A stretch of DNA of 64,000 bases from an uncultured Bryobacteraceae bacterium. GTDB lineage: Bacteria > Acidobacteriota > Terriglobia > Bryobacterales > Bryobacteraceae. The first letter of the stretch is position 1. Every line of letters starts with the position of its first letter. Location: assembly GCA_938003835.1 (NCBI GenBank), contig CALKXJ010000007.1:372001-436000 (forward strand), read 5' to 3'. Shown piece by piece: positions 1 through 64,000 of the stretch. A program made the position numbers and the translations under genes. The notes under the pieces are model-generated. The model was not told where the DNA came from and ran no database searches. It worked only from the letters and a program-made list of their open reading frames with translations.

Positions 1-1529
1 TCCGGAATCTCTTCGCGGCTCCACTCCAGTCGGGCTTCCAAATAGCCGCGGCTGTAATAGTAATCGAGCACGTTGTCCCGGTCGGCGGCGATGTTGACTT
101 CACTGTACGGCTGGCCCGGCAGCGAGGCCAGCAGCGAGCGGACCGCCTCCTGATGCTCCGGACTGACCCCTTCGAGCGACAGCTCGGCCACCCGCCACTG
201 CTCGCCCTCGTCGATTTCGATGATCACGGCGACGTCACGCGCCTTGCCGCGGTACGGACTTTCGATCCGCGCCGTGACCTGAACGTCGCGAAAGCCGTTG
301 GCCTGGTACAGCTCGCGAATGGCGTTGAGATCGTCCTCGAGCATCGTCCGGCTGAAGCGCCCATTGCGGTACCGCACCGGCGTGGCCGGGATGATCCCAA
401 TCCGTTCGCGAATCGTCGCGTCGTCGAAGTACCGGTTGCCGTCGATCTCCAGATGGACCAGCCGGTAGCGGCGCCCGGGGTCGATGACGAACTCGATTAA
501 CTGAAAGTCCGGCAGCGGCTCGGTCTGACGGAAGGTGACGGTGGCGTCGAAATAGCCCCGGTTCTGGAGATACTCGGTAAGGTTGCGGGCCCCTTCAACC
601 AGCAGGTTCCGATCAACCGACTGCTCCTGAAAGGTTGGGACCAGCCGACGCAACGTTCCCGAGGAGACGCGGCGACCGGCGGTGACGATGCGCACCCGCG
701 GCCCCTCCTCGATCACAATCGTCGGCACGATCCGATTCGCGGAGCGATCGTAGTCGACTCGCTCCAGAATCACCCGGTTCAGCAGGCGGTTCTCTTTCTG
801 GAACCGCCGTCGAATGCGCTCGAGACCCTGCTGGAGGCGCCGTTCAGTGACGACCCGCCAGCCCGGCAAGAACCAGCCGCGCTGCCATCGTGTCGCCTTG
901 ATGACGGGCTCCACCTTCTCCGGCGGCACACCGCGAACCACCGGCTCGCCAAACCGGGCGCGTGGGCCGGGGTCGACCTGGAAGAGGATGTTTACCTGAG
1001 AGAAGGCGGGTTGGTAGTCGAGAAACCGGTCCACCTTGGCCTGGTAGAAGCCGTTGTTGCGGAGCACGGCGACAATGTTGTCCATGGCCGCACTGGCCTG
1101 CTCCTCGCGGAATTCCCGCCCCAACTCCAGACGCGCTGCGTTGATGAGCTGACCGCGGTTCGGCGGCTCGGGCACCCCCTCGACCGAGACACGCCCGATG
1201 AACCACGTCGTGCGGGTGAGAAACTCCACCACCACGACGCCGTCAACCACCTCCACGTCCGCGGCGATGTCACGGTAGCGGCCGGTCGCATACAACCGCG
1301 CCAGGCTCTCGCGCACCGCTTCGAGTCGCAGGGGCTCGCCGACGCGCAGGGGTAGGAGCCCGTACAACTCCTCCTCCGGTAAGGGCTGAAGACGGGGCTC
1401 GAACAGGATCCGGCTCACCGGCTTGCCCTCGTAATCCCGAGGCTCGGCGTAGAGCGCCCCTCCCTGCCAGCCGCACCAACACAAGCCCAGCGCGACGATG
1501 GCAGCGTTCCAGCGGCCCACTGACGCCAT
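1..1529 (-). CDS. BamA/TamA-like outer-membrane assembly factor (partial)
   Basis: Outer-membrane Omp85-type protein that would insert or assemble beta-barrel proteins. The minus-strand frame opens at ATG 1529 and runs off the left edge after about 509 residues. Residues 1-28 look like a signal peptide (ending GALYA). What follows is a chain of about five or more POTRA-like repeats, each with the beta-alpha-alpha-beta signature of the family, for example a 'Y..NGF' or 'Y...GY' helix end followed by a V.V.F strand. The expected C-terminal 16-strand barrel lies outside the window. It is divergent from the ThiF-like gene across 33 bases. BamA, TamA and a generic surface-antigen D15 protein cannot be separated without the barrel. 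Confidence 0.85.
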   Translation of the reverse strand, partial: MASVGRWNAAIVALGLCWCGWQGGALYAEPRDYEGKPVSRILFEPRLQPLPEEELYGLLPLRVGEPLRLEAVRESLARLYATGRYRDIAADVEVVDGVVVVEFLTRTTWFIGRVSVEGVPEPPNRGQLINAARLELGREFREEQASAAMDNIVAVLRNNGFYQAKVDRFLDYQPAFSQVNILFQVDPGPRARFGEPVVRGVPPEKVEPVIKATRWQRGWFLPGWRVVTERRLQQGLERIRRRFQKENRLLNRVILERVDYDRSANRIVPTIVIEEGPRVRIVTAGRRVSSGTLRRLVPTFQEQSVDRNLLVEGARNLTEYLQNRGYFDATVTFRQTEPLPDFQLIEFVIDPGRRYRLVHLEIDGNRYFDDATIRERIGIIPATPVRYRNGRFSRTMLEDDLNAIRELYQANGFRDVQVTARIESPYRGKARDVAVIIEIDEGEQWRVAELSLEGVSPEHQEAVRSLLASLPGQPYSEVNIAADRDNVLDYYYSRGYLEARLEWSREEIP

Positions 1530-1532
1530 GAT

Positions 1533-1544
1533 AACCGATCGGTT
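1533..1544. promoter_or_regulatory. 12-bp palindrome between divergent genes
   Basis: AACCGATCGGTT is a perfect 12-bp palindrome filling the middle of a 33-base gap between the BamA-like gene and the ThiF-like gene. A TAGTAT hexamer at 1547-1552 is a possible -10 for the rightward gene. An operator is possible, but a palindrome of this length is expected several times by chance in 64 kb. Confidence 0.25.
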
Positions 1545-1562
1545 GTTAGTATCTGGGTTAGG

Positions 1563-2585
1563 ATGCAGGAGCGGGACTGGGCGCGGTACTCCCGGCAGAT
1601 CGTCTTCGCCGGGCTCGGAGAGGCGGGCCAGCGGCGGCTCATGGAGTCGCGCGTCGTGATCGCCGGCTGCGGCGCACTCGGCAGCTTCCAGGCCATGGCG
1701 CTCGCACGGGCCGGCGTCGGCTACCTCCGCCTGGTGGACCGCGACTATGTCGAGTGGAGCAATCTCCCGCGCCAGTGGCTGTTCGAGGAAAACGACGCCG
1801 AGGAGGGGCTGCCCAAAGCGATCGCTGCCGCCCGGCACTTGGCGCGCGTCAATTCCCGGGTGCGCGTCGAGCCGGCGGTCGCCGACCTGACACCGGAAAA
1901 TGCCGCGGAGCTGCTCGGCGGAGTCCACCTGATCCTGGACGGCACCGACAACTTCGAGACGCGCTATCTCATCAACGACTTCGCCGTCCGCGAGGGCCTG
2001 CCGTGGATTTACGGAGCGGCCGTGGCCAGCTACGGACTCACCATGCCCGTCATCCCCGGCCGGACCGCCTGTCTGAAGTGCGTCTATCCCGGGCCCCCGT
2101 CGGGCGCACAGCCGACCTGCGAGACAGCGGGCGTGCTCAACGCAATCACCGCGGCCGTTGCTGCGCTTCAGACCGGCGACGCTCTGAAGATTCTGGCGGG
2201 AAAGGCTTCCGAGGTGACGCCGCGCATTACGACCGTCGACGTCTGGGCCGGCCAGGTGCGGCAGATCGCGCAGCCGCCCCCGGTTCCCGATTGTCCAACC
2301 TGCGGCCGGCGGCGCTTCGTGCATCTCGAAGAGAAGCGGCGATCGGCGGTGACGCTATGCGGCCGCAACGCCGTGCAAGTGCACGAACGGTCCGGCCCGC
2401 TCGACCTCGAGGAGCTCAGACAGCGGCTGGCGCCGCTCGGCGAGGTGCGCGGCAACGAATTCGCTCTGCGCTTCTCGACCGACGCCTACGAGCTGACCAT
2501 CTTCGCCGACGGGCGGGCCATTATCAAGGGGACGGGCGATCCGGGCCTGGCGCGAAGCCTGTACGCCCGCTACGTCGGAACATGA
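1563..2585 (+). CDS. ThiF/MoeB/HesA-family E1-like adenylyltransferase
   Basis: E1-like enzyme that adenylates the C-terminal glycine of a ThiS- or MoaD-type sulfur carrier, for thiamine, molybdopterin or another sulfur-relay product. Visible signatures are the N-terminal R-Y-S-R-Q motif, the nucleotide loop GCGALGS (about 35-41), D60, R70 and K85, the GTDN motif near 127-130, a zinc-site pair C170/C173 with C244/C247, and C186 in a PTCETAG context where the catalytic cysteine sits. About 80 C-terminal residues form the small domain seen in longer ThiF/MoeB proteins. No carrier-protein gene is adjacent, so the substrate is unknown. It is followed nine bases later by a class II aldolase, apparently in one operon. 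Confidence 0.88.
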   Translation: MQERDWARYSRQIVFAGLGEAGQRRLMESRVVIAGCGALGSFQAMALARAGVGYLRLVDRDYVEWSNLPRQWLFEENDAEEGLPKAIAAARHLARVNSRVRVEPAVADLTPENAAELLGGVHLILDGTDNFETRYLINDFAVREGLPWIYGAAVASYGLTMPVIPGRTACLKCVYPGPPSGAQPTCETAGVLNAITAAVAALQTGDALKILAGKASEVTPRITTVDVWAGQVRQIAQPPPVPDCPTCGRRRFVHLEEKRRSAVTLCGRNAVQVHERSGPLDLEELRQRLAPLGEVRGNEFALRFSTDAYELTIFADGRAIIKGTGDPGLARSLYARYVGT

Positions 2586-2594
2586 GGAGGTTCG

Positions 2595-3221
2595 ATGCAC
2601 GAGGGAGCACTCCGGGAAGAACTTGTCCGTGTGGCGCGCTCGCTCTTTGCCCGGGGTTACAGCTTCGGCACCGCCGGTAATGTGAGCGCGCGTTGCGGCG
2701 ACACCATCCTGGTGACGCCGACCGGCAGCTCGATGGGAACCGTGCGGGCCGAGGAGCTGGCCCAGGTGAGTCTGGACGGTGAAACCATCGGTGCGGCGCG
2801 TCCTAGCAAAGAGGCGCACTTTCACCTGGCCATCTACCGCCGGCGAAGCGACGTCGGCGCCGTGGTACACCTGCACTCGACCTACGCGGTGGCCCTCTCG
2901 TGCCTCAAGGATCTCGACCGGCACGACGCGCTGCCAGTCTTCACCCCGTATTTCGCCCTGCGCATCCGGCGGCTGCCCGTGGTGCGCTACCTGCCTCCCG
3001 GCGACCCCGAGCTGGCCGCCGAGATCGGCGCGCTCGCGGGCGACACGAACGCTTTGCTGCTCGAAAATCACGGCCCGGTCACCATGGGACGCGATCTGGC
3101 CGATGCCGCCGCCTTGGCCGAAGAGCTCGAAGAGCAGGCGAAACTCTACTTCCTGCTCGGCGAACGCGGCCGCACGCTCAGCCCCGACGAGGTCCGCACG
3201 CTGCGCGACAGGTTTGGCTGA
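2595..3221 (+). CDS. otnC: class II aldolase/adducin family, OtnC-like 3-oxo-tetronate 4-phosphate decarboxylase
   Basis: Zinc-dependent class II aldolase of 208 residues. In the acid-sugar pathway this family decarboxylates 3-oxo-tetronate 4-phosphate to dihydroxyacetone phosphate. The family's catalytic glutamate and zinc histidines are visible: E73 in PSKEAHFH, H92 and H94 in VVHLHS, and H159 in LENHG. A strong AGGAGG lies five bases before the ATG. The next gene is the matching kinase, which makes the OtnC call better than L-fuculose-phosphate aldolase or a ribulose-phosphate epimerase. The usual pathway dehydrogenase and isomerase (OtnI) are not in the window. Confidence 0.85.
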   Translation: MHEGALREELVRVARSLFARGYSFGTAGNVSARCGDTILVTPTGSSMGTVRAEELAQVSLDGETIGAARPSKEAHFHLAIYRRRSDVGAVVHLHSTYAVALSCLKDLDRHDALPVFTPYFALRIRRLPVVRYLPPGDPELAAEIGALAGDTNALLLENHGPVTMGRDLADAAALAEELEEQAKLYFLLGERGRTLSPDEVRTLRDRFG

Positions 3222-3224
3222 GCC

Positions 3225-4547
3225 ATGCCCGGACTGCTGTTTGCCGCGATCGCCGACGACGACACGGGCGCCAGCGACCTGGCGGGCATGCTCGCCGAGC
3301 GCGGCGTGCGCACGCTTCTGGTGATCGACATCCCGGAATCGGAACAGCTCGCCGCCTGGCTTGAGGGCTTCGACGCCGCGATCATGGCCGTCGGAACGCG
3401 CAACATCGACCCCGGAGCCGCCCGGAAGCGCACTGTGGAGGCCATCCGCCGCCTGCGGCCTCTCGAGCCGGAGATGTTCGCCATCAAGTATTGCAGCACC
3501 TTCGACTCGACCGAACGGGGCAACATCGGCCCGGCGATCGATGCGGCCATGACCGAACTGGGCACGGACTTCACGATCGCCCTCCCCGCCCTGCCGGTCA
3601 ACGGCCGGACGACATACATGGGCCATCACTTCGTCTGGGACAGACTGCTGTCGGATTCGCCCATGCGCCACCACCCGCTAACCCCGATGACGAATCCGAA
3701 CCTGGTCGACTTCCTCGCCCGGCAGACGACGCGCAAGGTCGGCCTGGCGGCGTATGCGGCCGTGGATGCCGGAGAGGAACGCCTACGGGCGGAGTTCGAT
3801 CGCCTCCGCGCCCGTGGCGTCGAGATCGCCATCGTCGACTGCCTCTGCGACCGGCACGTCGAAACGATTTGCCGCGCGGCGGCGGACCTCAAGCTCATCA
3901 CTGGCAGTTCGGCGCCGGGCATCGGCCTGCCGCCCGTGTGGCGCGAGCGCGGCCGGCTCCGGCAGACTGCCGCCACCGGACAGCAGAAGCCGGGGGCGCG
4001 CCTGGCGGGCGGCTGTCTCATCGTGGCCGGGAGCTGCTCGGAAGCCACTCGGGGACAGAATGCCTGGTTTAGAGAGCAAGGATGGCGCGTGGTCTCGATC
4101 GATCCTCGGATGCTGGCCGGCGGGAGGCTCGACCTCGAGCGCGTGATTGCAACGGCCGCTCGCGAGCTCGAGGCGTCACGGCCTGTCCTTCTGACAACTT
4201 CAGCCGGACCGGAAGATGTCGCTCAGGTGCAGGCCTGGGCGCGGGCGCAAGGAATGACGCCAGAGGAGCTGGGGCGCGCGATCTCCTCCGGTTTGACGGA
4301 GCTGGCGCGGCAGATTCTGGATCAGGTCCCCGTGGCCGGGCTGGTGATCGCCGGAGGCGAGACCGCCGGCGCTCTCTCGCGCGGGCTCGCGCTGGGCGCT
4401 CTGGAGGTGGGCCCCAACATCGAGCCGGGCGTCCCGCTGTGCCGCGCCCTGGGCCGCTTCCCCATTCCCGTCGTGTTGAAATCGGGCAACTTCGGCAGCC
4501 GGGATTTCTATGGCCGCGCGCTACGCGCCATTGGCGGCCGGCTCTGA
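3225..4547 (+). CDS. otnK: four-carbon acid sugar kinase, OtnK-like 3-oxo-tetronate kinase
   Basis: Kinase of the DUF1537/YgbK family, 440 residues, which phosphorylates 3-oxo-tetronate (from threonate or erythronate) for the preceding OtnC-like enzyme. The N-terminal sugar-binding domain begins with the diagnostic IADDDTGASDLAGML motif (about residues 8-22). A KYCSTFDST motif follows near 87-95, and the C-terminal nucleotide domain carries GGETAGA (about 371-377) and KSGNFG near 423-428. The start is three bases after the OtnC stop, so the two are translated together. The substrate is inferred from family and neighbour, not proven. Confidence 0.88.
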   Translation: MPGLLFAAIADDDTGASDLAGMLAERGVRTLLVIDIPESEQLAAWLEGFDAAIMAVGTRNIDPGAARKRTVEAIRRLRPLEPEMFAIKYCSTFDSTERGNIGPAIDAAMTELGTDFTIALPALPVNGRTTYMGHHFVWDRLLSDSPMRHHPLTPMTNPNLVDFLARQTTRKVGLAAYAAVDAGEERLRAEFDRLRARGVEIAIVDCLCDRHVETICRAAADLKLITGSSAPGIGLPPVWRERGRLRQTAATGQQKPGARLAGGCLIVAGSCSEATRGQNAWFREQGWRVVSIDPRMLAGGRLDLERVIATAARELEASRPVLLTTSAGPEDVAQVQAWARAQGMTPEELGRAISSGLTELARQILDQVPVAGLVIAGGETAGALSRGLALGALEVGPNIEPGVPLCRALGRFPIPVVLKSGNFGSRDFYGRALRAIGGRL

Positions 4548-4558
4548 GACGTTCACCC

Positions 4559-5695
4559 TCAGATCGCCGGAAGTCTGACCCAGAAGACAGTCCCCTCTTC
4601 GGGGCTCGAGCGAAACCCCACCGATCCCTTCAGGTACCGCTCCACGAGCAGCTTGACCGAGTACAGCCCGATGCCGCGCCCGCGGCCCGGCTTGGTGGAA
4701 AACGATCGCTGGAAGAGCTGGCAGCGAACCTCTTCGGAGATGACGCCCGGGTTGTGCACGGCAAAGGTAGCGCCGCCGGCGTTGCCTTCAAACCGGATGG
4801 TGACCGTCCCACCCGGTCTCGTGGCCTCGAACGCGTTCTTGATGAGATTGCCCAGCACGCGCGCCAGCAGCACCTCGTCGGAGCAGATCACCGGTTCGCC
4901 GTCGAGTGGGTCAATGACGATCCGCTTTCCCGCCGCGAGGCTGTCGAAGCTGTGGCGCTCGCGCAAGCGAACGAGCAGGGTGCGCACCGCCACAGGACGC
5001 ATCTGTACTTCGAGGTCGCCCCGCTCCGCGGCCGCCAGCGCGCGTCCGGCCTGGATCTGTTCGACGAGCTCGCGGACGAGCTCCTGCGTCGTATTCAGGA
5101 TCTCGTCCTCCTGGTCCTTGAGCTCCGGCCAGGCCTCCACCAGCCCGCTGAGGCCGCTGACCAAGTTCAGGATGTCGTGGAAGAACATGCGCTCGAGCGC
5201 CGCCCGGCGCTTCTCGTCGCTGATGTCCTGAATCGCGAAGACCGTGTAGGGCTCGTCCACCTGAATCGGCGTGGCCCAAACGCGCAGGTCGAGCGCGCTC
5301 TCGACGCCGCCGCGCCCGACGACGATGCGGCACTCTTCGACAGTCTCCTGTCGCGTCGCCTGGCTGCCTAGAATGGCCCGGACCGCGCCGCAGTAGCGGC
5401 AGAACCGTGTCGTTCCGCATCCGGCCTCCTGTTCCCCGGCATGGATGCAGCCGATGATCTCCCCGGGGCGGAGCCCTATGAGCTCCGTGGGAACTCTTCC
5501 CGCAAGCTGCGCAAGTTTCCGGTTCACCAGGACGGCCTGGCGGCAGCGGTTCAACACCAGCGCCGGGCCGGGAAAGCTTTCGAGCAACGCCTGCACCAGC
5601 GGGGTTGCCCCGAGCCGGCGGTGACACTCCCGGACCTGTTCGTCGCTGAGACGCTCCGCAGGAGCGAATTCGGTCATCGAAAAGGGCCGCTCCAT
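4559..5695 (-). CDS. PAS-domain sensor histidine kinase with cysteine-rich loop
   Basis: Soluble histidine kinase with no membrane segment. A PAS domain covers roughly residues 28-160 and a HisKA-like helix pair carries the likely phosphate acceptor H173 in FFHDILN. The ATPase domain has the N box NLIKNAFEA and a glycine-rich GRGRGIGLYSV. The PAS loop holds C83, C93, C99 and C102, a pattern that could bind a metal or cluster or act as a thiol switch. The G1 box reads HNPGVI rather than the usual DxGxG. The start is taken at ATG 5695; ATG 5677 is also possible. No response-regulator gene adjoins it. It converges on the OtnK gene with an 11-base gap. Confidence 0.85.
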   Translation of the reverse strand: MERPFSMTEFAPAERLSDEQVRECHRRLGATPLVQALLESFPGPALVLNRCRQAVLVNRKLAQLAGRVPTELIGLRPGEIIGCIHAGEQEAGCGTTRFCRYCGAVRAILGSQATRQETVEECRIVVGRGGVESALDLRVWATPIQVDEPYTVFAIQDISDEKRRAALERMFFHDILNLVSGLSGLVEAWPELKDQEDEILNTTQELVRELVEQIQAGRALAAAERGDLEVQMRPVAVRTLLVRLRERHSFDSLAAGKRIVIDPLDGEPVICSDEVLLARVLGNLIKNAFEATRPGGTVTIRFEGNAGGATFAVHNPGVISEEVRCQLFQRSFSTKPGRGRGIGLYSVKLLVERYLKGSVGFRSSPEEGTVFWVRLPAI

Positions 5696-5734
5696 CCGCA
5701 ACTATCGGCGCAGCGGCTGGTCAACCTTAGCACC

Positions 5735-7075
5735 CTACCGGCCCGCCCACCACTCATCGAGCAGGGCCAAAAGCTGCCGGACGCGGCCCGGCTCCTCCGA
5801 AGCGAGCTCTCTTGTCTCATCCGGATCGATCACCACGTTATAAAGCTGTGGCGGCCCGGAGACCGGTGCAATCAGCTTCCAATCCCTCCAGCGAACCCAG
5901 CGGGTCGTAAGATTGGCGGCGGGATCGTCAACCGAACGCGCCGTATGGAGGAAGGTCGCCCCGAAGATGGCGTCCCGGCCAACGGCGGCCGCCCGGCCCG
6001 AGGCCACGTCCAGCAAATTCCGCCCAGGGAGGTTCTCCGGCGGCTGGAGGCGCGCCGCGCCAAGGATGGTCGGCGCGATATCCACCGTCGAAACCAGTTC
6101 CAGGTAGCGCCCCGGCCGGATCCGCCCCGGCCAGCGCAGCACGACCGGCGTGCGCAGGCCGCCCTCGTGAGGGGAAAGCTTGCTGCGGGGGGCAAAGCCC
6201 ACTTTGGAGCTGAGCTCCGGGTGGTTCCGCGGCTCGAGCGCCTGGATCCAGCCGTTGTCCACCAGAAAGACAACCAGCGTATCGGAGGCCAGACCGCGCC
6301 GCTCGAGCCCGCCGAGCAACTCACCGCAGGTTTCATCGAACCATTCCACCATGGCGAAATAGCGCGCCAGCCGCTCGTGGCGGCCTTCGATCGCATAGCG
6401 CTTCAGGAGCCGCTCCGGTGGGTTGTGGGGCTCGTGCGGCATCATCGGGGCGTACCAGAGGAAAAAGGGCCGATTGCGCGCGTCGTCCAGAAAGTCCCAG
6501 ATGGGCTGCATGGTCTCGCGGCCGATGGCCAGCCCCGGGCCGCCGTGACGTCCCTCGGTGGTCATGCCGTGGGTGAAGCCCGCTTCTGAGTAATGCCCCT
6601 CCCAATACTTGCCGGTCTGAAGGCTCTTGTAGCCGGCGCGCGCCAGCAGCTTCGGCAAGGTGGGCACGGCGCGGATGTGCTTGAGCATGGCGGCGCGGTC
6701 GACGCCCTGGGGCGGGTCGTTCGAGGTGATCCGATGCTGGTGGCCGTCAAGACCGGTGAGCAGCGTCGCCAGGCTCGGGCGGCACAGGGCCGTGGGCACG
6801 TACCCGTTCGGGAAGACGGCGCCGGCCTCGGCCAGCCGGTCCAGATGCGGCGTGCGCACGGCGCCGCTGCCCATGAAGCCGAAGTCCCGCCAGCCTTGAT
6901 CGTCGGAGACGATCAGCACGACATTGGGCAGCGGGTCCGCCGCGAGCGCGCAAGTCCAAACCAGCAACGGCAGCAACAGACCGAACGCACCGTGGCGAAG
7001 TGGGCTCAAGGCACGCCAGCGGGCGCTCGCTGCGGTGTCTGTCCCAGCCATAACGAGCCATCCAGATCCTACCAT
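5735..7075 (-). CDS. exported sulfatase (type I, arylsulfatase-like)
   Basis: Secreted sulfatase of 446 residues that would remove sulfate esters from polysaccharides or other organics. Near the N-terminus are a hydrophobic signal (GLLLPLLVWTCALA) and then the metal-binding start LIVSDDQGW. The formylglycine site reads C-R-P-S-L-A-T-L-L-T-G, so the usual arginine of C-x-P-S-R is leucine; the cysteine, the proline and the LTG tail are kept. K/H residues typical of the active site follow (TGKYWEGH, MMPHEPH, VDNGW). ATG 7051 is an alternative start giving a shorter signal peptide. A sulfatase-maturase gene is not in the window. It is divergent from the Tat-exported reductase. Confidence 0.88.
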   Translation of the reverse strand: MVGSGWLVMAGTDTAASARWRALSPLRHGAFGLLLPLLVWTCALAADPLPNVVLIVSDDQGWRDFGFMGSGAVRTPHLDRLAEAGAVFPNGYVPTALCRPSLATLLTGLDGHQHRITSNDPPQGVDRAAMLKHIRAVPTLPKLLARAGYKSLQTGKYWEGHYSEAGFTHGMTTEGRHGGPGLAIGRETMQPIWDFLDDARNRPFFLWYAPMMPHEPHNPPERLLKRYAIEGRHERLARYFAMVEWFDETCGELLGGLERRGLASDTLVVFLVDNGWIQALEPRNHPELSSKVGFAPRSKLSPHEGGLRTPVVLRWPGRIRPGRYLELVSTVDIAPTILGAARLQPPENLPGRNLLDVASGRAAAVGRDAIFGATFLHTARSVDDPAANLTTRWVRWRDWKLIAPVSGPPQLYNVVIDPDETRELASEEPGRVRQLLALLDEWWAGR

Positions 7076-7120
7076 CAGGGGTCAGCCCCGCGCCACAGCA
7101 AAAACCGGATATCGGAATCA

Positions 7121-7126
7121 TATAGT
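7121..7126 (+). promoter_or_regulatory. candidate -10 hexamer (TATAGT)
   Basis: TATAGT lies 11 bases before the ATG of the aldo/keto reductase at 7138, inside an AT-rich island between divergent genes. It would give a leader of only a few bases. No clear -35 is seen. Confidence 0.35.
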
Positions 7127-7137
7127 ATGGTTTTGAG

Positions 7138-8292
7138 ATGAACGCCATGGACGGTACGACCTCACGCCGCCGCTTCCTGGCCGCCGGGCTGGCTCTGCCC
7201 GCCGCGGCCGCGTCCCCGGAGCAGCCCAGGATCGAGTATCGCCCGCTCGGCAAGACCGGGCTGAAGGTCAGCTCGCTCGGCTTCGGCTGTATGCTCGCCT
7301 CCGACCCGCTGGTGGTGGAACGCGCCGCCGAGCTTGGCATCAACTACTTCGATACGGCGCGCAGCTATCAGGGCGGTAACAACGAGCGCATGGTCGGCGC
7401 GGCTTTGAAGGGCAAGCGGGACAAGATCATCCTGGCTTCGAAAACGCCCGGTCGCACCAAAGAGGAAGTGTTGAGGGATCTCGAAACCAGCTTGCGCGAG
7501 CTGGGCACCGACCACCTCGACATCCTCTTCCTTCACAACCGCAACGAGCCGGAAGCGGTGACCGAGGAAGGCCTCCAGGCGCTCGAGGAGGCCCGGCAGG
7601 CGGGCAAAATCCGCTTCCGCGGCGTCAGCTTCCACTTCAACATGCCGCGCATGCTCGAGCATGTGTGCAAGCTGGGCGTCATCGACGTGGCGCTGGCCTC
7701 CTACAACTTCACCATGCAGCCCGAGGTCGGCGAGGCGATCCGGGCGGCCCGGCGCCAGGGCCTGGGCATCGTCGCCATGAAGGTGATGGCGGGCGGCTAC
7801 GCCCGAATCCAAAAGGGCGACCGGCTCTACGGGCAGAGTCCCGAGCATCTGACCGCCCGGCTGAAGCGGCCGGGCGCCATGCTGGCGGCGCTCAAGTGGG
7901 TGCTCAAGAACGAGGCGGTCGACACGGCCATCATCGGCATCACCGACTTCGAGGAGCTCGAAGAGGATCTGCGGGCGATGTCGGAGCCGTTCACGGACGA
8001 GGAGGCGCGGTTGCTCGCCGCCGAGCTCCGGCGCATCGGCCCGCTTTACTGCCGCATGTGCGGCGCCTGCGGCGGCGTCTGCGAGAAGGGCGTGCGAGTG
8101 GCCGACGCCCTGCGCTGCCTCACCTATGCCGACGGTTACGGCCAGTTCGCTCTGGCGCGGGAGCGTTTCCTCGAGCTCGCCGCGGGCCCGAAGCCGGCGC
8201 CGTGCCTCGACTGCGCGGCCTGCCGCGTCCGCTGCCCCAACGGCGTCCGGGTGCGCGAGCGCATCTTGCGCGCCTGGGAGCTTCTCGCCTAG
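7138..8292 (+). CDS. Tat-exported aldo/keto reductase with C-terminal [4Fe-4S] ferredoxin-type domain
   Basis: Aldo/keto reductase of 384 residues. The N-terminus has a twin-arginine signal (TSRRRFLAAGLALP), which points to export of a folded, cofactor-loaded enzyme. The barrel begins at RPLGKTGLKVSSLGFG and shows the usual tetrad as D and Y in YFDTARSY, K in LASKTPG and H in LFLHN. The C-terminus carries two cysteine clusters, CRMCGACGGVC and CLDCAACRVRC, which fit one or two iron-sulfur clusters. It is followed by another exported dehydrogenase in the same direction. The substrate is not known; sugar or oxo-acid chemistry in the periplasm is plausible. Confidence 0.85.
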   Translation: MNAMDGTTSRRRFLAAGLALPAAAASPEQPRIEYRPLGKTGLKVSSLGFGCMLASDPLVVERAAELGINYFDTARSYQGGNNERMVGAALKGKRDKIILASKTPGRTKEEVLRDLETSLRELGTDHLDILFLHNRNEPEAVTEEGLQALEEARQAGKIRFRGVSFHFNMPRMLEHVCKLGVIDVALASYNFTMQPEVGEAIRAARRQGLGIVAMKVMAGGYARIQKGDRLYGQSPEHLTARLKRPGAMLAALKWVLKNEAVDTAIIGITDFEELEEDLRAMSEPFTDEEARLLAAELRRIGPLYCRMCGACGGVCEKGVRVADALRCLTYADGYGQFALARERFLELAAGPKPAPCLDCAACRVRCPNGVRVRERILRAWELLA

Positions 8293-8334
8293 TCCAAGGC
8301 GGCCTCGGTATATACTTCCCCGAGAGTGGATGCC

Positions 8335-9390
8335 ATGAAGAGATTCCTCCTTCTCGGGGTGTGTCTGCTGCCGCTGGCCCTGGCCCAGCAGAAGAAGGTC
8401 GTGGTCGTGGGCCTTTCCGAGCGTGAAATCGAGGAGCTGCGCCGGGCCGCGCCGGAACTGCGCATCGTTCCAGGTGTTCCGCCCCGGGCTCATGCCGTCA
8501 CGGCGGTGACACCGGATTCTCCGGAAGCCGTGGCCGAAAGGCAGCGGCTGCTCGAGGAGGTGGCCGACGCCGACGGTTTCATCGGCGGTCCCACCCGGGA
8601 GGTCATTCAGACCGGCAAGCGCCTGAAGTGGGTCCAGGTCTTGAGCGCGGGGGTCGAGCCGTACCTGTACCCCGAGCTGGTTTCGAGCGACATCGTGCTC
8701 ACCAACGCCCGCATCGTGGCCAGCCCGGGCATCGCCGATCACGCCTTCGCCATGCTGCTGGCGCTCACCCGGAAGCTGACGTATTTCATTTCCATCCGGG
8801 AACAGGAGATCTGGGAACGCAAGCCCTACGACCTGCTCGAGCTCGAGGGCAAAACGGCGCTCGTCATCGGCGCCGGGGGGATCGGCTCGCAGGTCGCCCG
8901 GCGGGCCAAGGGTTTCGGCATGCGCGTCATCGGCGTCGACCCCAAGGAGTTCCCGCCGAATCCGCTTTTCGACAAGATGGTTTACCCGGATCGGCTCGAC
9001 GCGGTGCTGCCGGAAGCCGACGCCATCTTCGTCTGCGCCCCGCACACGCCCGAGACGGAAAATATGCTGGGGCCGGCGCAGTTCGAACGGATGAAGAAAG
9101 GGGCGTTCTTCATTGCCGTCTCGCGCGGAAAGCTCTACCGGATGGAAGCGCTCCTCCAAGCGCTCGACAGCCGGCGCCTGGCCGGCGCGGGCCTGGATGT
9201 GACCGAGCCGGAGCCGCTGCCCAAGGGCCATCCGCTATGGAGATTCGACAACGTCGTCATCACGCCGCACATCGCCACGCAGTGTGACGGCGAGATGACC
9301 CGCAAGCTCGAGCTGCTCAAGGAGAACGTCGCTCGCTTCGCCCGCGGCGAACCGCTCCGGCACGTGGTGGACAAGGCCAAGGGTTACTGA
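8335..9390 (+). CDS. D-2-hydroxyacid dehydrogenase family protein with signal peptide
   Basis: NAD(P)-dependent D-2-hydroxyacid dehydrogenase of 351 residues. The Rossmann fingerprint is intact (VIGAGGIGSQVARRAKGFGM then VIGVD), and the catalytic set is visible: R in AVSRGKLYRM, E in DVTEPEPLP and H in VITPHIATQ. The odd feature is the N-terminus, KRFLLLGVCLLPLALAQQ, which reads as a cleavable Sec signal ahead of the fold. A cytoplasmic cofactor enzyme would not need this. ATG 8335 is preferred; a GTG three codons upstream is in frame. A TATACT hexamer lies at 8311-8316. It follows the Tat-exported reductase by 42 bases. Confidence 0.85.
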   Translation: MKRFLLLGVCLLPLALAQQKKVVVVGLSEREIEELRRAAPELRIVPGVPPRAHAVTAVTPDSPEAVAERQRLLEEVADADGFIGGPTREVIQTGKRLKWVQVLSAGVEPYLYPELVSSDIVLTNARIVASPGIADHAFAMLLALTRKLTYFISIREQEIWERKPYDLLELEGKTALVIGAGGIGSQVARRAKGFGMRVIGVDPKEFPPNPLFDKMVYPDRLDAVLPEADAIFVCAPHTPETENMLGPAQFERMKKGAFFIAVSRGKLYRMEALLQALDSRRLAGAGLDVTEPEPLPKGHPLWRFDNVVITPHIATQCDGEMTRKLELLKENVARFARGEPLRHVVDKAKGY

Positions 9391-9420
9391 GGGTTGGCGA
9401 AGGCTCGCGGGCTGGCGCCG

Positions 9421-9445
9421 GGCGCCGCTGCTCCGCGGCGGCGCC
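9421..9445 (+). terminator. GC-rich hairpin after the dehydrogenase gene
   Basis: GGCGCCGC (9421-9428) pairs perfectly with GCGGCGCC (9438-9445) around a nine-base loop, 30 bases after the stop codon. No T-run follows, so it is at best a pause or RNA-stabilising hairpin. Confidence 0.3.
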
Positions 9446-9482
9446 TCCGGGGACTCCCTGATCCCTCCCCCTTCAGGTCCGT

Positions 9483-9528
9483 ATATCCCCTTTGGCGGCC
9501 GAAATTCCGCCGCTCGCTTCCGGGATAT
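9483..9528 (+). promoter_or_regulatory. nested stem in the leader of the Tes-like gene
   Basis: ATATCCC (9483-9489) and GGGATAT (9522-9528) form a 7-bp outer stem that encloses GGCGG (9494-9498) and CCGCC (9507-9511). The structure ends about 50 bases before the start codon of the radical SAM gene. A regulatory RNA fold or an operator are both possible; it matches no riboswitch class I recognise. Confidence 0.3.
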
Positions 9529-9580
9529 TGGACTCGGAACCTCTGATGGGCTAGAACTCTTGGATGAGGAGGCCCACCAT

Positions 9581-11227
9581 ATGGGAGTTCAGACGCTCGG
9601 ACTGATGGATCGTGCCGTCAAGCAGGACTTCGAGATCATCCAACCGGAAACCACCTACACCGGCGCGCCTATCCGGCCTGTTCCCCGAGGGTTACCGAAA
9701 AGGACCCAGTCGCTGTGCCCGGAGTGCTCCTCCACCATCGATGCCCTTCTGAGCGAAGACGAACGGGGCCGGGTGATCATGGAAAAGACCTGCCCCGCGC
9801 ACGGCTACTTCCGCGACGTCGTCTATTCGGACGCCAGACTCTACCTGAAGATGGAGGAGTGGACCTTCGGCGACAACCGCGGCGTGATGAACCCGGCGGT
9901 CCCGAACGCCACCAAGTGCCCGGACGACTGCGGCTTGTGCTCGATGCACACCTCGCATTCGGGCCTGGCCAACATCGACCTGACGAACCGGTGCAACCTC
10001 ACCTGCCCGGTCTGCTTCGCCAATGCTAACGTGGCCGGCTACCTGTATGAGCCGAACCTGGAGCAGGTCCGGCTGATGCTCCAGACCCTCCGGGAGGAAA
10101 AGCCCGTCGCCGGCCGGATCGTGCAGTTCTCGGGCGGCGAGCCCACGATTTACCCTCACTGGTTCGAAGCGCTCCGGCTGGCCAAAGAGCTCGGATTCTC
10201 CCACATCCAGTGCGCGAGCAACGGCATCCGGTTCGCCGAACCGGGGTTTGCCGAGCGCAGTCACGAGGCGGGCCTGCACACCATCTATCTGCAATTCGAC
10301 GGCGTCACCGACGACATCTACCTGCGCACCCGCGGCCGGCCGCTCCTGGAAATCAAGCTCCAGGCGGTGGAAAACATCCGCAAGGCGGGCATGAAGATCT
10401 GCCTGGTGCCCACCATCGTCCGCGGCGTCAACGACCATCAGGTAGGCGACATCGTCCGCTTCGCCATCGACAACATTGATTGCATCAGCGCCATCAGCTT
10501 CCAGCCCGTCTCCTTCACCGGGCGGATCAACCGGCGCGAGCTCGAAGAGAAGCGCTACACCATGTCCGACCTCGCGCACGACGTGCACCGTCAGACGGGC
10601 ATCTGCGATCCGTACGACGACTGGTTCCCGCTGGCCTGCGTGACGCCGTTCTCGAAGCTCGTCAGCGCGCTGCGGGGCGAACTGACCACGCACCTGTCCT
10701 GCCACCCGCACTGCTCGCTCGGGACCTATCTGTTCGTGAGCGCCGACAAGAAGGCCGTGCCGGTGACGCGCTTCATTGACGTGGGCGCGATGCTTCGCGA
10801 CATGGACGTTCTCGCGCGCAAGGCGGGCAAGGTGCACATGAAGCTCTACTCGCAGATCAGCGCCTGGAACTCACTGCGGCGGCATTTCCATGAGGACCGC
10901 GCTCCCGAGGGGCTGACCTTCTCGAAGTTTCTGGAAACCCTGCAAGGCCTCATGGACAAGCGTTACGGCCGGGGCGAAGCCGAAAAACAGGGCTTCACCT
11001 TCAAGACGCTGATGGTGGCCGGGATGCACTTCATGGATCACTACAACTACGACATCGAGCGCGTGAAGCGTTGCGTGATCCATTACGCCGCCCCCAACGG
11101 CCGCATCTACCCCTTCTGCGCCTACAACGGCGGCCCCACGTACCGCGAAAAGATCGAGAAAGATTTCTCCGTGCCCTTCGGACGCCCCGGCGCCTGCATC
11201 GGCTCCAACGGCTGCGGCCTTCACTGA
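9581..11227 (+). CDS. radical SAM protein of the tetraether-synthase (Tes) type
   Basis: Radical SAM enzyme of 548 residues. The start is ATG 9581, eight bases after GAGGAGG (9566-9572); an in-frame TTG seven codons upstream would lie on top of that ribosome site. Domains in order: a small metal site with C46/C49 (CPEC) and C71/H74 (CPAHG); a second cysteine cluster C113/C117/C120 (KCPDDCGLC); the radical SAM motif C138/C142/C145 (CNLTCPVC); the FSGGEPT glycine motif; and C-terminal cysteines in SCHPHC, RCVIHY, IYPFCAYN and CIGSNGCG. This layout matches archaeal Tes (MJ0619 type), which joins lipid tails into membrane-spanning tetraethers. Acidobacteria make membrane-spanning iso-diabolic acid, so a related tail-coupling role is a strong inference. 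The substrate is unproven. Confidence 0.85.
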   Translation: MGVQTLGLMDRAVKQDFEIIQPETTYTGAPIRPVPRGLPKRTQSLCPECSSTIDALLSEDERGRVIMEKTCPAHGYFRDVVYSDARLYLKMEEWTFGDNRGVMNPAVPNATKCPDDCGLCSMHTSHSGLANIDLTNRCNLTCPVCFANANVAGYLYEPNLEQVRLMLQTLREEKPVAGRIVQFSGGEPTIYPHWFEALRLAKELGFSHIQCASNGIRFAEPGFAERSHEAGLHTIYLQFDGVTDDIYLRTRGRPLLEIKLQAVENIRKAGMKICLVPTIVRGVNDHQVGDIVRFAIDNIDCISAISFQPVSFTGRINRRELEEKRYTMSDLAHDVHRQTGICDPYDDWFPLACVTPFSKLVSALRGELTTHLSCHPHCSLGTYLFVSADKKAVPVTRFIDVGAMLRDMDVLARKAGKVHMKLYSQISAWNSLRRHFHEDRAPEGLTFSKFLETLQGLMDKRYGRGEAEKQGFTFKTLMVAGMHFMDHYNYDIERVKRCVIHYAAPNGRIYPFCAYNGGPTYREKIEKDFSVPFGRPGACIGSNGCGLH

Positions 11228-11303
11228 GCACCCGGACCGGCGAGGCAATCGTGGCAGCCGCGCCCGCACTTGTGCTACATCTCAGTCGTCAGGGAGGCCG
11301 GCA

Positions 11304-12074
11304 ATCGTCAAGGTCTGCATTCTGGCTTCGAGCAGCGCGGGAAATTCCACGTTCGTCTCCGCCGGGCGAACCCGCATCCTCGTCGACGCCGGTCTGAGCC
11401 GCAGGGCCACCTTCGAGCGGCTGGCCGCCATCGGCGAGCGGCCGCAGGATCTCGACGCGATTCTCGTTAGCCACGAACACTCCGACCATGTGTCGGGGCT
11501 GGCGCGAATCGCCGCCGCGCTCCGCATCCCGATCTATGTGAGCCGCCTGACGGCGCCTGCCATCGCCTGGGGCGAGGATCCGCCCGAGTTGCGCCAGTTC
11601 GAGGCGGGCCGGACGCTCTGCATCGGCGACATCGAGGTATCGAGTTTCACGGTGCCGCACGATGCCTCCGATCCGGTCGGCTTTACGCTGACGGCGTGCG
11701 GAGTCAAGCTGGGAATCCTCACCGACCTCGGCTATATCCCCGAATCGGTGCGCTTTCACCTGCGCGGCACCCATTTTCTCATCCTCGAGTCCAACCACGA
11801 TCTGGAAATGCTGAAGGTGGGCCCCTATCCCTGGTCGGTCAAGCAACGCGTGATGGGCCGGCGCGGCCACCTATCCAACGACCTGGCGGCCGAATTCATC
11901 CGCGACGGTCTGGACCCGACGACCGAGACGCTCGTACTCGGCCATCTAAGCGAGCACAACAATCACCCTGAGATCGCGCGCATGACCGCCATGCAGGCCC
12001 TGGCCGAGCGGGCGCTGCGGCTCCGGCTGGTGGTGGCCGCGCCCGGCCGGCAAAGCGAACTGTTTGAACTCTAG
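11304..12074 (+). CDS. MBL-fold metallo-hydrolase (YycJ/WalJ-like) with apparent ATC start
   Basis: Metallo-beta-lactamase-fold hydrolase of about 256 residues resembling YycJ/WalJ single-strand exonuclease-type proteins. The family opening is visible as VKVCILASSSAGNST, then VDAGLSRR, then the metal motif H57-x-H59-x-D61-H62 (SHEHSDH), a later HLSEHNN, and a C-terminal helix. No ATG, GTG or TTG exists in this frame before codon 63 (GTG 11490), which lies after the metal motif and so cannot be the real start. An AGGGAGG at 11291-11297 lies six bases before ATC 11304, exactly where homologues begin. The gene therefore either starts at ATC or has a one-base error there. It follows the Tes-like gene by 76 bases. 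Confidence 0.8.
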   Translation: MVKVCILASSSAGNSTFVSAGRTRILVDAGLSRRATFERLAAIGERPQDLDAILVSHEHSDHVSGLARIAAALRIPIYVSRLTAPAIAWGEDPPELRQFEAGRTLCIGDIEVSSFTVPHDASDPVGFTLTACGVKLGILTDLGYIPESVRFHLRGTHFLILESNHDLEMLKVGPYPWSVKQRVMGRRGHLSNDLAAEFIRDGLDPTTETLVLGHLSEHNNHPEIARMTAMQALAERALRLRLVVAAPGRQSELFEL

Positions 12075-12185
12075 CCCGGCGGCGCGATTGCGTAGGCCAG
12101 CAGAGTGTGAGACACTTGCCCTTCTGGTAGGGCGGCGCATGCCGCCGACGGCCAGTGGTTGCTTCGAGGAGGTTCAACAAAGCAG

Positions 12186-13514
12186 ATGCCCGAGTTTCTC
12201 AAGCAGCGAATGCGATGGGTCTTGATCTTCTGGATGTTCATCATCAGTGCGATCGCTTACCTGGACCGCGTGAACATCTCGATTGCCGGCAGCGCCATTC
12301 AGAATGAGTTCGGCTTCTCCACCGTCGAGCTGGGCTGGGTCTTCAGCGCCTTCGTCATCGGCTACGCCCTGTTTCAGGCCCCCGGCGGGCGCCTGGCCGA
12401 TCGCTACGGGCCGCGCTGGGTGCTGACGATCGGCGTGCTCTGGTGGGGCGTCTTCACCACGGTGACCGCGCTGCTGCCCGCCGGCATCGCCCACGCTCTG
12501 GTGCTGATGATCATCATCCGCTTCGTGCTCGGCCTGGGCGAGGCGGTGGTCTACCCGGCCTCGAACCGCCTGGTGGCTGCCTGGATCCCGTCTCACGAGC
12601 GCGGCATCGCCAACGGGCTCATTTTCGCCGGCGTCGGCTTCGGAGCGGGCGTCACTCCCCCGCTCATCACCTACATGCTGATCAACTACGGCTGGCGCTG
12701 GTCGTTTTACGCCTGCGCCATCATCGGCACCCTGGCCGGCATCGTCTGGCACCTCATCGCGCGGGACAGCCCGCGAAAGCACCCGTGGACCACGCCGGCC
12801 GAGCAGGCTTACATCGAGGCCGGCCTGCCTCAAGCCAAGGCCGCCATGGAGACGCACCAGACGCTGCCCTGGGGCAAGATTCTGACCAGCAAAGACGTCC
12901 TGGCGGTAACGGCCAGCTACTTCACCTACGGCTACGTCGCCTACATCTTCTTCACCTGGTTCTTCATTTACCTGAGCAAAGTCCGCGGACTGGACCTCAA
13001 GGCGAGCGCGCTCTACGCCATGCTGCCGTTTCTGGCGATGGCCACATGCTCGCCTTTGGGCGGCTACATCGCCGACCGGCTCACCAAGCGCTACGGGCCG
13101 CGCGTGGGCCGTTGCGGCATCGCGGTGTTCGGCATCGGGCTTTCGGCGGTTTTCATCGCTCTGGCTACGCAGGTGGAAAGCGCGCGGCTGGCCAGCCTGG
13201 TGCTGGCGGGCGGAGCCGGCGCGCTGTATCTATCGCAGAGCTCGTTCTGGGCCGTGACTGCCGATATCGCCGGTCCCTCGGCCGGCTCGGTTTCCGGCCT
13301 GATGAACACGGGCGGTCAGATCGGCGGCGCCGTCACGTCGGTGCTCACGGCCATGATCGCCGAGCGCTTCGGCTGGACCGCCTCCTTCATGACGGCCGCC
13401 GGGCTCTGCGTGTTCGGTTCGCTGTTGTGGCTGGTGGTGAATCCGAACGCGCGCCTGGTGGCTGAGCCCGTCTCCGCCACAAGCGATGTTCGAGATTCTG
13501 GAGCACACCGCTGA
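12186..13514 (+). CDS. MFS transporter, anion:cation symporter (ACS)-like
   Basis: Major facilitator with about 12 membrane segments and 442 residues. The N-terminus is typical of the ACS group that imports hexuronates, galactonate, glucarate and similar acids: AYLDRVNISIAG in helix 1, then the loop signature GRLADRYGPRW between helices 2 and 3. The start is ATG 12186; a TTG nine codons earlier is in frame but lies before the AGGAGG at 12167-12172. The spacer from AGGAGG to the ATG is long, 13 bases. The 3' end overlaps the archease gene by 29 bases. The substrate is probably a sugar acid, which would suit the OtnC/OtnK pair at the left of the window, but this is inference. Confidence 0.85.
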   Translation: MPEFLKQRMRWVLIFWMFIISAIAYLDRVNISIAGSAIQNEFGFSTVELGWVFSAFVIGYALFQAPGGRLADRYGPRWVLTIGVLWWGVFTTVTALLPAGIAHALVLMIIIRFVLGLGEAVVYPASNRLVAAWIPSHERGIANGLIFAGVGFGAGVTPPLITYMLINYGWRWSFYACAIIGTLAGIVWHLIARDSPRKHPWTTPAEQAYIEAGLPQAKAAMETHQTLPWGKILTSKDVLAVTASYFTYGYVAYIFFTWFFIYLSKVRGLDLKASALYAMLPFLAMATCSPLGGYIADRLTKRYGPRVGRCGIAVFGIGLSAVFIALATQVESARLASLVLAGGAGALYLSQSSFWAVTADIAGPSAGSVSGLMNTGGQIGGAVTSVLTAMIAERFGWTASFMTAAGLCVFGSLLWLVVNPNARLVAEPVSATSDVRDSGAHR

Positions 13515-13896
13515 TATCGGGTTTCGCGCCTGGGGAGCGACGCCGGCGGAACTGTTCATCCATGCCGCGCTCGCTCTGGAGGCGATCGCTCTCGATACCT
13601 CGCAGGTCGAGGAACGCTACGTCTATCCCATCGCCGCCGCCGGCGACGACTACGAGTCGTTGCTGGTGAACTGGCTCAACGAGGTGCTGTATTATGTGGA
13701 TGGGGAGAGGGTGGTCATGGGCCGCTTCCAGGTCGACCAGATCTCCCCGGAACGGGTGAGCGGCAAAGGCTGGGGCGAGCCCCGAGACCCGGCGCGGCAT
13801 CCACCGCGGCTGGTGGTCAAGGGCGTCACCTACCACCAGCTCAGCGTCAAACAAGAGGGGGAACGCTGGGTCGCTCAGGTCTTCCTCGACATTTGA
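13486..13896 (+). CDS. archease (RtcB cofactor)
   Basis: Archease, 136 residues, the small protein that promotes guanylylation and turnover of RtcB RNA ligase. It opens with the family motif EILEHTADIGFR. Acidic residues D10, D37 and the C-terminal D135 (VFLDI) match the conserved metal-binding positions. It starts inside the end of the transporter gene and ends seven bases before rtcB, so the pair is one translational unit. That adjacency is the classic arrangement and supports the call. Confidence 0.93.
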   Translation: MFEILEHTADIGFRAWGATPAELFIHAALALEAIALDTSQVEERYVYPIAAAGDDYESLLVNWLNEVLYYVDGERVVMGRFQVDQISPERVSGKGWGEPRDPARHPPRLVVKGVTYHQLSVKQEGERWVAQVFLDI

Positions 13897-13903
13897 GCCG
13901 GCC

Positions 13904-15337
13904 ATGATCGAAGTTCATACCGAGGACGGGATCCGATTCCGCATTCCCCGGCAGGAAAGCCTCGGGATGCGCACTGACGTGCTAGTGTTCGCCAGCCCCG
14001 AGCTGATCGAGCAGATTCGCCGCGATCTCTCGCTCCGCCAGGCGGTGAACGTAGCGACGCTGCCCGGCATCGTCGGCCCGAGCCTCGCCATGCCGGACAT
14101 CCATCAGGGCTACGGCTTCCCCATCGGCGGCGTCGCCGCCACGGACTGGGAAGAGGGCGTGGTCTCGCCCGGCGGCGTCGGCTTCGACATCAACTGCGGC
14201 GTCCGGCTGGTGACCACCAACCTCGAAAAGGAAGAGGTCCGCTCGAAAATCCGGGAGCTGGTCAACCAGGCCTTCCGCGACATCCCGTGCGGCACCGGCG
14301 GGAAAGGCCGGATCGAGCTCCGCGAAAAAGAGCTGGACGAGGTGCTCGTCAAGGGCGCGCGCTGGATGCTCGAAAAAGGCTTCGCCGAGGAGCGCGACAT
14401 CGAGTGCGCTGAGGAGGGCGGGCGCCTGGAGGGCGCCGATCCGGCTCACGTCTCCAACCGGGCCAAGGAGCGCGGCCGGCCGCAGCTCGGCACCATCGGC
14501 AGCGGCAACCACTTCCTCGAGATCCAGTACGTCGAACAGATCCATCATCCCGAGGCCGCCCGGGCCATGAACCTCCATGAAGGCCAGGTGGTGGTTCTCA
14601 TCCACTGCGGCTCGCGCGGCCTCGGCCACCAGGTCTGCACCGATTTCCTCGCCGAGATGGGCTCGGCGATGAAGCGCTACGGCATCTCGCTTCCCGACCG
14701 GCAACTGGCCTGCGTGCCGATCCAGTCCGAAGAAGGACAGGCCTACCTGGCCGCGATGCGCGCCTCGGCCAATTTCGCCTGGGCCAACCGGCAGGCCATC
14801 CTGCACTTCCTGCGCGACTCCTTCCGGCGCGTCTTCGGCAACCACGTCCGGCTCACCACGCTCTATGACGTCTGCCACAACATCGCCAAACGGGAGCGGC
14901 ACGAAGTGGACGGCAAGAAGCGCGACGTGCTCGTGCACCGCAAAGGCGCCACGCGAGCCTTCCCATCCGGCCATCGCGAGATCCCGGCCGTCTATCGCCA
15001 CGTCGGCCAGCCGGTGCTCATCCCGGGAAGCATGGGCACCGCCTCCTGGATCCTCGTGGGTGCCGAGGGTGCGATGAAGGAGACTTTCGGCAGCGTCTGC
15101 CACGGCGCCGGGCGCCTGATGAGCCGCACGGCGGCCAAGAAAGGCCGCACGGCCAAACAGGTGGAGAAAGAACTCGAAGAGCGCGGCGTGATCGTTCGCA
15201 GCGAGACCAAGGACGGCATCCTCGAGGAGATCCCCGAAGCTTACAAGGACGTCGACGAAGTCATCGAAGTGGTCCACAAGGCCGGCCTGGCTCACAAGGT
15301 AGCCCGCCTGCGCCCCATGGGCGTCATCAAGGGCTGA
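13904..15337 (+). CDS. rtcB: RNA-splicing ligase RtcB
   Basis: RtcB, 477 residues, joins RNA ends carrying 2',3'-cyclic phosphate or 3'-phosphate to 5'-OH using GTP and manganese. Diagnostic motifs are present: MPDIHQGYGFPIGG, GVGFDINCGVR (metal cysteine), HCGSRGLGHQ, CHNIAKRE, and HRKGATRAFPSGH around residue 345, which includes the active-site region. The C-terminus ends in the usual AHKVARLRPMGVIKG. The archease gene lies immediately upstream. The last 11 bases overlap the 3' end of the convergent polymerase/ligase gene. The role is likely tRNA or stress-induced RNA repair. Confidence 0.96.
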   Translation: MIEVHTEDGIRFRIPRQESLGMRTDVLVFASPELIEQIRRDLSLRQAVNVATLPGIVGPSLAMPDIHQGYGFPIGGVAATDWEEGVVSPGGVGFDINCGVRLVTTNLEKEEVRSKIRELVNQAFRDIPCGTGGKGRIELREKELDEVLVKGARWMLEKGFAEERDIECAEEGGRLEGADPAHVSNRAKERGRPQLGTIGSGNHFLEIQYVEQIHHPEAARAMNLHEGQVVVLIHCGSRGLGHQVCTDFLAEMGSAMKRYGISLPDRQLACVPIQSEEGQAYLAAMRASANFAWANRQAILHFLRDSFRRVFGNHVRLTTLYDVCHNIAKRERHEVDGKKRDVLVHRKGATRAFPSGHREIPAVYRHVGQPVLIPGSMGTASWILVGAEGAMKETFGSVCHGAGRLMSRTAAKKGRTAKQVEKELEERGVIVRSETKDGILEEIPEAYKDVDEVIEVVHKAGLAHKVARLRPMGVIKG

Positions 15338-16571
15338 GCCGCCCGCGCTCGCTTGCCGAGTCCTCCGCTGCCAGCATACCGACGAACAACCAGACCCATC
15401 CGGCCACGCCCAGCCGCGCCAGCGGATAGTCCACCAGCGCGTGGGCGAATACCGCCAGCAGACCGACGCCCCAAATCGACCGAAGCGCCGGTCGCACCGC
15501 CCACAGCGCCACGGCTGCGATCAGGAACGCGAAGGGAAGCCCTGCTTCCGCGGCCCACTCCAACCAGTCGTTGTGGGCGTGGTTGACCACCAGCCCCACG
15601 TCGAAAGTGGCAAAGGCGGGGTAGACCGTCTGAAAGGTGCCCGGCCCGAAACCGGTAAGCGGCCTGGTCGCGATCATCTCGAGCGTCGAGGCCCAGATCT
15701 GGCGGCGATAGACCATCAAATCGCCTGCTTGAAAGCGCTGCCAGAGCAGCTCCCAGCCCGCCACGAATACCGCGACCGCGCTCAAAGCAAACGTCCAGGC
15801 GGCCACCCGTACGGCGTTCTCGCGCGGAAGCCTCCCCTGCCCCGAGGCCACCAGCAGCACCAGCAGGAGTTCACTGATGACAATGACCGCTCCCGCCCGT
15901 GAGCCGCTCGCCACAACCGCGCCGGCCAGCGCCGCCGCCACACCGAGGTAGAGCACTCTCGATCCCTGCCCGCTCAAGGCCCGCCAGAGCGCGATCGGAA
16001 CCGCCAGCTCGAGGAAAGCGGCGAAGTTATTCCGGTTCTGGAACGGACCGAGCACGTCGGAGTACCGGTATGGGAACAGCCAGAACATTTTGCCGTTGGG
16101 CGCGTAGAATTGCACCAGCGCCACCACGGCCACCGCCAGAGCGAACCAAAGAAACGCCTGGAGAAACCTCTCCCGGAGAGGCGTCTCCGCGAACAGGTGA
16201 GAGCCGAGCGCGACCAGCGCCAGCACGACCAGCCACGCGCTGAGAGCGCGCCAGGACACGAAGCCATATACGGTCTGCCCGGAAGCGCACAGCAGAAAGA
16301 GCCAGGCCACGCCGGCAATCGCGGCCGCCAGCGGGAAACTGATGCGGAGCCGTTCCGGCCGCATCACCAGGCGCACCGCCAGGAGGGCGCCGAGCACCAG
16401 AATCGCAACCTGAGCGATGCTCATCGGCCACCGCGGCGGCGCCCAGATGGTGAGCGTGCTCCAGGCGAGCGCCAGCGCCGCCAGCAGGGCGCCGGCGCGC
16501 TCAAACGACCGGAGAGGAGGCTCTTCGGACCAGAGATTCGTGCCGGGGGGAATCGGCCTCGGAATCTTCAT
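15327..16571 (-). CDS. O-antigen ligase/polymerase-like membrane protein (Wzy/WaaL family)
   Basis: Integral membrane protein of 414 residues with about 11-12 segments. It has the family's large periplasmic loop with GPFQNRNNFA, SGSRAG, TGFGPGTFQTVYP and VNHAHNDWLEWAAEAGLP, whose histidines and arginine are typical of O-antigen ligases and Wzy polymerases. It is the last gene of the exopolysaccharide operon, and its start lies 71 bases inside the preceding phosphoglycosyltransferase gene. With another polymerase-like gene upstream (20968-22329), one may polymerise while the other attaches the chain. Which does which cannot be read from sequence. Confidence 0.82.
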   Translation of the reverse strand: MKIPRPIPPGTNLWSEEPPLRSFERAGALLAALALAWSTLTIWAPPRWPMSIAQVAILVLGALLAVRLVMRPERLRISFPLAAAIAGVAWLFLLCASGQTVYGFVSWRALSAWLVVLALVALGSHLFAETPLRERFLQAFLWFALAVAVVALVQFYAPNGKMFWLFPYRYSDVLGPFQNRNNFAAFLELAVPIALWRALSGQGSRVLYLGVAAALAGAVVASGSRAGAVIVISELLLVLLVASGQGRLPRENAVRVAAWTFALSAVAVFVAGWELLWQRFQAGDLMVYRRQIWASTLEMIATRPLTGFGPGTFQTVYPAFATFDVGLVVNHAHNDWLEWAAEAGLPFAFLIAAVALWAVRPALRSIWGVGLLAVFAHALVDYPLARLGVAGWVWLFVGMLAAEDSASERGRLSP

Positions 16572-18045
16572 CGTAGCTTTGGATGGCGCGGGCGAGACTC
16601 AGCAGCGTCTGGGCCTCAACGCCAAAGCCCTCCGGGACGCTCTCGGAGGGGCACAGCGCCGCGAGCTTGTGCGGAAGCTCGGCCCGCAGCAGGTCGGCCA
16701 GCGGGCTGACCACACCGGGACGGACGGCCGACGCCGGCCCCCGGCTCAGCAGCACGTAATCGCGGTCCGACAGCGGCACATAGACGTGCCAGGAGGCGCG
16801 CGCCAGCCGCTCGCCCGGCTTGCGTCCATATACGCGACCGCCATAGTGCAACTCCGCGTGCGCGAAGCCCAGGCTCCGGCAGCCCTCCTCGACCGCCGCC
16901 CAGCAGCTTTCGATCGTGCCGGCGCGGGCGACCGCGCGCTCCAGGTTCACCAGCGCGATCTGCGCGCTCAGCATCTGCCGCAATTCGCCCTTGAACAACA
17001 CGCGCGTCGCCACGCCGAATTCATCGTAATCGAGCCTCTGAACCCCCGCCCAGGCTACGGCAAGAAACAGCAGGAGAACCAGCCCGCTCGATTTGCCGTA
17101 GAGGGTGCTCAAAAGCAGGGAGAAGGCGGCGCCGACGCCGCAGGCCGCATAAAGCACCAGCACGACGCGCCGCGGCCCGAATCCCAGGTCGAGCAACCGG
17201 TGATGGACGTGGCCGCGATCGGCGTCGAAGATAGGCCGGCCGCGCAGGAAACGGCGCACGATGGCGATCCCGGTATCGGCCAAAGGAACCGCCAGCGCCA
17301 CCAGCGGCGCCGTCATCCCCAGCATCGTGGCCGATTTCTGACTCCAGATCACGCCGTAGCAGCCGAGCAGAAAGCCCACCAGCAGGCTGCCGGAATCGCC
17401 CAGAAAGACCGAGGCCGGATTGAAGTTGTACCGCAGAAATCCGGCGAGCGCTCCGGCCAGCGGCAGGGTGGCTAGCGCCAAGGGCAGGTTCTGGTTGAGT
17501 AGCGCGGCGAGGAAGGCCGTCAGCGTCGCCACCAGACCCACGCCCGCCGCCAGCCCGTCGACGCCATCGATGAGGTTGAACGCATTGGCGCAGGCCACCA
17601 GCCACAGCAACGTGAGCGGCAGGGCCAGCCAGTCGGCCAGCGCGTAGCCGGCGACGTGCGAAACTTTGACGCCTCCCCAGCAGGCCAAGGAAGCGGCGGC
17701 AAGCTGCCCGGCGAGTTTCGTCGCCGGTTTCAGCCCGCGCACGTCGTCGACGAGCCCGACCAGAAAGACCAGCGAGGCCGCCGGTAGAATCGTCCAGACC
17801 AGCGGCAGCGCCAGCTCGAGGAAGTCCCCGCCTCGGAGCGGAGAGGCGAGCAGCGCCATATAGGCGAGCACGTAGGAGGCGGCGATCGGAATCCCTCCGG
17901 CGCGCGGAATCGGCCTTCCGTGCAGTTTCCTGACGCCGTCCGGCCGGTCGACAACGCCCCACCGCAAGAAGGCGTCGCGCACTACGGGCGTCAGCAGCAG
18001 CGAAAGCGCCAGCGCAACCACCGCGGTGAAGGCCGTCGAGTACAT
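16501..18045 (-). CDS. MraY/WecA-family undecaprenyl-phosphate phosphoglycosyltransferase with long C-terminal tail
   Basis: Polytopic enzyme that transfers a sugar-1-phosphate to undecaprenyl phosphate and so starts the glycan repeat unit. Family motifs in order: GLVDDVRGLKP, ANAFNLIDGVDGLAAG (catalytic aspartates), FLGDSGSLLVGF, and RGHVHHRLLDLGF (histidine motif for the cofactor). The core ends near residue 330. A further roughly 180 residues form a soluble tail, with a long helical part and a beta-rich segment (SWHVYVPLSDRDYVLLS), not found in E. coli WecA (about 370 residues). It sits at the end of the exopolysaccharide operon, nine bases after the GT4 gene. Confidence 0.88.
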   Translation of the reverse strand: MYSTAFTAVVALALSLLLTPVVRDAFLRWGVVDRPDGVRKLHGRPIPRAGGIPIAASYVLAYMALLASPLRGGDFLELALPLVWTILPAASLVFLVGLVDDVRGLKPATKLAGQLAAASLACWGGVKVSHVAGYALADWLALPLTLLWLVACANAFNLIDGVDGLAAGVGLVATLTAFLAALLNQNLPLALATLPLAGALAGFLRYNFNPASVFLGDSGSLLVGFLLGCYGVIWSQKSATMLGMTAPLVALAVPLADTGIAIVRRFLRGRPIFDADRGHVHHRLLDLGFGPRRVVLVLYAACGVGAAFSLLLSTLYGKSSGLVLLLFLAVAWAGVQRLDYDEFGVATRVLFKGELRQMLSAQIALVNLERAVARAGTIESCWAAVEEGCRSLGFAHAELHYGGRVYGRKPGERLARASWHVYVPLSDRDYVLLSRGPASAVRPGVVSPLADLLRAELPHKLAALCPSESVPEGFGVEAQTLLSLARAIQSYDEDSEADSPRHESLVRRASSPVV

Positions 18046-18054
18046 GCCTGCCTC

Positions 18055-19233
18055 TTAATCGGCCGATTTCGCCCTCGGCTCGAGTGCCGCCATGGCGCCG
18101 GACTCCCACGCGGCTTGCCGCCGCGCCCGGTAGGTCCGCTCAAGCACCCCGACCAGCCCATCGGCAGTCTTCTCCCAGGAAAAGCGTGCCGCCTGGGCCA
18201 GAGCCTTCTCGCGGAGAGCCAGCCGATAATCTTCGCCGCGCGCCACCGCCCAGATCGTCTCGGCCATGGCTTCCACGTTGCGGCCGTCGCACCATGCGAC
18301 CGCCTCGCCCGCCACCTCGCGATTCGGCTCCGTGTCGCTGGCGACGATCGCCGCTCCGCAGCCCATCGCCTCGATCAACGTGTTCGGGCAGGCCTCGAGC
18401 AGCGAGCTGAAGATGAACACACGCGCGTTCGCCATCGCGCGCGCCATGCTCTCGGCGTCCACATAGCCGAGAAAACGCATGTGGGATTCAAGACCGAGCT
18501 CGGCCACGCGCGCCCTGAGCAACCGCTCGTAGCGTGCATCGTGCGGCCCGCCGGCCACCAGCAGCGGCTCGCTCAACCCGCGCGCCCGCAGGATCGCGTA
18601 AGCCTCGGCCAGCCGAAGGAGATTCGAGTAGCCGATCATCTTCGCCGAGGCGAACAGGAACTCGGGCGGCGCCCAGCGCGGCGCCGGCCGGCCGGGCGTA
18701 AACGGGGCGCCGAGGCCATGGTGAACCACCGTGGTCTTTTCCACCAGCGGCGGCCGGCCCGCGCCCGCCACCCGGCGCGCATAGTCGGAAACACAGAGGA
18801 TGTGATCGGCCGTGCGGAGCGAAACGGCGGTCATCAGCCGCAGCACCGCGCACCGGATGCGCTTCGGCAGGCTGTTGTAGAACTCGCGATACAGGAACGG
18901 CTCCGTGTAGCGAATCGCGATGACGCGCGGCCGCGGCGCCAGCACAAGATCCGGATTGTTGGCCGTGTAGACCAGCTCGATGCCGTCGGCCCGCATCAGC
19001 GCCGGAAGCTGAAGCTGCTCGGCCAGCAGGCGCCCGGCCAGGCCGCCGCGAGGCCGAACCTCGCGGAAGACGATCTTGCGCGCCTCGAACCGGATCTTCT
19101 CGAGCGTGGCCGGCCGGCCGTAAACGAACCAGAGGTGAGGGTCCCGGCGCCGGTCGAGCACCGGCAACATCTGGCGCAGATAGGTCAGGCCCCCATAGCC
19201 GGAGCTCGGCATGGCATTGACTGCGATCCTCAT
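18055..19233 (-). CDS. glycosyltransferase family 4
   Basis: Retaining GT-B glycosyltransferase of 392 residues for the exopolysaccharide repeat unit. The N-terminal domain begins IAVNAMPSSGYGGLTYL. The C-terminal donor domain has the usual E-x7-E region, SLLEACPNTLIEAMGCGAAIVAS. The ATG (19233) overlaps the stop of the upstream GT2 gene by four bases. The sugar specificity cannot be told. Confidence 0.88.
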   Translation of the reverse strand: MRIAVNAMPSSGYGGLTYLRQMLPVLDRRRDPHLWFVYGRPATLEKIRFEARKIVFREVRPRGGLAGRLLAEQLQLPALMRADGIELVYTANNPDLVLAPRPRVIAIRYTEPFLYREFYNSLPKRIRCAVLRLMTAVSLRTADHILCVSDYARRVAGAGRPPLVEKTTVVHHGLGAPFTPGRPAPRWAPPEFLFASAKMIGYSNLLRLAEAYAILRARGLSEPLLVAGGPHDARYERLLRARVAELGLESHMRFLGYVDAESMARAMANARVFIFSSLLEACPNTLIEAMGCGAAIVASDTEPNREVAGEAVAWCDGRNVEAMAETIWAVARGEDYRLALREKALAQAARFSWEKTADGLVGVLERTYRARRQAAWESGAMAALEPRAKSAD

Positions 19234-20156
19234 GAGAGACCTCCCTGCCGCGCCCCGCGCGGTGCGGCGACCGCCGGCCAGCCGAGCGGGAGCCGCGCCA
19301 GAGCCGCGGCGGCGCACAACAGGCCCAGGCGCCCGAAGATGGCCGCGAAGGCCAGCGGATCGAGCCAGGGCCGGCTGTGATACCGCCGGTAGTAGGTCCA
19401 CATGCTCAAATGCCGCCAGGCCAGCGCCCGGTAGGGCACCCTGCGGCTGCTTTCTCCGATGGCGTGCTCGACGACAACCTCCGGGTAGTAAATCACCGGG
19501 ACGCCGCGATCGCGGGCGCGCCGGCAAAGATCGACGTCTTCGAAATAGAGGAAGAACGCCTCATCGAAGCCGCCCAGCCGATCGAAGGTCCGCCGGCTCA
19601 TCGCCATGGCGGCGCCCGAGACCCAGTCCACACGCCGCACTCCGCGGTGATCGAAATCGCGCATCAGATACTCCGCGCTCCAGGGGTTCGACGGCGCCAG
19701 CCGCGTCAGCAGCGAATGGCGTCCGGCCAGGAAGGCTCTCCACGTCGGGAAACGCCGGCAGGAAAGCTGCACCGAGCCATCCTCGTCGCGGATGGCGCAG
19801 CCCAGGATCGCCTCGGAGTATTCGGGCGAATCGAGCGCGCGCACGAGCGCCGCCAGGCCATCGCCCATCACCGCGGTGTCCGGATTCAAAAACAGCAGTT
19901 TTGCCGAGCGCGCCAGCCGGGCGCCGGCGTTCGAGGCGCTCCCGAAGCCGGCGTTGGTTCCCATCGGGTGCCACACCACGGCGGGGTGGCTCGCGAGCAA
20001 AGCGTCGCGCAAGTTTGGCCGCGAGCCGTTGTCGGCAACGATCACCTCGACGGGCTCGCCCTGGCCGGCAATCGAGCGCAGGCAGCGCGCGAGCTTCTCC
20101 TCGCTGAAGTAATTCACGATGATGACCGACAGGCTCGAAGCCTCGCTCACAATCAT
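19230..20156 (-). CDS. glycosyltransferase family 2 (rhamnosyltransferase-like)
   Basis: Inverting GT-A glycosyltransferase, 308 residues. It shows the N-terminal SVIIVNYFSEEKLARCL, a nucleotide-binding DNGS, LLFLNPDTAV (metal-binding acidic motif), and FFLYFEDVDLCRRARDRG in the acceptor half. This is the pattern of rhamnosyltransferase-like GT2 enzymes that extend lipid-linked repeats. It lies between the methyltransferase gene and the GT4 gene of the same operon. Confidence 0.87.
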   Translation of the reverse strand: MIVSEASSLSVIIVNYFSEEKLARCLRSIAGQGEPVEVIVADNGSRPNLRDALLASHPAVVWHPMGTNAGFGSASNAGARLARSAKLLFLNPDTAVMGDGLAALVRALDSPEYSEAILGCAIRDEDGSVQLSCRRFPTWRAFLAGRHSLLTRLAPSNPWSAEYLMRDFDHRGVRRVDWVSGAAMAMSRRTFDRLGGFDEAFFLYFEDVDLCRRARDRGVPVIYYPEVVVEHAIGESSRRVPYRALAWRHLSMWTYYRRYHSRPWLDPLAFAAIFGRLGLLCAAAALARLPLGWPAVAAPRGARQGGLS

Positions 20157-20190
20157 CGATCTCGCTTCCTCCTCATCCCGTCCGATCCGC

Positions 20191-20928
20191 TCAGGCGGCT
20201 TTCGCCAGCGCCGCCAGCAGGTTCATTCGGAGCGGCGCCAGCCTCTCGCTGGAGTTCACCAGGCGTTCGTAGAGCATCATGGGGTAGAACAGGACGGCGT
20301 GCCGCCGGCCGTAATAGGGCTCGGCCTCGAGATGCTGGAGCTCGATCGGAGCCAGACCGGCGGCCCGAGCGGCCCGCACGATCGCCCCGGCGGTGTTCAT
20401 CCGGTAGTAGACCGGGTACGGATCGTGCGCCCCGTCCAGATCTCTCAGCCGGTTGGCCCACTTCAGATGCAGGCTGTGCGGCAGCAGCCGCGAGCCGAGC
20501 GAAACGTAATGCCAGAGGTTCGGCGTGCGGAAACAGTAGACCCCGCCCGGCCGTAGCACCCGAGCCACCTCGCGTAGATGTCTCTCCGGCTCCCTGAGGT
20601 GCTCGATGACGTAGTTGGACACGCATCCGTCGAACGACGCGTCGCGAAACGGCAGCCGCGCCGCGTCGGAAAGACAACACGCCGCCAGAGCCGCGTTCGA
20701 GCGTAGCTCCTCGGAGACGTCAATGCCCACCAGTTCGACGAACTCGCTCAGGAACCGGCTGGTCTTGTTGTCGGGCCCGGCGCCGATTTCGAGAACCCTG
20801 CCGCCGTGCTTCAGGTGACCCAGACAAAGCCGGTGAAAGATTCCCGTCCCGTCGCGAAACGCCGGATTTGAATAGTAGTAGCGTTCGAACAGGTGCCGGG
20901 TTCCCATCAACTCGCCCCTAGCATCCAT
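20191..20928 (-). CDS. class I SAM-dependent methyltransferase
   Basis: Rossmann-fold methyltransferase of 245 residues with motif I VLEIGAGPDNKT, an acidic SAM-ribose position at GIDVS, and VSNYVIEHLREPERHL followed by RVLRPGG. In this operon it probably methylates a sugar of the exopolysaccharide or its lipid-linked precursor. It is separated from the polymerase gene by 39 bases. Confidence 0.85.
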   Translation of the reverse strand: MDARGELMGTRHLFERYYYSNPAFRDGTGIFHRLCLGHLKHGGRVLEIGAGPDNKTSRFLSEFVELVGIDVSEELRSNAALAACCLSDAARLPFRDASFDGCVSNYVIEHLREPERHLREVARVLRPGGVYCFRTPNLWHYVSLGSRLLPHSLHLKWANRLRDLDGAHDPYPVYYRMNTAGAIVRAARAAGLAPIELQHLEAEPYYGRRHAVLFYPMMLYERLVNSSERLAPLRMNLLAALAKAA

Positions 20929-20967
20929 ATCGGCTCCGCCGCGCCTCCTCGATACCTGCGCGATCTC

Positions 20968-22329
20968 CTAGCCCGGCATCACGCCGGCGCGCCAGCCCCG
21001 GGCGGCGCCCCAGTCCAAAAGAACCGGAGCCGGCCGCCTCTCCACTGCCGCGCGCAAACCGGCCCAGCGGACCACAAGCAACATCACCAAAGCCGGCACG
21101 ATCGAGGCGGAGATCACCGTGTGGATGTCTCCCCGCAGCGCAAAGGCCCAATGCAGACCCCACAGGCCCCACAGCAGGCTCGAGTCAGCCCGCCCGGACT
21201 TGAGAAAGTAGGAGGTCCAGCCGATCACGCTGCCGAAGACAAACGGGAACAGGATCCAGCCCGCCAGCCCGAAATTGGCGTAGCCCTCGCCGATGATCGA
21301 AGCTGCCAGCGACACGGTGGTGTCGAACTGGTAGCCGTACTGCCAGGCGAGCTCGCGGCCCCAGGGGATCGGCTTGTCCGGCCACATCGTGCGCGGCACG
21401 AACACCACGAGCGGCGTCAGCAGCGAGTGGCCGCGGATGAAGGTCTCCGGATGGGTATAGGTGCTGAGCACAAACTGGATCTCGTCGTTGAAGGAAAGGT
21501 GCTCGAAGATCGCGGAGACGGCCTCCTGCGCCCGGTCCTCGATCGTCAGAATGGCCTGCCCGCCCTCGAGACCCGTATCCCGGTAAAGCGTCTGCACCAG
21601 GATCGTGACCACCACGATCGGCATGGCGGCGAGAATCATCATCTTGGCGGCGCGCCGGATGCCCGGATGATCCCTCAGAGCGTAATCAAGGATGAAAAAC
21701 GAGTGCAGCCCGAAGAACAGCACCGAGCCCCGGGAGCCGCTGGCGGCCAGCACCGCCCCGGCGGCGGCCAGCGTTCCGAGCAGCAGGGCCAGGTGAAGCG
21801 GGCGCAAGCTCGGACGCCGGCACCACAGAAACAGCGTCATCAGGGCCGCAGCAAACAGATAGCCGCGCAGGTAGTGAGCCAAGCGCACCGTCGTACTCGC
21901 CTCCGAGAACACCGACCCGAGCATGAGTTCCGGCCGGTTTCGCATGGCCATCATCGTTTCGAGGGAGCCTTCGAACAGCACCGTGAAGATCACCAGCGCC
22001 AGCGTCCATGTGGCCGCCGCCAGCCACATCCACAAACGCGGGCGCATCAGAAAGCGCGGCGCCGCCGAATGGGTCAGGCGAAACAGGCGCGCCCGGCGCG
22101 CCGCCCACAGCCCACCGCCCCAGTAAGCGCCCGAGGCGGCCAGATGCAGCAGGACCAACGTGGGCGTCTCCACCACGCTGCCGTGCGGATCGTAGAGCAG
22201 AAACATCAGCGCCAGGTAGACGCCGCCGAACAGCAGCGGGTCGAGCAGCCTCTGGCGGCGCGCCACCAGCCGCAAGGCGTACAGCACCGCAGGAAGCAGG
22301 TAGACCGCACTCCACGGAGCGAATCTCAT
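20968..22329 (-). CDS. O-antigen polymerase-like membrane protein (Wzy-type)
   Basis: Polytopic membrane protein of 453 residues with about 10-12 segments, resembling Wzy/EpsG-type polymerases. A conserved part reads AASGSRGSVLFFGL, and a large periplasmic loop holds FVPRTMWPDKP and IGEGYANFGLAGW, the latter typical of O-antigen polymerases of this kind. The ATG at 22329 overlaps the flippase stop by four bases. With flippase and co-polymerase neighbours this is the best candidate for the repeat-unit polymerase. Confidence 0.8.
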   Translation of the reverse strand: MRFAPWSAVYLLPAVLYALRLVARRQRLLDPLLFGGVYLALMFLLYDPHGSVVETPTLVLLHLAASGAYWGGGLWAARRARLFRLTHSAAPRFLMRPRLWMWLAAATWTLALVIFTVLFEGSLETMMAMRNRPELMLGSVFSEASTTVRLAHYLRGYLFAAALMTLFLWCRRPSLRPLHLALLLGTLAAAGAVLAASGSRGSVLFFGLHSFFILDYALRDHPGIRRAAKMMILAAMPIVVVTILVQTLYRDTGLEGGQAILTIEDRAQEAVSAIFEHLSFNDEIQFVLSTYTHPETFIRGHSLLTPLVVFVPRTMWPDKPIPWGRELAWQYGYQFDTTVSLAASIIGEGYANFGLAGWILFPFVFGSVIGWTSYFLKSGRADSSLLWGLWGLHWAFALRGDIHTVISASIVPALVMLLVVRWAGLRAAVERRPAPVLLDWGAARGWRAGVMPG

Positions 22330-23702
22330 AAGATGTCCTCCTCCGGCACGGCCTTCCCCAGGCGCCGCCAGCAGCTTGCCTGAAAGGCCGTATGAACCAG
22401 GTAGGCGACAAGCAGGCTCCAGGCCAGGCCTCGGGCTCCGTGGCCGGGGACGAGCAGCCGGGCGGCTGCAATCAGCGTGGCGCCCCAGATGCCGTTGAAC
22501 AGCGCGGAGCGCCAGATCAGGTTCCGGCTCACCATCGCCGCGCCGACGGCGGAGTTCGCCGCCGCAAGCACCGCAGCGGCCACGAGCGGCGGAACCAGCG
22601 GCCCGCCCTCCCGGAATCCCCTGCCGTAGAGCTGCATCAGCCAGGGCGAGGCCAGCGCGATCGGAAGAGCCAGGCAGGCGGCGCCACCCGCCGAAACCAG
22701 AAGGTGCAGGGTGAACAGGCGGCGGAAGCCCGCTAGCTGGGAGGCGCCGCGAAGCCGGTGCAGGATGGGCAGAGCCGTGCGCTCGAGCACGCCGGGAACG
22801 AAAGCGATCAGCAGGCGGAACTGGTTGGCTGCGCTGAACAGCCCCATCTCGGCGTAACCGAAGGGCTGCCGGACCAGAATGGTCGAAGCAAGCCAGGTGA
22901 ATGGCACCTTCATGGAGGAGCCGAGCAGCGCCGCTACGGAGAAGCCGAGCAGGATGCGCACCTCCGCCCGGCCCGGCCACCGCCAGCAGTGAAGTCCATG
23001 GCGGCGGAACTCACGCGCCACCGCGGCGCGCGTGACCAGCACCGAGACAACGGCCGCCAGCACCAATCCCGCCACCGCGCCCGGCGTGCCGGAGCGAGCC
23101 GCGCCGCCTCCGATGAGCATTACCGTGAGAATGCCGTTCACCAGGCTGGTGGCCGCCGAGGTGCGAAAGGCCTCCAGCCCGGCGAGCGCTCCACTCTGCA
23201 CGCCCGCCAGCGGGCCACACAGCACGAGCAGCGCGGCGAAGGCCAGCGGCGACGTCAGGTGCCGGGCCCCGAGCAGCTCGGCGGCCAGCCACGGCGCCGC
23301 CGCCCAGACCGCGACGGCGCCGAGGCTGCCCGAGGCAAGGCCCAGCAGCGTGCACAACGTGAGAATTCGGGCGGCCGGCGCCGCACCCGCCTCCCGTACA
23401 AGCGCGATGTGCCGCGCCGCCGTCACGCCCAGGCCCGCCCCGGCAAAGATTCCGGCCACGCCTGCCGTGTTGTAGATGATGCTCAGTTCACCGAAGCCCT
23501 CCTTGCCCAGGAACCGGACTGCGATCAGGAACGCCAACAGGCGGAAGCCCTGGGCGAGCGCGGCGTCGGCCAGGCACCAGAAGGCGCCACGGGCGAACCG
23601 CGCTCCGACCGCGTCCGTCATCACCATCCGGCGGCCCAGCTCCGCGAGGCCGGCCCGCGCGGGCCCGCGGCTGCCGGCCGCAGCAACCGTTCCTGTCGCC
23701 AT
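22326..23702 (-). CDS. polysaccharide flippase (Wzx/MATE-like)
   Basis: MOP-superfamily transporter with about 12-14 segments and 458 residues, which would flip the lipid-linked repeat unit across the inner membrane. It starts with FARGAFWCLADAALAQGFRLLAFLIAVRFLGKEGFGELS, typed here by position: the RFLGKEGFGELS part is the Wzx hallmark. ATG 23702 is preferred. A TTG at 23711 would overlap the kinase stop by four bases. Confidence 0.85.
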   Translation of the reverse strand: MATGTVAAAGSRGPARAGLAELGRRMVMTDAVGARFARGAFWCLADAALAQGFRLLAFLIAVRFLGKEGFGELSIIYNTAGVAGIFAGAGLGVTAARHIALVREAGAAPAARILTLCTLLGLASGSLGAVAVWAAAPWLAAELLGARHLTSPLAFAALLVLCGPLAGVQSGALAGLEAFRTSAATSLVNGILTVMLIGGGAARSGTPGAVAGLVLAAVVSVLVTRAAVAREFRRHGLHCWRWPGRAEVRILLGFSVAALLGSSMKVPFTWLASTILVRQPFGYAEMGLFSAANQFRLLIAFVPGVLERTALPILHRLRGASQLAGFRRLFTLHLLVSAGGAACLALPIALASPWLMQLYGRGFREGGPLVPPLVAAAVLAAANSAVGAAMVSRNLIWRSALFNGIWGATLIAAARLLVPGHGARGLAWSLLVAYLVHTAFQASCWRRLGKAVPEEDIL

Positions 23703-23707
23703 GGCGC

Positions 23708-25918
23708 TCAAGCCGCTTTCGGCGAGTGGTAATACTTGCCGTAACGCCGGTAGGAGTAGTAGTAATAGCCGCCGCCGAGCCGGTGATGAACCTGGTTCAT
23801 CACAATGCCGATGACATTGGCCCGCAGGCGCCGCAGCGTGCTGACCACACTGGCCACCGCCTTGCGATCGGTCTGCCCGGCGCGCGCCACCACCAGCACG
23901 CCGTCCACCACCGTCGCCAGTTGCAGCGGCTCGGCAAAGCCGAGCAGGGGCGGGGCGTCGACGATCACCCAGTCGTAGTCGCGCGTCGCCTCATCAAGCA
24001 GTGCGGCGATGCCCCGGCCGATCAGGTCCGAAGCGCGGCGCGACGGAGGCCCGGCGGGCAGGATCGACAGGTTCGGCAGGCCCTCGGGCTGGCAGACCAG
24101 CTCCCGCCAGGGCCGCTCGCCGACGAGCACATCCGAGAGCCCGGCCGCCGCCGGGATGTTGAAACAGCGGTGCACGCTCGGCCGCCTCAGATCGGCGTCG
24201 ATCAATAGCGTCTTCTGGTTTTGCAGCGCGTGCGCCACGGCCAGGTGGGCCGCCGCGGTCGACTTGCCCTCCGACGGGGCGGCGCTGGTGACCAGAATCG
24301 AGCGGATCGTCCGGTCAAAATCGGTGAGCAGGACCGAATTGCGCAACGTCCGGATCGCTTCTTCGTACAGAGTTACCGAATGGGCGGCCTCCTCCGAGCC
24401 GGCCGCCACCAGCGCGCCCTCGCCCGCCCGGACCAGGCTGAAGCGCCCCCTCCAGCCCTTGACCTCGGGCAGGGTGCCGATCACCTCGGCGTTCGTCATC
24501 CGGCGCAATTGTTCCGGATCGCGCACGCTGGAATCCAGCGCGTCGCTCACCACCGCCACGCTGATCGCGAGCACCGTCGCCAGCAGGAAGGCCACCGCCA
24601 GGTTCAGCGGGAGATTCGGCGAGACGGGCTCGAGCGAGGGCCGCGCCGGATCGGCGATGCGAATGTTGCTGCTCTGGAAGCTGGCGTTGATGCCCGCCTC
24701 GCGGATCTTGCGCACCAGCTCCTCATAGAGCGCCTTGTCGCTGTCGGCCTCCCGCTTGAGCGTCTGATACTCGAAGGAACGCGCGTTCAGGCGATCGAAT
24801 TCGGCCTTGGTCTGGTTCAGCGCCTGCCGCAGCATCTGCTCGCGGTTGAGAGCTTCGCGGTACTCGATCTCGACCCGCTCGGCAATCTTGCGGCGCGCCT
24901 CACCGAGCAGCGACTCCACCTCGGCCAGTTGCGCCGCCGCCTTGCGATACTCGGGATGGTTGGCGCCGTAGTGCGCCTTGATCTCGGCGAAGCGCTCCCG
25001 CGCCTGGTTGCGCCTGGCGATGAGCGCGCGCAGGTCCTGCGCCTGGTCGGAGCCCGCGGCCGCCTCGAGCGCGCCGCCGCGCACCGACTCAAAGGCCGCC
25101 TCCTTGCGCACCCGGTCCGCCTGCGCGCTCGTGAACTCGCTGTTGAGCTGGAGCAGGCGCGCCGAGAGGATGCTGGTCTTCTCCTCCGGGTTGATCACGT
25201 TGAGCTCCCGCTCGAACTCGCTCAGCGCCCGGCTGGAGCGCTCCATCTTCGCCTTGAGCTCGGCCAACTGGCTCTCCATGAAGGCGGTCATGCTCTGCGA
25301 GGAGCGGATACGGATGTTATAGGTGTGCTCGAGATACGACCGGGCGATGGCGTTGGCCACGTCGGCGGCCAGCCGCGGGTCGGTCGAACGGTAGCTGATG
25401 CGCAGCAGATAGGTCTTGGGCGGCCGCGTCACCTTCAGGTTGTTCAGCACCACGGGCGCCTCCTCGGGCTCGACCGGACTCGCTTTCGCCGTTCCGCCCC
25501 GGCCCCCTGCCCGGCGGTTCAGCTTGAACTTCTCGGCCACCGGGCGCAGGACCGAGTCGGACTGGATGAGCCGAATCTGCGTGGCCAGGAACTGATCGGA
25601 ATCCTGGGAGAACAGCGAATGCGTCGCCTCCTGGCCCACCACGCCCAGAGGCGACTGACGGTCGATGTCGACTGTGGCCGTCGACTCGTAGACGGGCTCG
25701 ATCCGGAGCGAAACCACCAGCGTGGCCGCCATGACCGCCACCACGAAAGCGGCGATCCGCCAGCCGTGCCGCCGCAGGATCCATAGGTAGTGCGACAGCG
25801 GCAGCACCGGCTCGGGCGGCTCCGGCTCCCAGCCGGCCGGCTGCGGCGGCGCAAGCGACGCGGCGCGCACCGCCTCGGAGAGAACCGCCAGACTCCGTTC
25901 GGAATTCATTTGCGACAT
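23708..25918 (-). CDS. polysaccharide co-polymerase/BY-kinase (Wzc-like)
   Basis: Chain-length regulator and tyrosine autokinase of 736 residues. A Wzz domain with two membrane segments (about 50-75 and 430-455) brackets a long periplasmic coiled-coil region. The cytoplasmic kinase has Walker A SAAPSEGKST, Walker A' LLIDADLRRPS and Walker B VIVDAPPLL. The C-terminus is a tyrosine cluster (YYYYSYRRYGKYYHS) for autophosphorylation. No phosphatase gene is nearby. It sits between the export protein and flippase genes. Confidence 0.93.
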   Translation of the reverse strand: MSQMNSERSLAVLSEAVRAASLAPPQPAGWEPEPPEPVLPLSHYLWILRRHGWRIAAFVVAVMAATLVVSLRIEPVYESTATVDIDRQSPLGVVGQEATHSLFSQDSDQFLATQIRLIQSDSVLRPVAEKFKLNRRAGGRGGTAKASPVEPEEAPVVLNNLKVTRPPKTYLLRISYRSTDPRLAADVANAIARSYLEHTYNIRIRSSQSMTAFMESQLAELKAKMERSSRALSEFERELNVINPEEKTSILSARLLQLNSEFTSAQADRVRKEAAFESVRGGALEAAAGSDQAQDLRALIARRNQARERFAEIKAHYGANHPEYRKAAAQLAEVESLLGEARRKIAERVEIEYREALNREQMLRQALNQTKAEFDRLNARSFEYQTLKREADSDKALYEELVRKIREAGINASFQSSNIRIADPARPSLEPVSPNLPLNLAVAFLLATVLAISVAVVSDALDSSVRDPEQLRRMTNAEVIGTLPEVKGWRGRFSLVRAGEGALVAAGSEEAAHSVTLYEEAIRTLRNSVLLTDFDRTIRSILVTSAAPSEGKSTAAAHLAVAHALQNQKTLLIDADLRRPSVHRCFNIPAAAGLSDVLVGERPWRELVCQPEGLPNLSILPAGPPSRRASDLIGRGIAALLDEATRDYDWVIVDAPPLLGFAEPLQLATVVDGVLVVARAGQTDRKAVASVVSTLRRLRANVIGIVMNQVHHRLGGGYYYYSYRRYGKYYHSPKAA

Positions 25919-25968
25919 GCTTTCCTCTCAACTCCTGATCGTTCTCGAAGGCTTGCCCGCCGGCGCGG

Positions 25969-26913
25969 CTAACGAGCCACGCCCCAGATGAGCACCCCCG
26001 ACGTCGTGGTGGCGCCGAATCCGATGATTCTTTCGATCGCCGTCGCGCGCAGCCGCCGCCCCCGGTTGTCTGGGACGTAGAGGATGTCGTTGGCGAGCAG
26101 CGGCACGTCCGCCGACTTGCGCTCGAGGATCTCCTTGAGCGGGATCTCGATCTCGTTCTTGGACCCGGTGGCCGGCTCCTTGCGGTAGATGTAGGCGGTC
26201 TTGTGGGCGAACGGCGCGAGGCCCTCGGATAGAGCCAGCACCTTGAGGACGCTGGTTCCTTCGGTCTCGTCGACGGCGAAGGCGCCCGGGCGCTTGACGT
26301 TGCCGACGACAAAGACCTTGCCCGCCTCCGGCACCCGGACCTCCTCGCCGCCGATCAGCCGGATGTTCCACTCCGGATCGGCGCCCTCGATCAGCTCCTT
26401 GACCGGGATGCGCCGCACGTGCGCGACCGGCTGGCCGTCGGGGCCCGGCTGCGTGCGGCTCACCAGAATCTCCGGCCCGGCATTGGGCAGCAGGCCCTCG
26501 GCGCGCGCCAGCGCGTCCAGCAGGCTGACGGGCGAGTCGGCCTGGAACGTGAGCGGGCGCTTCACCGCGCCCACGACGCTCACCGGCCGGCTCTGATATT
26601 CGACGATGGTGACCGTGACGATCGGATCGACCAGAATCTCGGCGGCCTCGAGCACGCGGGCAATCTCAGCTTCGAGCTCCGCCGGCAGCAGCCCCTCGGC
26701 CGGAATCCGCTGCTTGACCATCGGCAAGCGGATGGAGCCGTCGGGTCCGACGCGGATCGTCCGCGTGAACTCCGGCGCGTCGTAGACCGAAACGGCGATC
26801 AAGTCGTTGGCGCCGATCCGCTGCGCCGGCAGGTTGGCCGTGGGTGCGCCGGCCGGCGGTTGAGCTGCGCTCCAGCCGGCAAGGGCGACGATCAGGATCA
26901 GCTTTCTCGTCAC
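25969..26913 (-). CDS. polysaccharide export protein (Wza-like, SLBB domains)
   Basis: Exported protein of about 314 residues with a signal peptide (TRKLILIVALAGWSA), a PES domain beginning IGANDLIAVSVYDAPEFT, and two SLBB-type repeats (VSVVGAVKRPLTF and VFVVGNVKRPGAF). A hydrophobic C-terminus could span the outer membrane. GTG 26913 is chosen because GGAAGGGAGAAGG lies just upstream. An in-frame ATG at 26967 would overlap the preceding stop by four bases in the style of this operon, so the start is uncertain by 18 codons. Confidence 0.9.
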   Translation of the reverse strand: MTRKLILIVALAGWSAAQPPAGAPTANLPAQRIGANDLIAVSVYDAPEFTRTIRVGPDGSIRLPMVKQRIPAEGLLPAELEAEIARVLEAAEILVDPIVTVTIVEYQSRPVSVVGAVKRPLTFQADSPVSLLDALARAEGLLPNAGPEILVSRTQPGPDGQPVAHVRRIPVKELIEGADPEWNIRLIGGEEVRVPEAGKVFVVGNVKRPGAFAVDETEGTSVLKVLALSEGLAPFAHKTAYIYRKEPATGSKNEIEIPLKEILERKSADVPLLANDILYVPDNRGRRLRATAIERIIGFGATTTSGVLIWGVAR

Positions 26914-26963
26914 GAAACCTTCTCCCTTCCTGAGAACTCCTTGAGGCCAGCGCCGCCCGATCT

Positions 26964-27317
26964 TCATCGACCTGGCTCCCGCTCCTCGGTGCTGCCGGGG
27001 TCGAGCGTCACGGAGCTCCCCCCGCAGGCGAACGCGAGCTCGCGGGCGACCGGAGAGAACCGGCCGGCGCCGAAAAGCCGCAGCAGGCTTCCGACCGCCA
27101 GCTCGAGTTCGGCCACGCGTCGATCGAGGGCCGCCAGGCGCCCCCGGGCCGAGCTGCCCGCCAGGGTGAACTCTTCGAGCGAACGGAGCACCGAATTCCG
27201 CGCGAACTCCGACAGGCTCCGCGCCCCGGCGCGGATCGAGGCCTCCCGCAACTGTTCGAACTCGACTTCGCTCAGACGGAAATTGACCAGGCGATTCCTG
27301 GGGTGGATGACGCTCAT
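26964..27317 (-). CDS. small ribbon-helix-helix-like protein heading the exopolysaccharide operon
   Basis: Protein of 117 residues. Residues about 8-45 (NRLVNFRLSEVEFEQLREAS, then a helix with SLSEFARNSVL) read as a ribbon-helix-helix DNA-binding fold of the type found in MobC and antitoxins. A heptad-like helix (ARGRLAALDRRVAELELAVGSLL, about 60-82) follows and may oligomerise. Its stop overlaps the alternative ATG of the Wza-like gene. As first gene of the operon it is probably an autoregulator of exopolysaccharide synthesis. MobC ancestry is possible, but no relaxase is present. Confidence 0.7.
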   Translation of the reverse strand: MSVIHPRNRLVNFRLSEVEFEQLREASIRAGARSLSEFARNSVLRSLEEFTLAGSSARGRLAALDRRVAELELAVGSLLRLFGAGRFSPVARELAFACGGSSVTLDPGSTEEREPGR

Positions 27318-27612
27318 GGACCACCTCGGAGGAGCAGGCTCACCGGACCGGCCGGCTGCGGCAGAGCGCTTACAAACGCAATCTCCGTCCGCGCTCTGTC
27401 AGACGCGGGCGCGTGGCCGCACCCTCGCTCGTCTGGTGTGACCGCCCTCGCCTCCGCCGGCCGGGCAGCCCAGCTCGTCTCCGGCATTGCTCCTGTCGGG
27501 CAAGCCCCTGGGCGGCGCTTGCTCCACCCTAAGAATCGGTCGAAAACCCGATGGCATTAGGGCAAGCAGGCGTATTTGTTTTCGCTTTCGACTGTTTTCC
27601 TGTTTTCGCCGC
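27318..27612. promoter_or_regulatory. upstream region of the exopolysaccharide operon with repeated GGGCAAGC elements
   Basis: This 295-base gap holds the promoter of the minus-strand exopolysaccharide operon. GGGCAAGC occurs at 27498-27505 and 27560-27567, and the inverse form GCTTGCTC (one mismatch) at 27517-27524. The first two form an inverted pair. They could be binding sites for the ribbon-helix-helix protein encoded just downstream. A 5-bp stem (ATCGG/CCGAT) lies near 27535-27552. I see no strong -10/-35 pair. Confidence 0.35.
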
Positions 27613-29172
27613 TTAACGGCGCACGATGGGGTAGCTGATGCCGAGCTGCTCCATGTAGCTCCGGTAGCGCCGCGCATCGTAGCGGAGCTTCTCGAGCGCC
27701 GGCCGGAAGCGCTCCATCTTCTCGCGGTTGATCTCGATCGGCGGCCGGGTGTCGACCGGGATGAGCGACTTCCACTTGGTTTCCTTGGTCTGCTCGGCAA
27801 AATACTTCCGCGCCGCCTCGAGCAGCTCCGGCTTGAGCACGAGATCGAGCGCCGTTAAAGCATGAGCCTTGGCGCCGGCCGAGGAGCCCTTGTGCGCGAT
27901 CGGGGTGGCCATGGCGATGGCGCTCGACCAGTGATGGCCGATCATGCCCGGGATGTTGCCGGGATAGGAAAGCACCACCGTCGGCAGGTTCCAGGAGACC
28001 TCGGCGATGTCGTCGGAGCCGGAGCTGCGGCCGACGCCCGCCTCGCGCATCTTGCCGACTTCGGTGCGCAGGCCTTCCTCCTTGACGCCGATCTCGCGCT
28101 GCGCGGCGCGGGCAAGCGCCAGATCGTCCTCCGACCACTGGGGCATGCCCACGCGCTGGATGTTGGCATAGAGCGCCTCGGCCAGCGGCTGGTTGAAGTG
28201 CCCCGGCCAGGCCGAAGCGAGGATCCGCTCGCTCACCGCCGTGTCGGTCATCATGGCCGCCGCCTCAGCGATCTTCGTGCCCAACTGGTGCAGTTCGACG
28301 ATCCGGTCGTAGTCCCACTCGCGGAAGTAGTACCAGACGGTGGCCTCCGAGGGGACGACGTTCGGCTGGTTGCCGCCTCTGACCACCACGTAGTGCGAGC
28401 GATGCTCCGGCCGGAGATGCTCGCGGCGGTAGTTCCAGCCGATGTTCATCAGTTCGACGGCGTCGAGCGCCGAACGGCCCTGCCAGGGCGCGCCGGCCGA
28501 GTGGGCGCTGCGCCCGCGGAAAGTGTACTGCGTCGAGATGAGCCCGGTGCCCGTCGGCCCGCCGTAGCCGGTCGTGAACTCGGCGGCGATATGGCTGCTC
28601 AGCATCACGTCGACGTCGCGGAACAGCCCGGCGTTCACCATAAAAGTCCGGCTGCCGATGAGCTCCTCGGCGACGCCCGGATAGATGCGCAACGTGCCGG
28701 GAATCCGGTATTTCTTCATGAGATCCCGCACCACCAGGGCCGCCGTGATGTTGACCGCCTGGCCGGCGTTGTGGCCCTCGCCATGGCCGGGTCCGCCCTC
28801 GATGAGCGGCGAGTGGTAGGCGACGCCGGGCCGCTGCGAAGTCTCCGGCAGCCCGTCGATGTCGGCCATGAATCCGATGACCGGCTTGCCCGAACCCCAG
28901 GAGGCCTCGAAGGCCGTGGGCAGGCCGGCGACGCCGCGGCGAACGGTGAAGCCCTCGCGCTCGAGCAGCTCGGCCAGATAGCGCGACGTCTCCACCTCCT
29001 CGTAGCCGAGCTCGGCGAAGCTGAACAGGCTGTCGACGATCTGTTGCGTCAGCCGCGCCCGCGCCTCGACCATTTCGAGGGCCCGGGCCTTGAGCTCTTC
29101 GAGCGGAGGCGTCTGGGCGAAAACGGGCGCCGCCAGCCAGGCGGCCAGGACGAACGAAGCGGATCGTTTCAT
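27613..29172 (-). CDS. M20-family amidohydrolase/peptidase (AbgB-like), exported
   Basis: Zinc amidohydrolase of 519 residues with a Sec signal (KRSASFVLAAWLAAPVFAQ). Family motifs are GFMADIDGLPE, GHGEGHNAGQAVN (metal histidines), PGVAEELIGSR (catalytic glutamate region), and a dimerisation domain with GRSAHSAGAPWQGRSALDAVELM. The closest named relative by motif is AbgB, which cleaves p-aminobenzoyl-glutamate. Other N-acyl amino acids or dipeptides are equally possible. Confidence 0.85.
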   Translation of the reverse strand: MKRSASFVLAAWLAAPVFAQTPPLEELKARALEMVEARARLTQQIVDSLFSFAELGYEEVETSRYLAELLEREGFTVRRGVAGLPTAFEASWGSGKPVIGFMADIDGLPETSQRPGVAYHSPLIEGGPGHGEGHNAGQAVNITAALVVRDLMKKYRIPGTLRIYPGVAEELIGSRTFMVNAGLFRDVDVMLSSHIAAEFTTGYGGPTGTGLISTQYTFRGRSAHSAGAPWQGRSALDAVELMNIGWNYRREHLRPEHRSHYVVVRGGNQPNVVPSEATVWYYFREWDYDRIVELHQLGTKIAEAAAMMTDTAVSERILASAWPGHFNQPLAEALYANIQRVGMPQWSEDDLALARAAQREIGVKEEGLRTEVGKMREAGVGRSSGSDDIAEVSWNLPTVVLSYPGNIPGMIGHHWSSAIAMATPIAHKGSSAGAKAHALTALDLVLKPELLEAARKYFAEQTKETKWKSLIPVDTRPPIEINREKMERFRPALEKLRYDARRYRSYMEQLGISYPIVRR

Positions 29173-29229
29173 CGGACCGGTTCCTTGTCGAGCGGCGGCG
29201 GGCGGCCGCCGCCAGCACCCAATATAGCC

Positions 29230-29865
29230 TTATCGAAGGCCTCGCAAGAACGGGTTGGTCTCCTTCTCGTGCCCGATGGTGGTCTCGGGCCCGTGCCCGG
29301 GAATGACGAGCGTCGCTTCATCGAGCACGAGGAGCTTGTCGGCAATCGAGCGCAGGATGAGGCGGCCGTCGCCTCCGGGCAGGTCGGTGCGGCCGATGCT
29401 GGCGCGGAAGAGCGTGTCGCCCGCCAGGAGCCTGCCCTCGGCAGGGAGCCACAGCGAGATGCTGCCGGGGGTGTGACCCGGGGTGTGCAGAACGTGGAGC
29501 TCGAGGCCGCCCACACGGAGCCGGTCGCCGTCGCGCGCCTCTGAGTCGACCTCGACGCGCCCGGGCGGCGCCATGCCCAGCCAGGCCGCCTGCACGTCTA
29601 GGTAGTCGACGAGCGCCTGGTCGTCGGCGTTCATGTAGACCGGCGCTCCGGTGGCCGCGCGCAGCGCCGCGGCGCCGCCGATGTGGTCGATGTGGGCGTG
29701 CGTCACCACAATCATCTTGACGCGCAGCCCGTGGCGAGAGACGATTGCGAGGATCTCGCCCACGTCGTCGCCCGGATCGATCACCACGGCCTCGCGCGTC
29801 GTCTCATCGCCGAGGATCGAGCAGTTGCAGGCCAGCGGCCCGACCGGCAGGATCTCATGAATCAT
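29230..29865 (-). CDS. MBL-fold hydrolase, glyoxalase II-like
   Basis: Cytoplasmic metallo-hydrolase of 211 residues with a complete metal set: H56-x-H58-x-D60-H61 (THAHIDH), H131 (HTPGHT), D150 (AGDTLF) and H191 (PGHGPETT). It is shorter than true glyoxalase II and belongs to the YcbL-like group. It may hydrolyse S-lactoylglutathione or another thioester. It lies between two peptidase genes on the same strand. Confidence 0.87.
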   Translation of the reverse strand: MIHEILPVGPLACNCSILGDETTREAVVIDPGDDVGEILAIVSRHGLRVKMIVVTHAHIDHIGGAAALRAATGAPVYMNADDQALVDYLDVQAAWLGMAPPGRVEVDSEARDGDRLRVGGLELHVLHTPGHTPGSISLWLPAEGRLLAGDTLFRASIGRTDLPGGDGRLILRSIADKLLVLDEATLVIPGHGPETTIGHEKETNPFLRGLR

Positions 29866-29884
29866 GGCTTCGCCCCGGAGCGCC

Positions 29885-32014
29885 TCACTCGCGGATGCCG
29901 GCCAGATCGAGCAGGAACGCGTAGCGGAAGGCGCGCTCGCGATAGCTGTCGTCGCGGGCGGTGAAGCCGCTGTGGCCGGCCTCGAGATCGGTCTTGAGCA
30001 GCAGCAGGTTGTCGTCCTGCTTGACGGCGCGCAGCTTGGCCACCCATTTGGCCGGCTCCCAGTACTGCACCTGCGAGTCGTGCAGCCCGGCCGTCACCAG
30101 CAGGTGCGGGTAGCGCCCGGGCACGGTCTGGTCGTAGGGCGAATAGGAGAGCATGTAGTCGTAGTAGACCTTGTCCTCGGGATTGCCCCACTCATCGTAT
30201 TCGTTCGTCGTGAGCGGGATCGTGGCGTCGAGCATCGTGGTGACGACGTCGACGAACGGCACCTCGGCGATGGCGCCGGCAAACAGCTCCGGGCGCATGG
30301 TGATGACGGCGCCCACGAGCAGCCCGCCCGCGCTGCCGCCCCAGGCGTAGATGCGCCTGGGATCGGCGTAGCGCTCGCGGATGAGGAACTCGGCCGAGTC
30401 GATGAAGTCGTAAAACGTGTTTTTCTTCTTGAGCAGCTTGCCATCCTCGTACCACTCGCGGCCGAGCTCCTGGCCGCCGCGGATGTGAGCGATGGCATAG
30501 ACGAAGCCGCGGTCGAGCAGGCTAATGGCATACGGGTCGAAGCGCGGGTCGGTCGAGAAGCCGTAGGAGCCGTAACCGCGCAGCAGCAGCGGCCGCCGCC
30601 CGTCTCGATCAAACGGGAGGCGATAGACCAGCGAGATCGGCACCCGCTTGCCGTCGCGCGCCGGCGCCTCCAGCCGCTCGGTGCGATAATTGGCCGGGTC
30701 GAAGCCGCCGCCGATCTCCTGGCGCTTCACCAGGGTGCGCCGGCGCGTGTTCATGTCGTAGTCGTAGACGCTTTCGGGCGTCGTGAGCGAGGAGTAGGCG
30801 TAACGCACCACCGCCGTGTCGGTCTCATAGTTATCCACCGGATCGGCCACATAGGCCGGCTCGCCGAAGTCGACATAGTGGCCTTCGGAGGCGCCCCAGG
30901 GCCGCACCTGCAACTGGAGCAGGCCCCCTTTGCGCTCCACCGCCACAAGATGATCCCGGAAGAGCTCGAAACCAGCGAGAAAGACCTGCTCGCGGTGCGG
31001 GATCACCTCCTGCCAGGCGGCCGGCTCCGAGCGGCCTACCGGCGTGCGCATCAGCCGGAAGTTTTTCGCGCCGCGGTTGGTGCGGATGTAGAAATGCTCG
31101 CCCAGGTGGTCGATCTCATACTCGTGCTCGCGCTCGCGCGGCAGGAAGACCCGAAAGCTGCCCCGAGCCTGGGAGGCGTCCAGATACCGGTATTCGCTGC
31201 TCAAGGTCTGCTGCGAGGCGATCAGGAGGAACCGCTCGGACTTGGTCTTGAGGACACGGCAACTGAAGGTTTCGTCTTTCTCCTCATAGACGAGCTCGTC
31301 GGAGGCCGGATCCGTGCCGAGCACATGCCGCCAGATCTGGTAGGACCGGAGCGTCTCGGGGTGCTGGCGGGCGTAGAAGACGGTGCGGTTGTCGTTGGCC
31401 CAGGCCAGATTTCCGGTGACGCGTGCAATGCGGTCGGCAAACTCCCCGCCGCGAGACAGGTCCCGGAAGCGGATCTCATAGAACCGGCGGCCCACAGTGT
31501 CCACGGCATAAGCGGCGATTTTGCCATCAGGGCTGATCACCGGCCCCCGCACGGAGCAGAATTTGTGCCCCTCGGCCACCTGGTTGACGTCGAGGATCAC
31601 CTCCTCGGGCGCGTCGAGCGAGCCGCGCCGGCGACAATAGACGGGATAGTTCTGGCCTTCGATATCGCGCCGGTAGTAATAGTAGCCCCGCCGAAGATAC
31701 GGCGCCGAGACGTCACTCTGCTTGATGCGCGCCTTGAACTCGGCGAACAGTTTCTCCTGAAGCGCCGCCGTGTGCGCCATCTTCCGCGCCGTGTAGTCGT
31801 TTTCCGCCTTCAGGTACTCGAGCACCGCCGGATCTTCGCGGTTCTTGAGCCAGTAGTAGTCGTCGATGCGCACATGGCCGTGCTTTTCGAGTTTCGTCGG
31901 CACGGCGCGCGCCACGGGCGGCTTGTCCTGCCGCGCCAGCCGGCAGGCGGGAAACAGCAGCAGCACACCGCAGGCGGCCGCCGCCAGCGCCGCCCCGGCA
32001 GAGGGTTCGACCAT
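29885..32014 (-). CDS. prolyl oligopeptidase family serine peptidase (S9A, oligopeptidase B-like)
   Basis: Peptidase of 709 residues. A beta-propeller fills about residues 35-430 and an alpha/beta-hydrolase domain carries the triad S561 (GGSAGG), D646 (LHDSQV) and H681 (EAGHSG). The N-terminus has a hydrophobic segment ending LLLFPAC, a weak lipobox, so it may be an exported lipoprotein. The start is ATG 32014. An upstream in-frame start at 32083 would run through the divergent gene. The family cleaves short peptides after proline or basic residues. Confidence 0.9.
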   Translation of the reverse strand: MVEPSAGAALAAAACGVLLLFPACRLARQDKPPVARAVPTKLEKHGHVRIDDYYWLKNREDPAVLEYLKAENDYTARKMAHTAALQEKLFAEFKARIKQSDVSAPYLRRGYYYYRRDIEGQNYPVYCRRRGSLDAPEEVILDVNQVAEGHKFCSVRGPVISPDGKIAAYAVDTVGRRFYEIRFRDLSRGGEFADRIARVTGNLAWANDNRTVFYARQHPETLRSYQIWRHVLGTDPASDELVYEEKDETFSCRVLKTKSERFLLIASQQTLSSEYRYLDASQARGSFRVFLPREREHEYEIDHLGEHFYIRTNRGAKNFRLMRTPVGRSEPAAWQEVIPHREQVFLAGFELFRDHLVAVERKGGLLQLQVRPWGASEGHYVDFGEPAYVADPVDNYETDTAVVRYAYSSLTTPESVYDYDMNTRRRTLVKRQEIGGGFDPANYRTERLEAPARDGKRVPISLVYRLPFDRDGRRPLLLRGYGSYGFSTDPRFDPYAISLLDRGFVYAIAHIRGGQELGREWYEDGKLLKKKNTFYDFIDSAEFLIRERYADPRRIYAWGGSAGGLLVGAVITMRPELFAGAIAEVPFVDVVTTMLDATIPLTTNEYDEWGNPEDKVYYDYMLSYSPYDQTVPGRYPHLLVTAGLHDSQVQYWEPAKWVAKLRAVKQDDNLLLLKTDLEAGHSGFTARDDSYRERAFRYAFLLDLAGIRE

Positions 32015-32024
32015 AGCCCGATTG

Positions 32025-32030
32025 TAAAAT
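32025..32030 (+). promoter_or_regulatory. candidate -10 hexamer (TAAAAT) for a leaderless message
   Basis: TAAAAT ends seven bases before ATG 32038, which would put the transcript start at or next to the start codon. No clear -35 is visible. Confidence 0.35.
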
Positions 32031-32037
32031 ACAGGGG

Positions 32038-32421
32038 ATGGCGGAAACTTTCCACACGATGCTCGGCGTCGCCAGCCGGGCACTTCATATCGCCTCCGTC
32101 GTGGTGCTGATCGGCGGCATCTTCTATGCCCGCTTCTTTGCGGGCTTCTCGGAGAGGTTCCGCAACTGGGTCTATGCCGCCATCGTGGCGCTCGTCGGCA
32201 CAGGCCTGTACAATCTGCTGACCAAGGACTCCTATCCGCCGGGCTACCATGCCTGGTTCGGCATCAAGATGCTCCTTGTGCTGCACATCTTCGCCGCGGC
32301 GCTCGTGGCCTGCCTGCGCGAGGACGCCGCCCGGCGCGCGCGCACGATGACGGGCATCGTCGTTTCGGCATCCGCCGTCGTTGTGATTTCGGCCTGGCTC
32401 CGATGGATCTCGCTCCCATGA
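32038..32421 (+). CDS. small four-helix membrane protein, CopD-like, unknown function
   Basis: Membrane protein of 127 residues with about four segments (RALHIASVVVLIGGIFYARFF; WVYAAIVALVGTGLYNLL; MLLVLHIFAAALVACL; and a C-terminal helix). The placement of histidines in helices 1 and 3 recalls CopD-type copper or quinone-associated domains. The end overlaps the ygfZ gene by 19 bases. The function is not recognised. Confidence 0.7.
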   Translation: MAETFHTMLGVASRALHIASVVVLIGGIFYARFFAGFSERFRNWVYAAIVALVGTGLYNLLTKDSYPPGYHAWFGIKMLLVLHIFAAALVACLREDAARRARTMTGIVVSASAVVVISAWLRWISLP

Positions 32422-33359
32422 CGGCGGGCTACCGCGCGCTGCGAGAGGGCGCCGGGTTGATCGATTTGAGCGAGCGCGGCAAGATCCGCGTCACCGGCGA
32501 GGACCGCGTCCGCCTGCTGCACGCCATGACGACGAATCACATCGAGCAGCTCGCCCCGGGCGAGGGCTGCTACGCCATGCTGCTCAATGCGCAGGGGCGC
32601 ATGCTGGCCGACCTCCACGCGCTGGCTTTCAAAGATCATCTTCTTTTGGACACCGAGCCGGAGACGCGCGAGAAGGTGCGCGAGCACCTGGACCGCTACA
32701 TCATCGCCGACGACGTGACCCTCGAGGACCTGACCCAGGAGCTGGCCACGCTGGCCGTGGAGGGACCGCAGTCACGAACGGTCCTGGAAAAGCTCGGGGC
32801 TTCCGTGCCCGAGAAGCTTTACGGGACCGCCGCCTGGGGAGAGCGCCTCGTCGCGCGCCTGAGCGCCACGGGCGCCGAGGGCTACTGGATCATCCTGCCA
32901 CGGGCGGCTAGGGAGGAGCTGGCCGCCGGCCTGAGCGCAGCCGGCGCGGTCGAAGCGAGTGCCGAGGACGTCCGCGCGGTGCGCCTCGAAAACGGGCGGC
33001 CGAGGTATGGAGAGGACCTCACCGAGCGCTTCATCATCAACGAGGCGCAACTGTGGCGGGCGCTGCACTTCAACAAGGGCTGCTATCTCGGCCAGGAGAT
33101 CGTCGAGCGCGTGCGCTCCCGCGGGCAGGTGCACCGGCGCCTGGTCCGCCTGCGAATCGAAACCGACGCAGTACCGCCGGCCGGAGCGACGTTGACGGTG
33201 GAGGGCAAGCCGGCCGGAGAAATCACATCGGCGGCCTACTCGCCGGCCTTCAACGCCGTGGCGGCTCTCGGCTACGTCCGGGATCCCTACGCGCGGCCCG
33301 GCGCCGTGCTCGCGCTCGGCCAGGCTCCGGTCACCGTCGTTGCGGCTGAGCCCGCCTGA
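32403..33359 (+). CDS. ygfZ: YgfZ/GcvT-like folate-binding protein
   Basis: Protein of 318 residues related to GcvT and to YgfZ, which uses tetrahydrofolate to support iron-sulfur cluster assembly and repair. The diagnostic motif K-G-C-Y-x-G-Q-E is present as FNKGCYLGQEIVERVRSRG near residue 225. The N-terminal DLSERGKIRVTGEDRVRLLHAMTTN matches the family opening. It overlaps the small membrane protein gene. The many iron-sulfur enzymes nearby (Tes-like protein, CysH, ferredoxin-type reductase) would be plausible beneficiaries. Confidence 0.9.
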   Translation: MDLAPMTAGYRALREGAGLIDLSERGKIRVTGEDRVRLLHAMTTNHIEQLAPGEGCYAMLLNAQGRMLADLHALAFKDHLLLDTEPETREKVREHLDRYIIADDVTLEDLTQELATLAVEGPQSRTVLEKLGASVPEKLYGTAAWGERLVARLSATGAEGYWIILPRAAREELAAGLSAAGAVEASAEDVRAVRLENGRPRYGEDLTERFIINEAQLWRALHFNKGCYLGQEIVERVRSRGQVHRRLVRLRIETDAVPPAGATLTVEGKPAGEITSAAYSPAFNAVAALGYVRDPYARPGAVLALGQAPVTVVAAEPA

Positions 33360-33366
33360 AGCCGGC

Positions 33367-33942
33367 TCACTCGAAGTCGATCAGGCGCATCTCCTTGAGC
33401 TTCGCCCAGATCTTGGCCGCGCTCGCCTCGGGCGTCTCCCGGTCGGTGTAGCAGATGACCTCGGGATGCTCCGGCTCCTCGTAGGGGTCGGAGACGCCGG
33501 TAAACTGCGGGATCTCGCCCGCCAGTGCCTTTCGGTACAGGCCCTTGACATCGCGCTGGACGAGCACTTCGAGCGGGCAGGAGCAGTAAACCTCCACGAA
33601 GTTGCCGATCTTGCGCCGCACCTCGCGGCGAATCTCCCGATAGGGCGAGATGGCCGCGGCGATGGCGATCACCCCGTTGCGAGACAGCAGCTCGCAGACG
33701 AAGCCGATACGGCGGATGTTGGTGTCGCGGTCCTCCTTGCTGAAGCCGAGGCCTTTCGACAGGTTCGTGCGTACGACGTCGCCGTCGAGCAGCTCCACGC
33801 GCGCCCCGGCGGCCTTCAGCCGCTCATGCAACATGCTCGAAAGCGTGCTCTTGCCGGAGCCGGAAAGCCCGGTGAACCAAAGCGTGAAACCCTGATGAAA
33901 CCCGTCGCGGTGCGCCGCCGGGTCGAGACGGAACTCAGGCAT
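33367..33942 (-). CDS. cysC: adenylylsulfate kinase CysC
   Basis: APS kinase, 191 residues, makes PAPS from APS and ATP. The P-loop is GLSGSGKST (25-33), followed by DGD (53-55) and the APS-binding stretch [21 protein letters not shown] (60-80). The end has [16 protein letters not shown] as in the family. ATG 33942 overlaps the cysH stop by eight bases. No ATP sulfurylase is in the window. PAPS made here could feed CysH or the sulfotransferase at 41761-42417. Confidence 0.94.
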
Positions 33943-34681
33943 GCGAGACTTGAACGACCTCTTCGAGAAGAATGTCCAGCTTCCGCCCGATTTTACCATT
34001 GACGGAGAAATGGATGCCGCACTCCTTTGGAGCGGCCTCCTCCCACCACCAGCGCCCGGCGCGCTCGTCTTCGCCATTGCCGGCCGGACGGGTGCAGGGG
34101 GCGCAACCGATGCTCGAGTAACCGCGGGCGTAAAGCGGATGCACGGGCAGATTGTGCCGCCGGGTGTAAGCTTCGATGTCCTGGCGCGTCCAGTCCGCCA
34201 CGGGCGCCAGCTTGATGCGCCCGTCGCGGTATTCCACCTTGCGAACCTCGTTCCGGTTCTCCGCGCTCAGGCGCCGCAGCCCGACCGCATAGGCGCGGAA
34301 CTGCCGCAGCTTGCGCTCGAGCGGCCGGACCTTGCGCACCTGGCAGCAGAGCATGCGAAGCGAGGGGTCGGCGTAGAACAGATTGGCGCCGTGGCGTGCC
34401 ACCATGCCCTCGACCTCCCTCGGGTCCGGCATGACGACCTCGATCCGCACGCCGTAGCGGGAGCGCACCATGTCCATCATGGCGTAGGTCTCCTCGGGCA
34501 GCCGGCCGGTGTCGAGCGTGATGACGCGCACCTGAGGGTTGATGCGGCAGGCCATGTCCAGGATCACCATGCCCGACTTCTGGAAGCTGGTCGAGATGGC
34601 GAACGAGTCGCCGTAGGTGCGCACGGCCCAGGCGATGAGTTCCTCGGCGGGCAGATCCTCGAGTTCGTCGAAGTAGGACAC
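33935..34681 (-). CDS. cysH: phosphoadenylyl/adenylyl-sulfate reductase CysH ([4Fe-4S] type)
   Basis: Assimilatory APS/PAPS reductase of 248 residues. The cysteine pattern C112-C113 ... C193-x-x-C196 marks the [4Fe-4S] class, which normally uses APS, and C221 in KECGIHF is the catalytic cysteine. Earlier motifs [11 protein letters not shown] and [13 protein letters not shown] fit the PP-loop fold. The start is GTG 34681. Cluster-type CysH in operon with an APS kinase is a mixed arrangement, so the true substrate (APS or PAPS) is unclear. It is transcribed from the promoter at 34702-34730. Confidence 0.93.
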
Positions 34682-34700
34682 GTCAAAAACCCTAAACTCT

Positions 34701-34730
34701 ATCTATATAATATAGATTGATCCCTGTCAA
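34701..34730 (-). promoter_or_regulatory. cysH promoter with palindromic operator over the -10
   Basis: On the minus strand, TTGACA (34725-34730) is followed after 17 bases by TATAGA (34702-34707). A 17-bp near-perfect palindrome, ATCTATAT-A-ATATAGAT (34701-34717), covers the -10. It is the most AT-rich spot in the neighbourhood. The arrangement suggests repression by a dimeric regulator, possibly of the sulfur or iron-sulfur responsive Rrf2 type; the identity is inference. Confidence 0.6.
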
Positions 34731-34764
34731 GAGCGAGCAGTCGGAATTCTGCTCCCGAATGCCC

Positions 34765-35106
34765 TTAACTGCCGGTCTCAGAGTCGCGGCCCAGGGCGGC
34801 GGCCACCAGCCCCAGCAACTGCTCGTCGGAGAGAAAAACGCCCTCGGGCAGATGCTGCCGGCCGAGCGCGACGGCGTGAGAGCGCCGGGGCACGGGGTAG
34901 GCGCGGACGTCGTCCTGCCGCGCGTCGATCCGCTCGGCCAGCTCGGCCAGGATGCGCTCGAGCTCGCGGGGCGAGACCACGGCGGCGAAGACCGAGTACT
35001 GCACGTCCGTGGCTACCGTTTTGAGATACCGGTGCACGCGGGCGAGCCGGGTCGGGTCGGCGATGTCGTAGGCTATCAGGAAGGCGCGCGGCTCGCTCAG
35101 GCTCAT
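34765..35106 (-). CDS. cas2: CRISPR-associated endoribonuclease/integration subunit Cas2
   Basis: Cas2 of 113 residues with the ferredoxin-like fold. The first strand FLIAYDIAD carries the conserved aspartate, followed by RLARVHRYLKTVATDVQYSVFAAVVS, read in two parts, and the RVYPVP-like strand VRAYPVP. ATG 35106 overlaps the Cas1 stop by four bases. It ends 84 bases before the cysH start codon, with no repeat array between. Confidence 0.88.
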   Translation of the reverse strand: MSLSEPRAFLIAYDIADPTRLARVHRYLKTVATDVQYSVFAAVVSPRELERILAELAERIDARQDDVRAYPVPRRSHAVALGRQHLPEGVFLSDEQLLGLVAAALGRDSETGS

Positions 35107-35876
35107 CGAACACCTCCCAGCCAGTAGGAGAACCCATCCAGGAGGCGCGTGGCGCGCGTGCGTTCGGCTGCGCGGCGCTGCTCGAACCAGGAGGCGAGCG
35201 CGCGCCGCCAGGGGCGCCCGACGGCGGCGGCGAGCGTCTTCTCGGCGAGGGCGGCGGCCAGCTCCGCCTTGAGCCGCCAGGAAAGCAGCCCGGTGAAATC
35301 CCGGAGCAGATGCAAGCCCGGGCGGCGATCGGCGATGAGGTGAGGCGAGATCCCGGCCGCGGCGATCAGCTCGCCGAGCAGCGCGGCGAGGACGCCTTCC
35401 AGCCACGCAAAGGCTTCGATCCGCCCCCGCTGGTTGGCGAGGGCATCGACGGCGTCATCTAGCAAGACAGCGACCGTGGCCGGCCGCAGATCGCTCGAGT
35501 GTCGTCGCAGGCGGGCCAGTGCGTTGAGGATCTGGCGGCGCTCGGCGGCCAGGCGCCAGTTTTCGTAGAGCGCATGCCAGTCCGGCCGCTCGAGAAACTC
35601 CTCGAGGCGGTCATTGAGACGCGAGGTGCGCGTCTGGGCGGGCAAGGCCGACCCGGCGAGCGCGCCGTCGCCGGTGAGGAAGGTGATGGGAATGCCCCGG
35701 CGGAGACACTCGACCAGCGCGGGCGTAGGCAGCTCCACCGGGCCGCAAACCACCAGACGCGACAGGCGGCTGAGCGGGAAGCGGCGGGCCGCCTGGGCTT
35801 CGACGGCGACAACCAAAGACGGTCCGTCCAGCTCGACCCGGATAGGCTGATCGGCATCCAGATAAAGCGGTTTCAT
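35103..35876 (-). CDS. cas1: short Cas1-family protein
   Basis: Cas1-like integrase subunit, 257 residues, shorter than the usual 300-340. The N-terminal beta domain is recognisable (PLSRLSRLVVCGPVELPTPAL, then GIPITFLTGDG). In the helical domain H179 (ISPHL) and D193 (LLRDF) are spaced like the catalytic H and D of known Cas1. The preceding glutamate motif, usually G-x-E-G about 65 residues before the histidine, is not evident: the only EG (160-161) is 19 residues before H179. Either the subtype is compact or the nuclease has lost a catalytic residue. ATG 35876 is chosen; an upstream in-frame start at 35912 adds unrelated sequence. The only operon partner is cas2. Confidence 0.8.
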   Translation of the reverse strand: MKPLYLDADQPIRVELDGPSLVVAVEAQAARRFPLSRLSRLVVCGPVELPTPALVECLRRGIPITFLTGDGALAGSALPAQTRTSRLNDRLEEFLERPDWHALYENWRLAAERRQILNALARLRRHSSDLRPATVAVLLDDAVDALANQRGRIEAFAWLEGVLAALLGELIAAAGISPHLIADRRPGLHLLRDFTGLLSWRLKAELAAALAEKTLAAAVGRPWRRALASWFEQRRAAERTRATRLLDGFSYWLGGVR

Positions 35877-35887
35877 CGCGCAAAGGT

Positions 35888-35986
35888 GGGCGGAGCCCCG
35901 CCCTGCTTCCATGCTGAAGCTGGCAGGGGGCGTCGGGCCTCACCGACAAGCTTGGGGAGCGGGCAGCCAGCTTTCCCTCGGCTGCC
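35888..35986. repeat. three short hairpins upstream of cas1
   Basis: Perfect short inverted repeats at 35888-35893/35898-35903 (GGGCGG), 35932-35936/35943-35947 (GTCGG) and 35962-35968/35980-35986 (GGCAGCC). They are not copies of each other and do not form a CRISPR array. No promoter is obvious here. Confidence 0.4.
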
Positions 35987-36004
35987 AGGGCGCCGAAGTC
36001 CGCG

Positions 36005-36035
36005 GCAAAACAAAAGGGGCGGGCCGCAGCCCGCC
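36005..36035 (-). terminator. intrinsic terminator of the TonB-receptor gene
   Basis: A perfect 9-bp stem, GGGGCGGGC (36014-36022) with GCCCGCCCC (36027-36035) around a four-base loop, is followed on the minus strand by TTTTGTTTT. It lies 23 bases after the stop of the large receptor gene and separates it from cas1. Confidence 0.88.
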
Positions 36036-36058
36036 CCCGCGCGTGAAGGTCGAAGCGA

Positions 36059-39000
36059 TTACCAGTGGAACCGGGCCGTGTACTGGACCTCGCGGCCGTA
36101 GTTGCCGGGGAAGACCCAGGTGCTCAGCCCCATCGCGCCCGAGCCGATCGTTGTGACCGGGTTGCTCGGGATGAAGTGGTTCGGCATGTTGTAAAACTCG
36201 AAGCGGAGCTCGAGCTTTACCTGCTCGGTGATGGGGAAGTACTTGGCCAGGGTCGAATCGAGACTCCAGAAGCGCGGCCCGCGGAGGCCGTCGTAGTACC
36301 AGGGATTGGTGCGCGGCGTGTAAGCCGGCAGCACTTTGAAGACGGCGGGGTTGAACCAGCGGCCCGCCGGAACGTTCTGCCGCGGATCGCCGGTCACCTC
36401 GGCGGCGCCGAAGGTCAGCAGTTCGCCTCCCTGCAACATCAGCCAGTGGCTGGTGGCCCAACCGCCGATGATCAGGTCGGCGACGCGGTTGATGTTGGAC
36501 AGATACCTGCGACCCCGGCCGATGGGGAGCTCCCAGGTGCCGGCCATGCGCAGGTAGTGGCGCGGCTGCCGCCGGTCGATCCAGGTCTGCCGGTCGGCGT
36601 ACAGGTCGAGATCGTTAAAGAATTCGGTCCTTGCCTCACGGGCATAGGTGTAACCGAAGATCAGGTTGACGCCCTGCACCATCGGCCGCTGCGCCTGAAT
36701 CTGCAAGGCATGGTAGCGGTTGCTGCGCCCGTCGCGGAACATCTCCGTCAGGTTCACGTAATGAGGATAGGGCCGGAGCAGTTGGCTGACGGCGATCTCC
36801 CGCTGCACGCGCAGCTCGCCCGGCATCTTGTCAGCCGGCAGCAGATTGTAGAACGGATTGGGAATCCGCGCGTCCACTGCGCCCTTGTGGGTGTAAATGA
36901 GGTTTGGATCCACCATGTTATACGGCCGGGAGTAGTTGCCGCCCCACATGCTGGCGTCATGCACGTTGTGACCGCGGTGCATGAAGAAGGTGACGTCGGC
37001 CGTGAACCGGGCGGGCAACTGCCGCTGCAATGAGAAGTTGAAGCGGTCGGCCATGGGGTGCTTGAGATCCTGCTTCCACCAGGTGGCCGAAGTGCCGAGC
37101 TGCGTGTAGATACCCCGGGTCTTTCCAGGCGGCAAAAGCAGCGGATTCGTGCCGGCCGGGAACGGATCGCTGATGAGCGTCCGAGGCGTGCCCGAAAGCG
37201 GTCCCAGCACCGTGGTGGTCTGCGAGAAGCCTTCCTTGCGGACGTCCCAGCCCTCGGTATAGATGGTGCGGATCGGGGTCGCATAGCGGGCATAGCCCAC
37301 GCGGAACGACATCTTGTCCGTCAGCCGGATGGCCATGCCGGCGCGCGGCAGGAAGTTGGTCTTCCGCGGATCGAAGACGCCCGGATGGTTGTCATCCGTG
37401 AAGATCCAGCCGCCGGTCCACTTGTACGGGATCCGGGCGATCGCCGTCACCTGCGGCGGGACGGCAACGCCGCCCTGAAGCTCGGGAATCGGCATGTTCA
37501 GATCGAGCAGGCGCGAGAACATCCGCGTCTTCTCCGAAGGCGCCGTCTCGTACTCCCACCGCAGGCCGAGGTTGAGCGTGATGTTGCGGGTCACCTTGAT
37601 GTCGTCGTGGAAATAGAGCGCGATCTGGTCGAGCATCAGGTGCCACATCGGGCGGATGTTGGCGTTACCGCTCGTGACCACGCCGAGCAGCGCGGTGGCA
37701 AATTGCGAGCCGCTCTCCCGCGGGTCATAACCCAGGAAGGTCCGGCCGGTCTCGACCGAGCTGAAGGTGAAGCCGCCCGGCCCGGGCTGGCCGTTCTTCT
37801 CCCAGGAGTTGCGCCACTGTAGGCCGTACTTCATCGTGTGGATGCCGCGGGTCTGGGTCAGGTTGGCCTGGAGGTTGGTCTGATACTCGCGCACCAGCCA
37901 CCAGCCGCCGATACCCGAGGCGGCGCTACCGTTGCCCGAGAAGGAGAAGTTGGGGTAGTAGATGCCCGGCAGCGCCTGGGTGACCGGTTTGAACCAGCCG
38001 TTCGGCCAGAGCTCCGACCAGACGCCCTCGCCGACCTTGGCCCACTGGGAGTCGTAGTCGTCCTGGGCGCGGGTGTAGCCGAAACGCATGTTCAGCGTCG
38101 TGGTCGGGCTGAACAGATAGATGCCGTCCACGGCCGCGTTGTCGGCGTCCATAACTCCGCCGTTGTCGGAACGCACGGCCCGCGTGCCGCCCCAGTTCGG
38201 GTTGTCCAGGTCGGTGCGGTACATCGACCAGCGGAAGTACATGCGGAGCTTGTCGCTGGCGTTGTAGTCGACGCGGTCGGAGATGTTCCAGTACTTATGC
38301 CACCACGAGTAGGAGGTCTTGAAGTTATTGACCCCGCTCAGGTCATCACCCGGATTGTTCGGCTTCCACAGGTCGTTGACGATGATGCGTCCCGTCCGAT
38401 CGAATCGCGCGGCCGGGATGACGTTGCCCGGGAAGGGCGTCCGGGTCACCGTCGAGGTGGCCGGGTCGAAGACCGTGGTGAACGGGTCATAGATGACGCG
38501 CAGGGCGCCGGTCGGCGTCAGCGTGCGCGAGAAATCGCCCTGGCGCTCCAGATCCGTGGGCACCGTGGAGACGTTCGAGGTGGGCTGGGTCTGCCGCCAC
38601 TGCTCGTAGACGAAGAAATTGAAAAGTTTGTTCTTGATGATCGGATTGCCGAGCGTGCCGCCCCAGACGTGGTTCTTCACCAGACTGGGCGTGCGAGTGA
38701 TCGGCTGGGTCACGGCGTTGAAGTACGGGTTGCGACCGAAGTAGTAGGCGGTGCCGTGGACCTCGTTCGAACCCGACTTCATCGACAGATTTAGAACGCC
38801 TCCGGCCGAGAAACCGTACTCGGCGTCGATGGCGTTCTGCTGGACGACGACCTCTTGCACGGCGTCCATCGGCGAGTTGTAGGAGCCGCGCGCAGCGACA
38901 CCCGTGGGCACGCCGTCAAGCAACTGATCGTTCTTGCCGCCGGTCGCTCCGCCGACATCGAGGCCGGAGTTCGACCACATGTAGAACGGGTTGCGGTGCG

Positions 39001-39520
39001 AGACGTCCCAGTAGCGATTCACCACGGCCGGATTGAGCAGGGCCAAGGTGAACGGGTTGCGGGCCAGCACCGGGATGTCCTTGAGGACGTTGGCCTGCAC
39101 GACGGTGGTCATGGTCGAGGTGTTGAACTGCACCGCAGCCACCTCGGCCGTAACCGTCACCGCCTCGGTTACCGCGCCGACAGAAAGCTCGGCGTTGACC
39201 GTAACGTCGCCGGCGGTCAAAACGCGGACGTTCTCCTGAATGTACCGATTGAAACCCGGCGATTCGATGGTGACGCGATACAGACCGGGCTGGACAAAGT
39301 CGAACCGGTAGAAGCCCGCCGCGTCGGTCTCCCGCGTGCTCTCCACGCCGGTGGCGACGTTGGTGAGCGTCACTTTGGCGCCGACGATGGCGGCCTTCGA
39401 CGGGTCCGTGACGTTGCCTTGCACGCGCCCGCGGTACTCCTGGGCGAGCGCGAGAAAACTGAAAAGGAAAACAAAGGTCACAGACCAGACTGCGAGCCTG
39501 CGACTCGTCGAGAGTCTCAT
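36059..39520 (-). CDS. Oar-like TonB-dependent receptor with carboxypeptidase-regulatory domain
   Basis: Outer-membrane protein of 1153 residues. After a signal peptide (VTFVFLFSFLALAQ) comes a carboxypeptidase-D-like beta-sandwich (GRVQGNVTDPSKAAIVGAKV to about 110), then a plug (NPFTLALLNPAV, QLLDGVP, VVVQQNAIDAEYGFSAGGVLN) and a very long beta-barrel ending in an aromatic strand, YTARFHW. Solibacter-type Acidobacteria have many such proteins for polysaccharide or large-substrate uptake. The start is ATG 39520 behind AAGGAGGTTAAG. A strong promoter and a terminator bracket the gene, so it is a single-gene unit. Confidence 0.9.
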   Translation of the reverse strand: MRLSTSRRLAVWSVTFVFLFSFLALAQEYRGRVQGNVTDPSKAAIVGAKVTLTNVATGVESTRETDAAGFYRFDFVQPGLYRVTIESPGFNRYIQENVRVLTAGDVTVNAELSVGAVTEAVTVTAEVAAVQFNTSTMTTVVQANVLKDIPVLARNPFTLALLNPAVVNRYWDVSHRNPFYMWSNSGLDVGGATGGKNDQLLDGVPTGVAARGSYNSPMDAVQEVVVQQNAIDAEYGFSAGGVLNLSMKSGSNEVHGTAYYFGRNPYFNAVTQPITRTPSLVKNHVWGGTLGNPIIKNKLFNFFVYEQWRQTQPTSNVSTVPTDLERQGDFSRTLTPTGALRVIYDPFTTVFDPATSTVTRTPFPGNVIPAARFDRTGRIIVNDLWKPNNPGDDLSGVNNFKTSYSWWHKYWNISDRVDYNASDKLRMYFRWSMYRTDLDNPNWGGTRAVRSDNGGVMDADNAAVDGIYLFSPTTTLNMRFGYTRAQDDYDSQWAKVGEGVWSELWPNGWFKPVTQALPGIYYPNFSFSGNGSAASGIGGWWLVREYQTNLQANLTQTRGIHTMKYGLQWRNSWEKNGQPGPGGFTFSSVETGRTFLGYDPRESGSQFATALLGVVTSGNANIRPMWHLMLDQIALYFHDDIKVTRNITLNLGLRWEYETAPSEKTRMFSRLLDLNMPIPELQGGVAVPPQVTAIARIPYKWTGGWIFTDDNHPGVFDPRKTNFLPRAGMAIRLTDKMSFRVGYARYATPIRTIYTEGWDVRKEGFSQTTTVLGPLSGTPRTLISDPFPAGTNPLLLPPGKTRGIYTQLGTSATWWKQDLKHPMADRFNFSLQRQLPARFTADVTFFMHRGHNVHDASMWGGNYSRPYNMVDPNLIYTHKGAVDARIPNPFYNLLPADKMPGELRVQREIAVSQLLRPYPHYVNLTEMFRDGRSNRYHALQIQAQRPMVQGVNLIFGYTYAREARTEFFNDLDLYADRQTWIDRRQPRHYLRMAGTWELPIGRGRRYLSNINRVADLIIGGWATSHWLMLQGGELLTFGAAEVTGDPRQNVPAGRWFNPAVFKVLPAYTPRTNPWYYDGLRGPRFWSLDSTLAKYFPITEQVKLELRFEFYNMPNHFIPSNPVTTIGSGAMGLSTWVFPGNYGREVQYTARFHW

Positions 39521-39607
39521 CTTAACCTCCTTGAGAAATCCACCCCTGATCGGGGAAGCCAAAGACCCAATACCTCTGAAGCCTTGGTCTGAAGCAACAC
39601 TAGACCC

Positions 39608-39636
39608 ATTATTACGCCGGCGTTACGGGGTGTCAA
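39608..39636 (-). promoter_or_regulatory. consensus promoter of the Oar-like receptor with palindrome in the spacer
   Basis: On the minus strand TTGACA (39631-39636) is followed after 16 bases by TAATAA (39609-39614). Inside the spacer, ACGCCGGCGT (39614-39623) is a perfect 10-bp palindrome, well placed for a repressor site. The distance to ATG 39520 leaves a leader of about 80 bases. Confidence 0.65.
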
Positions 39637-39650
39637 CCCGCGCCCCCGGG

Positions 39651-40379
39651 CTAGAGTGCGGGCCGCCCGGCGTAGACCATCCTGCGAAGGTCGAAGCGCC
39701 GCACGAATTCGAACGCCTCGGTGCGGGCGCCGATGTCGACCCAGCCGTCCTTCCGGGTCAGCGAATCCTGGCGGGGAAACCTGAGGGTGATGCCGAGGAA
39801 GAGCCCCTGCACGGCGACGTAAACGCTGTCGGCTCGCAGCAGGCGGCCCGTCTTCGTGCGGAGGTAGGCAGTGCGATAAAGCTCGTTCTGAACGAGCTCC
39901 GGGCCGCGATGGGCGACGAGCGATGGGATGCCCAGCACCTCGATGACATAGAACGGCTCCTCGCGCTCGAGCAGGCGCCGGGCAGGCACGGAATCGACCT
40001 CCGCGCCGTACTTGTGGCGCACCAGAGCCTGCCGCACCGGCAGCGCGCTGCTCCAGCGGACGATAATCTGCGCCTGGCGCGGCAGCTTCGGCCGCGGTGC
40101 GCCGATGCCGCCCACCGGGCTGCCGCCCATGCCGCCGGGCCGAGTGTCCGGAAGCGTCGGCCCGGCGCCGGGGATCTCTTTCCAGGTGGCCGGTCCGCCG
40201 GGTTCGGACTTTTCGAGCTTGAGCGCTACGGTGAACACCTGCGCCCAGGGAGAATGGGTGAGCAGGCGGCGGACCTCCTCGTCGCTCCATTCGGAGAATT
40301 TCCTCCGCTCCCAGAAGGCGGCTTGGGCGCCTGCGGCCGCCGCGCAGAGCGCCAGCAGCGATCGCCTGCTCAGACCCAT
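39651..40379 (-). CDS. exported hypothetical protein, Acidobacteria-type
   Basis: Protein of 242 residues with an RR-containing signal (GLSRRSLLALCAAAAGAQA). The body begins KFSEWSDEEVRRLLTHSPWAQVFTVAL, and then a glycine/proline-rich linker leads to IIVRWSSALPVRQALVRH. I recall similar 'SPWA ... WSSALPVR' proteins in Solibacter-type genomes without assigned function. No catalytic motif is visible. It lies upstream of the receptor gene on the same strand but is separated from it by that gene's promoter. Confidence 0.7.
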   Translation of the reverse strand: MGLSRRSLLALCAAAAGAQAAFWERRKFSEWSDEEVRRLLTHSPWAQVFTVALKLEKSEPGGPATWKEIPGAGPTLPDTRPGGMGGSPVGGIGAPRPKLPRQAQIIVRWSSALPVRQALVRHKYGAEVDSVPARRLLEREEPFYVIEVLGIPSLVAHRGPELVQNELYRTAYLRTKTGRLLRADSVYVAVQGLFLGITLRFPRQDSLTRKDGWVDIGARTEAFEFVRRFDLRRMVYAGRPAL

Positions 40380-40447
40380 CGACGTTCACCGCATTATGAC
40401 GGCTCGACGGACGCTGCGGTTGCGCGGGCGGGCCGGCTCGAGCGGGC

Positions 40448-40453
40448 TACAAT
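40448..40453 (+). promoter_or_regulatory. candidate -10 (TACAAT) six bases before a start codon
   Basis: TACAAT ends six bases before ATG 40460, so transcription would start at about the A of ATG and give a leaderless message. No -35 is clear. Confidence 0.45.
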
Positions 40454-40459
40454 CCGGAT

Positions 40460-41764
40460 ATGCGTTGGAGCCGGCGAAGTTTCCTCGCTGCGGCAGGGAG
40501 CGCTCTGGCGGCTTGCCGCGGCCGGCAGACCCCCGAATCGCGCTCCTCGCCCCCACCCGCCGCGCCGGTGATTCTCATCCGCTCCGGCTGGCAGACGGTG
40601 AACATCGGCGACGTGGCCCACACGCCCGGACTTCTGCGGCTGCTCGAGCAACTCATCCCCGAGGCGGAGCTCATCCTCTGGTCCAACGCACTAGAGGGCG
40701 GAGTGGGCGACCTGCTTCGCAAGAATTTCCCCAAAGTGCGCCTGGTGAGCGGGGAAACGGGAGAAGACGGGGCGCCCGACACGCCGGAGCTGGCGGAGGC
40801 TTTCGCCCGGGCCGATCTGCTGATTCACGGCTCGGCCGCCGCCGTGGCGCGCCGCCATGTCGCCGCCTGGCGGCGCCGGACGGGCAAGCCCTACGGCATG
40901 TTCGGCGTCACGGTACCGTCCTCGGACGAGGCGGTGAGCAAGGGACTGGATCCGGAGCTTCAGGAGCTGCTCGACGGCGCCCTGTTCGTCTTCACGCGCG
41001 AGACCCGCTCCCTCGACAACGTCAAGCGAGCGGGAATCCGCAAGCCCGAGCTGCGCTTCGTGCCCGATGCGACCTTCAGCTTTCAGCTCGCCAACGAGCC
41101 GGCGGCACGGCAATTTCTTGCGGCGAGCGGCCTCGAGTCCAAACGGTTCATCGCCGCAGTGCCGCGGCTGCGCTACACGCCGTACCACAAGTTCCGCAAG
41201 GTCTCCTGGTCGCCCGAAGAGATTCGCCGGCGCATGGAGGTCAACGAGCGCCATCAGGGGCCGGATCACGCCAAGCTCCGCGAGGTGATGGCCGAATGGG
41301 TGCGCCGCACGGGCGGCAAGGTCCTGCTCTGCCCCGAGATGACCTACCAGCTCGAACTTCTTGAGCCGCTCCTGTACCATCCTCTGCCCGAGGGGATCCG
41401 CAAGTCCGTCGTCGTTCGCCGTGCCTGGTGGCTGCCCGATGAAGCTGCTTCGATCTACCGGCGCGCCCTCGCCGTGGTGAGTCTCGAGTGCCATTCGCCG
41501 ATTCTGGCGGCTACGGTCGACACGCCGGCCTTGTATCTGCATCAGCCGGAGGACGGCATCAAGGGCCAGATGTGGCGGGATCTCGGCCTCGGGCGCTGGT
41601 ACCTCGAGATCGAAGAGGTCTCCGGCGCCGAAATCGCCGCGCGCCTGATGGAGGTCCGCGACGCCTACGATGCCGCGCAGGTCGATCTCCATGAAGCGGT
41701 GTTATACGCCCGGCGCTTGCAGGTCGACGCCGTCTGGTTCATCCGACAGCATCTCAGGAGCTAG
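40460..41764 (+). CDS. Tat-lipoprotein polysaccharide pyruvyl transferase family protein
   Basis: Protein of 434 residues with the pyruvyl-transferase fold: GWQTVNIGDVAHTPGLL at the start, GSAAAVARRHVAAWRR, and VVSLECHSPILAATVDTPAL in the C-terminal half, where the family has its conserved histidine. The unusual part is the N-terminus, a twin-arginine signal with a lipobox (SRRSFLAAAGSALAAC, C19). Known members use phosphoenolpyruvate in the cytoplasm, so an exported form needs another donor or another reaction. It converges on the sulfotransferase gene with overlapping stop codons. Confidence 0.78.
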   Translation: MRWSRRSFLAAAGSALAACRGRQTPESRSSPPPAAPVILIRSGWQTVNIGDVAHTPGLLRLLEQLIPEAELILWSNALEGGVGDLLRKNFPKVRLVSGETGEDGAPDTPELAEAFARADLLIHGSAAAVARRHVAAWRRRTGKPYGMFGVTVPSSDEAVSKGLDPELQELLDGALFVFTRETRSLDNVKRAGIRKPELRFVPDATFSFQLANEPAARQFLAASGLESKRFIAAVPRLRYTPYHKFRKVSWSPEEIRRRMEVNERHQGPDHAKLREVMAEWVRRTGGKVLLCPEMTYQLELLEPLLYHPLPEGIRKSVVVRRAWWLPDEAASIYRRALAVVSLECHSPILAATVDTPALYLHQPEDGIKGQMWRDLGLGRWYLEIEEVSGAEIAARLMEVRDAYDAAQVDLHEAVLYARRLQVDAVWFIRQHLRS

Positions 41765-42417
41765 GCGGCCGCCCGTCCCTGACCCCTGTGCCTTAACCAC
41801 CAGGACTGAAGGCGCTGGACGGCGTAGTCGTAGAGCTGGGCGGCGGCGAAGTACGGAAGTCGGAGCGCCCAACCCAACCCGGGCGGGAGCCGGCTGAGCC
41901 AGCTCTTCTTGTTGAGGTTGGGAAAGGGGACCGGAGGGATCGGCTTGCCCAGGAACGGACACAACTTCTCCCACCCGTCTCCGGCGGTGATGTTCATCAC
42001 CAGCAGGTCCTGCGGCCGGTCGGCGAAGTATTCGAGGACCCGGGCCGTGTGGCGGCGATAACCGGCCAGCCACGCCTCGGGGTCGAACTCCTGGGTTCCG
42101 AACAGGATTTCGCGGACACGGCGGGCTTCGCGCATCATCGGCCAGTTTTTGCCGATGCGGACTTGCAGGCCGCGGAAACGAGAGTAGGAGGCTAGCCAGC
42201 CCTGTTCGTCGCGAACCGTCAGGATGAACTTTGAACCGGGGAATAGCCGGTCCAGCTCCTCGAAACGGTAGGCGACCGAGGTGTCGGTCGCTGCATCGTG
42301 ATAGAGAATCTGGTCGAAACGGGTCGGGAAATGGACGGCGCGATAGCCTAAAATTCTGAGCGCTTTCGTCAGGCTCGTCGTTCCCGTACGCGCAAGACCG
42401 ATGCCGAATACCTTCAT
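41761..42417 (-). CDS. PAPS-dependent sulfotransferase
   Basis: Cytoplasmic sulfotransferase of 218 residues. The 5'-phosphosulfate loop is GLARTGTTSLTKAL (about 7-20), and the 3'-phosphate-binding strand is GSKFILTVRD. It would move sulfate from PAPS to a glycan or lipid. Its ATG overlaps the stop of the upstream glycosyltransferase gene by four bases, which suggests a sulfated sugar product. PAPS could come from CysC at 33367-33942. Confidence 0.85.
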   Translation of the reverse strand: MKVFGIGLARTGTTSLTKALRILGYRAVHFPTRFDQILYHDAATDTSVAYRFEELDRLFPGSKFILTVRDEQGWLASYSRFRGLQVRIGKNWPMMREARRVREILFGTQEFDPEAWLAGYRRHTARVLEYFADRPQDLLVMNITAGDGWEKLCPFLGKPIPPVPFPNLNKKSWLSRLPPGLGWALRLPYFAAAQLYDYAVQRLQSWWLRHRGQGRAAA

Positions 42418-43535
42418 TTCGCGCTCCTCCCGCTCGCCTGGTGGGTGAAAGCCGGCGGTCGGCTCGCCTGCCCGGCAGCCTGCTCCACATATTCGATGTA
42501 GCCCGGGGATGCTACCAGCAGGCCTGCCGAAACGAGCTCGTCCGGGCTGTTGTAGCGGCGCGCCCTGGCGGTCCGCAGGACCAGGTCCGGGCGGCTTTCG
42601 AGCGCCTCTAGATAGAGGCGGTAGGCCCCGGAGTTCGCAAAGAAATTGCCCTCCGCGACGGCGCGGCGGCAACGTTCCAGGAAACTCCGTTCGAACTTGT
42701 AGTGCAGCAGAACGCCAGAGACGTCGGCCACGCGGGCGCCGCGGCACAGGTGGGCGCTTTCGAGCACCGGCCCTCGACCCCTCCGGCGATGGAGCAGCGG
42801 GAACTTCGTCAACAGCGGCGAAGCGCCGAAGGCCGACGAGCGGATGCCGCCGGCGAAGAAACTCATCCGCGCATCCGCGAAACGGTTGACGCGCGCAGCG
42901 CGGCCCGGCGGGCGCGCCTCCATCGCGCTCAGGTCGTACCAGGCGGAGGCGGCAATCAGCTCACGCCCCCCCTGAGGCCAACTCGACGGCGGCCCGTCGG
43001 GGAACAGGTCGAGCACCTGCGCCATGACCGCATCGTAGCCGCGGGCGTTGAGATAGCCGAGAAAACCCCGCAGGCTGAGGCGGCTCGACGCCGGATAATC
43101 GAAGCGCTCGTCGATATCCGCCAGCAGGCACCAGCCGCCCTCGCCGAACCGCTCGACGAGGAAACGTTTATAGGCGTAAGAGTGCGTCTTGTAAGGGAGC
43201 GGGCACCGCAGGAGGGTGACCCGGTCGAGCCTCGCGGCCCGCTCGATGGTGGCGTCGCGCGAGTCGTTATCCAGAAGAACAATCCCGGCGGCGCCCAAAC
43301 GCAAATGATGCTCCACGAAGCTCTCGACGTGGTCTTCGGCGTCGCGCATGAGCGCGACCACGACAAGCTGCGTGGGATCCTCGCAAGACTGCCAGCCGGG
43401 GACGATCCACTCAAGATGCTGCTCGATCTGGCGCTGCTGCTCGGGCCATGCGCGCAGCCGCCGGCGGCGCAACCATTCCGCCTCCAGCCGGGCTCGCAGG
43501 CGCCCGAGTCGCGCCGCCACTGCCCCGATTCCCAT
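42414..43535 (-). CDS. GT2-like glycosyltransferase (Glyco_tranf_2_4 type)
   Basis: GT-A-fold protein of 373 residues. It shows LVVVALMRDAEDHVESFVEHHL, then VLLDNDSRDAT and the acidic motif CLLADIDERFDYP, typical of the glyco_tranf_2_4 group. A proline-rich C-terminus follows. ATG 43535 is preferred; TTG 43547 is also possible. It is translationally coupled to the sulfotransferase. Confidence 0.82.
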   Translation of the reverse strand: MGIGAVAARLGRLRARLEAEWLRRRRLRAWPEQQRQIEQHLEWIVPGWQSCEDPTQLVVVALMRDAEDHVESFVEHHLRLGAAGIVLLDNDSRDATIERAARLDRVTLLRCPLPYKTHSYAYKRFLVERFGEGGWCLLADIDERFDYPASSRLSLRGFLGYLNARGYDAVMAQVLDLFPDGPPSSWPQGGRELIAASAWYDLSAMEARPPGRAARVNRFADARMSFFAGGIRSSAFGASPLLTKFPLLHRRRGRGPVLESAHLCRGARVADVSGVLLHYKFERSFLERCRRAVAEGNFFANSGAYRLYLEALESRPDLVLRTARARRYNSPDELVSAGLLVASPGYIEYVEQAAGQASRPPAFTHQASGRSAK

Positions 43536-43586
43536 GAGCAACCGCAAGTGCCTCGATTATAACAGGAGACCTTCCTAGCGGATCGC

Positions 43587-43592
43587 TACAAT
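43587..43592 (+). promoter_or_regulatory. candidate -10 (TACAAT) six bases before a start codon
   Basis: TACAAT ends exactly six bases before ATG 43599, the same spacing as at 40448. An AAGGA also sits in those six bases, but would be too close to the transcript start to act in a leaderless message. Confidence 0.4.
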
Positions 43593-43598
43593 CAAGGA

Positions 43599-44690
43599 AT
43601 GATCGGAAGGCGCGAGTTTCTGGGAAGCCTGGCCGCGGGCGGGGCCTTGGGCGCGGAATGGCGGAATCGCCAGCCGGGAATGACTTACCGCCGCCTCGGG
43701 CGCACCGGCTTCATGGTGTCGGAGATCGTCATGGGCGGCAATCTGATCTCCCCGGACAATTATGAGCACGTGCTGGCGGCGATCGACATGGGGCTGAACT
43801 ACCTGGATACGGCTCCGGCTTACGGCCGCGGGCAGAGCGAACTGGGCTACGCCCGGGTGATCCGCGCCCGGGGGCGTGATCGCTTCTTTCTGACGACCAA
43901 GGTCAGCCTCTGGGACGGCAATCGCAACCGCCTGTACCGCGAAATCTTCGACAGCCTGCCCGGGCCGGACCAGAAGAGGCTTCAGGGACGAGTGGAGGGG
44001 GAGCTGGCGCGGCGCGGCGTTCTCGAGCCCGACTACCTGGTCAACTACTTTCCTGCGCAGGCGGAACAGGTGCGGGCCGCCGCGCTCGCCAACTTGATGT
44101 CGGAAAAATACGGCCGCTCGATCGACCGCGAGAAAAATTTCCGGCGCCTGATCGTCGACTCGGTCGAGGAAAGCCTGAAGCGCCTGGGCACCGACCATCT
44201 GGATGTCATCACCTGCCCGCACGGGGCGAGCACGCCGTTCGAGGTGCTGGGCTACCCCGAGACCATCGAGGCCTTCGAGAAGCTCAAGAAAGAGGGCAAG
44301 GTCCGCCATCTGAGCGTGTCCGCGCACAACGATCCGGCGGGCGTGCTGCGGGCGGCCGTCGAAGCCAAGGGGTACTCGATGGCGATGGTCGCCTACAACA
44401 TCGTCAATCACCGCCTTGTGGACGCGGCGCTCCAGGAAGCTTCCCGGAACGACGTCGGTGTCATCGCGATGAAGGTTGCCCGGCCGCTGCACGATCTGCG
44501 ACCGGGCTTCCAGGCCGACCCGCGCCGCATCGCCCTCATCGAGCAGGCGGTGCCGGGGCCGCTTAAGGCGCCGCAGAAGGCCTACGTCTGGGCGTTGCGG
44601 AACCGGCGGCTGGCTGCCGTCATTTCCGAGATGGGCAGCCTGGAGCTGGTCAAGGACAATCTGCCGCTGGCAAGCGGCGCGCGCCATTGA
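43599..44690 (+). CDS. aldo/keto reductase
   Basis: Reductase of 363 residues with an N-terminal RREFLGSLAAGGALGA that may be a Tat signal or an anchor. The barrel starts RRLGRTGFMVSEIVMGG. The tetrad residues lie in YLDTAPAYGRG (D, Y), LTTKVS (K) and VITCPHG (H). Unlike the paralogue at 7138 it has no C-terminal cysteine clusters. A TIM-barrel isomerase follows ten bases later, a pairing common for sugar oxidation and epimerisation routes. Confidence 0.86.
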   Translation: MIGRREFLGSLAAGGALGAEWRNRQPGMTYRRLGRTGFMVSEIVMGGNLISPDNYEHVLAAIDMGLNYLDTAPAYGRGQSELGYARVIRARGRDRFFLTTKVSLWDGNRNRLYREIFDSLPGPDQKRLQGRVEGELARRGVLEPDYLVNYFPAQAEQVRAAALANLMSEKYGRSIDREKNFRRLIVDSVEESLKRLGTDHLDVITCPHGASTPFEVLGYPETIEAFEKLKKEGKVRHLSVSAHNDPAGVLRAAVEAKGYSMAMVAYNIVNHRLVDAALQEASRNDVGVIAMKVARPLHDLRPGFQADPRRIALIEQAVPGPLKAPQKAYVWALRNRRLAAVISEMGSLELVKDNLPLASGARH

Positions 44691-44700
44691 GGAGACGACG

Positions 44701-45528
44701 ATGCTATCGCGGAGAGAACTCCTGCTGGCCGGCGCGGCGCGATCTCAGGCCGCGCCTCAAAGTTCGGGTCTCAAGATTGGGGTCATGGACGGGATCCTGA
44801 AACTCTCCTCGCGGCCCGAGGCGATCGGCCGCGCCCGCCAGTTCGGCTTCGAGGGCTTGCAGGTGACGCTCGGCCGTCCGGACGATTCGAACCGGCTGCC
44901 TCTGGAAGATCCGGTCTTGCAGGCACGGTACCTGGAAGAAGCCCGGAAACACGCGCTCCCCATCAACTCGACCTACATCGACGTCCTGCACCTGAGCTGC
45001 CTCAAGAACGACCCCGCCGCGCCGGGCTGGGTCCGGCGGGGCATCGAGATCACTCGCAAGCTGAACGCGGGCATTCTGATGACGGTCTTCTTCGGCAAGT
45101 GCGCTATCGAGAACCGCCGCGAGCTCGACTACGTGGCCGACCTGTTCCGCGAGCTTGCGCCGGAGGCCCGGCGGGCGGGCGTCATCCTGGGCTTTGAAAA
45201 CCTGCTGGCGGCCGAGGACAATGCGCGGGCGATGGACCGCGTGGCCTCGGATGCTTTCAAGATCTACTACGACGTCGGCAACGCCCGAAACCGCGTCGGG
45301 GTCGATCCGGCTCGCGAGATCCGCTTCCTGGGCAGGGACCGCATCTGCCAGTTTCACTTCAAGGACGAAGGCTATTTAGGCGAGGGCAAGGTCGATTTTC
45401 CCGCCGTGCTGGCCGCCATTCGGGAGATCGGCTTCTCCGGTTTTGCGAATCTGGAGACCGGCTCGCCGTCGGGCAATGCCGAAGCAGACCTGACGCGCAA
45501 TTTCGACTACCTCCGCCGGCTGCTCTAG
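44701..45528 (+). CDS. sugar phosphate isomerase/epimerase family TIM barrel
   Basis: AP-endonuclease-2-like TIM barrel of 275 residues, as in xylose-isomerase-like sugar epimerases. The likely metal ligands are E in LGFENLL, D/N in YYDVGNARN, H in CQFHFKDEG and the final E in NLETGS. An RR-containing N-terminus (LSRRELLLAGAARS) suggests export. A GAGGAG lies six bases before the ATG. It is in operon with the preceding aldo/keto reductase. The substrate is unknown. Confidence 0.83.
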   Translation: MLSRRELLLAGAARSQAAPQSSGLKIGVMDGILKLSSRPEAIGRARQFGFEGLQVTLGRPDDSNRLPLEDPVLQARYLEEARKHALPINSTYIDVLHLSCLKNDPAAPGWVRRGIEITRKLNAGILMTVFFGKCAIENRRELDYVADLFRELAPEARRAGVILGFENLLAAEDNARAMDRVASDAFKIYYDVGNARNRVGVDPAREIRFLGRDRICQFHFKDEGYLGEGKVDFPAVLAAIREIGFSGFANLETGSPSGNAEADLTRNFDYLRRLL

Positions 45529-45605
45529 CAGCTCGCTGAGCCTCCGGAAAAATTCTGCGCGCGAAATTAACACCGGGACAATAGCGCCGGCATCTCTACA
45601 GGCGG

Positions 45606-45629
45606 CTCCGAATTGTACAAGGTTCGGAG
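45606..45629 (+). promoter_or_regulatory. inverted repeat upstream of the DUF4397 gene
   Basis: CTCCGAA (45606-45612) and TTCGGAG (45623-45629) form a 7-bp perfect stem with a ten-base loop, 48 bases before ATG 45678. It could be an operator or a leader hairpin. A strong AAAGGAGAGG ribosome site follows. Confidence 0.35.
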
Positions 45630-45677
45630 AATTGCCAGTCCGACGAAACTTCACTCAAAGGAGAGGGATTTTCAACC

Positions 45678-46361
45678 ATGAAGAGGATGTTGCTTCTCAC
45701 TGCCGCCGCCTGCCTGCTGGCGACGGCAAGCTTTGCCCAAAGGGTCCGCGTCGTGCACGCCAGCCCGGACGCCCCTCCCGTGGACATTTACGTTGACGGC
45801 CAGCTCGCTCTGACCGGGATCCCGTTTGGTGAGTACACCGACTATGTCGATCTCCCCGGCGGTCAGCGGTTGTTTGCCGTCTTCGTCGCGGGAACGAACA
45901 CGCGCGTCGCCGACGTGCCCGCCTTCCTGTCAACTGCCGTCGATTACACCGTCGTGGCGATGGGCTTTGCCGGCGGCGGCAAGACGCCGTCGTTCCGGCT
46001 GATGCTGCTGGTGGACGCAAACACCGAGCCGCTCGAGGGCTTCGCGAAGGTGCGCGTCATTCATGCGGCGCCGTCGGCTCCCGCTGTCGACATTTACTGG
46101 ACCAAACCCTTCCTGGCGCTGCGGGGCCAGCTTCCGGTGCTGACCAGCGTTCCTTTCGGCGCGGCTTCAAACTACCTGACCGTGCCCACGGGTAAGGCCG
46201 CGCAGTACCAGGCTCGGGTTGCGGTGGCCGGCACGCAGACCGTGGCGATCGACAGCGGGCGGCTGGTGCTCAACTCGCAGGAAGTGCGCACCATCATCGC
46301 CGTCGACAACGCGGGCGGCGGAGCCCCCTTCAGCGCAATCGTGCTGCGGGATCGGAATTAA
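45678..46361 (+). CDS. exported DUF4397 domain protein (two repeats)
   Basis: Secreted protein of 227 residues with a signal peptide (KRMLLLTAAACLLATASFAQ). It has two DUF4397-type halves that begin with near-identical motifs, VRVVHASPDAPPVDIYVDG (about 23-41) and VRVIHAAPSAPAVDIYW (about 124-140). These beta-rich domains occur in cell-surface proteins of unknown function. It is a single-gene unit with a strong ribosome site. Confidence 0.85.
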   Translation: MKRMLLLTAAACLLATASFAQRVRVVHASPDAPPVDIYVDGQLALTGIPFGEYTDYVDLPGGQRLFAVFVAGTNTRVADVPAFLSTAVDYTVVAMGFAGGGKTPSFRLMLLVDANTEPLEGFAKVRVIHAAPSAPAVDIYWTKPFLALRGQLPVLTSVPFGAASNYLTVPTGKAAQYQARVAVAGTQTVAIDSGRLVLNSQEVRTIIAVDNAGGGAPFSAIVLRDRN

Positions 46362-46364
46362 CTA

Positions 46365-46441
46365 TTTTCGGCTTCTGCCCGAAAAGTTCGTGCCGCGGTC
46401 CGGCGCCGGTGCAACGCAAGCGCACCGCCGGCTCGCGGCAC
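46365..46441. terminator. two inverted repeats between convergent genes
   Basis: TTTTCGG (46365-46371) pairs with CCGAAAA (46379-46385) around seven bases. A second, longer imperfect hairpin has 8-bp perfect outer arms, GTGCCGCG (46390-46397) and CGCGGCAC (46434-46441), with further pairing inside. The position between two gene ends suggests two-way termination, although a proper T-run is missing. Confidence 0.4.
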
Positions 46442-46450
46442 GTCTCGTTT

Positions 46451-47812
46451 TCAGCCGCCCCCCTCCCGGACTTCTGCCGGCCCGCCTCCGGTGATCCCGT
46501 ACTCTTTGAGCCGGTACTGGAGCGTGCGCAGGCTGATGCCGAGTTGCCGGGCGGCCCGCGTACGATTGCCCTGATTGGCGGCCAGGGCGTCGAGGATGGC
46601 CTGCCGCTCAATCTCCTTGATCGAGGTCGGCCGCGCGGGCATGTCGGGCACGATCGGCAGATCCTCGCCCTCCACCTTCTCCTCGCAAAGAATGGCCATC
46701 CGCTCCATCAGGTTTTCGAGCTCGCGAACATTGCCCGGCCAGTCGTAGGCGAGAAGCACGCGCTCGGCTTCGGGCGACAGCCGCAGAGGCTTCTTATTCA
46801 GGCTCCGGGCGGCGCGCGCCAGGAAGAAGCGAGCCAGCTCGATGATGTCGTTGCCCCGCTCGCGTAGCGGCGGCAGCTCGATTGGAAACATGTTGAGCCG
46901 GTAGTAAAGGTCTTCGCGGAACTTCCTGGCGCTCACCAGCTCCTTGAGGTCCCGATTGGTCGCGGCGATGATGCGCACATCGACGCTGATCTCGCGCGTG
47001 CCGCCCACCCGCTCGAAGGTCCTCTCTTGCAGGACCCGCAGGAGCTTGGCCTGCAAAGCGCCGTCGAGTTCGCCGATTTCATCGAGAAAAAGCGTACCGC
47101 CCTGAGCCCGCTCGAACCGGCCGATGTGTTGGGACACCGCTCCGGTGAAAGCGCCCTTCTCGTGACCGAACAGTTCGCTTTCAATGAGCGTGGGCGCCAG
47201 CGCCGCACAGTTGACGGCGACAAAGACCCGCCCGGCGCGCGGGCTGTGGGCGTGGATGCAGCGGGCGATAATCTCCTTGCCGGTGCCGCTTTCGCCGGTG
47301 ATGAGCACCGTGGCATTGGTCGGGGCGACTTTCCGCGCCAACTCGATCACCTTTTGCATCTTCGGGTGATTGGCGATGATGGCGCCGCAGTCGAAACGAG
47401 CCGATTCCTGCTCGCGAAACAGGGCGCTTTCGTGCCTCACCGTCACGGTGTCGAAAATCTTTCGCACCAGCAGCCGCAGCTCGTCGGGATTCTGAAGGGG
47501 TTTACTGAGGAAGTCGAAGGCGCCGAGCTTCATCGCCTCCACCGCCGTGGCGACGGTTCCGAAGGCGGAAATCAGCACGACGGGCGTCTCCGGGGCATGT
47601 TCGCGCAGGAACCTGAGGATCTCGATGCCGTCGCCGTCGGGCAGCCGCAGGTCGGTGATCACCAGGTGATACTGTCTCTTCTCGAGCAGGTGCAAGGCCA
47701 CCTGCTTGGAGGAGGCGGTGGTGACTTCATAGCCTTCCCCGCGCAGGATCGCTTCAAGCAAGCGCCGGAAGCCGGGATCGTCGTCGACAACGAGGATCTG
47801 CTGCATCGTCAT
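46451..47812 (-). CDS. NtrC-family sigma-54-dependent response regulator
   Basis: Activator of 453 residues. The receiver domain has D54 (VITDLRLP) as phosphorylation site, K near 105 and D10/D11. The AAA+ domain has GESGTGKE, an intact GAFTGA loop for sigma-54 contact ([13 protein letters not shown]), and LFLDEIGEL. The Fis-type helix-turn-helix at the C-terminus reads [20 protein letters not shown]. Its ATG overlaps the kinase stop by four bases, so the partner is clear. The regulon is unknown. Confidence 0.95.
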
Positions 47813-49020
47813 TTCCGCGGTGCGGCGGGAAGCCAGAGACGGGCCTCCACGCCCCCTTCGGGCCGATTGTCGAGTTCGAGCGTTCCGCCGAGCGAGGCGA
47901 CCAGCTTACGGGTGATCGCCAGGCCAAGGCCGGTGCCCGAGGCCTTGGTGGTCCGGAACGGCTCGAACAGGTGCCGCTGCATCTGCTCCGACAAGCCCGG
48001 CCCGTTGTCGCTGAGGGTAATGCTCAAGCCGCCTCGCCCGGCGGAAATGCGCACGCGCACCTGTCCGTCGGGCTGCTCCGCCACGGCCTCAACGGCATTT
48101 TGAACCAGGTTCAGCAGTGCCCGCTCGAGCAGGTCCGGGTCGGTGGTCAACTCGAGGGGTTCTCCTTCGACGATGAGGCGCACCGGCCCCCCCTCGAGCC
48201 ATCGGGCGGCATGCCGCTCGATGGTCGTGGCGAGCTGCGCCACCGAGACGGGTCGCGGGCTCACCTGCGGGGGGCGCCCGTAGAGGAGCAGGTCGCGGAC
48301 CAGATCCTCGAGACGCGTGGTCTCATTGAGGATCGGCTCGAGCAACTCCCGCTGCCGCGCGTCCGCCTTCTCACTGAGAAGCTGGGCGAAGCCCTTGATG
48401 GTGCCGAGCGGGTTCCGTATCTCATGGGCCAGCACCGCGGAAAGCTCACCGAGCCGCGCCAGATGTTCCAGCTCCGCCTGGCGTCGCTCAGCGCGGGCGG
48501 CGCGCCGCGCGCTCCAGGAGAGCCCCAGTGCCAGGGCGATCAACCCGAGCGAGCCGGCCGAGGCCAGCCAGACGTTCTCCCGTGCCGGCCGGATGAGGCT
48601 GTCGGCCACCTCTTCGGCCAGGTCCAACCGGGCCAGATAGACCCCGCCGCCGATGTGACATGGCAGCCAGACGCGAAAAACCGGCTCGCCCTCCTGCTCG
48701 ATGCGCGAAACCTGAAACAGCGCGCGCCCGCGGACGAGCTCGTCGGGAACCTCCGGAGCCGGTTTGTCCAACGGGAAGACGGCAATGTCCAGGACGGCAT
48801 GGTCCTCTTCGAGCAAACGCTCCCGAATCCCGGCGATCTGCTCGGGATCCTCGAGCGTCTCCAGCCAGGCGGCGATCGCTGCCGCCCGGCTCCGCAGGAA
48901 CTCCTCCTTCTGCTGCTCGAGTGTGCGCACGGTTCGGATCGCGCCGGTCAGCACCGCCAGCGGAAGCACGGCGGCGAGAAGCGCAAGCAGGGGGCCAAGA
49001 AGAGCTGAGCGGCCGGTCAT
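47809..49020 (-). CDS. membrane sensor histidine kinase, partner of the NtrC-type regulator
   Basis: Kinase of 403 residues. Two membrane segments (about 8-27 and 149-169) flank a sensor domain of roughly 120 residues that matches no family I know. The HisKA motif has H199 ([15 protein letters not shown]), then the N box [12 protein letters not shown]1 SDNGPGL and G2 [11 protein letters not shown] 49020 is chosen over GTG 49059. A 13-bp palindrome lies 46 bases upstream. Confidence 0.92.
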
Positions 49021-49065
49021 GGTTCGGAGCGGTGCGCAGGAGTTGCGCTCATCGCGCACATCCCA

Positions 49066-49078
49066 TGCAAGTCTTGCA
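49066..49078. promoter_or_regulatory. palindrome TGCAAG-T-CTTGCA upstream of the two-component operon
   Basis: Perfect 6-bp arms around one base, between the kinase start (49020, leftward) and the secreted protein gene (49166, rightward). NtrC-type activators bind TGCA-rich palindromes, so autoregulation is plausible. The site could serve either gene. Confidence 0.4.
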
Positions 49079-49165
49079 CAGTTCCGGCACGCACGGCAGT
49101 TGTTCGTCCTCTAGCGATGTGAAAGAATGCGTGTGGACAGGAGGTTGCTCTTCCTCGAAAGCGAA

Positions 49166-49552
49166 ATGACGAGGACAACGAGACGTGAGGTCTTTCTCTG
49201 GTCACTCGGCGTGGCCGCTCTGGCCCAGACGTCCGCCCAGTCCGGTCGCGAAAGGGTTGAGCTGAAGGGTGTGATCCGCAAGATCAGCATCCTGCCCGGC
49301 GCCAGTATGCCATCATTAGAATTAGAGACCAAAGAGGGGACGGTGAACGTGTTGCTCGGCTCGAGGCGGTACCTCTTGGAGCACAATTTCAACCCCAAGG
49401 CGGGCGTTACCGCGGTGGTGAAAGGTCTGCGGACGGACGGCTCCGTCGCCGCCTGCGTCATCGAACTGCCTGAGGAGAACTTTTCGTTGCGGCTGCGCAC
49501 TGACGAGGGAGTCCCCCTCTGGCGCGGAGGCCGCTGGGGGAGGAGCCGATGA
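49166..49552 (+). CDS. exported small protein with one copy of a novel-looking beta domain
   Basis: Protein of 128 residues. ATG 49166 gives TRTTRREVFLWSLGVAALAQ, a twin-arginine-like signal. The remaining roughly 95 residues match, by eye, both halves of the protein at 49967-50725: a 'G-x-I' opening, 'P-x-L-x-L-x-T', a 'ryLLehnFnPkaG' core, and a closing LRTDEGVPLW. An OB-like barrel is a guess. The stop overlaps the start of the CcmH-variant gene by four bases (ATGA), so the two are made together. Confidence 0.7.
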   Translation: MTRTTRREVFLWSLGVAALAQTSAQSGRERVELKGVIRKISILPGASMPSLELETKEGTVNVLLGSRRYLLEHNFNPKAGVTAVVKGLRTDGSVAACVIELPEENFSLRLRTDEGVPLWRGGRWGRSR

Positions 49553-49938
49553 GACAACGGCTGATCGTTCTGGCGCTTTTGGTGGCGGCAGCCGCCTGGG
49601 GCGCCTCCAGCGAGCGGGCGCGCAAACTCCAGGAAAGGCTTGTGGCGCCATGCTGCTGGAATGAATCGGTGGCGCATCACCGCAGCGAGGTGGCGGGCCA
49701 GATCCGCGCTCAAATCGAATCGATGGTGGCCGCCGGCAAGAGCGACCGCGAAATTCTCGATCATTTCGTTGCCCAGTACGGCAAACGGATCCTGATCGAG
49801 CCGGAAGGCTCGACGCGAACGGTGGCCACCGTCATGCCGTTCGTGTTCCTTCTGGTGGGGGGAGTCTTCACCGTCTTGGTCATTCGCCGGATGCTCCATC
49901 ATCCCGCCGCGCCTCAACAGAGCCAGGGCGCGCCGTAG
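49549..49938 (+). CDS. CcmH/CycL-family cytochrome c maturation protein, CC variant
   Basis: Protein of 129 residues with a signal peptide (RLIVLALLVAAAAWGA), a periplasmic three-helix region and one C-terminal membrane segment (FVFLLVGGVFTVLVI). The family pattern is seen in 'vaGqIraqIesmvaaGKSDREILDHFVAQYGKRIL'-like spacing from about 47 to 82. Instead of the L-R-C-x-x-C of CcmH it has adjacent C35-C36 (APCCWNESVAHH). No other ccm gene and no c-type cytochrome adjoins it. The adjacent-cysteine form may reduce or hold apocytochrome heme cysteines. Confidence 0.78.
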   Translation: MRQRLIVLALLVAAAAWGASSERARKLQERLVAPCCWNESVAHHRSEVAGQIRAQIESMVAAGKSDREILDHFVAQYGKRILIEPEGSTRTVATVMPFVFLLVGGVFTVLVIRRMLHHPAAPQQSQGAP

Positions 49939-49966
49939 CGCGCCCCGTTGCCGTTCCAAGCTGCCC

Positions 49967-50725
49967 TCAGTTCCAGGCCGGACGCCCATCGTCGGTGCGG
50001 AGCACCAGGGTTCGTCCTTCCGCATCGGTAAGCGCCAAAGCCAGGTACTCACCGGTGCAAGACGTCTCTCCATAGCGAACAGTCAGCGTCGCCCCCTCTT
50101 TGGGTTCGAAGTCGGAGGCCAGCAGGATCCGTTCGGGGCCGAGCTTGAAGCTCATCGACCCAGTCGCGGTCTTGAGCGTCAGCGTCGGATGCTCGATGCC
50201 GGCGCCGGCGTTGACGCTCTCGATCGTGCCGGTCAGGGTCGCGATCGAGGCAAGATTGAGACAGCCGCCCCCGTTACGCGGCCCGGCGGGCGCCCCGCTC
50301 CCCGCCGAAGCCGGGTGCGGCTGTCGAATCCAAAGAGGGCGGCCGGCCTCGTCGCGCAGCGCCAGCGAGATGCCGGCCTTGGGCTTCTCGATGGCGATGG
50401 CATGCAACGTGGGATCGTTCCAGGCGGGGGCGGCCACCACCTTCACGAGGTCGCCCACGGCAAGCTCGAAATCATTCTCGAGCAGGTACCAGACGGGCGC
50501 GACGCGAATTGTCTTCTGGTTGACGACAATCGACGGGTACCGCACTCCGTAAGCCACCTGGACGCTCGAGATGGCGCCCTCGATCACCTCCTGTGCGGCC
50601 AGGTTCAGGCCGGCCATCGACGCCGGCGAATTCGCGTTGTTCTGCGGGCCGCGCGGTCCCTGGGCCAAGAGGGCTCCGGCCGCCACGAGGGCGATTACAG
50701 AGTGTTTTAGAACCGAAAGCTTCAT
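49967..50725 (-). CDS. exported protein with two copies of the same beta domain as the 49166 protein
   Basis: Protein of 252 residues with a signal peptide (KLSVLKHSVIALVAAGALLAQ). Two roughly 95-residue halves each contain a 'G-x-I-x-S-V' start, a 'P-[ST]-[IL]' strand, a 'LLenDFE' or 'LLASDFEPKEG' core, and a closing LRDEAGRPLW or LRTDDGRPAW. This matches the single-domain protein on the other side of the CcmH variant. A GGAGAAG lies before ATG 50725. The gene converges on the CcmH-variant gene. The function is unknown. Confidence 0.72.
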   Translation of the reverse strand: MKLSVLKHSVIALVAAGALLAQGPRGPQNNANSPASMAGLNLAAQEVIEGAISSVQVAYGVRYPSIVVNQKTIRVAPVWYLLENDFELAVGDLVKVVAAPAWNDPTLHAIAIEKPKAGISLALRDEAGRPLWIRQPHPASAGSGAPAGPRNGGGCLNLASIATLTGTIESVNAGAGIEHPTLTLKTATGSMSFKLGPERILLASDFEPKEGATLTVRYGETSCTGEYLALALTDAEGRTLVLRTDDGRPAWN

Positions 50726-50844
50726 TTCTGCTTCTCCTTTTTCCGAGTTTGTCGAGCTTCGCTGAAGGAAAGGGCAGTTCGGCTGCCAGCTCGCGGCGGA
50801 CTCCAACTTGTTGATAAATCAAGAGAAGTCTCGGGCGATTGCCG

Positions 50845-51516
50845 TCAGCGGTGCGCAGCGATTGCGCGGTCGTGCAAAATCTGGAGCCAGGCGTCCATGC
50901 CGGCGCCGGTCCTGGCCGAGACCTCGAGAACCGGGACGCCCGGGGCGACCGCCTCGATGTTCCTCCGCGCCGCCTCGCGGTCAAATCCGGCAGCTTCGGC
51001 CAGATCGAGCTTTGTAATCACGACCAGATCGGCCCCGTGGAAGATGGGCGGGTATTTGAGGGGTTTGTCTTCGCCTTCGGTCACCGATAGCAGGACCGCG
51101 CGCAGCTCCTCGCCCAGGTCGTAGGCGGCTGGGCAGACCAGGTTGCCGACGTTTTCAATAAACAAGAAATCCGGACCCGCAAGCTCCCAGCCCTCGAGCG
51201 CGCGGCGCACCATCATCGCGTCCAGATGGCAGACCGTGCCGGTGACGATCTGCTTCACCCGAGCCCCGGTGCGCGCCAGGCGATTGGCGTCGTTCTCGGT
51301 CGCGAGATCGCCCACGAGCGCGGCGACGCGCCGGGAGCGCTGGAGCGCCGCCAGCGTCTTCTCGAGCAAGGTGGTCTTGCCCGAGCCGGGACTCGAAACC
51401 AGGCTCACGACGAAGACGCCGGCTCGGCGGAACTCCTCGCGGAGGGCGCGCGCCACGATGTCGTTCTGCTTGAGAACGTTCTGCCGGACGTGGACCAGTC
51501 TGGGCTCGCGGTTCAT
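50845..51516 (-). CDS. hypB: hydrogenase nickel incorporation GTPase HypB
   Basis: GTPase of 223 residues that inserts nickel into [NiFe] hydrogenase. The P-loop is SPGSGKTT (42-49). The metal site between G domains is complete: C96-H97 (TGTVCHLDA) and C128 (NLVCPAAYDLGE). The guanine motif is TKLD. The histidine-rich N-terminal nickel store is absent. ATG 51516 overlaps the hypA stop by four bases. No hydrogenase structural gene is in the window. Confidence 0.95.
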   Translation of the reverse strand: MNREPRLVHVRQNVLKQNDIVARALREEFRRAGVFVVSLVSSPGSGKTTLLEKTLAALQRSRRVAALVGDLATENDANRLARTGARVKQIVTGTVCHLDAMMVRRALEGWELAGPDFLFIENVGNLVCPAAYDLGEELRAVLLSVTEGEDKPLKYPPIFHGADLVVITKLDLAEAAGFDREAARRNIEAVAPGVPVLEVSARTGAGMDAWLQILHDRAIAAHR

Positions 51517-51860
51517 CTCTCCAGCTCCAGCGCCGTCACCTCGAGCTCGCGCCCCTGGCGCACCTCGGGCGTAGGCGTCTGGCAGACCGGGCAAACGAGC
51601 CACACCTCGGCGCCGAGCTCCCGCTCGGCGCGGCAGCTGGGGCAGTAGACGACGAGCGGGACTCGTTCGATGACCAGCTCCGCGCCCTCCACCTCGGTTC
51701 CTTGCGCTGCCAGCGGGAAAGCGGCCGCCAGCGCCTCCTCGACGACGCCGGCCAGGGGACCGAGGCGCAGGTGGACGGCGAGCAGGCGGCCGTTACCGTG
51801 GCGGCGGGCCTCGGCCTGCGCAATTTCGACGATCTCGATGGCCAGCGACAGCTCGTGCAC
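51513..51860 (-). CDS. hypA: hydrogenase nickel metallochaperone HypA
   Basis: Nickel chaperone of 115 residues with the N-terminal M-H-E nickel site and the zinc ribbon C73-x-x-C76 ... C90-x-x-C93. The start codon is GTG 51860, confirmed by the conserved MHEL opening. No ribosome site is visible in the few bases before it because a repeat-like element (51868-51888) lies there. It is coupled to hypB. Confidence 0.94.
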   Translation of the reverse strand: MHELSLAIEIVEIAQAEARRHGNGRLLAVHLRLGPLAGVVEEALAAAFPLAAQGTEVEGAELVIERVPLVVYCPSCRAERELGAEVWLVCPVCQTPTPEVRQGRELEVTALELER

Positions 51861-51867
51861 AGCAATT

Positions 51868-51888
51868 GGGGACAGTACACTCTGACCC
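51868..51888. repeat. REP-like imperfect inverted repeat abutting hypA
   Basis: GGGGACAG (51868-51875) and CTGACCC (51882-51888) form an imperfect inverted repeat around TACACT. Such GGGGACAG...CTGACCC(C) elements are familiar as dispersed repeats associated with REP-type transposases in several phyla. It is the only copy I see in the window. It lies between the BACON gene and hypA. Confidence 0.4.
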
Positions 51889-51899
51889 TTATTCTCCTT

Positions 51900-54509
51900 T
51901 CAGCGTAGCGCCACTGTCACCCCCGGCTGGCTCGCCACGCCTCCCACCTCGACTTCCACCGGAACCGCCGGCCCGGCCGCAACCTCCCGGGGCACGCGCG
52001 CGTTCACTTGAAACAGGCCCGCAGGACCGAATGGCGCGCCGCCCACAAACTCGACCGGCGCCTCGCGCCCTCCGATGCGCACGGCCACCGGAAGCAGCGG
52101 CACGGGTAAGTTCGGCGGCGTATTGATCGCTCCATCCACCCCGGCGGGACGCGTCTGGCCCGCGCCGGTGAAGTAGATCGCCACCACGGAGCCCCGGGCG
52201 GCGGGGTTGGCGGCGGAGTTCACCGAAAGGTTCTCGTTCAGGATGGCGCCCGGGCCCCGCCCGCTCGCATCCAGCGTGAAGATGCCCGGGTGCGCGGCGA
52301 GCACGGGCAATCGCACCGGCTCCGACCTTGCGCCTTCAAATTCAACCTCCATGGCGACAATCGCGCGACCGCCCACGAAGTAGGGCACGATGACGATCGT
52401 CTGGCGGGCGGAGACTGCGATGATGGGCGCGGCGACACCGTCGAAGAGTACCCGCGTACCCGCCACGGCCGTCGCCAGACCCCCCTCGACGATCCTCTCC
52501 GGACCGATCCGTTCACCGAAAATGGTGACGATTTCTCCGGGGGAGACGCCACCAGCCTGGTAGCCGGCCGCGCTGACCACACCGGAAGGCTCGAAAAACG
52601 GCCTGGTCCGGATGACTTCCAGAATCACGGTGATCGAAACAGGCGAATTCACTGCGCCTTCGGCCGCGATGCGGATCGTCCCTTCGTAGCTGCCCGGCGT
52701 CACGCCGCGCGGCTCGACGGAAACGGTCAGGTTTTTTGGCGTACTGCCCGAGCTGGGGCTCACAGCCAACCACGGGCCGCCGGCGGCAGTCGAGGCCGAG
52801 ACGGTGAAATCGAGCGCTCTCACTCTCGCGGTCAAGTACAAGGTCTGCGGCGGCGGCGCCGGACCGCCCTCCAGCATGCGAAATTCCAGACGCGCCCGGT
52901 TGGCGGCCAGCTCCGGCGCGGCGGTGATCTCGAGCAGGATGGGAAGCACGAACAGCTCGAGTGGCGCGCTCACCCGCCGGAAACTCACCGCGGCCAGATA
53001 CCGGCCCTGGGCGAGTCCGGCCGGGCTGGCCGCGAGGCGCAGCGTGAGACCGTCCGGGGAGATAACAGCGGTCAGCCAGCGGCCGCCTTGCGATTCGAGA
53101 ACCCGCACGCTGTCGGCGACGAAGCGGTCGTCCTCCCCCGCGCTGATCTCGCGCAGCACGGGCAGCGAATCGCCCGGCGTGTACCGCAAGGTGACGTAAC
53201 TGAGCGTAGGCTGCGCCAGCAGGGTGAACGGCCCGGCCGCCGCGCGCCAGTCGCGGAAGCGAGGATCGGGCAATCCGGCCATGGTGACCGCCATCTCCGC
53301 CACCGGCGCATATCCCAGAGCGATGGAGGGGCGGCCCAGGCTCACCGGCTGGGCAAAGACCACCTGAATCGGGACGTCGAAGCGGTCGATGACCGCCGCG
53401 CCGCTCATGCCTTCATACGGCGGCCGCGCCACGACTTCATAGACCAGCGTGGCCACGCCGCCCACCACCGGAACGAGTTCGTTGGGCGCCCCGGCCGGCA
53501 TCAAGTAACCGCCGGAGAAATCGGCTGCGAAGTCCATGACGCGGCGCAGCTCGAGCTCGGCGGGCCCGCCGGTAGGCGTCGAGACGACCACGTTCGGCGC
53601 GATGAGCCAGACGCCCACAGGCAGCCCGGAGATGCGGGCGGCGAAGCGCGTGCCATGGTCTGCGGCGCCGGGCCCCGCTCCTGTGAGGCCCCCGTAATCC
53701 GGTGTGAAGCCGCTCTCGGTCGGGTAGCGCACCTCGGGAAGCCCCTGCTGCTTGGGCGCCAGCGCCCCGGCGACGCTGTTTTCGATCCGCTTGCGGAAGG
53801 CATCCGGGAAGAGCTCCTCGAAGCGCAACGTGGCAAAGCCTTCGACGACGGTGGCCGCCAGGCTCGGCAGGACGCGGCCGACGGTAAGCTGCGCCGGGCC
53901 GATGAACAACGCCTGAGCGGGCGTCACGCTCAGGGCGGCGACGACGCTTGCCGGACTGGAGGCGCTCGTCGCCAGGCCGGTGACATCCGCCCGCACGTTG
54001 ACGATGCGGATGAGTCGCGTTTGCCCGGCAGGCGCGGGCACGAAGGGAATGCCGGTCCAGCTCAACCGGTTCGAGCCCGGCGCCGGGCGGAAGCCGGGAT
54101 AGACGTTGCCCGAGCCCGGAGCACCGGGGGCCACGCGCGGCGAGCCTCTCACCTGGCCGAGGAAGGTCGCGCCGTTCGACACATTCGGAATGCCTGGCCG
54201 GGGATCGTCGATCACGAGCAGCGCCTCGGTCTCGCCGGGCTCGAAGCCGGCGGGCGCGCTCGTGACCGGCGTGTTCAGGAACAGCTCGAAGTTGAGGAAC
54301 TGAACCGCGGTGGGGTCGCCTCCCGAGCAGGCAAGGCGGATCGAGCCGACCAGCTCAGCTGCACCCTCGCTGCGCAGCACGGGCGCCTCAGCGGTGACCA
54401 CACAACTGATCAAGGCCGTTTGCGCGCGGGCCGGCTCGATGCCGGGAGCGAAGATCCAGAGCGCGCAGAAGGCGAGAAACAGCCGGCAGAGTCGCGAGCA
54501 GGCGATCAT
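51900..54509 (-). CDS. secreted BACON-domain protein with Solibacter-type C-terminal domain
   Basis: Exported protein of 869 residues. Signal peptide (CRLFLAFCALWIFAPGIEPARA), a long beta-rich N-terminal half of unknown fold, a BACON-like domain around 580-650 (GPWLAVSPSSGSTPKNLTVSV then GSYEGTIRI), and a C-terminal domain of about 215 residues opening VSAAGYQAGGVSPGEIVTIFGERIG and closing with LFQVNARVP and GVASQPGVTVAL. That last domain matches the family described from Solibacter (TIGR03437). The gene overlaps no neighbour. The role is likely at the surface or in the secreted matrix. Confidence 0.85.
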   Translation of the reverse strand: MIACSRLCRLFLAFCALWIFAPGIEPARAQTALISCVVTAEAPVLRSEGAAELVGSIRLACSGGDPTAVQFLNFELFLNTPVTSAPAGFEPGETEALLVIDDPRPGIPNVSNGATFLGQVRGSPRVAPGAPGSGNVYPGFRPAPGSNRLSWTGIPFVPAPAGQTRLIRIVNVRADVTGLATSASSPASVVAALSVTPAQALFIGPAQLTVGRVLPSLAATVVEGFATLRFEELFPDAFRKRIENSVAGALAPKQQGLPEVRYPTESGFTPDYGGLTGAGPGAADHGTRFAARISGLPVGVWLIAPNVVVSTPTGGPAELELRRVMDFAADFSGGYLMPAGAPNELVPVVGGVATLVYEVVARPPYEGMSGAAVIDRFDVPIQVVFAQPVSLGRPSIALGYAPVAEMAVTMAGLPDPRFRDWRAAAGPFTLLAQPTLSYVTLRYTPGDSLPVLREISAGEDDRFVADSVRVLESQGGRWLTAVISPDGLTLRLAASPAGLAQGRYLAAVSFRRVSAPLELFVLPILLEITAAPELAANRARLEFRMLEGGPAPPPQTLYLTARVRALDFTVSASTAAGGPWLAVSPSSGSTPKNLTVSVEPRGVTPGSYEGTIRIAAEGAVNSPVSITVILEVIRTRPFFEPSGVVSAAGYQAGGVSPGEIVTIFGERIGPERIVEGGLATAVAGTRVLFDGVAAPIIAVSARQTIVIVPYFVGGRAIVAMEVEFEGARSEPVRLPVLAAHPGIFTLDASGRGPGAILNENLSVNSAANPAARGSVVAIYFTGAGQTRPAGVDGAINTPPNLPVPLLPVAVRIGGREAPVEFVGGAPFGPAGLFQVNARVPREVAAGPAVPVEVEVGGVASQPGVTVALR

Positions 54510-54614
54510 GGGCAGCCTCCCGAGGCTCACGCGCCTCGCCCTTATCGTAACGCCGTTGCAAGCGGTGGCTCGTTGCCGGTTGACTCCGCTCGCTGATGCT
54601 GCGACAACAGTGCT

Positions 54615-55349
54615 ATGGCCGAGCCGAACATGCTCGTTTTCAGCGCGCACGCGGCCGACTTCTGTAGCCGGGCCGGCGGTTGCCTGGCGCTCTACGCCCG
54701 GCGCGGCGCCGCAGTTCACGTCGTCGACCTCACCTACGGAGAGCGCGGCGAATCCGAAGACTACTGGGCTCGCCCGGGAGAGCGAGCGCTCGAGGAGGCC
54801 AAGCAGATCCGGGCGGCGGAGGCCCGGGAGGCGGCGGCGATCCTGGGCGCCACCATCGAGTTTCTGGACTGGGGCGACTACCCGCTGCTCGTCGACGGTG
54901 AGCGGCTGGAGGCCCTGGCGCGGCTGATTCGCTCCCGCAAGCCCGACATCGTCCTCACGCATTGGAAGCACGACCCGTTCAACGTCGACCACGAGGTGAC
55001 CGCCGCCGCCGTGCTGCGCGCCATCGGAATGGCCGCCGTGCCCGGCTTCGCGCCGGAGTCCGAGCGCATCCCCTGGCCCCAGGTCTACGCCTTCGAACCG
55101 ACCGTTCCGCGCGACGACGCCACGGGCTTCGTGCCCGATCATTACGTGGACATCGGCGAGGTTTTCGAGATCAAGCTCAGGGCGCTGGCCGCACTGCGGT
55201 CGCAAACCAAGCTGGTTCGCTTCTACACGCAGTGGGCGGAGTACCGGGGCTTCCAGGCGGCGCAATCGGCGCGCCGGCCCGTTCGCTACGCCGAGGCCTT
55301 CGAGCGCTACACCGCCACGGTCTCCGATCGCCTGCCGGAGACTTTCTGA
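54615..55349 (+). CDS. PIG-L family zinc hydrolase/hydratase, GalB-like
   Basis: PIG-L/LmbE-fold protein of 244 residues. The first metal motif is SAHAADFCSRAGG, and then come LTYGERGES, LDWGDYPL, LTHWKHDPFNVDHE and FEPTVPRDDATGF. The 'AHxADF...RAGG', 'GERGES' and 'FEP' combination is that of 4-oxalomesaconate hydratase (GalB) rather than of N-acetylglucosamine deacetylases, which have AHPDD. A sugar-conjugate deacetylase is the alternative, given the glycosyltransferase neighbours. The 3' end overlaps the convergent GT4 gene by 43 bases. Confidence 0.78.
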   Translation: MAEPNMLVFSAHAADFCSRAGGCLALYARRGAAVHVVDLTYGERGESEDYWARPGERALEEAKQIRAAEAREAAAILGATIEFLDWGDYPLLVDGERLEALARLIRSRKPDIVLTHWKHDPFNVDHEVTAAAVLRAIGMAAVPGFAPESERIPWPQVYAFEPTVPRDDATGFVPDHYVDIGEVFEIKLRALAALRSQTKLVRFYTQWAEYRGFQAAQSARRPVRYAEAFERYTATVSDRLPETF

Positions 55350-56458
55350 AAAAGCGCCAGGTAGCGCGCCGCGGCCGTCTCCCAGGAATAGGCCCGGGCC
55401 CGCACGGGACCTTGCCCGGCGAGCCAGTTCCGTAATGCCTCGTCTTCGAGGAGGCGGGTGAGGGCGTCTTCCATCTCCCGCTCGTCATGCGGGTCGAACA
55501 TCAACGCCCAGCCCTCGGCAATCTCGCGGAGGGGTTCGATGGCGGAGCAGGCCGTCGGAACCGCGGCCGCCATCGCCTCGAGCACGGGCAGGCCGAAGCC
55601 CTCGAACGTCGAGGGATAGACCGAGCAGAGCGCGCGGCGGTAGAGCTCGTAGAGCGCCTCCCGCGAGATCCAGCCGGTGATCTCGACGGCCTCCTGGAGG
55701 CCGAGCCTGGCGATCCGGTCCTCGATCGCCGCCGTTTCGAAGCCCCGGACGCCGGCGATGACGAGCCGAAGCTCGGGCCGGTGGCGTCTCAAGCGTGCAA
55801 AGACGTCGATCAGGCGCAGCAGGTTCTTGTGCGGGTGCAGAGTGGAGACGCACAGCACAAGGGGCTCGGGCCGGCGCCGGGCGCGTTCGGCGGCGATCCC
55901 AAACATGCGCTCGTCGACGCCGTGCGGAATCACCGTGACGCGCGAGTCGGGGATCGGGTAGTAGCGCAGCAGATCGGCTCGGGTTGCTTCCGAGACGGCC
56001 ACCAGCGCCGTCGAGCTCCGCGCGGCTTGAGCCAGCAGGAGGCGCCAGGCCGGCCGGTCGAACCAGCGAAAGTATTCGGGGTGGCGCAGGTGCTGGAGGT
56101 CGTGGAAGACGGTGACCGTGGAGCACGGCGCCAGGCGCGGCGCCGTGAAGCCGGGATTGAAGAGGACGTCCAGACGAAGCCGGCGGGCGGCGGCCGGCAG
56201 GCCCGTCTGCTCCCAGAGGATGCGCCAGGGACGCACGACGGCGCGCACCGGCTGCCTTACATGCCGGAAATTTGGGCCTTCCGGGGCAAGGCGCGCACCG
56301 GTTTCGAGATTGGTGAAGAGGAAGTATTCGTTACGATCGTCGATCCGCGCTAGCGCGGCGAGCAGGCTGCGCAGGAAGATCTCGGTGCCGCCGACGCCGC
56401 CGGGAATCAGGTAGAGCGCATTGACGCCGATGCGCAGCGGTGATCCCGAAGACGCCAT
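55307..56458 (-). CDS. glycosyltransferase family 4
   Basis: GT-B enzyme of 383 residues with IGVNALYLIPGGVGGTEIFLRSL at the N-terminus and, in the donor domain, CVSTLHPHKNLLRLIDVF and YPSTFEGFGLPVLEAMAAAVPT (E-x7-E motif). It resembles mannosyltransferases that act on lipid-linked glycans. It is the last gene of the second glycosylation cluster. Confidence 0.9.
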   Translation of the reverse strand: MASSGSPLRIGVNALYLIPGGVGGTEIFLRSLLAALARIDDRNEYFLFTNLETGARLAPEGPNFRHVRQPVRAVVRPWRILWEQTGLPAAARRLRLDVLFNPGFTAPRLAPCSTVTVFHDLQHLRHPEYFRWFDRPAWRLLLAQAARSSTALVAVSEATRADLLRYYPIPDSRVTVIPHGVDERMFGIAAERARRRPEPLVLCVSTLHPHKNLLRLIDVFARLRRHRPELRLVIAGVRGFETAAIEDRIARLGLQEAVEITGWISREALYELYRRALCSVYPSTFEGFGLPVLEAMAAAVPTACSAIEPLREIAEGWALMFDPHDEREMEDALTRLLEDEALRNWLAGQGPVRARAYSWETAAARYLALFQKVSGRRSETVAV

Positions 56459-56466
56459 GGACGTGG

Positions 56467-58206
56467 TTAGCGGGCGCCGAGGCGCCGCTCGGCCGCCGCC
56501 AGGCTCTCGCGGGCCAGGCCGAGCGACGGATCAAGGCTGAGCGCGCGCCGGTACTCGCCAGCCGCAGCCCGGTCGTCGCCCGCAGAGGCGTAGACGTGCC
56601 CGCGATACACGTAGAGCATCGCGAAGCGGGGATCGAGCCGCTCGGCCTCGGCCAGCGCTTCGAGCGCCTGCTCGCGCTCGCCTCGCTTGCCCCGGATCAT
56701 GCCGATCAGGGAAAACACATGCGCGGTCGGCTCGAGCGCCACGGCCTGCTCCAGCTTCCAAAGCGCCTCTTGAGACGAGCCGGCGCAATCGAGCGCCAGG
56801 GCCCAGTTCACCAGCAGCCGGGCGTCCGGTTTCGACAGCTCGGAGACCTTCTTGTAGTGCCTCACGGCATCCGCGCAGCGGCCGGCCTCATAGTAGGCGA
56901 AGGCGAGTTGAAAGTGGGCGCGCCAGTTCGCGGGCGCCTTCTCGACGGAATCCTCCCAGAGAGCGATGGCACTGCCCCAGACCAGATTGCGCTGGTGGGT
57001 GAGCAGGCCGGCGACAACGACAACCGCCGCCAGGGCGCCGGCAAGCGCCTTACTCGAGACTCTCCATCGCGCCAGCAGCGCGGCAGCGACGAGCAGCAGC
57101 CCGAGCGAAGGCAGATAGAGGCGGCGCTCGGCGAGCGGATCGGCGATCGGCACGAACGAGGAGGTCGGGGCGATCAACACAAAGAAAACGAAGAGGCCGA
57201 AGGCGGCCAGCCGGAGGCGCCGCCGGGCCCACCAGGCCGCCACCAGAACCCCGATGATTGCGGTCAGACCCGCCAGGGCCGCCGGATCCGTCCAGGAAGC
57301 GACGGGCTGGTAGGCATGATCGATGTTCTGCCCGTAGGGCAACACAAACATGCGCAGGTAGACCCAGATGACCTTCGCCTGCGTCAGGAAATACTTCTGC
57401 CAGGGCAGCCCTTCGACGGCAAAACCGGCGGTGTCGGCCGTGCGCAACACCCGCCAGACGAAGGCGCCGGCGCCGCCCGCGCCCACGGCCATGGGCAGGT
57501 AGAGCCGCCAGTTGCGGCTCAATGCCTCAAACGCCCGCCCGCGTCTGAACCAGAGGTCGGTCAGCACCAGCAGAGCCGGAAACACGGCCGTATGCTCCTT
57601 GGTGGTCACCGCGGCGGCGAACAGCGCCAGGATCAGAGCAGCCTCCAGCCAGCTTATGCTTTCCCGCCGGCGATAGAGGAAAACGGCGTAGGCAGCGTAG
57701 AAGAGCATCACGCTCAGGTTCTCCGAGCGGCTGGCGACATAAGCGACCGCCTCGGTGTGCAGCGGGTGAAGCAGAAAGAGCCCGGCGGCGAAGGCGGCCA
57801 GCGGTTCGCGCGGCCAGTCCGGGACGCCTTCCCAGTCGAGCAGCCGCCGCACGATGAGGTAGACGGCCAGCGCCGCGGCGCAATGAAACGCCAAATTCAG
57901 CAAGTGGTAGCCTGCCGGCTCGAGCCCGTGGAGTTTGTAGTTGATCCAGAAGGTGAACATCAGGAGCGGCCGCACACCGCTCACCCAGGCGCTGAGCGGA
58001 AGCTCGTGCGCCCGCGGGTCGAAAAACGGCAGCGCGCGGTCGTCGAACAGGAACGGCCCTTCGAGCGCGGGTCGATAGGCGAGCACAGCCGCCACGGCGC
58101 CCGCGGCGAGTCCGCCGAGGAGGCGCAGGAAGGGACGAGGCGGCGCCTGGTTCGCAGCAGCTGCCCGTGCCCCCTCAGCCGGCCTTTTGCGCTTGCCCTT
58201 TCTCAT
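56467..58206 (-). CDS. membrane glycosyltransferase with TPR repeats (TMTC-like)
   Basis: Protein of 579 residues. About 10-11 membrane segments make up the first 400 residues, with the GT-C-type loop acidic pair FLFDDRALPFFD and SRSENLSVMLFY. TPR repeats follow (about 420-575, e.g. WRAHFQLAFAYYEAGRCADAVRHYKK). The overall design is that of the TMTC O-mannosyltransferase family. A lipid-linked sugar from the upstream GT2 enzyme could be its donor. It lies eight bases before the GT4 gene. Confidence 0.82.
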   Translation of the reverse strand: MRKGKRKRPAEGARAAAANQAPPRPFLRLLGGLAAGAVAAVLAYRPALEGPFLFDDRALPFFDPRAHELPLSAWVSGVRPLLMFTFWINYKLHGLEPAGYHLLNLAFHCAAALAVYLIVRRLLDWEGVPDWPREPLAAFAAGLFLLHPLHTEAVAYVASRSENLSVMLFYAAYAVFLYRRRESISWLEAALILALFAAAVTTKEHTAVFPALLVLTDLWFRRGRAFEALSRNWRLYLPMAVGAGGAGAFVWRVLRTADTAGFAVEGLPWQKYFLTQAKVIWVYLRMFVLPYGQNIDHAYQPVASWTDPAALAGLTAIIGVLVAAWWARRRLRLAAFGLFVFFVLIAPTSSFVPIADPLAERRLYLPSLGLLLVAAALLARWRVSSKALAGALAAVVVVAGLLTHQRNLVWGSAIALWEDSVEKAPANWRAHFQLAFAYYEAGRCADAVRHYKKVSELSKPDARLLVNWALALDCAGSSQEALWKLEQAVALEPTAHVFSLIGMIRGKRGEREQALEALAEAERLDPRFAMLYVYRGHVYASAGDDRAAAGEYRRALSLDPSLGLARESLAAAERRLGAR

Positions 58207-58555
58207 AAAGCGCCTGGAGCTCGTACTGGAGAATGGCCACTCGCTGGGCGAGCGTGATATTGGCGTCCTTGAGCTCGGAGATGATCAACGAGAAGCGGTA
58301 GAAAACAAGCAGGAAGACGCTGAAGGAGACAAACAGCAGCGCCAGGGGCGGGTCCTCGATCCCCAGCAGCCCCGCCAGCCAGACCAGCACCCCCTCAGCC
58401 CGCGAGAGCACGAGGAGGCACACTCCCGCCGCCAGCCAGCTCACCGAGTACTCCACCCGGATGTGCGCCCTCCGCAGCGAGGCGAGCACCACGACAATCA
58501 GCGTCGCGCTGAGCAGCGTGACTACGTTCAGCAGCCGATCCATACGCTCTATCAT
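58175..58555 (-). CDS. DUF2304 small membrane protein
   Basis: Protein of 126 residues with three membrane segments and a C-terminal coiled coil (SLIISELKDANITLAQRVAILQYELQAL, given by position 88-115). DUF2304 proteins regularly accompany polyprenyl-phosphate glycosyltransferases, as here, and may help flip or use the lipid-linked sugar. It overlaps the TMTC-like gene by 32 bases. Confidence 0.8.
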   Translation of the reverse strand: MIERMDRLLNVVTLLSATLIVVVLASLRRAHIRVEYSVSWLAAGVCLLVLSRAEGVLVWLAGLLGIEDPPLALLFVSFSVFLLVFYRFSLIISELKDANITLAQRVAILQYELQALYEKGQAQKAG

Positions 58556-58561
58556 CCCGCC

Positions 58562-59293
58562 TCAGCGCCGCCTCGGGCGCCCGTCGTACTTGAGGACGTT
58601 GACGAAGACGCCGAGCAGCACATGAATGATGTAGTAAAACGACTTGAGCGCGGTGATCGAGCTGCGGCCGGCCCGGCGCGGCCGGACGCGGCAGGGCACC
58701 TCCGCGAAACGGAAGGCCTTGCGCTGAAGCACGACCAGCGCCTCGATCTCCGGGTACTCGAGCGGGAAGCTCCGGCTGAAGATCTCGAGGGCGGCCCGAT
58801 TGACGCCGACGAAGCCCGAGGTGGGGTCGCGCACCGGCTTGCCGAGGATCGGCCGCAGCACCAGCCGGAAAAAACGGATTCCGAGCCCGCGGAGGAAGCT
58901 GGTGTGCTGCTCCGGTCCGTCGAGAAACCTCGAGCCGATCACCATTTCGCATCCCGACTCGCGCAGCGCCTCAAAAATCGCCGGCAGGTCGCGCGGATCG
59001 TGCTGGCCGTCGCCGTCGACGCGGATCACGTATTGATAGCCGAGCTCGTAGGCGAGCCGGTAACCGGCCTGAACGCACCCGCCGAGTCCCAGATGGTGCG
59101 GCAGCGAGAGCACCTCGGCGCCCGCCACGCGCGCCACCACCGCCGTGCAGTCGCTCGAGCAGTCGTCGATCACCAGTACGGGAACCTCGGGCATCACTTG
59201 GCGAATCTCCCAGACGACCTCGCCGACGGCGCCCTCTTCGTTGTACGCCGGAACGATGATAAGCAGGGAATCCGGGCCCGAGGCTCGCCTCAT
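58562..59293 (-). CDS. GT2 polyprenyl-phosphate glycosyltransferase (dolichol-phosphate mannose synthase-like)
   Basis: GT-A enzyme of 243 residues with LLIIVPAYNEEGAVGEVV, VIDDCSSDCT and VIRVDGDGQHDPRDL, the family's nucleotide and metal sites. It lacks C-terminal membrane helices except a weak one near KSFYYIIHVLLGVFVNVL. It would make a polyprenyl-phosphate sugar that the TMTC-like enzyme uses. Its ATG overlaps the upstream GT2 stop by four bases. Confidence 0.9.
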   Translation of the reverse strand: MRRASGPDSLLIIVPAYNEEGAVGEVVWEIRQVMPEVPVLVIDDCSSDCTAVVARVAGAEVLSLPHHLGLGGCVQAGYRLAYELGYQYVIRVDGDGQHDPRDLPAIFEALRESGCEMVIGSRFLDGPEQHTSFLRGLGIRFFRLVLRPILGKPVRDPTSGFVGVNRAALEIFSRSFPLEYPEIEALVVLQRKAFRFAEVPCRVRPRRAGRSSITALKSFYYIIHVLLGVFVNVLKYDGRPRRR

Positions 59294-60300
59294 AACGCCG
59301 CCACCTCACGAAGACCGATCGCGTGCGCGCGCATCAGGCGGCAGAATTCGCGCGCCGGGATCCGCCGCTTGCGCCGGATCCCGCGGCGCTGGATCGCCAG
59401 GCGCCGGCGGGCGCCCCAAAGCTCACGATGCGCCGCGACGACGATTCGGACCAGCTCCCAGGCGCTCGAGCCCTGGCGACGAAACTCTGCCGCCCGCCCG
59501 TAGCCGCGCGCCATCAGAACCAGGTGCCAGAAATAGCGCGCCAGAGTCGAGAACGGCACCTTCCACAGCGCCCGCGCCGGAAAGTTTTTCGCCACCACGA
59601 ACAGCCGGTTTCGCTCGACGTAGAAGGCCTTGAGAGGGGAGGCGCGGCCCGCAGTGTGGGAATAGTGGTGCTCGACGACCGCCTCAGGCACGTACAGACA
59701 GGTCCAGCCCGCCCACCGGGCGCGCAAGCCCAAGTCGGTGTCCTCGCAATAGAGGAGGAAGTCCTCGTCGAACAGGCCGATCTCTTCGAGCATGGCGCGG
59801 CGGTAGAGCGCCGCCGAGCCGCTCGCGAACAGCACCTCTTCCTCCCGGGAGTACTCCTCCGGCGGCCGGCCGTGTCCGCGTTGCTTGGAGCTGCCGTCGG
59901 CGGCAAGCAGCATGCCCGCCGAATCGAGCGTCCCCGTGCCCGCCAGCATGACGCGCGAAGCGCACATGCCGGCGTCGGGGCGCCGCTCGATGGCCTCGAC
60001 CAACGCCTCGAGCCAGCCCGGCGCGGCCACCGCGTCGTCGTTCAGCGCGGCCAGAAACGGAGCGCGGCTTGCCCGGAAGCCCTGATTGACCGCGGCGCCG
60101 TAGCCGAGATTCGTCCGGTTCTCGATCAGCCGAAACCACTCTTCCCAGCCGCAGGAACGGACCGCGCCGCAGCCGGAGTTGTCCACGACGACCACCTCGA
60201 AGTCGCGAAAGCTCTGCCGTTTCAGGCTCGCCAGACAATCCGCGAGCACGGGCGGCGCCGCGAGCGTCGGAACGACCACGATCACGCGAGGTTCGGCCAA
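59290..60300 (-). CDS. glycosyltransferase family 2
   Basis: GT-A enzyme of about 336 residues with VIVVVPTLAAPPVLADCL, VVVDNSG, FLAALNDDAVA and FLLYCEDTDLGLRARWAGW. The C-terminal region is basic. The start is uncertain: TTG 60300 or GTG 60285 both fit, and neither has a good ribosome site. It is the first gene of the second glycosylation cluster. Confidence 0.85.
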   Translation of the reverse strand: MAEPRVIVVVPTLAAPPVLADCLASLKRQSFRDFEVVVVDNSGCGAVRSCGWEEWFRLIENRTNLGYGAAVNQGFRASRAPFLAALNDDAVAAPGWLEALVEAIERRPDAGMCASRVMLAGTGTLDSAGMLLAADGSSKQRGHGRPPEEYSREEEVLFASGSAALYRRAMLEEIGLFDEDFLLYCEDTDLGLRARWAGWTCLYVPEAVVEHHYSHTAGRASPLKAFYVERNRLFVVAKNFPARALWKVPFSTLARYFWHLVLMARGYGRAAEFRRQGSSAWELVRIVVAAHRELWGARRRLAIQRRGIRRKRRIPAREFCRLMRAHAIGLREVAAL

Positions 60301-60336
60301 CCTTTGATTCTACGGGATCGCTGCGCGGCAGCCGGC

Positions 60337-61482
60337 TCAGCGCGCCGGGCCGCTGTTCTCGTACCACTTGAGATTCGCCGTGGCCGAGCCGATGCAGGCG
60401 ATGTCCGGACGCCCGTCGGCGTTAAGGTCGGCCACCGCGCACGAGGCCGCCGCGATGCCGCCCTGGTCCAGGACCGTGCGCCTCCAGGCGGTTCCGCCCT
60501 GAGCGGCATAGTAGATGTAAACGGAATGCCCCGGGCCGCGGAAGCCGGCGATGATCTCGTCGTGCCCGTCGGCGTTCAAGTCCGCCGCTTCAACGGTGTG
60601 GCCGTCGGCGAGCGTATCGTCGATCACCATCCGTTCGAATCCCTGGTCTCGCTCGAGGTAGACGGTTACCTGATGGCCGTGCCACGGCTCGATGGCAGCG
60701 AGAAACCGGGCCCTGCCCAGGCGGCCGACAGTGACGTCGCTTGCGCCCGAGCGCGGCCACGGGGCCGGGGCCCCGCGCGCCAGCTCCCGGCGATGCCAGC
60801 GGCCTCCGGAGTAAGAGTAGACGTGGATGCCTTCGAAACTGGCCGTCAGAATATCGTCGGCGCCGTCTCCGTTCCAGTCCAGCACGTGGATACCGTGCAG
60901 GACGCCTTCGGTTTCATCGCCGATCAGCCCCCGTTTCCATTCGCCCGGACGGTAGAACACGAGCGGCACCCTGTCCCGGTAGTCCGGCTTTTGGGCGCGC
61001 CCGCCGGTGAGCGGCGCATTCACCACCACCGGCCGGCCGGATCCGTCGATGTCGGCGCAACGCAGGCGGTGCGAGGTGGGCAGGCGGTCGATCTCCTCGG
61101 CCGCCCAGAGCTCCTCGGGAGCGCCTCGCCGGCGCAGGAGCGAGACGATGCCGAGACTCCGGGAGGCTTCGTTCTCAAAGGCGTGCGCCACGACGATCTC
61201 GGGGTAACCCTGCGCGTCGCGGCTGCACGAGGCGAGATTGATCATGCGATCCAGGCCCGAGGCCAGCACGTGCCGGCGCCAGCGCGGTCCCTCGAACCAG
61301 ACTAGGTCGCTCATGCCGCTCGCCAGCGCCACCAGGTCCGTCACCCCGTCCCGGTTGACGTCCAGGGCGACCACCTGGTAGCCGCCTCTGAGGTCCGTCG
61401 CGAGCACGTGCTCGGTGAACCGCGCCGGAGGCGCCGCGCCGAGGGCGGCGGCCAGCAGGAAAGCGGCGCAGGCGACCTTCAT
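60337..61482 (-). CDS. exported FG-GAP/VCBS repeat protein
   Basis: Secreted protein of 381 residues with a signal peptide (KVACAAFLLAAALGAAPPA). It carries at least four FG-GAP-like repeats with calcium-binding D-x-[ND]-x-D-G-x-x-D loops: DVNRDGVTD, DWNGDGADD, DLNADGHDE and DLNADGRPD. A seven-bladed propeller is expected. Its ATG overlaps the TonB-receptor stop by four bases, so it is probably made with and works beside that receptor, perhaps as a surface partner. Confidence 0.88.
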   Translation of the reverse strand: MKVACAAFLLAAALGAAPPARFTEHVLATDLRGGYQVVALDVNRDGVTDLVALASGMSDLVWFEGPRWRRHVLASGLDRMINLASCSRDAQGYPEIVVAHAFENEASRSLGIVSLLRRRGAPEELWAAEEIDRLPTSHRLRCADIDGSGRPVVVNAPLTGGRAQKPDYRDRVPLVFYRPGEWKRGLIGDETEGVLHGIHVLDWNGDGADDILTASFEGIHVYSYSGGRWHRRELARGAPAPWPRSGASDVTVGRLGRARFLAAIEPWHGHQVTVYLERDQGFERMVIDDTLADGHTVEAADLNADGHDEIIAGFRGPGHSVYIYYAAQGGTAWRRTVLDQGGIAAASCAVADLNADGRPDIACIGSATANLKWYENSGPAR

Positions 61483-63959
61483 CGGGCCTTGCCGAGCCAG
61501 CGGATGCGGAAGTTGTAAGAGCGGTCCGCGCCTCCGTAAAAGCGCAGGAAGTTGTGCGAGCCCATGTTGTTGTTCACGACGTTAGGATTATCGTGATTCG
61601 TGAGGTTGTTGCAACCCATGCGGAAGGCCCACAGGTTCTTGCGGAATTCGAAACGCCGCTCGACGTGAAGGTTCAGCTCGAAGTGGTTGGGGAACCGCTG
61701 CGAGTTCACGCCGCCGACGACGCGGCCGTCCTCGCTGATGATCGAAAACGGGAATCCGGTCCGCCAGTCGACGAGATAGGCGATGGACCATTTCCGGAAC
61801 GGCGTCGGCAGGTAACCCCAGCTCAGCAGCCGGTTGGGCGAGTCCCAGGGCATCGGACCGATGTTGAAATCCACGATGATCGGATCGTCAACACTGAAGT
61901 CGGCCACCGCGTTCGACAGCGAGCGGGAGCGCGTGTAGCTCAACAGCCACTCGTACTGCCGGCGGACGACGTGCCGCAGGGTGATGCGGAACGAGTCGTG
62001 GACGTCGCGGCGATCGTTGGTCAGGTTGTAGATGGCGTCGAAGGGAAGGTGGTTGAAGCGCTGAACCCACTCGATGGGCGGCTTCACGAACGGGTTAAGC
62101 AGGTTGACATAAGTAAAGCCGAGGCGCCCGCGCCGCCGCAGGTACTCCAGGCGCGTGTGTACTCCTTCCGTCCATTCCTGGTCCCAGCCCAGGCTCAAGT
62201 TGCGGTAGCGCGGCCGCGCCGGAGCGGAGTTCTGAATGGTGAAGACCGTCACGGCGGACTCGCGCACCGGGACGCCGTCGATGTTGAAGTAGGTGGTCAA
62301 CGCGTACTGATCGCGCGGCCGCAGGAAGACGCGCAGCGGCGTGGCGTCGTAGATCATGCCGTAGCCGCCGGAGAGCTTGGTTCGCTCCAGCCCCGGCGGT
62401 GACCAGGCGAAACCGATCCGCGGCGAGACGTTCCAGTAGTGAAGGATCTCGTCCCAGTCGCTGCGCAGGCCGGCCTCGACGAGCAAGTTCGGCCGGAGGC
62501 GCCAGGAGTCCTGGGCGTAGAGGGAGCTCTCGTAATTGGTGAGGCTGGCCAGCCCGCTGCCGCCGAAGAGGGTGCGCCGCATCGGCACGTAGTTGGCCCG
62601 CAGCGTCTCATAGCCGGTGCGCCGGACCTGCTGCCAGTGGGTGAGGCGGTTCAGGTCAGCGCCGATCTTGGGCTGGTGCTCTCCGAGAAGCCGGAAGGCC
62701 GGGAGGAAGCTGTTGAGGATCAACTGGTCCCGGGCGGATTTCATCGTGGCGTCGACGAAGAAGTTCCCCCGGGTGCCCTCCGGCGTGATCTGGTAGAGGC
62801 GGTCCCCCTGGGGGATCTCCCGCGAGAAGGTCCGGTTGGCTGCATATCCGACCTCGAGGAGCACGTCCCCGGTCAGGTACATCTGGTTCTTGATGTGGAA
62901 GAAATACTGGCGGCGCCGCAGGTCCCGGGTCGTCTCGACGGGGTCGATCGCCGTCAGGCCCCAGCGCGGCGCGGTGTAAAAGTTGGTGAGAAACCCGGTG
63001 TAAAGGATGCTCCACGGCGCCAGGTTCACCTGGGTGTTCAAGTGGTTGCTGGCGCGCCAGCTTGCCGTGCGGTCCTGGCCCCGGGGCAGCTCCTTGACCA
63101 CGGCGGTGACGTACTGGATGTCAAAGGAGTCGGAAAACCACGCCCGTCCCCGCCGGATGGGCCCGGAAAAGTTGAACCGCGGCGTCCAGCCTCCCACCAT
63201 CAAGCCCTTGCGGTATTCGATGCCGGGGACGAAGTTCGTCGCGGTGCTGCGGAAGCGGTCGTCGCCGGTCTTGGTGTGAATGGCCAGCACGCCGGCAGAG
63301 CCCTTGCCGTATTCGGGCGAGATCCTGCCGCCGATCACATCGACCGACTGCACCGCCTCGACGCTGAGGCGGCTTTCGAAGCGCCCGGTGAGCGGGTCGG
63401 TGATGTTGAAACCGTCGAGGATGTAAAGGGTCTGGTTCTCGTGGCCGCCATTGATGTGCACCCCGCCGCGGTTGTCCTGCACCACGCCGGGAATGATGCG
63501 CAGCGCGTTGCGCAGGTCGTTGGTGGTGGGATAGGGAATATTGACAATGTGAGCGGCACTCGCCGTCTCGCGCGTCTCGGTGGTGTTCATGTCGACGGGA
63601 GGCGGCGCGGCGCTCACCTCGATCTCTTCGAAGACCTCCCGCAGCCGGTATAAGGTGAAGTCGACCTCGTTGTCTCCTTGGGCGAGCCGGATCCGGTGGC
63701 GCCGGAGCGGAAAGTGCCCGTTGCGCTCGATGTCGACCCAGTATTCGCCGGGAGCCGGCAGTTTCACCTCGAAGCGACCCGACGGGTCGGCGAAGATGAG
63801 GGTGCCGGAGGTCTCCGGCGCCGATCTCAGCACGACTTCGACGCCTCCGAGCGGAGCGCCGTTTTCGTTGGTGACGCGGCCCACCAGGCGGACCTCGGCC
63901 CCGGCGCTTCCGAGCGCCGCCACGAGCGCGCTCCAAGCGAGCCACCACCGCGCGGCCAT
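61479..63959 (-). CDS. TonB-dependent receptor with N-terminal carboxypeptidase-regulatory domain
   Basis: Outer-membrane receptor of 826 residues. Signal peptide (ARWWLAWSALVAALGSAGA), a beta-sandwich domain (VGRVTNENGAPLGGVEVVL to about 90), then a plug with NDLRNALRIIPGVV, LYILDGFNI and VDVIGGRISPEYGKGSAGVL, and a barrel ending FRIRWLGKAR. ATG 63959 is preferred over a TTG ten codons upstream. It is shorter than the Oar-like receptor at 36059. It is coupled to the FG-GAP protein gene. Confidence 0.88.
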   Translation of the reverse strand: MAARWWLAWSALVAALGSAGAEVRLVGRVTNENGAPLGGVEVVLRSAPETSGTLIFADPSGRFEVKLPAPGEYWVDIERNGHFPLRRHRIRLAQGDNEVDFTLYRLREVFEEIEVSAAPPPVDMNTTETRETASAAHIVNIPYPTTNDLRNALRIIPGVVQDNRGGVHINGGHENQTLYILDGFNITDPLTGRFESRLSVEAVQSVDVIGGRISPEYGKGSAGVLAIHTKTGDDRFRSTATNFVPGIEYRKGLMVGGWTPRFNFSGPIRRGRAWFSDSFDIQYVTAVVKELPRGQDRTASWRASNHLNTQVNLAPWSILYTGFLTNFYTAPRWGLTAIDPVETTRDLRRRQYFFHIKNQMYLTGDVLLEVGYAANRTFSREIPQGDRLYQITPEGTRGNFFVDATMKSARDQLILNSFLPAFRLLGEHQPKIGADLNRLTHWQQVRRTGYETLRANYVPMRRTLFGGSGLASLTNYESSLYAQDSWRLRPNLLVEAGLRSDWDEILHYWNVSPRIGFAWSPPGLERTKLSGGYGMIYDATPLRVFLRPRDQYALTTYFNIDGVPVRESAVTVFTIQNSAPARPRYRNLSLGWDQEWTEGVHTRLEYLRRRGRLGFTYVNLLNPFVKPPIEWVQRFNHLPFDAIYNLTNDRRDVHDSFRITLRHVVRRQYEWLLSYTRSRSLSNAVADFSVDDPIIVDFNIGPMPWDSPNRLLSWGYLPTPFRKWSIAYLVDWRTGFPFSIISEDGRVVGGVNSQRFPNHFELNLHVERRFEFRKNLWAFRMGCNNLTNHDNPNVVNNNMGSHNFLRFYGGADRSYNFRIRWLGKAR

Positions 63960-63978
63960 CCCGATCCACCCTCTAGCC

Positions 63979-63984
63979 CTACTA
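63979..63984 (-). promoter_or_regulatory. candidate -10 (TATAGT) of the receptor operon
   Basis: On the minus strand TATAGT lies 19 bases before ATG 63959. The -35 would fall at or beyond the window edge. Confidence 0.35.
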
Positions 63985-64000
63985 TACAATCGACGGTTTA

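Follow-up and report, generated by a model that had tools for sequence, protein, structure and literature searches.

The 64,000-nucleotide stretch of DNA analyzed in this study (hereafter the window; positions 372,001 to 436,000 of contig CALKXJ010000007.1, from an uncultured Bryobacteraceae bacterium) carries on its plus strand, at 9581..11227, a gene that is, as judged from its sequence, a full-length bacterial tetraether synthase (Tes). Throughout the text, type A denotes the type of this gene and type B a second clade of Tes-like proteins. We lean towards the interpretation that the window enzyme (a 548-aa radical SAM protein of the Tes family) couples ether-bound iso-lipids towards branched GDGTs (brGDGTs), and that the type B paralogue is the better candidate for the formation of ester-bound iso-diabolic acid.

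The program-made list of ORFs placed the start of the window gene at a TTG (position 9560) and the end of its stop codon at 11227; we took the ATG at 9581 as the start, since a Shine-Dalgarno-like AGGAGG, read directly from the plus strand (9567..9572), lies eight nucleotides 5' of it. By direct reading the ORF is intact and of full length. Queried from residue 15 onwards (534 residues), the protein scored 574.4 bits (E 1.8e-172, cut-off 450) against the NCBIfam model NF045702 ('tetraether lipid synthase Tes'), and matched five PDB sequences by phmmer, of which only Methanocaldococcus jannaschii Tes (MJ0619; 7TOL/7TOM) was matched over the whole length (7TOL: 451.7 bits, E 3.1e-134). The identity to MJ0619 amounts to 43.6% over 500 columns, and among the 33 radical SAM matches of the window genome this protein was the only one found above the Tes cut-off. 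A structural comparison with Tes, proposed in the preliminary description, led to the same family: the AlphaFold2 model (pLDDT 84.2, pTM 0.87) has 7tom and 7tol as its best PDB matches (TMt 0.88-0.89, TMq 0.80-0.81, rmsd 3.0-3.1, about 500 columns), while the other 48 PDB rows among the matches listed reach a TMq of at most 0.33. The TrsS radical SAM (seleno)protein model (NF045646) gave 335 bits, its relatedness lying in the N-terminal region and the radical SAM region; the window protein differs from it in scoring below its cut-off of 490, with the best match confined to residues 27-326 of 534.

The ligands of the metal centers were compared in an alignment of the window protein with 31 further acidobacterial type A sequences, 24 type B sequences and MJ0619 (20 of the type A stretches were drawn from 19 of the 34 Tes-type genomes in the phylum survey; the over-cut-off genomes G002, G030 and G080 have no row). 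The rubredoxin-type mononuclear iron site, formed in MJ0619 by C9, C12, C33 and H36 (PMC9433317), aligns with C46-x2-C49 and C71-x2-H74 of the window protein (9716..9802, plus strand) and is kept in 31/31 type A rows with letters at these positions (one further row is truncated) as well as in 24/24 type B rows. The N-terminal auxiliary [4Fe-4S] site of MJ0619 is described as held by C73, C77, C80 and a 'conserved histidine' (PMC9433317), which by its position would be H83; its counterparts C113, C117, C120 and H123 (9917..9949, plus strand) recur in 32/32 type A rows and in 0/24 type B rows. The CX3CX2C motif, which holds the radical SAM cluster in MJ0619 (PMC9433317), is represented by C138-x3-C142-x2-C145 (9992..10015, plus strand; Pfam radical SAM domain PF04055 at 89.2 bits, detected together with an N-terminal zinc-ribbon-like domain) and occurs in all 32 type A and all 24 type B rows. 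At the C-terminal auxiliary [4Fe-4S] cluster, for which a labile Met439 and a conserved Tyr459 were described in MJ0619 (PMC9433317), M482 (11024..11026, plus strand) aligns with M439 and Y502 with Y459. These two residues, along with C378 (10712..10714, plus strand; aligned to C338), C498 and C513 (within 11072..11119, plus strand, which also spans Y502; aligned to C455 and C470), are invariant in 56/56 bacterial rows. As all published Tes ligands are thereby accounted for, the remaining invariant C378, C498 and C513 are likely the ligands of the C-terminal cluster.

The cysteine motifs listed in the preliminary description (C46PEC49, C71PAH74, C113PDDC117GLC120 with H123, C138NLTC142PVC145, C498 of RCVIHY and C513 of FCAYN) were all recovered, and its reading of the gene as a Tes-like radical SAM enzyme is borne out by the NF045702 score, the homology to 7TOL and the retained Tes metal ligands. 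The attribution to an acidobacterium holds as well: the top named relative of the type B paralogue (among the matches listed) is a Bryobacteraceae bin, and the family of the window genome (f1) contains Bryobacteraceae SKYG38 (G680) and ACI1 (G519). The window protein is a genuine family member in which none of the four metal sites is missing, so our best guess for its activity is tail-to-tail coupling, or else a C-H coupling closely related to it.

In comparison with archaeal Tes (GDGT-MAS), the window protein is alike in cut-off score, in the four metal sites, in the labile methionine and the tyrosine, and in fold; it differs in stemming from a bacterial genome devoid of a GGGP synthase match, and its substrate is presumably a bacterial glycerolipid. 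The roughly 44% identity to archaeal Tes could be taken to mean that the gene was acquired from archaea together with the substrate pathway, and that it serves the synthesis of isoprenoid GDGTs. We consider such a route highly improbable and rejected it, as PF01884 (GGGP synthase/PcrB) had no match in the window genome (rated 100% complete), which argues that this organism does not make archaeal lipids; of the 14 control genomes, 7 gave a match in the same search, all four archaea being among these.

The window genome encodes also a type B paralogue (C8:4112-5671, 721 aa), which scores about 324 bits (323.8 and 324.5) against NF045702 and thus falls below the cut-off of 450. In the phylogenetic tree the type B rows (n=24) form a separate clade with a support of 100/100, and MJ0619 falls within the main type A side (the tree contains a single archaeal row, is midpoint-rooted and has three type A rows on the type B side). 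Type A proteins are 39-48% and type B proteins 29-32% identical to MJ0619, and the window protein shares 33-41% identity with type B sequences. Type B thus shares with the window protein the rubredoxin site, the radical SAM motif and the C-terminal cysteines, methionine and tyrosine (all in 24/24 rows), and differs from it by being devoid of the N-terminal FeS ligands.

Several observations were made alongside this division. The three type A rows on the type B side (L033, L035 and L055) are over the cut-off and share about 47% identity with the window protein; they retain the ligands of the N-terminal cluster and are perhaps an intermediate group. Three genomes (G243, L042; G107, L052; G065, L053) carry a type A and a type B tes on the same strand at a distance of less than 8 kb (the two ORFs being separated by 245 nt in L042), and a HIT-family-like gene is found near them in all three. 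In the window genome, a Cas1-like CRISPR ORF, recognized by eye, adjoins the type B gene (L002:82-1146, on contig C8).

The two types differ in their distribution. Of the 395 genomes in a phylum-wide sample, 210 gave a Tes-like match (threshold 1e-40), and the Tes cut-off was exceeded in 34; within the class, 389/399 genomes had a Tes-like match and 50 were over the cut-off (i.e. type A). In 12 of these 50 the over-cut-off match was the only one counted, so that matches in the type B range are present in up to 377 genomes of the class (an upper bound, as individual rows were only partly checked), and type B appears near-universal in the class. In both Tes surveys no more than three candidates were scored for each genome, and in those of the ether-lipid partner genes (see below) no more than two, so the counts may be low; furthermore, a genome was taken to have type A when its score exceeded the Tes cut-off, and genomes with partial genes just below it (G667 in the class, G390 in the phylum) were counted as without. 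Family totals (f1 138, f2 145, f4 50, f87 19 and f94 7 genomes) were tallied by hand, as was the genus-level table (31, 9, 10 and 93) from the class-survey rows. The family f2, identified as Acidobacteriaceae by two named records (ZG23-2 and KBS 83) and to which we take Edaphobacter, Occallatibacter and Terracidiphilus to belong, has type A in 12 of its 145 genomes. The cultured strains Acidipila rosea, Acidipila sp. EB88, Acidobacteriaceae ZG23-2 and KBS 83 gave type B scores alone. A search of 25 named type B genomes (originating from at least 80 named type B loci) recovered type A in two, SKYG38 and Bacterium HR08 (L120 and L145); both are presumably hot-spring metagenome bins, and a connection with heat merits attention.

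This distribution bears on iso-diabolic acid, for whose tail-to-tail coupling the preliminary description had proposed the window gene as a direct candidate. The enzymatic part of the proposal stands (a Tes-family enzyme with four metal sites), while its link to this particular product is weakened by the rarity of type A (50/399) as opposed to the near-universal type B. Iso-diabolic acid accounts for 11.8-30.4% of the fatty acids in the six strains of a published Edaphobacter table (in which ethers were entered as none found), and for 26.8-49.2% in five columns of Occallatibacter/Terracidiphilus strains (PMC11354219 / PMC12935467); type A is rare in the class and in f2, where iso-diabolic acid is common (a comparison made at the level of class and family). 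With so few genomes carrying it, type A probably does not account for this acid in general. According to the published identities to archaeal Tes of Methanosarcina acetivorans (Zeng et al., PMC8941075), the homologue of Koribacter versatilis (42%) is probably type A and that of Solibacter usitatus (40%) looks like type A by identity range, while the single homologue of Edaphobacter aggregans (32%) is probably type B.

One may still envisage the window enzyme as an iso-diabolic acid synthase, which couples ester-bound iso-C15 tails while etherification proceeds independently or later. This would accord with a fold and ligands that are the same as in Tes, with a Tes crystal in which density was interpreted as phosphatidic acid from E. 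coli (PMC9433317), and with the fact that Koribacter, the bearer of the 42% homologue (PMC8941075), is reported to make iso-diabolic tetraesters (PMC13274423). We nevertheless regard it as unlikely, given that type A is confined to the minority of class and f2 genomes indicated above while iso-diabolic acid is major in cultured strains of the class, that the four cultured strains named above, compared by their genomes, show a type B score only, and that S. usitatus is described (section 4.4 of PMC10087280) as having undetectable iso-diabolic acid while making brGDGTs; the authors of that paper proposed diether coupling in this organism by one of its Tes homologues or by both.

The preferred reading, i.e. 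coupling of ether-bound lipids, finds its main support in the genes that co-occur with type A. The conversion of ester into ether bonds is attributed to Ger/PlsA-like enzymes, of which validated Ger are marked by two activation domains (2 x PF01869), and sequence alone is said to be as yet insufficient for separating Ger from PlsA (PMC13274423). The window genome harbors on contig C5 a protein of this kind (1040 aa, two PF01869 stretches plus DUF2229; hereafter Ger-I), whose end is overlapped by the ORF of a 436-aa partner. A second Ger/PlsA-like protein of the same genome (1231 aa, two PF01869 stretches) is about 25% identical to Ger-I; its two-gene unit (L185:5528-14391, on contig C19) lies, by eye, just before hypF- and hypD-like genes, which suggests a role other than in lipids. 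DUF2229 was present in 37/40 Tes-type as compared to 13/40 other class genomes (40 of the 50 Tes-type genomes, set against 40 chosen from the 349 without and of similar families); as a whole it was rejected as an ether marker, as it mixes two groups about 25% identical, and the ~1040-aa group I was taken for the main counts, with the ~1230-aa group II set aside.

At E values up to 1e-150, Ger-I was found in 37/50 class genomes with type A and in 19/349 without (399 genomes in total). Within the own family of the window genome (f1) the figures are 24/25 and 2/113, within f2 6/12 and 4/133, and within f87 3/4 and 1/15, while f90 (3/3) and f92 (1/1) offer no genomes without type A for comparison. 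Counter-examples are f4 (0/1 with type A, 11/49 without) and f94 (0/4 and 0/3). The family-stratified odds ratio between type A and Ger-I is about 59, a value that ignores kinship; since the genomes are related, p-values overstate independence, and the association within the own family may rest on few events. In the phylum sample, Ger-I-like proteins occur at ≥50% identity in 15/34 Tes-type genomes and 5/361 others, and with all matches at 1e-150 in 18/34 and 24/361, respectively. At the thresholds used, 13 of the 50 class and 19 of the 34 phylum-sample Tes-type genomes are without a Ger-like protein. As a control for anaerobic lifestyle we searched for NrdD, which was present in just 1/80 genomes; the control is thus uninformative and the counts are uncontrolled for lifestyle. 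In the eleven f4 genomes that carry Ger-I but no type A tes, type B may by itself serve the formation of ether lipids.

The genomic neighborhood was also inspected. The Ger-like pair of the window genome lies on a contig other than that of tes, and tes and Ger-I are likewise on separate contigs in the other Tes-type genomes listed in the Ger-I surveys, with the exception of G164 (L048) and G218 (L196). In these two, which belong to one genus of another family of the phylum, tes, a Ger-I-like gene and the partner gene are consecutive and co-directional, which is one independent case. Tes is separated from the Ger-like gene by 248 nt in L048 and, as read from the sequence, by 117 nt in L196; both intervals contain a perfect 14-bp inverted repeat, similar in the two (L048:7972-8003, L196:4458-4489), and a pattern scan called no terminator at the L048 repeat. 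Judging by the gaps and the repeat, tes and the Ger-like genes may be separate transcripts in these genomes.

The window gene itself is flanked by genes for an aldo-keto reductase, a 2-hydroxyacid dehydrogenase, a metallo-beta-lactamase-fold protein and an MFS transporter. As no neighbor of the window gene was found to recur in at least 3 of 21 type A loci, the context is uninformative and operon context was rejected as a functional clue. By eye, archease-like and RtcB-like genes adjoin each other at 13486-15337 of the window, and a polysaccharide block (O-antigen-ligase-like, glycosyltransferase and methyltransferase genes) occupies the minus strand at 15327-22980.

The coupling chemistry of the window enzyme would most likely be as in MJ0619, for which a successive activation of the two tail ends by two SAM molecules is reported, the first carbon being held on a sulfur of an FeS cluster (PMC9433317). 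By analogy, the radical SAM cluster would give rise to a 5'-deoxyadenosyl radical, which would abstract a hydrogen from one lipid tail end, and the resulting carbon would stay bound to sulfur in one of the auxiliary [4Fe-4S] clusters (presumably the C-terminal one, because it lies beside the lipid pocket) until the end of the other tail has been activated by a second SAM and a bond forms between the two sp3 carbons. That bacterial lipids fit the pocket follows from the above-mentioned crystal density. The tails would most likely be iso-C15 chains of ether-bearing glycerolipids, a substrate deduced from the partner genes and from Solibacter, and the product would lie on the path to brGDGTs. The ether bonds would be supplied by the Ger/PlsA-like two-gene pair on contig C5, and ester-bound iso-diabolic acid would more likely come from the type B paralogue on contig C8. 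This ether preference, together with the division of labor between type A and type B, is what we infer from the data. Two published results bear on it: E. aggregans, with its single 32% homologue, makes brGDGTs under low oxygen (PMC8941075), so that type B may suffice, and the bacterial membrane-spanning lipid synthase Mss and archaeal Tes were concluded to be selective for neither ether nor ester (PMC13274423).

The window enzyme might, alternatively, couple other unactivated carbons (yielding a macrocyclic diether, a cross-link, a carbon-sulfur or another C-H product) without making membrane-spanning lipids, since M. jannaschii Tes makes also macrocyclic archaeol (PMC9433317) and a product is not fixable from sequence. 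We hold this to be rather improbable, as the association with one Ger-like pair and the shared fold point to glycerolipid tails, and the lipid cross-linker Gms is a SPASM-type enzyme (PMC11186832). This different architecture also led us to reject a Gms-like identity for the window protein.

The gene adds to an already known family, as acidobacterial Tes homologues and their possible production of membrane-spanning lipids have been in print since 2022 (PMC8941075, PMC10087280), with a possible role of bacterial Tes homologues in brGDGT synthesis raised by Zeng et al. 2022 and Halamka et al. 2022; a screening of Black Sea genomes for Tes, Mss and Ger called the activity of bacterial Tes homologues unconfirmed (PMC11868695). 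The homologues of K. versatilis and S. usitatus (PMC8941075, PMC10087280) come from the same phylum and resemble the window protein in lying within the type A identity range, a likeness drawn from published percentages. Models of Mss (Sahonero-Canavesi 2022, as cited by others) are said to have the catalytic architecture of Tes (PMC13274423). Within the literature searched (mainly open-access main texts), we did not meet the difference in ligands between types A and B, the co-occurrence of type A with Ger-I, or the tes-Ger neighborhood.

The brGDGTs are a widely used thermometer of past climate. It is conceivable, and we put it forward tentatively, that carriage of an archaeal-type Tes together with the Ger-like pair would mark the true brGDGT producers; if so, genomes alone could identify the bacteria of soils and sediments that set the proxy. 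The finding also touches on the way in which bacteria came to share an archaeal-style membrane trait.
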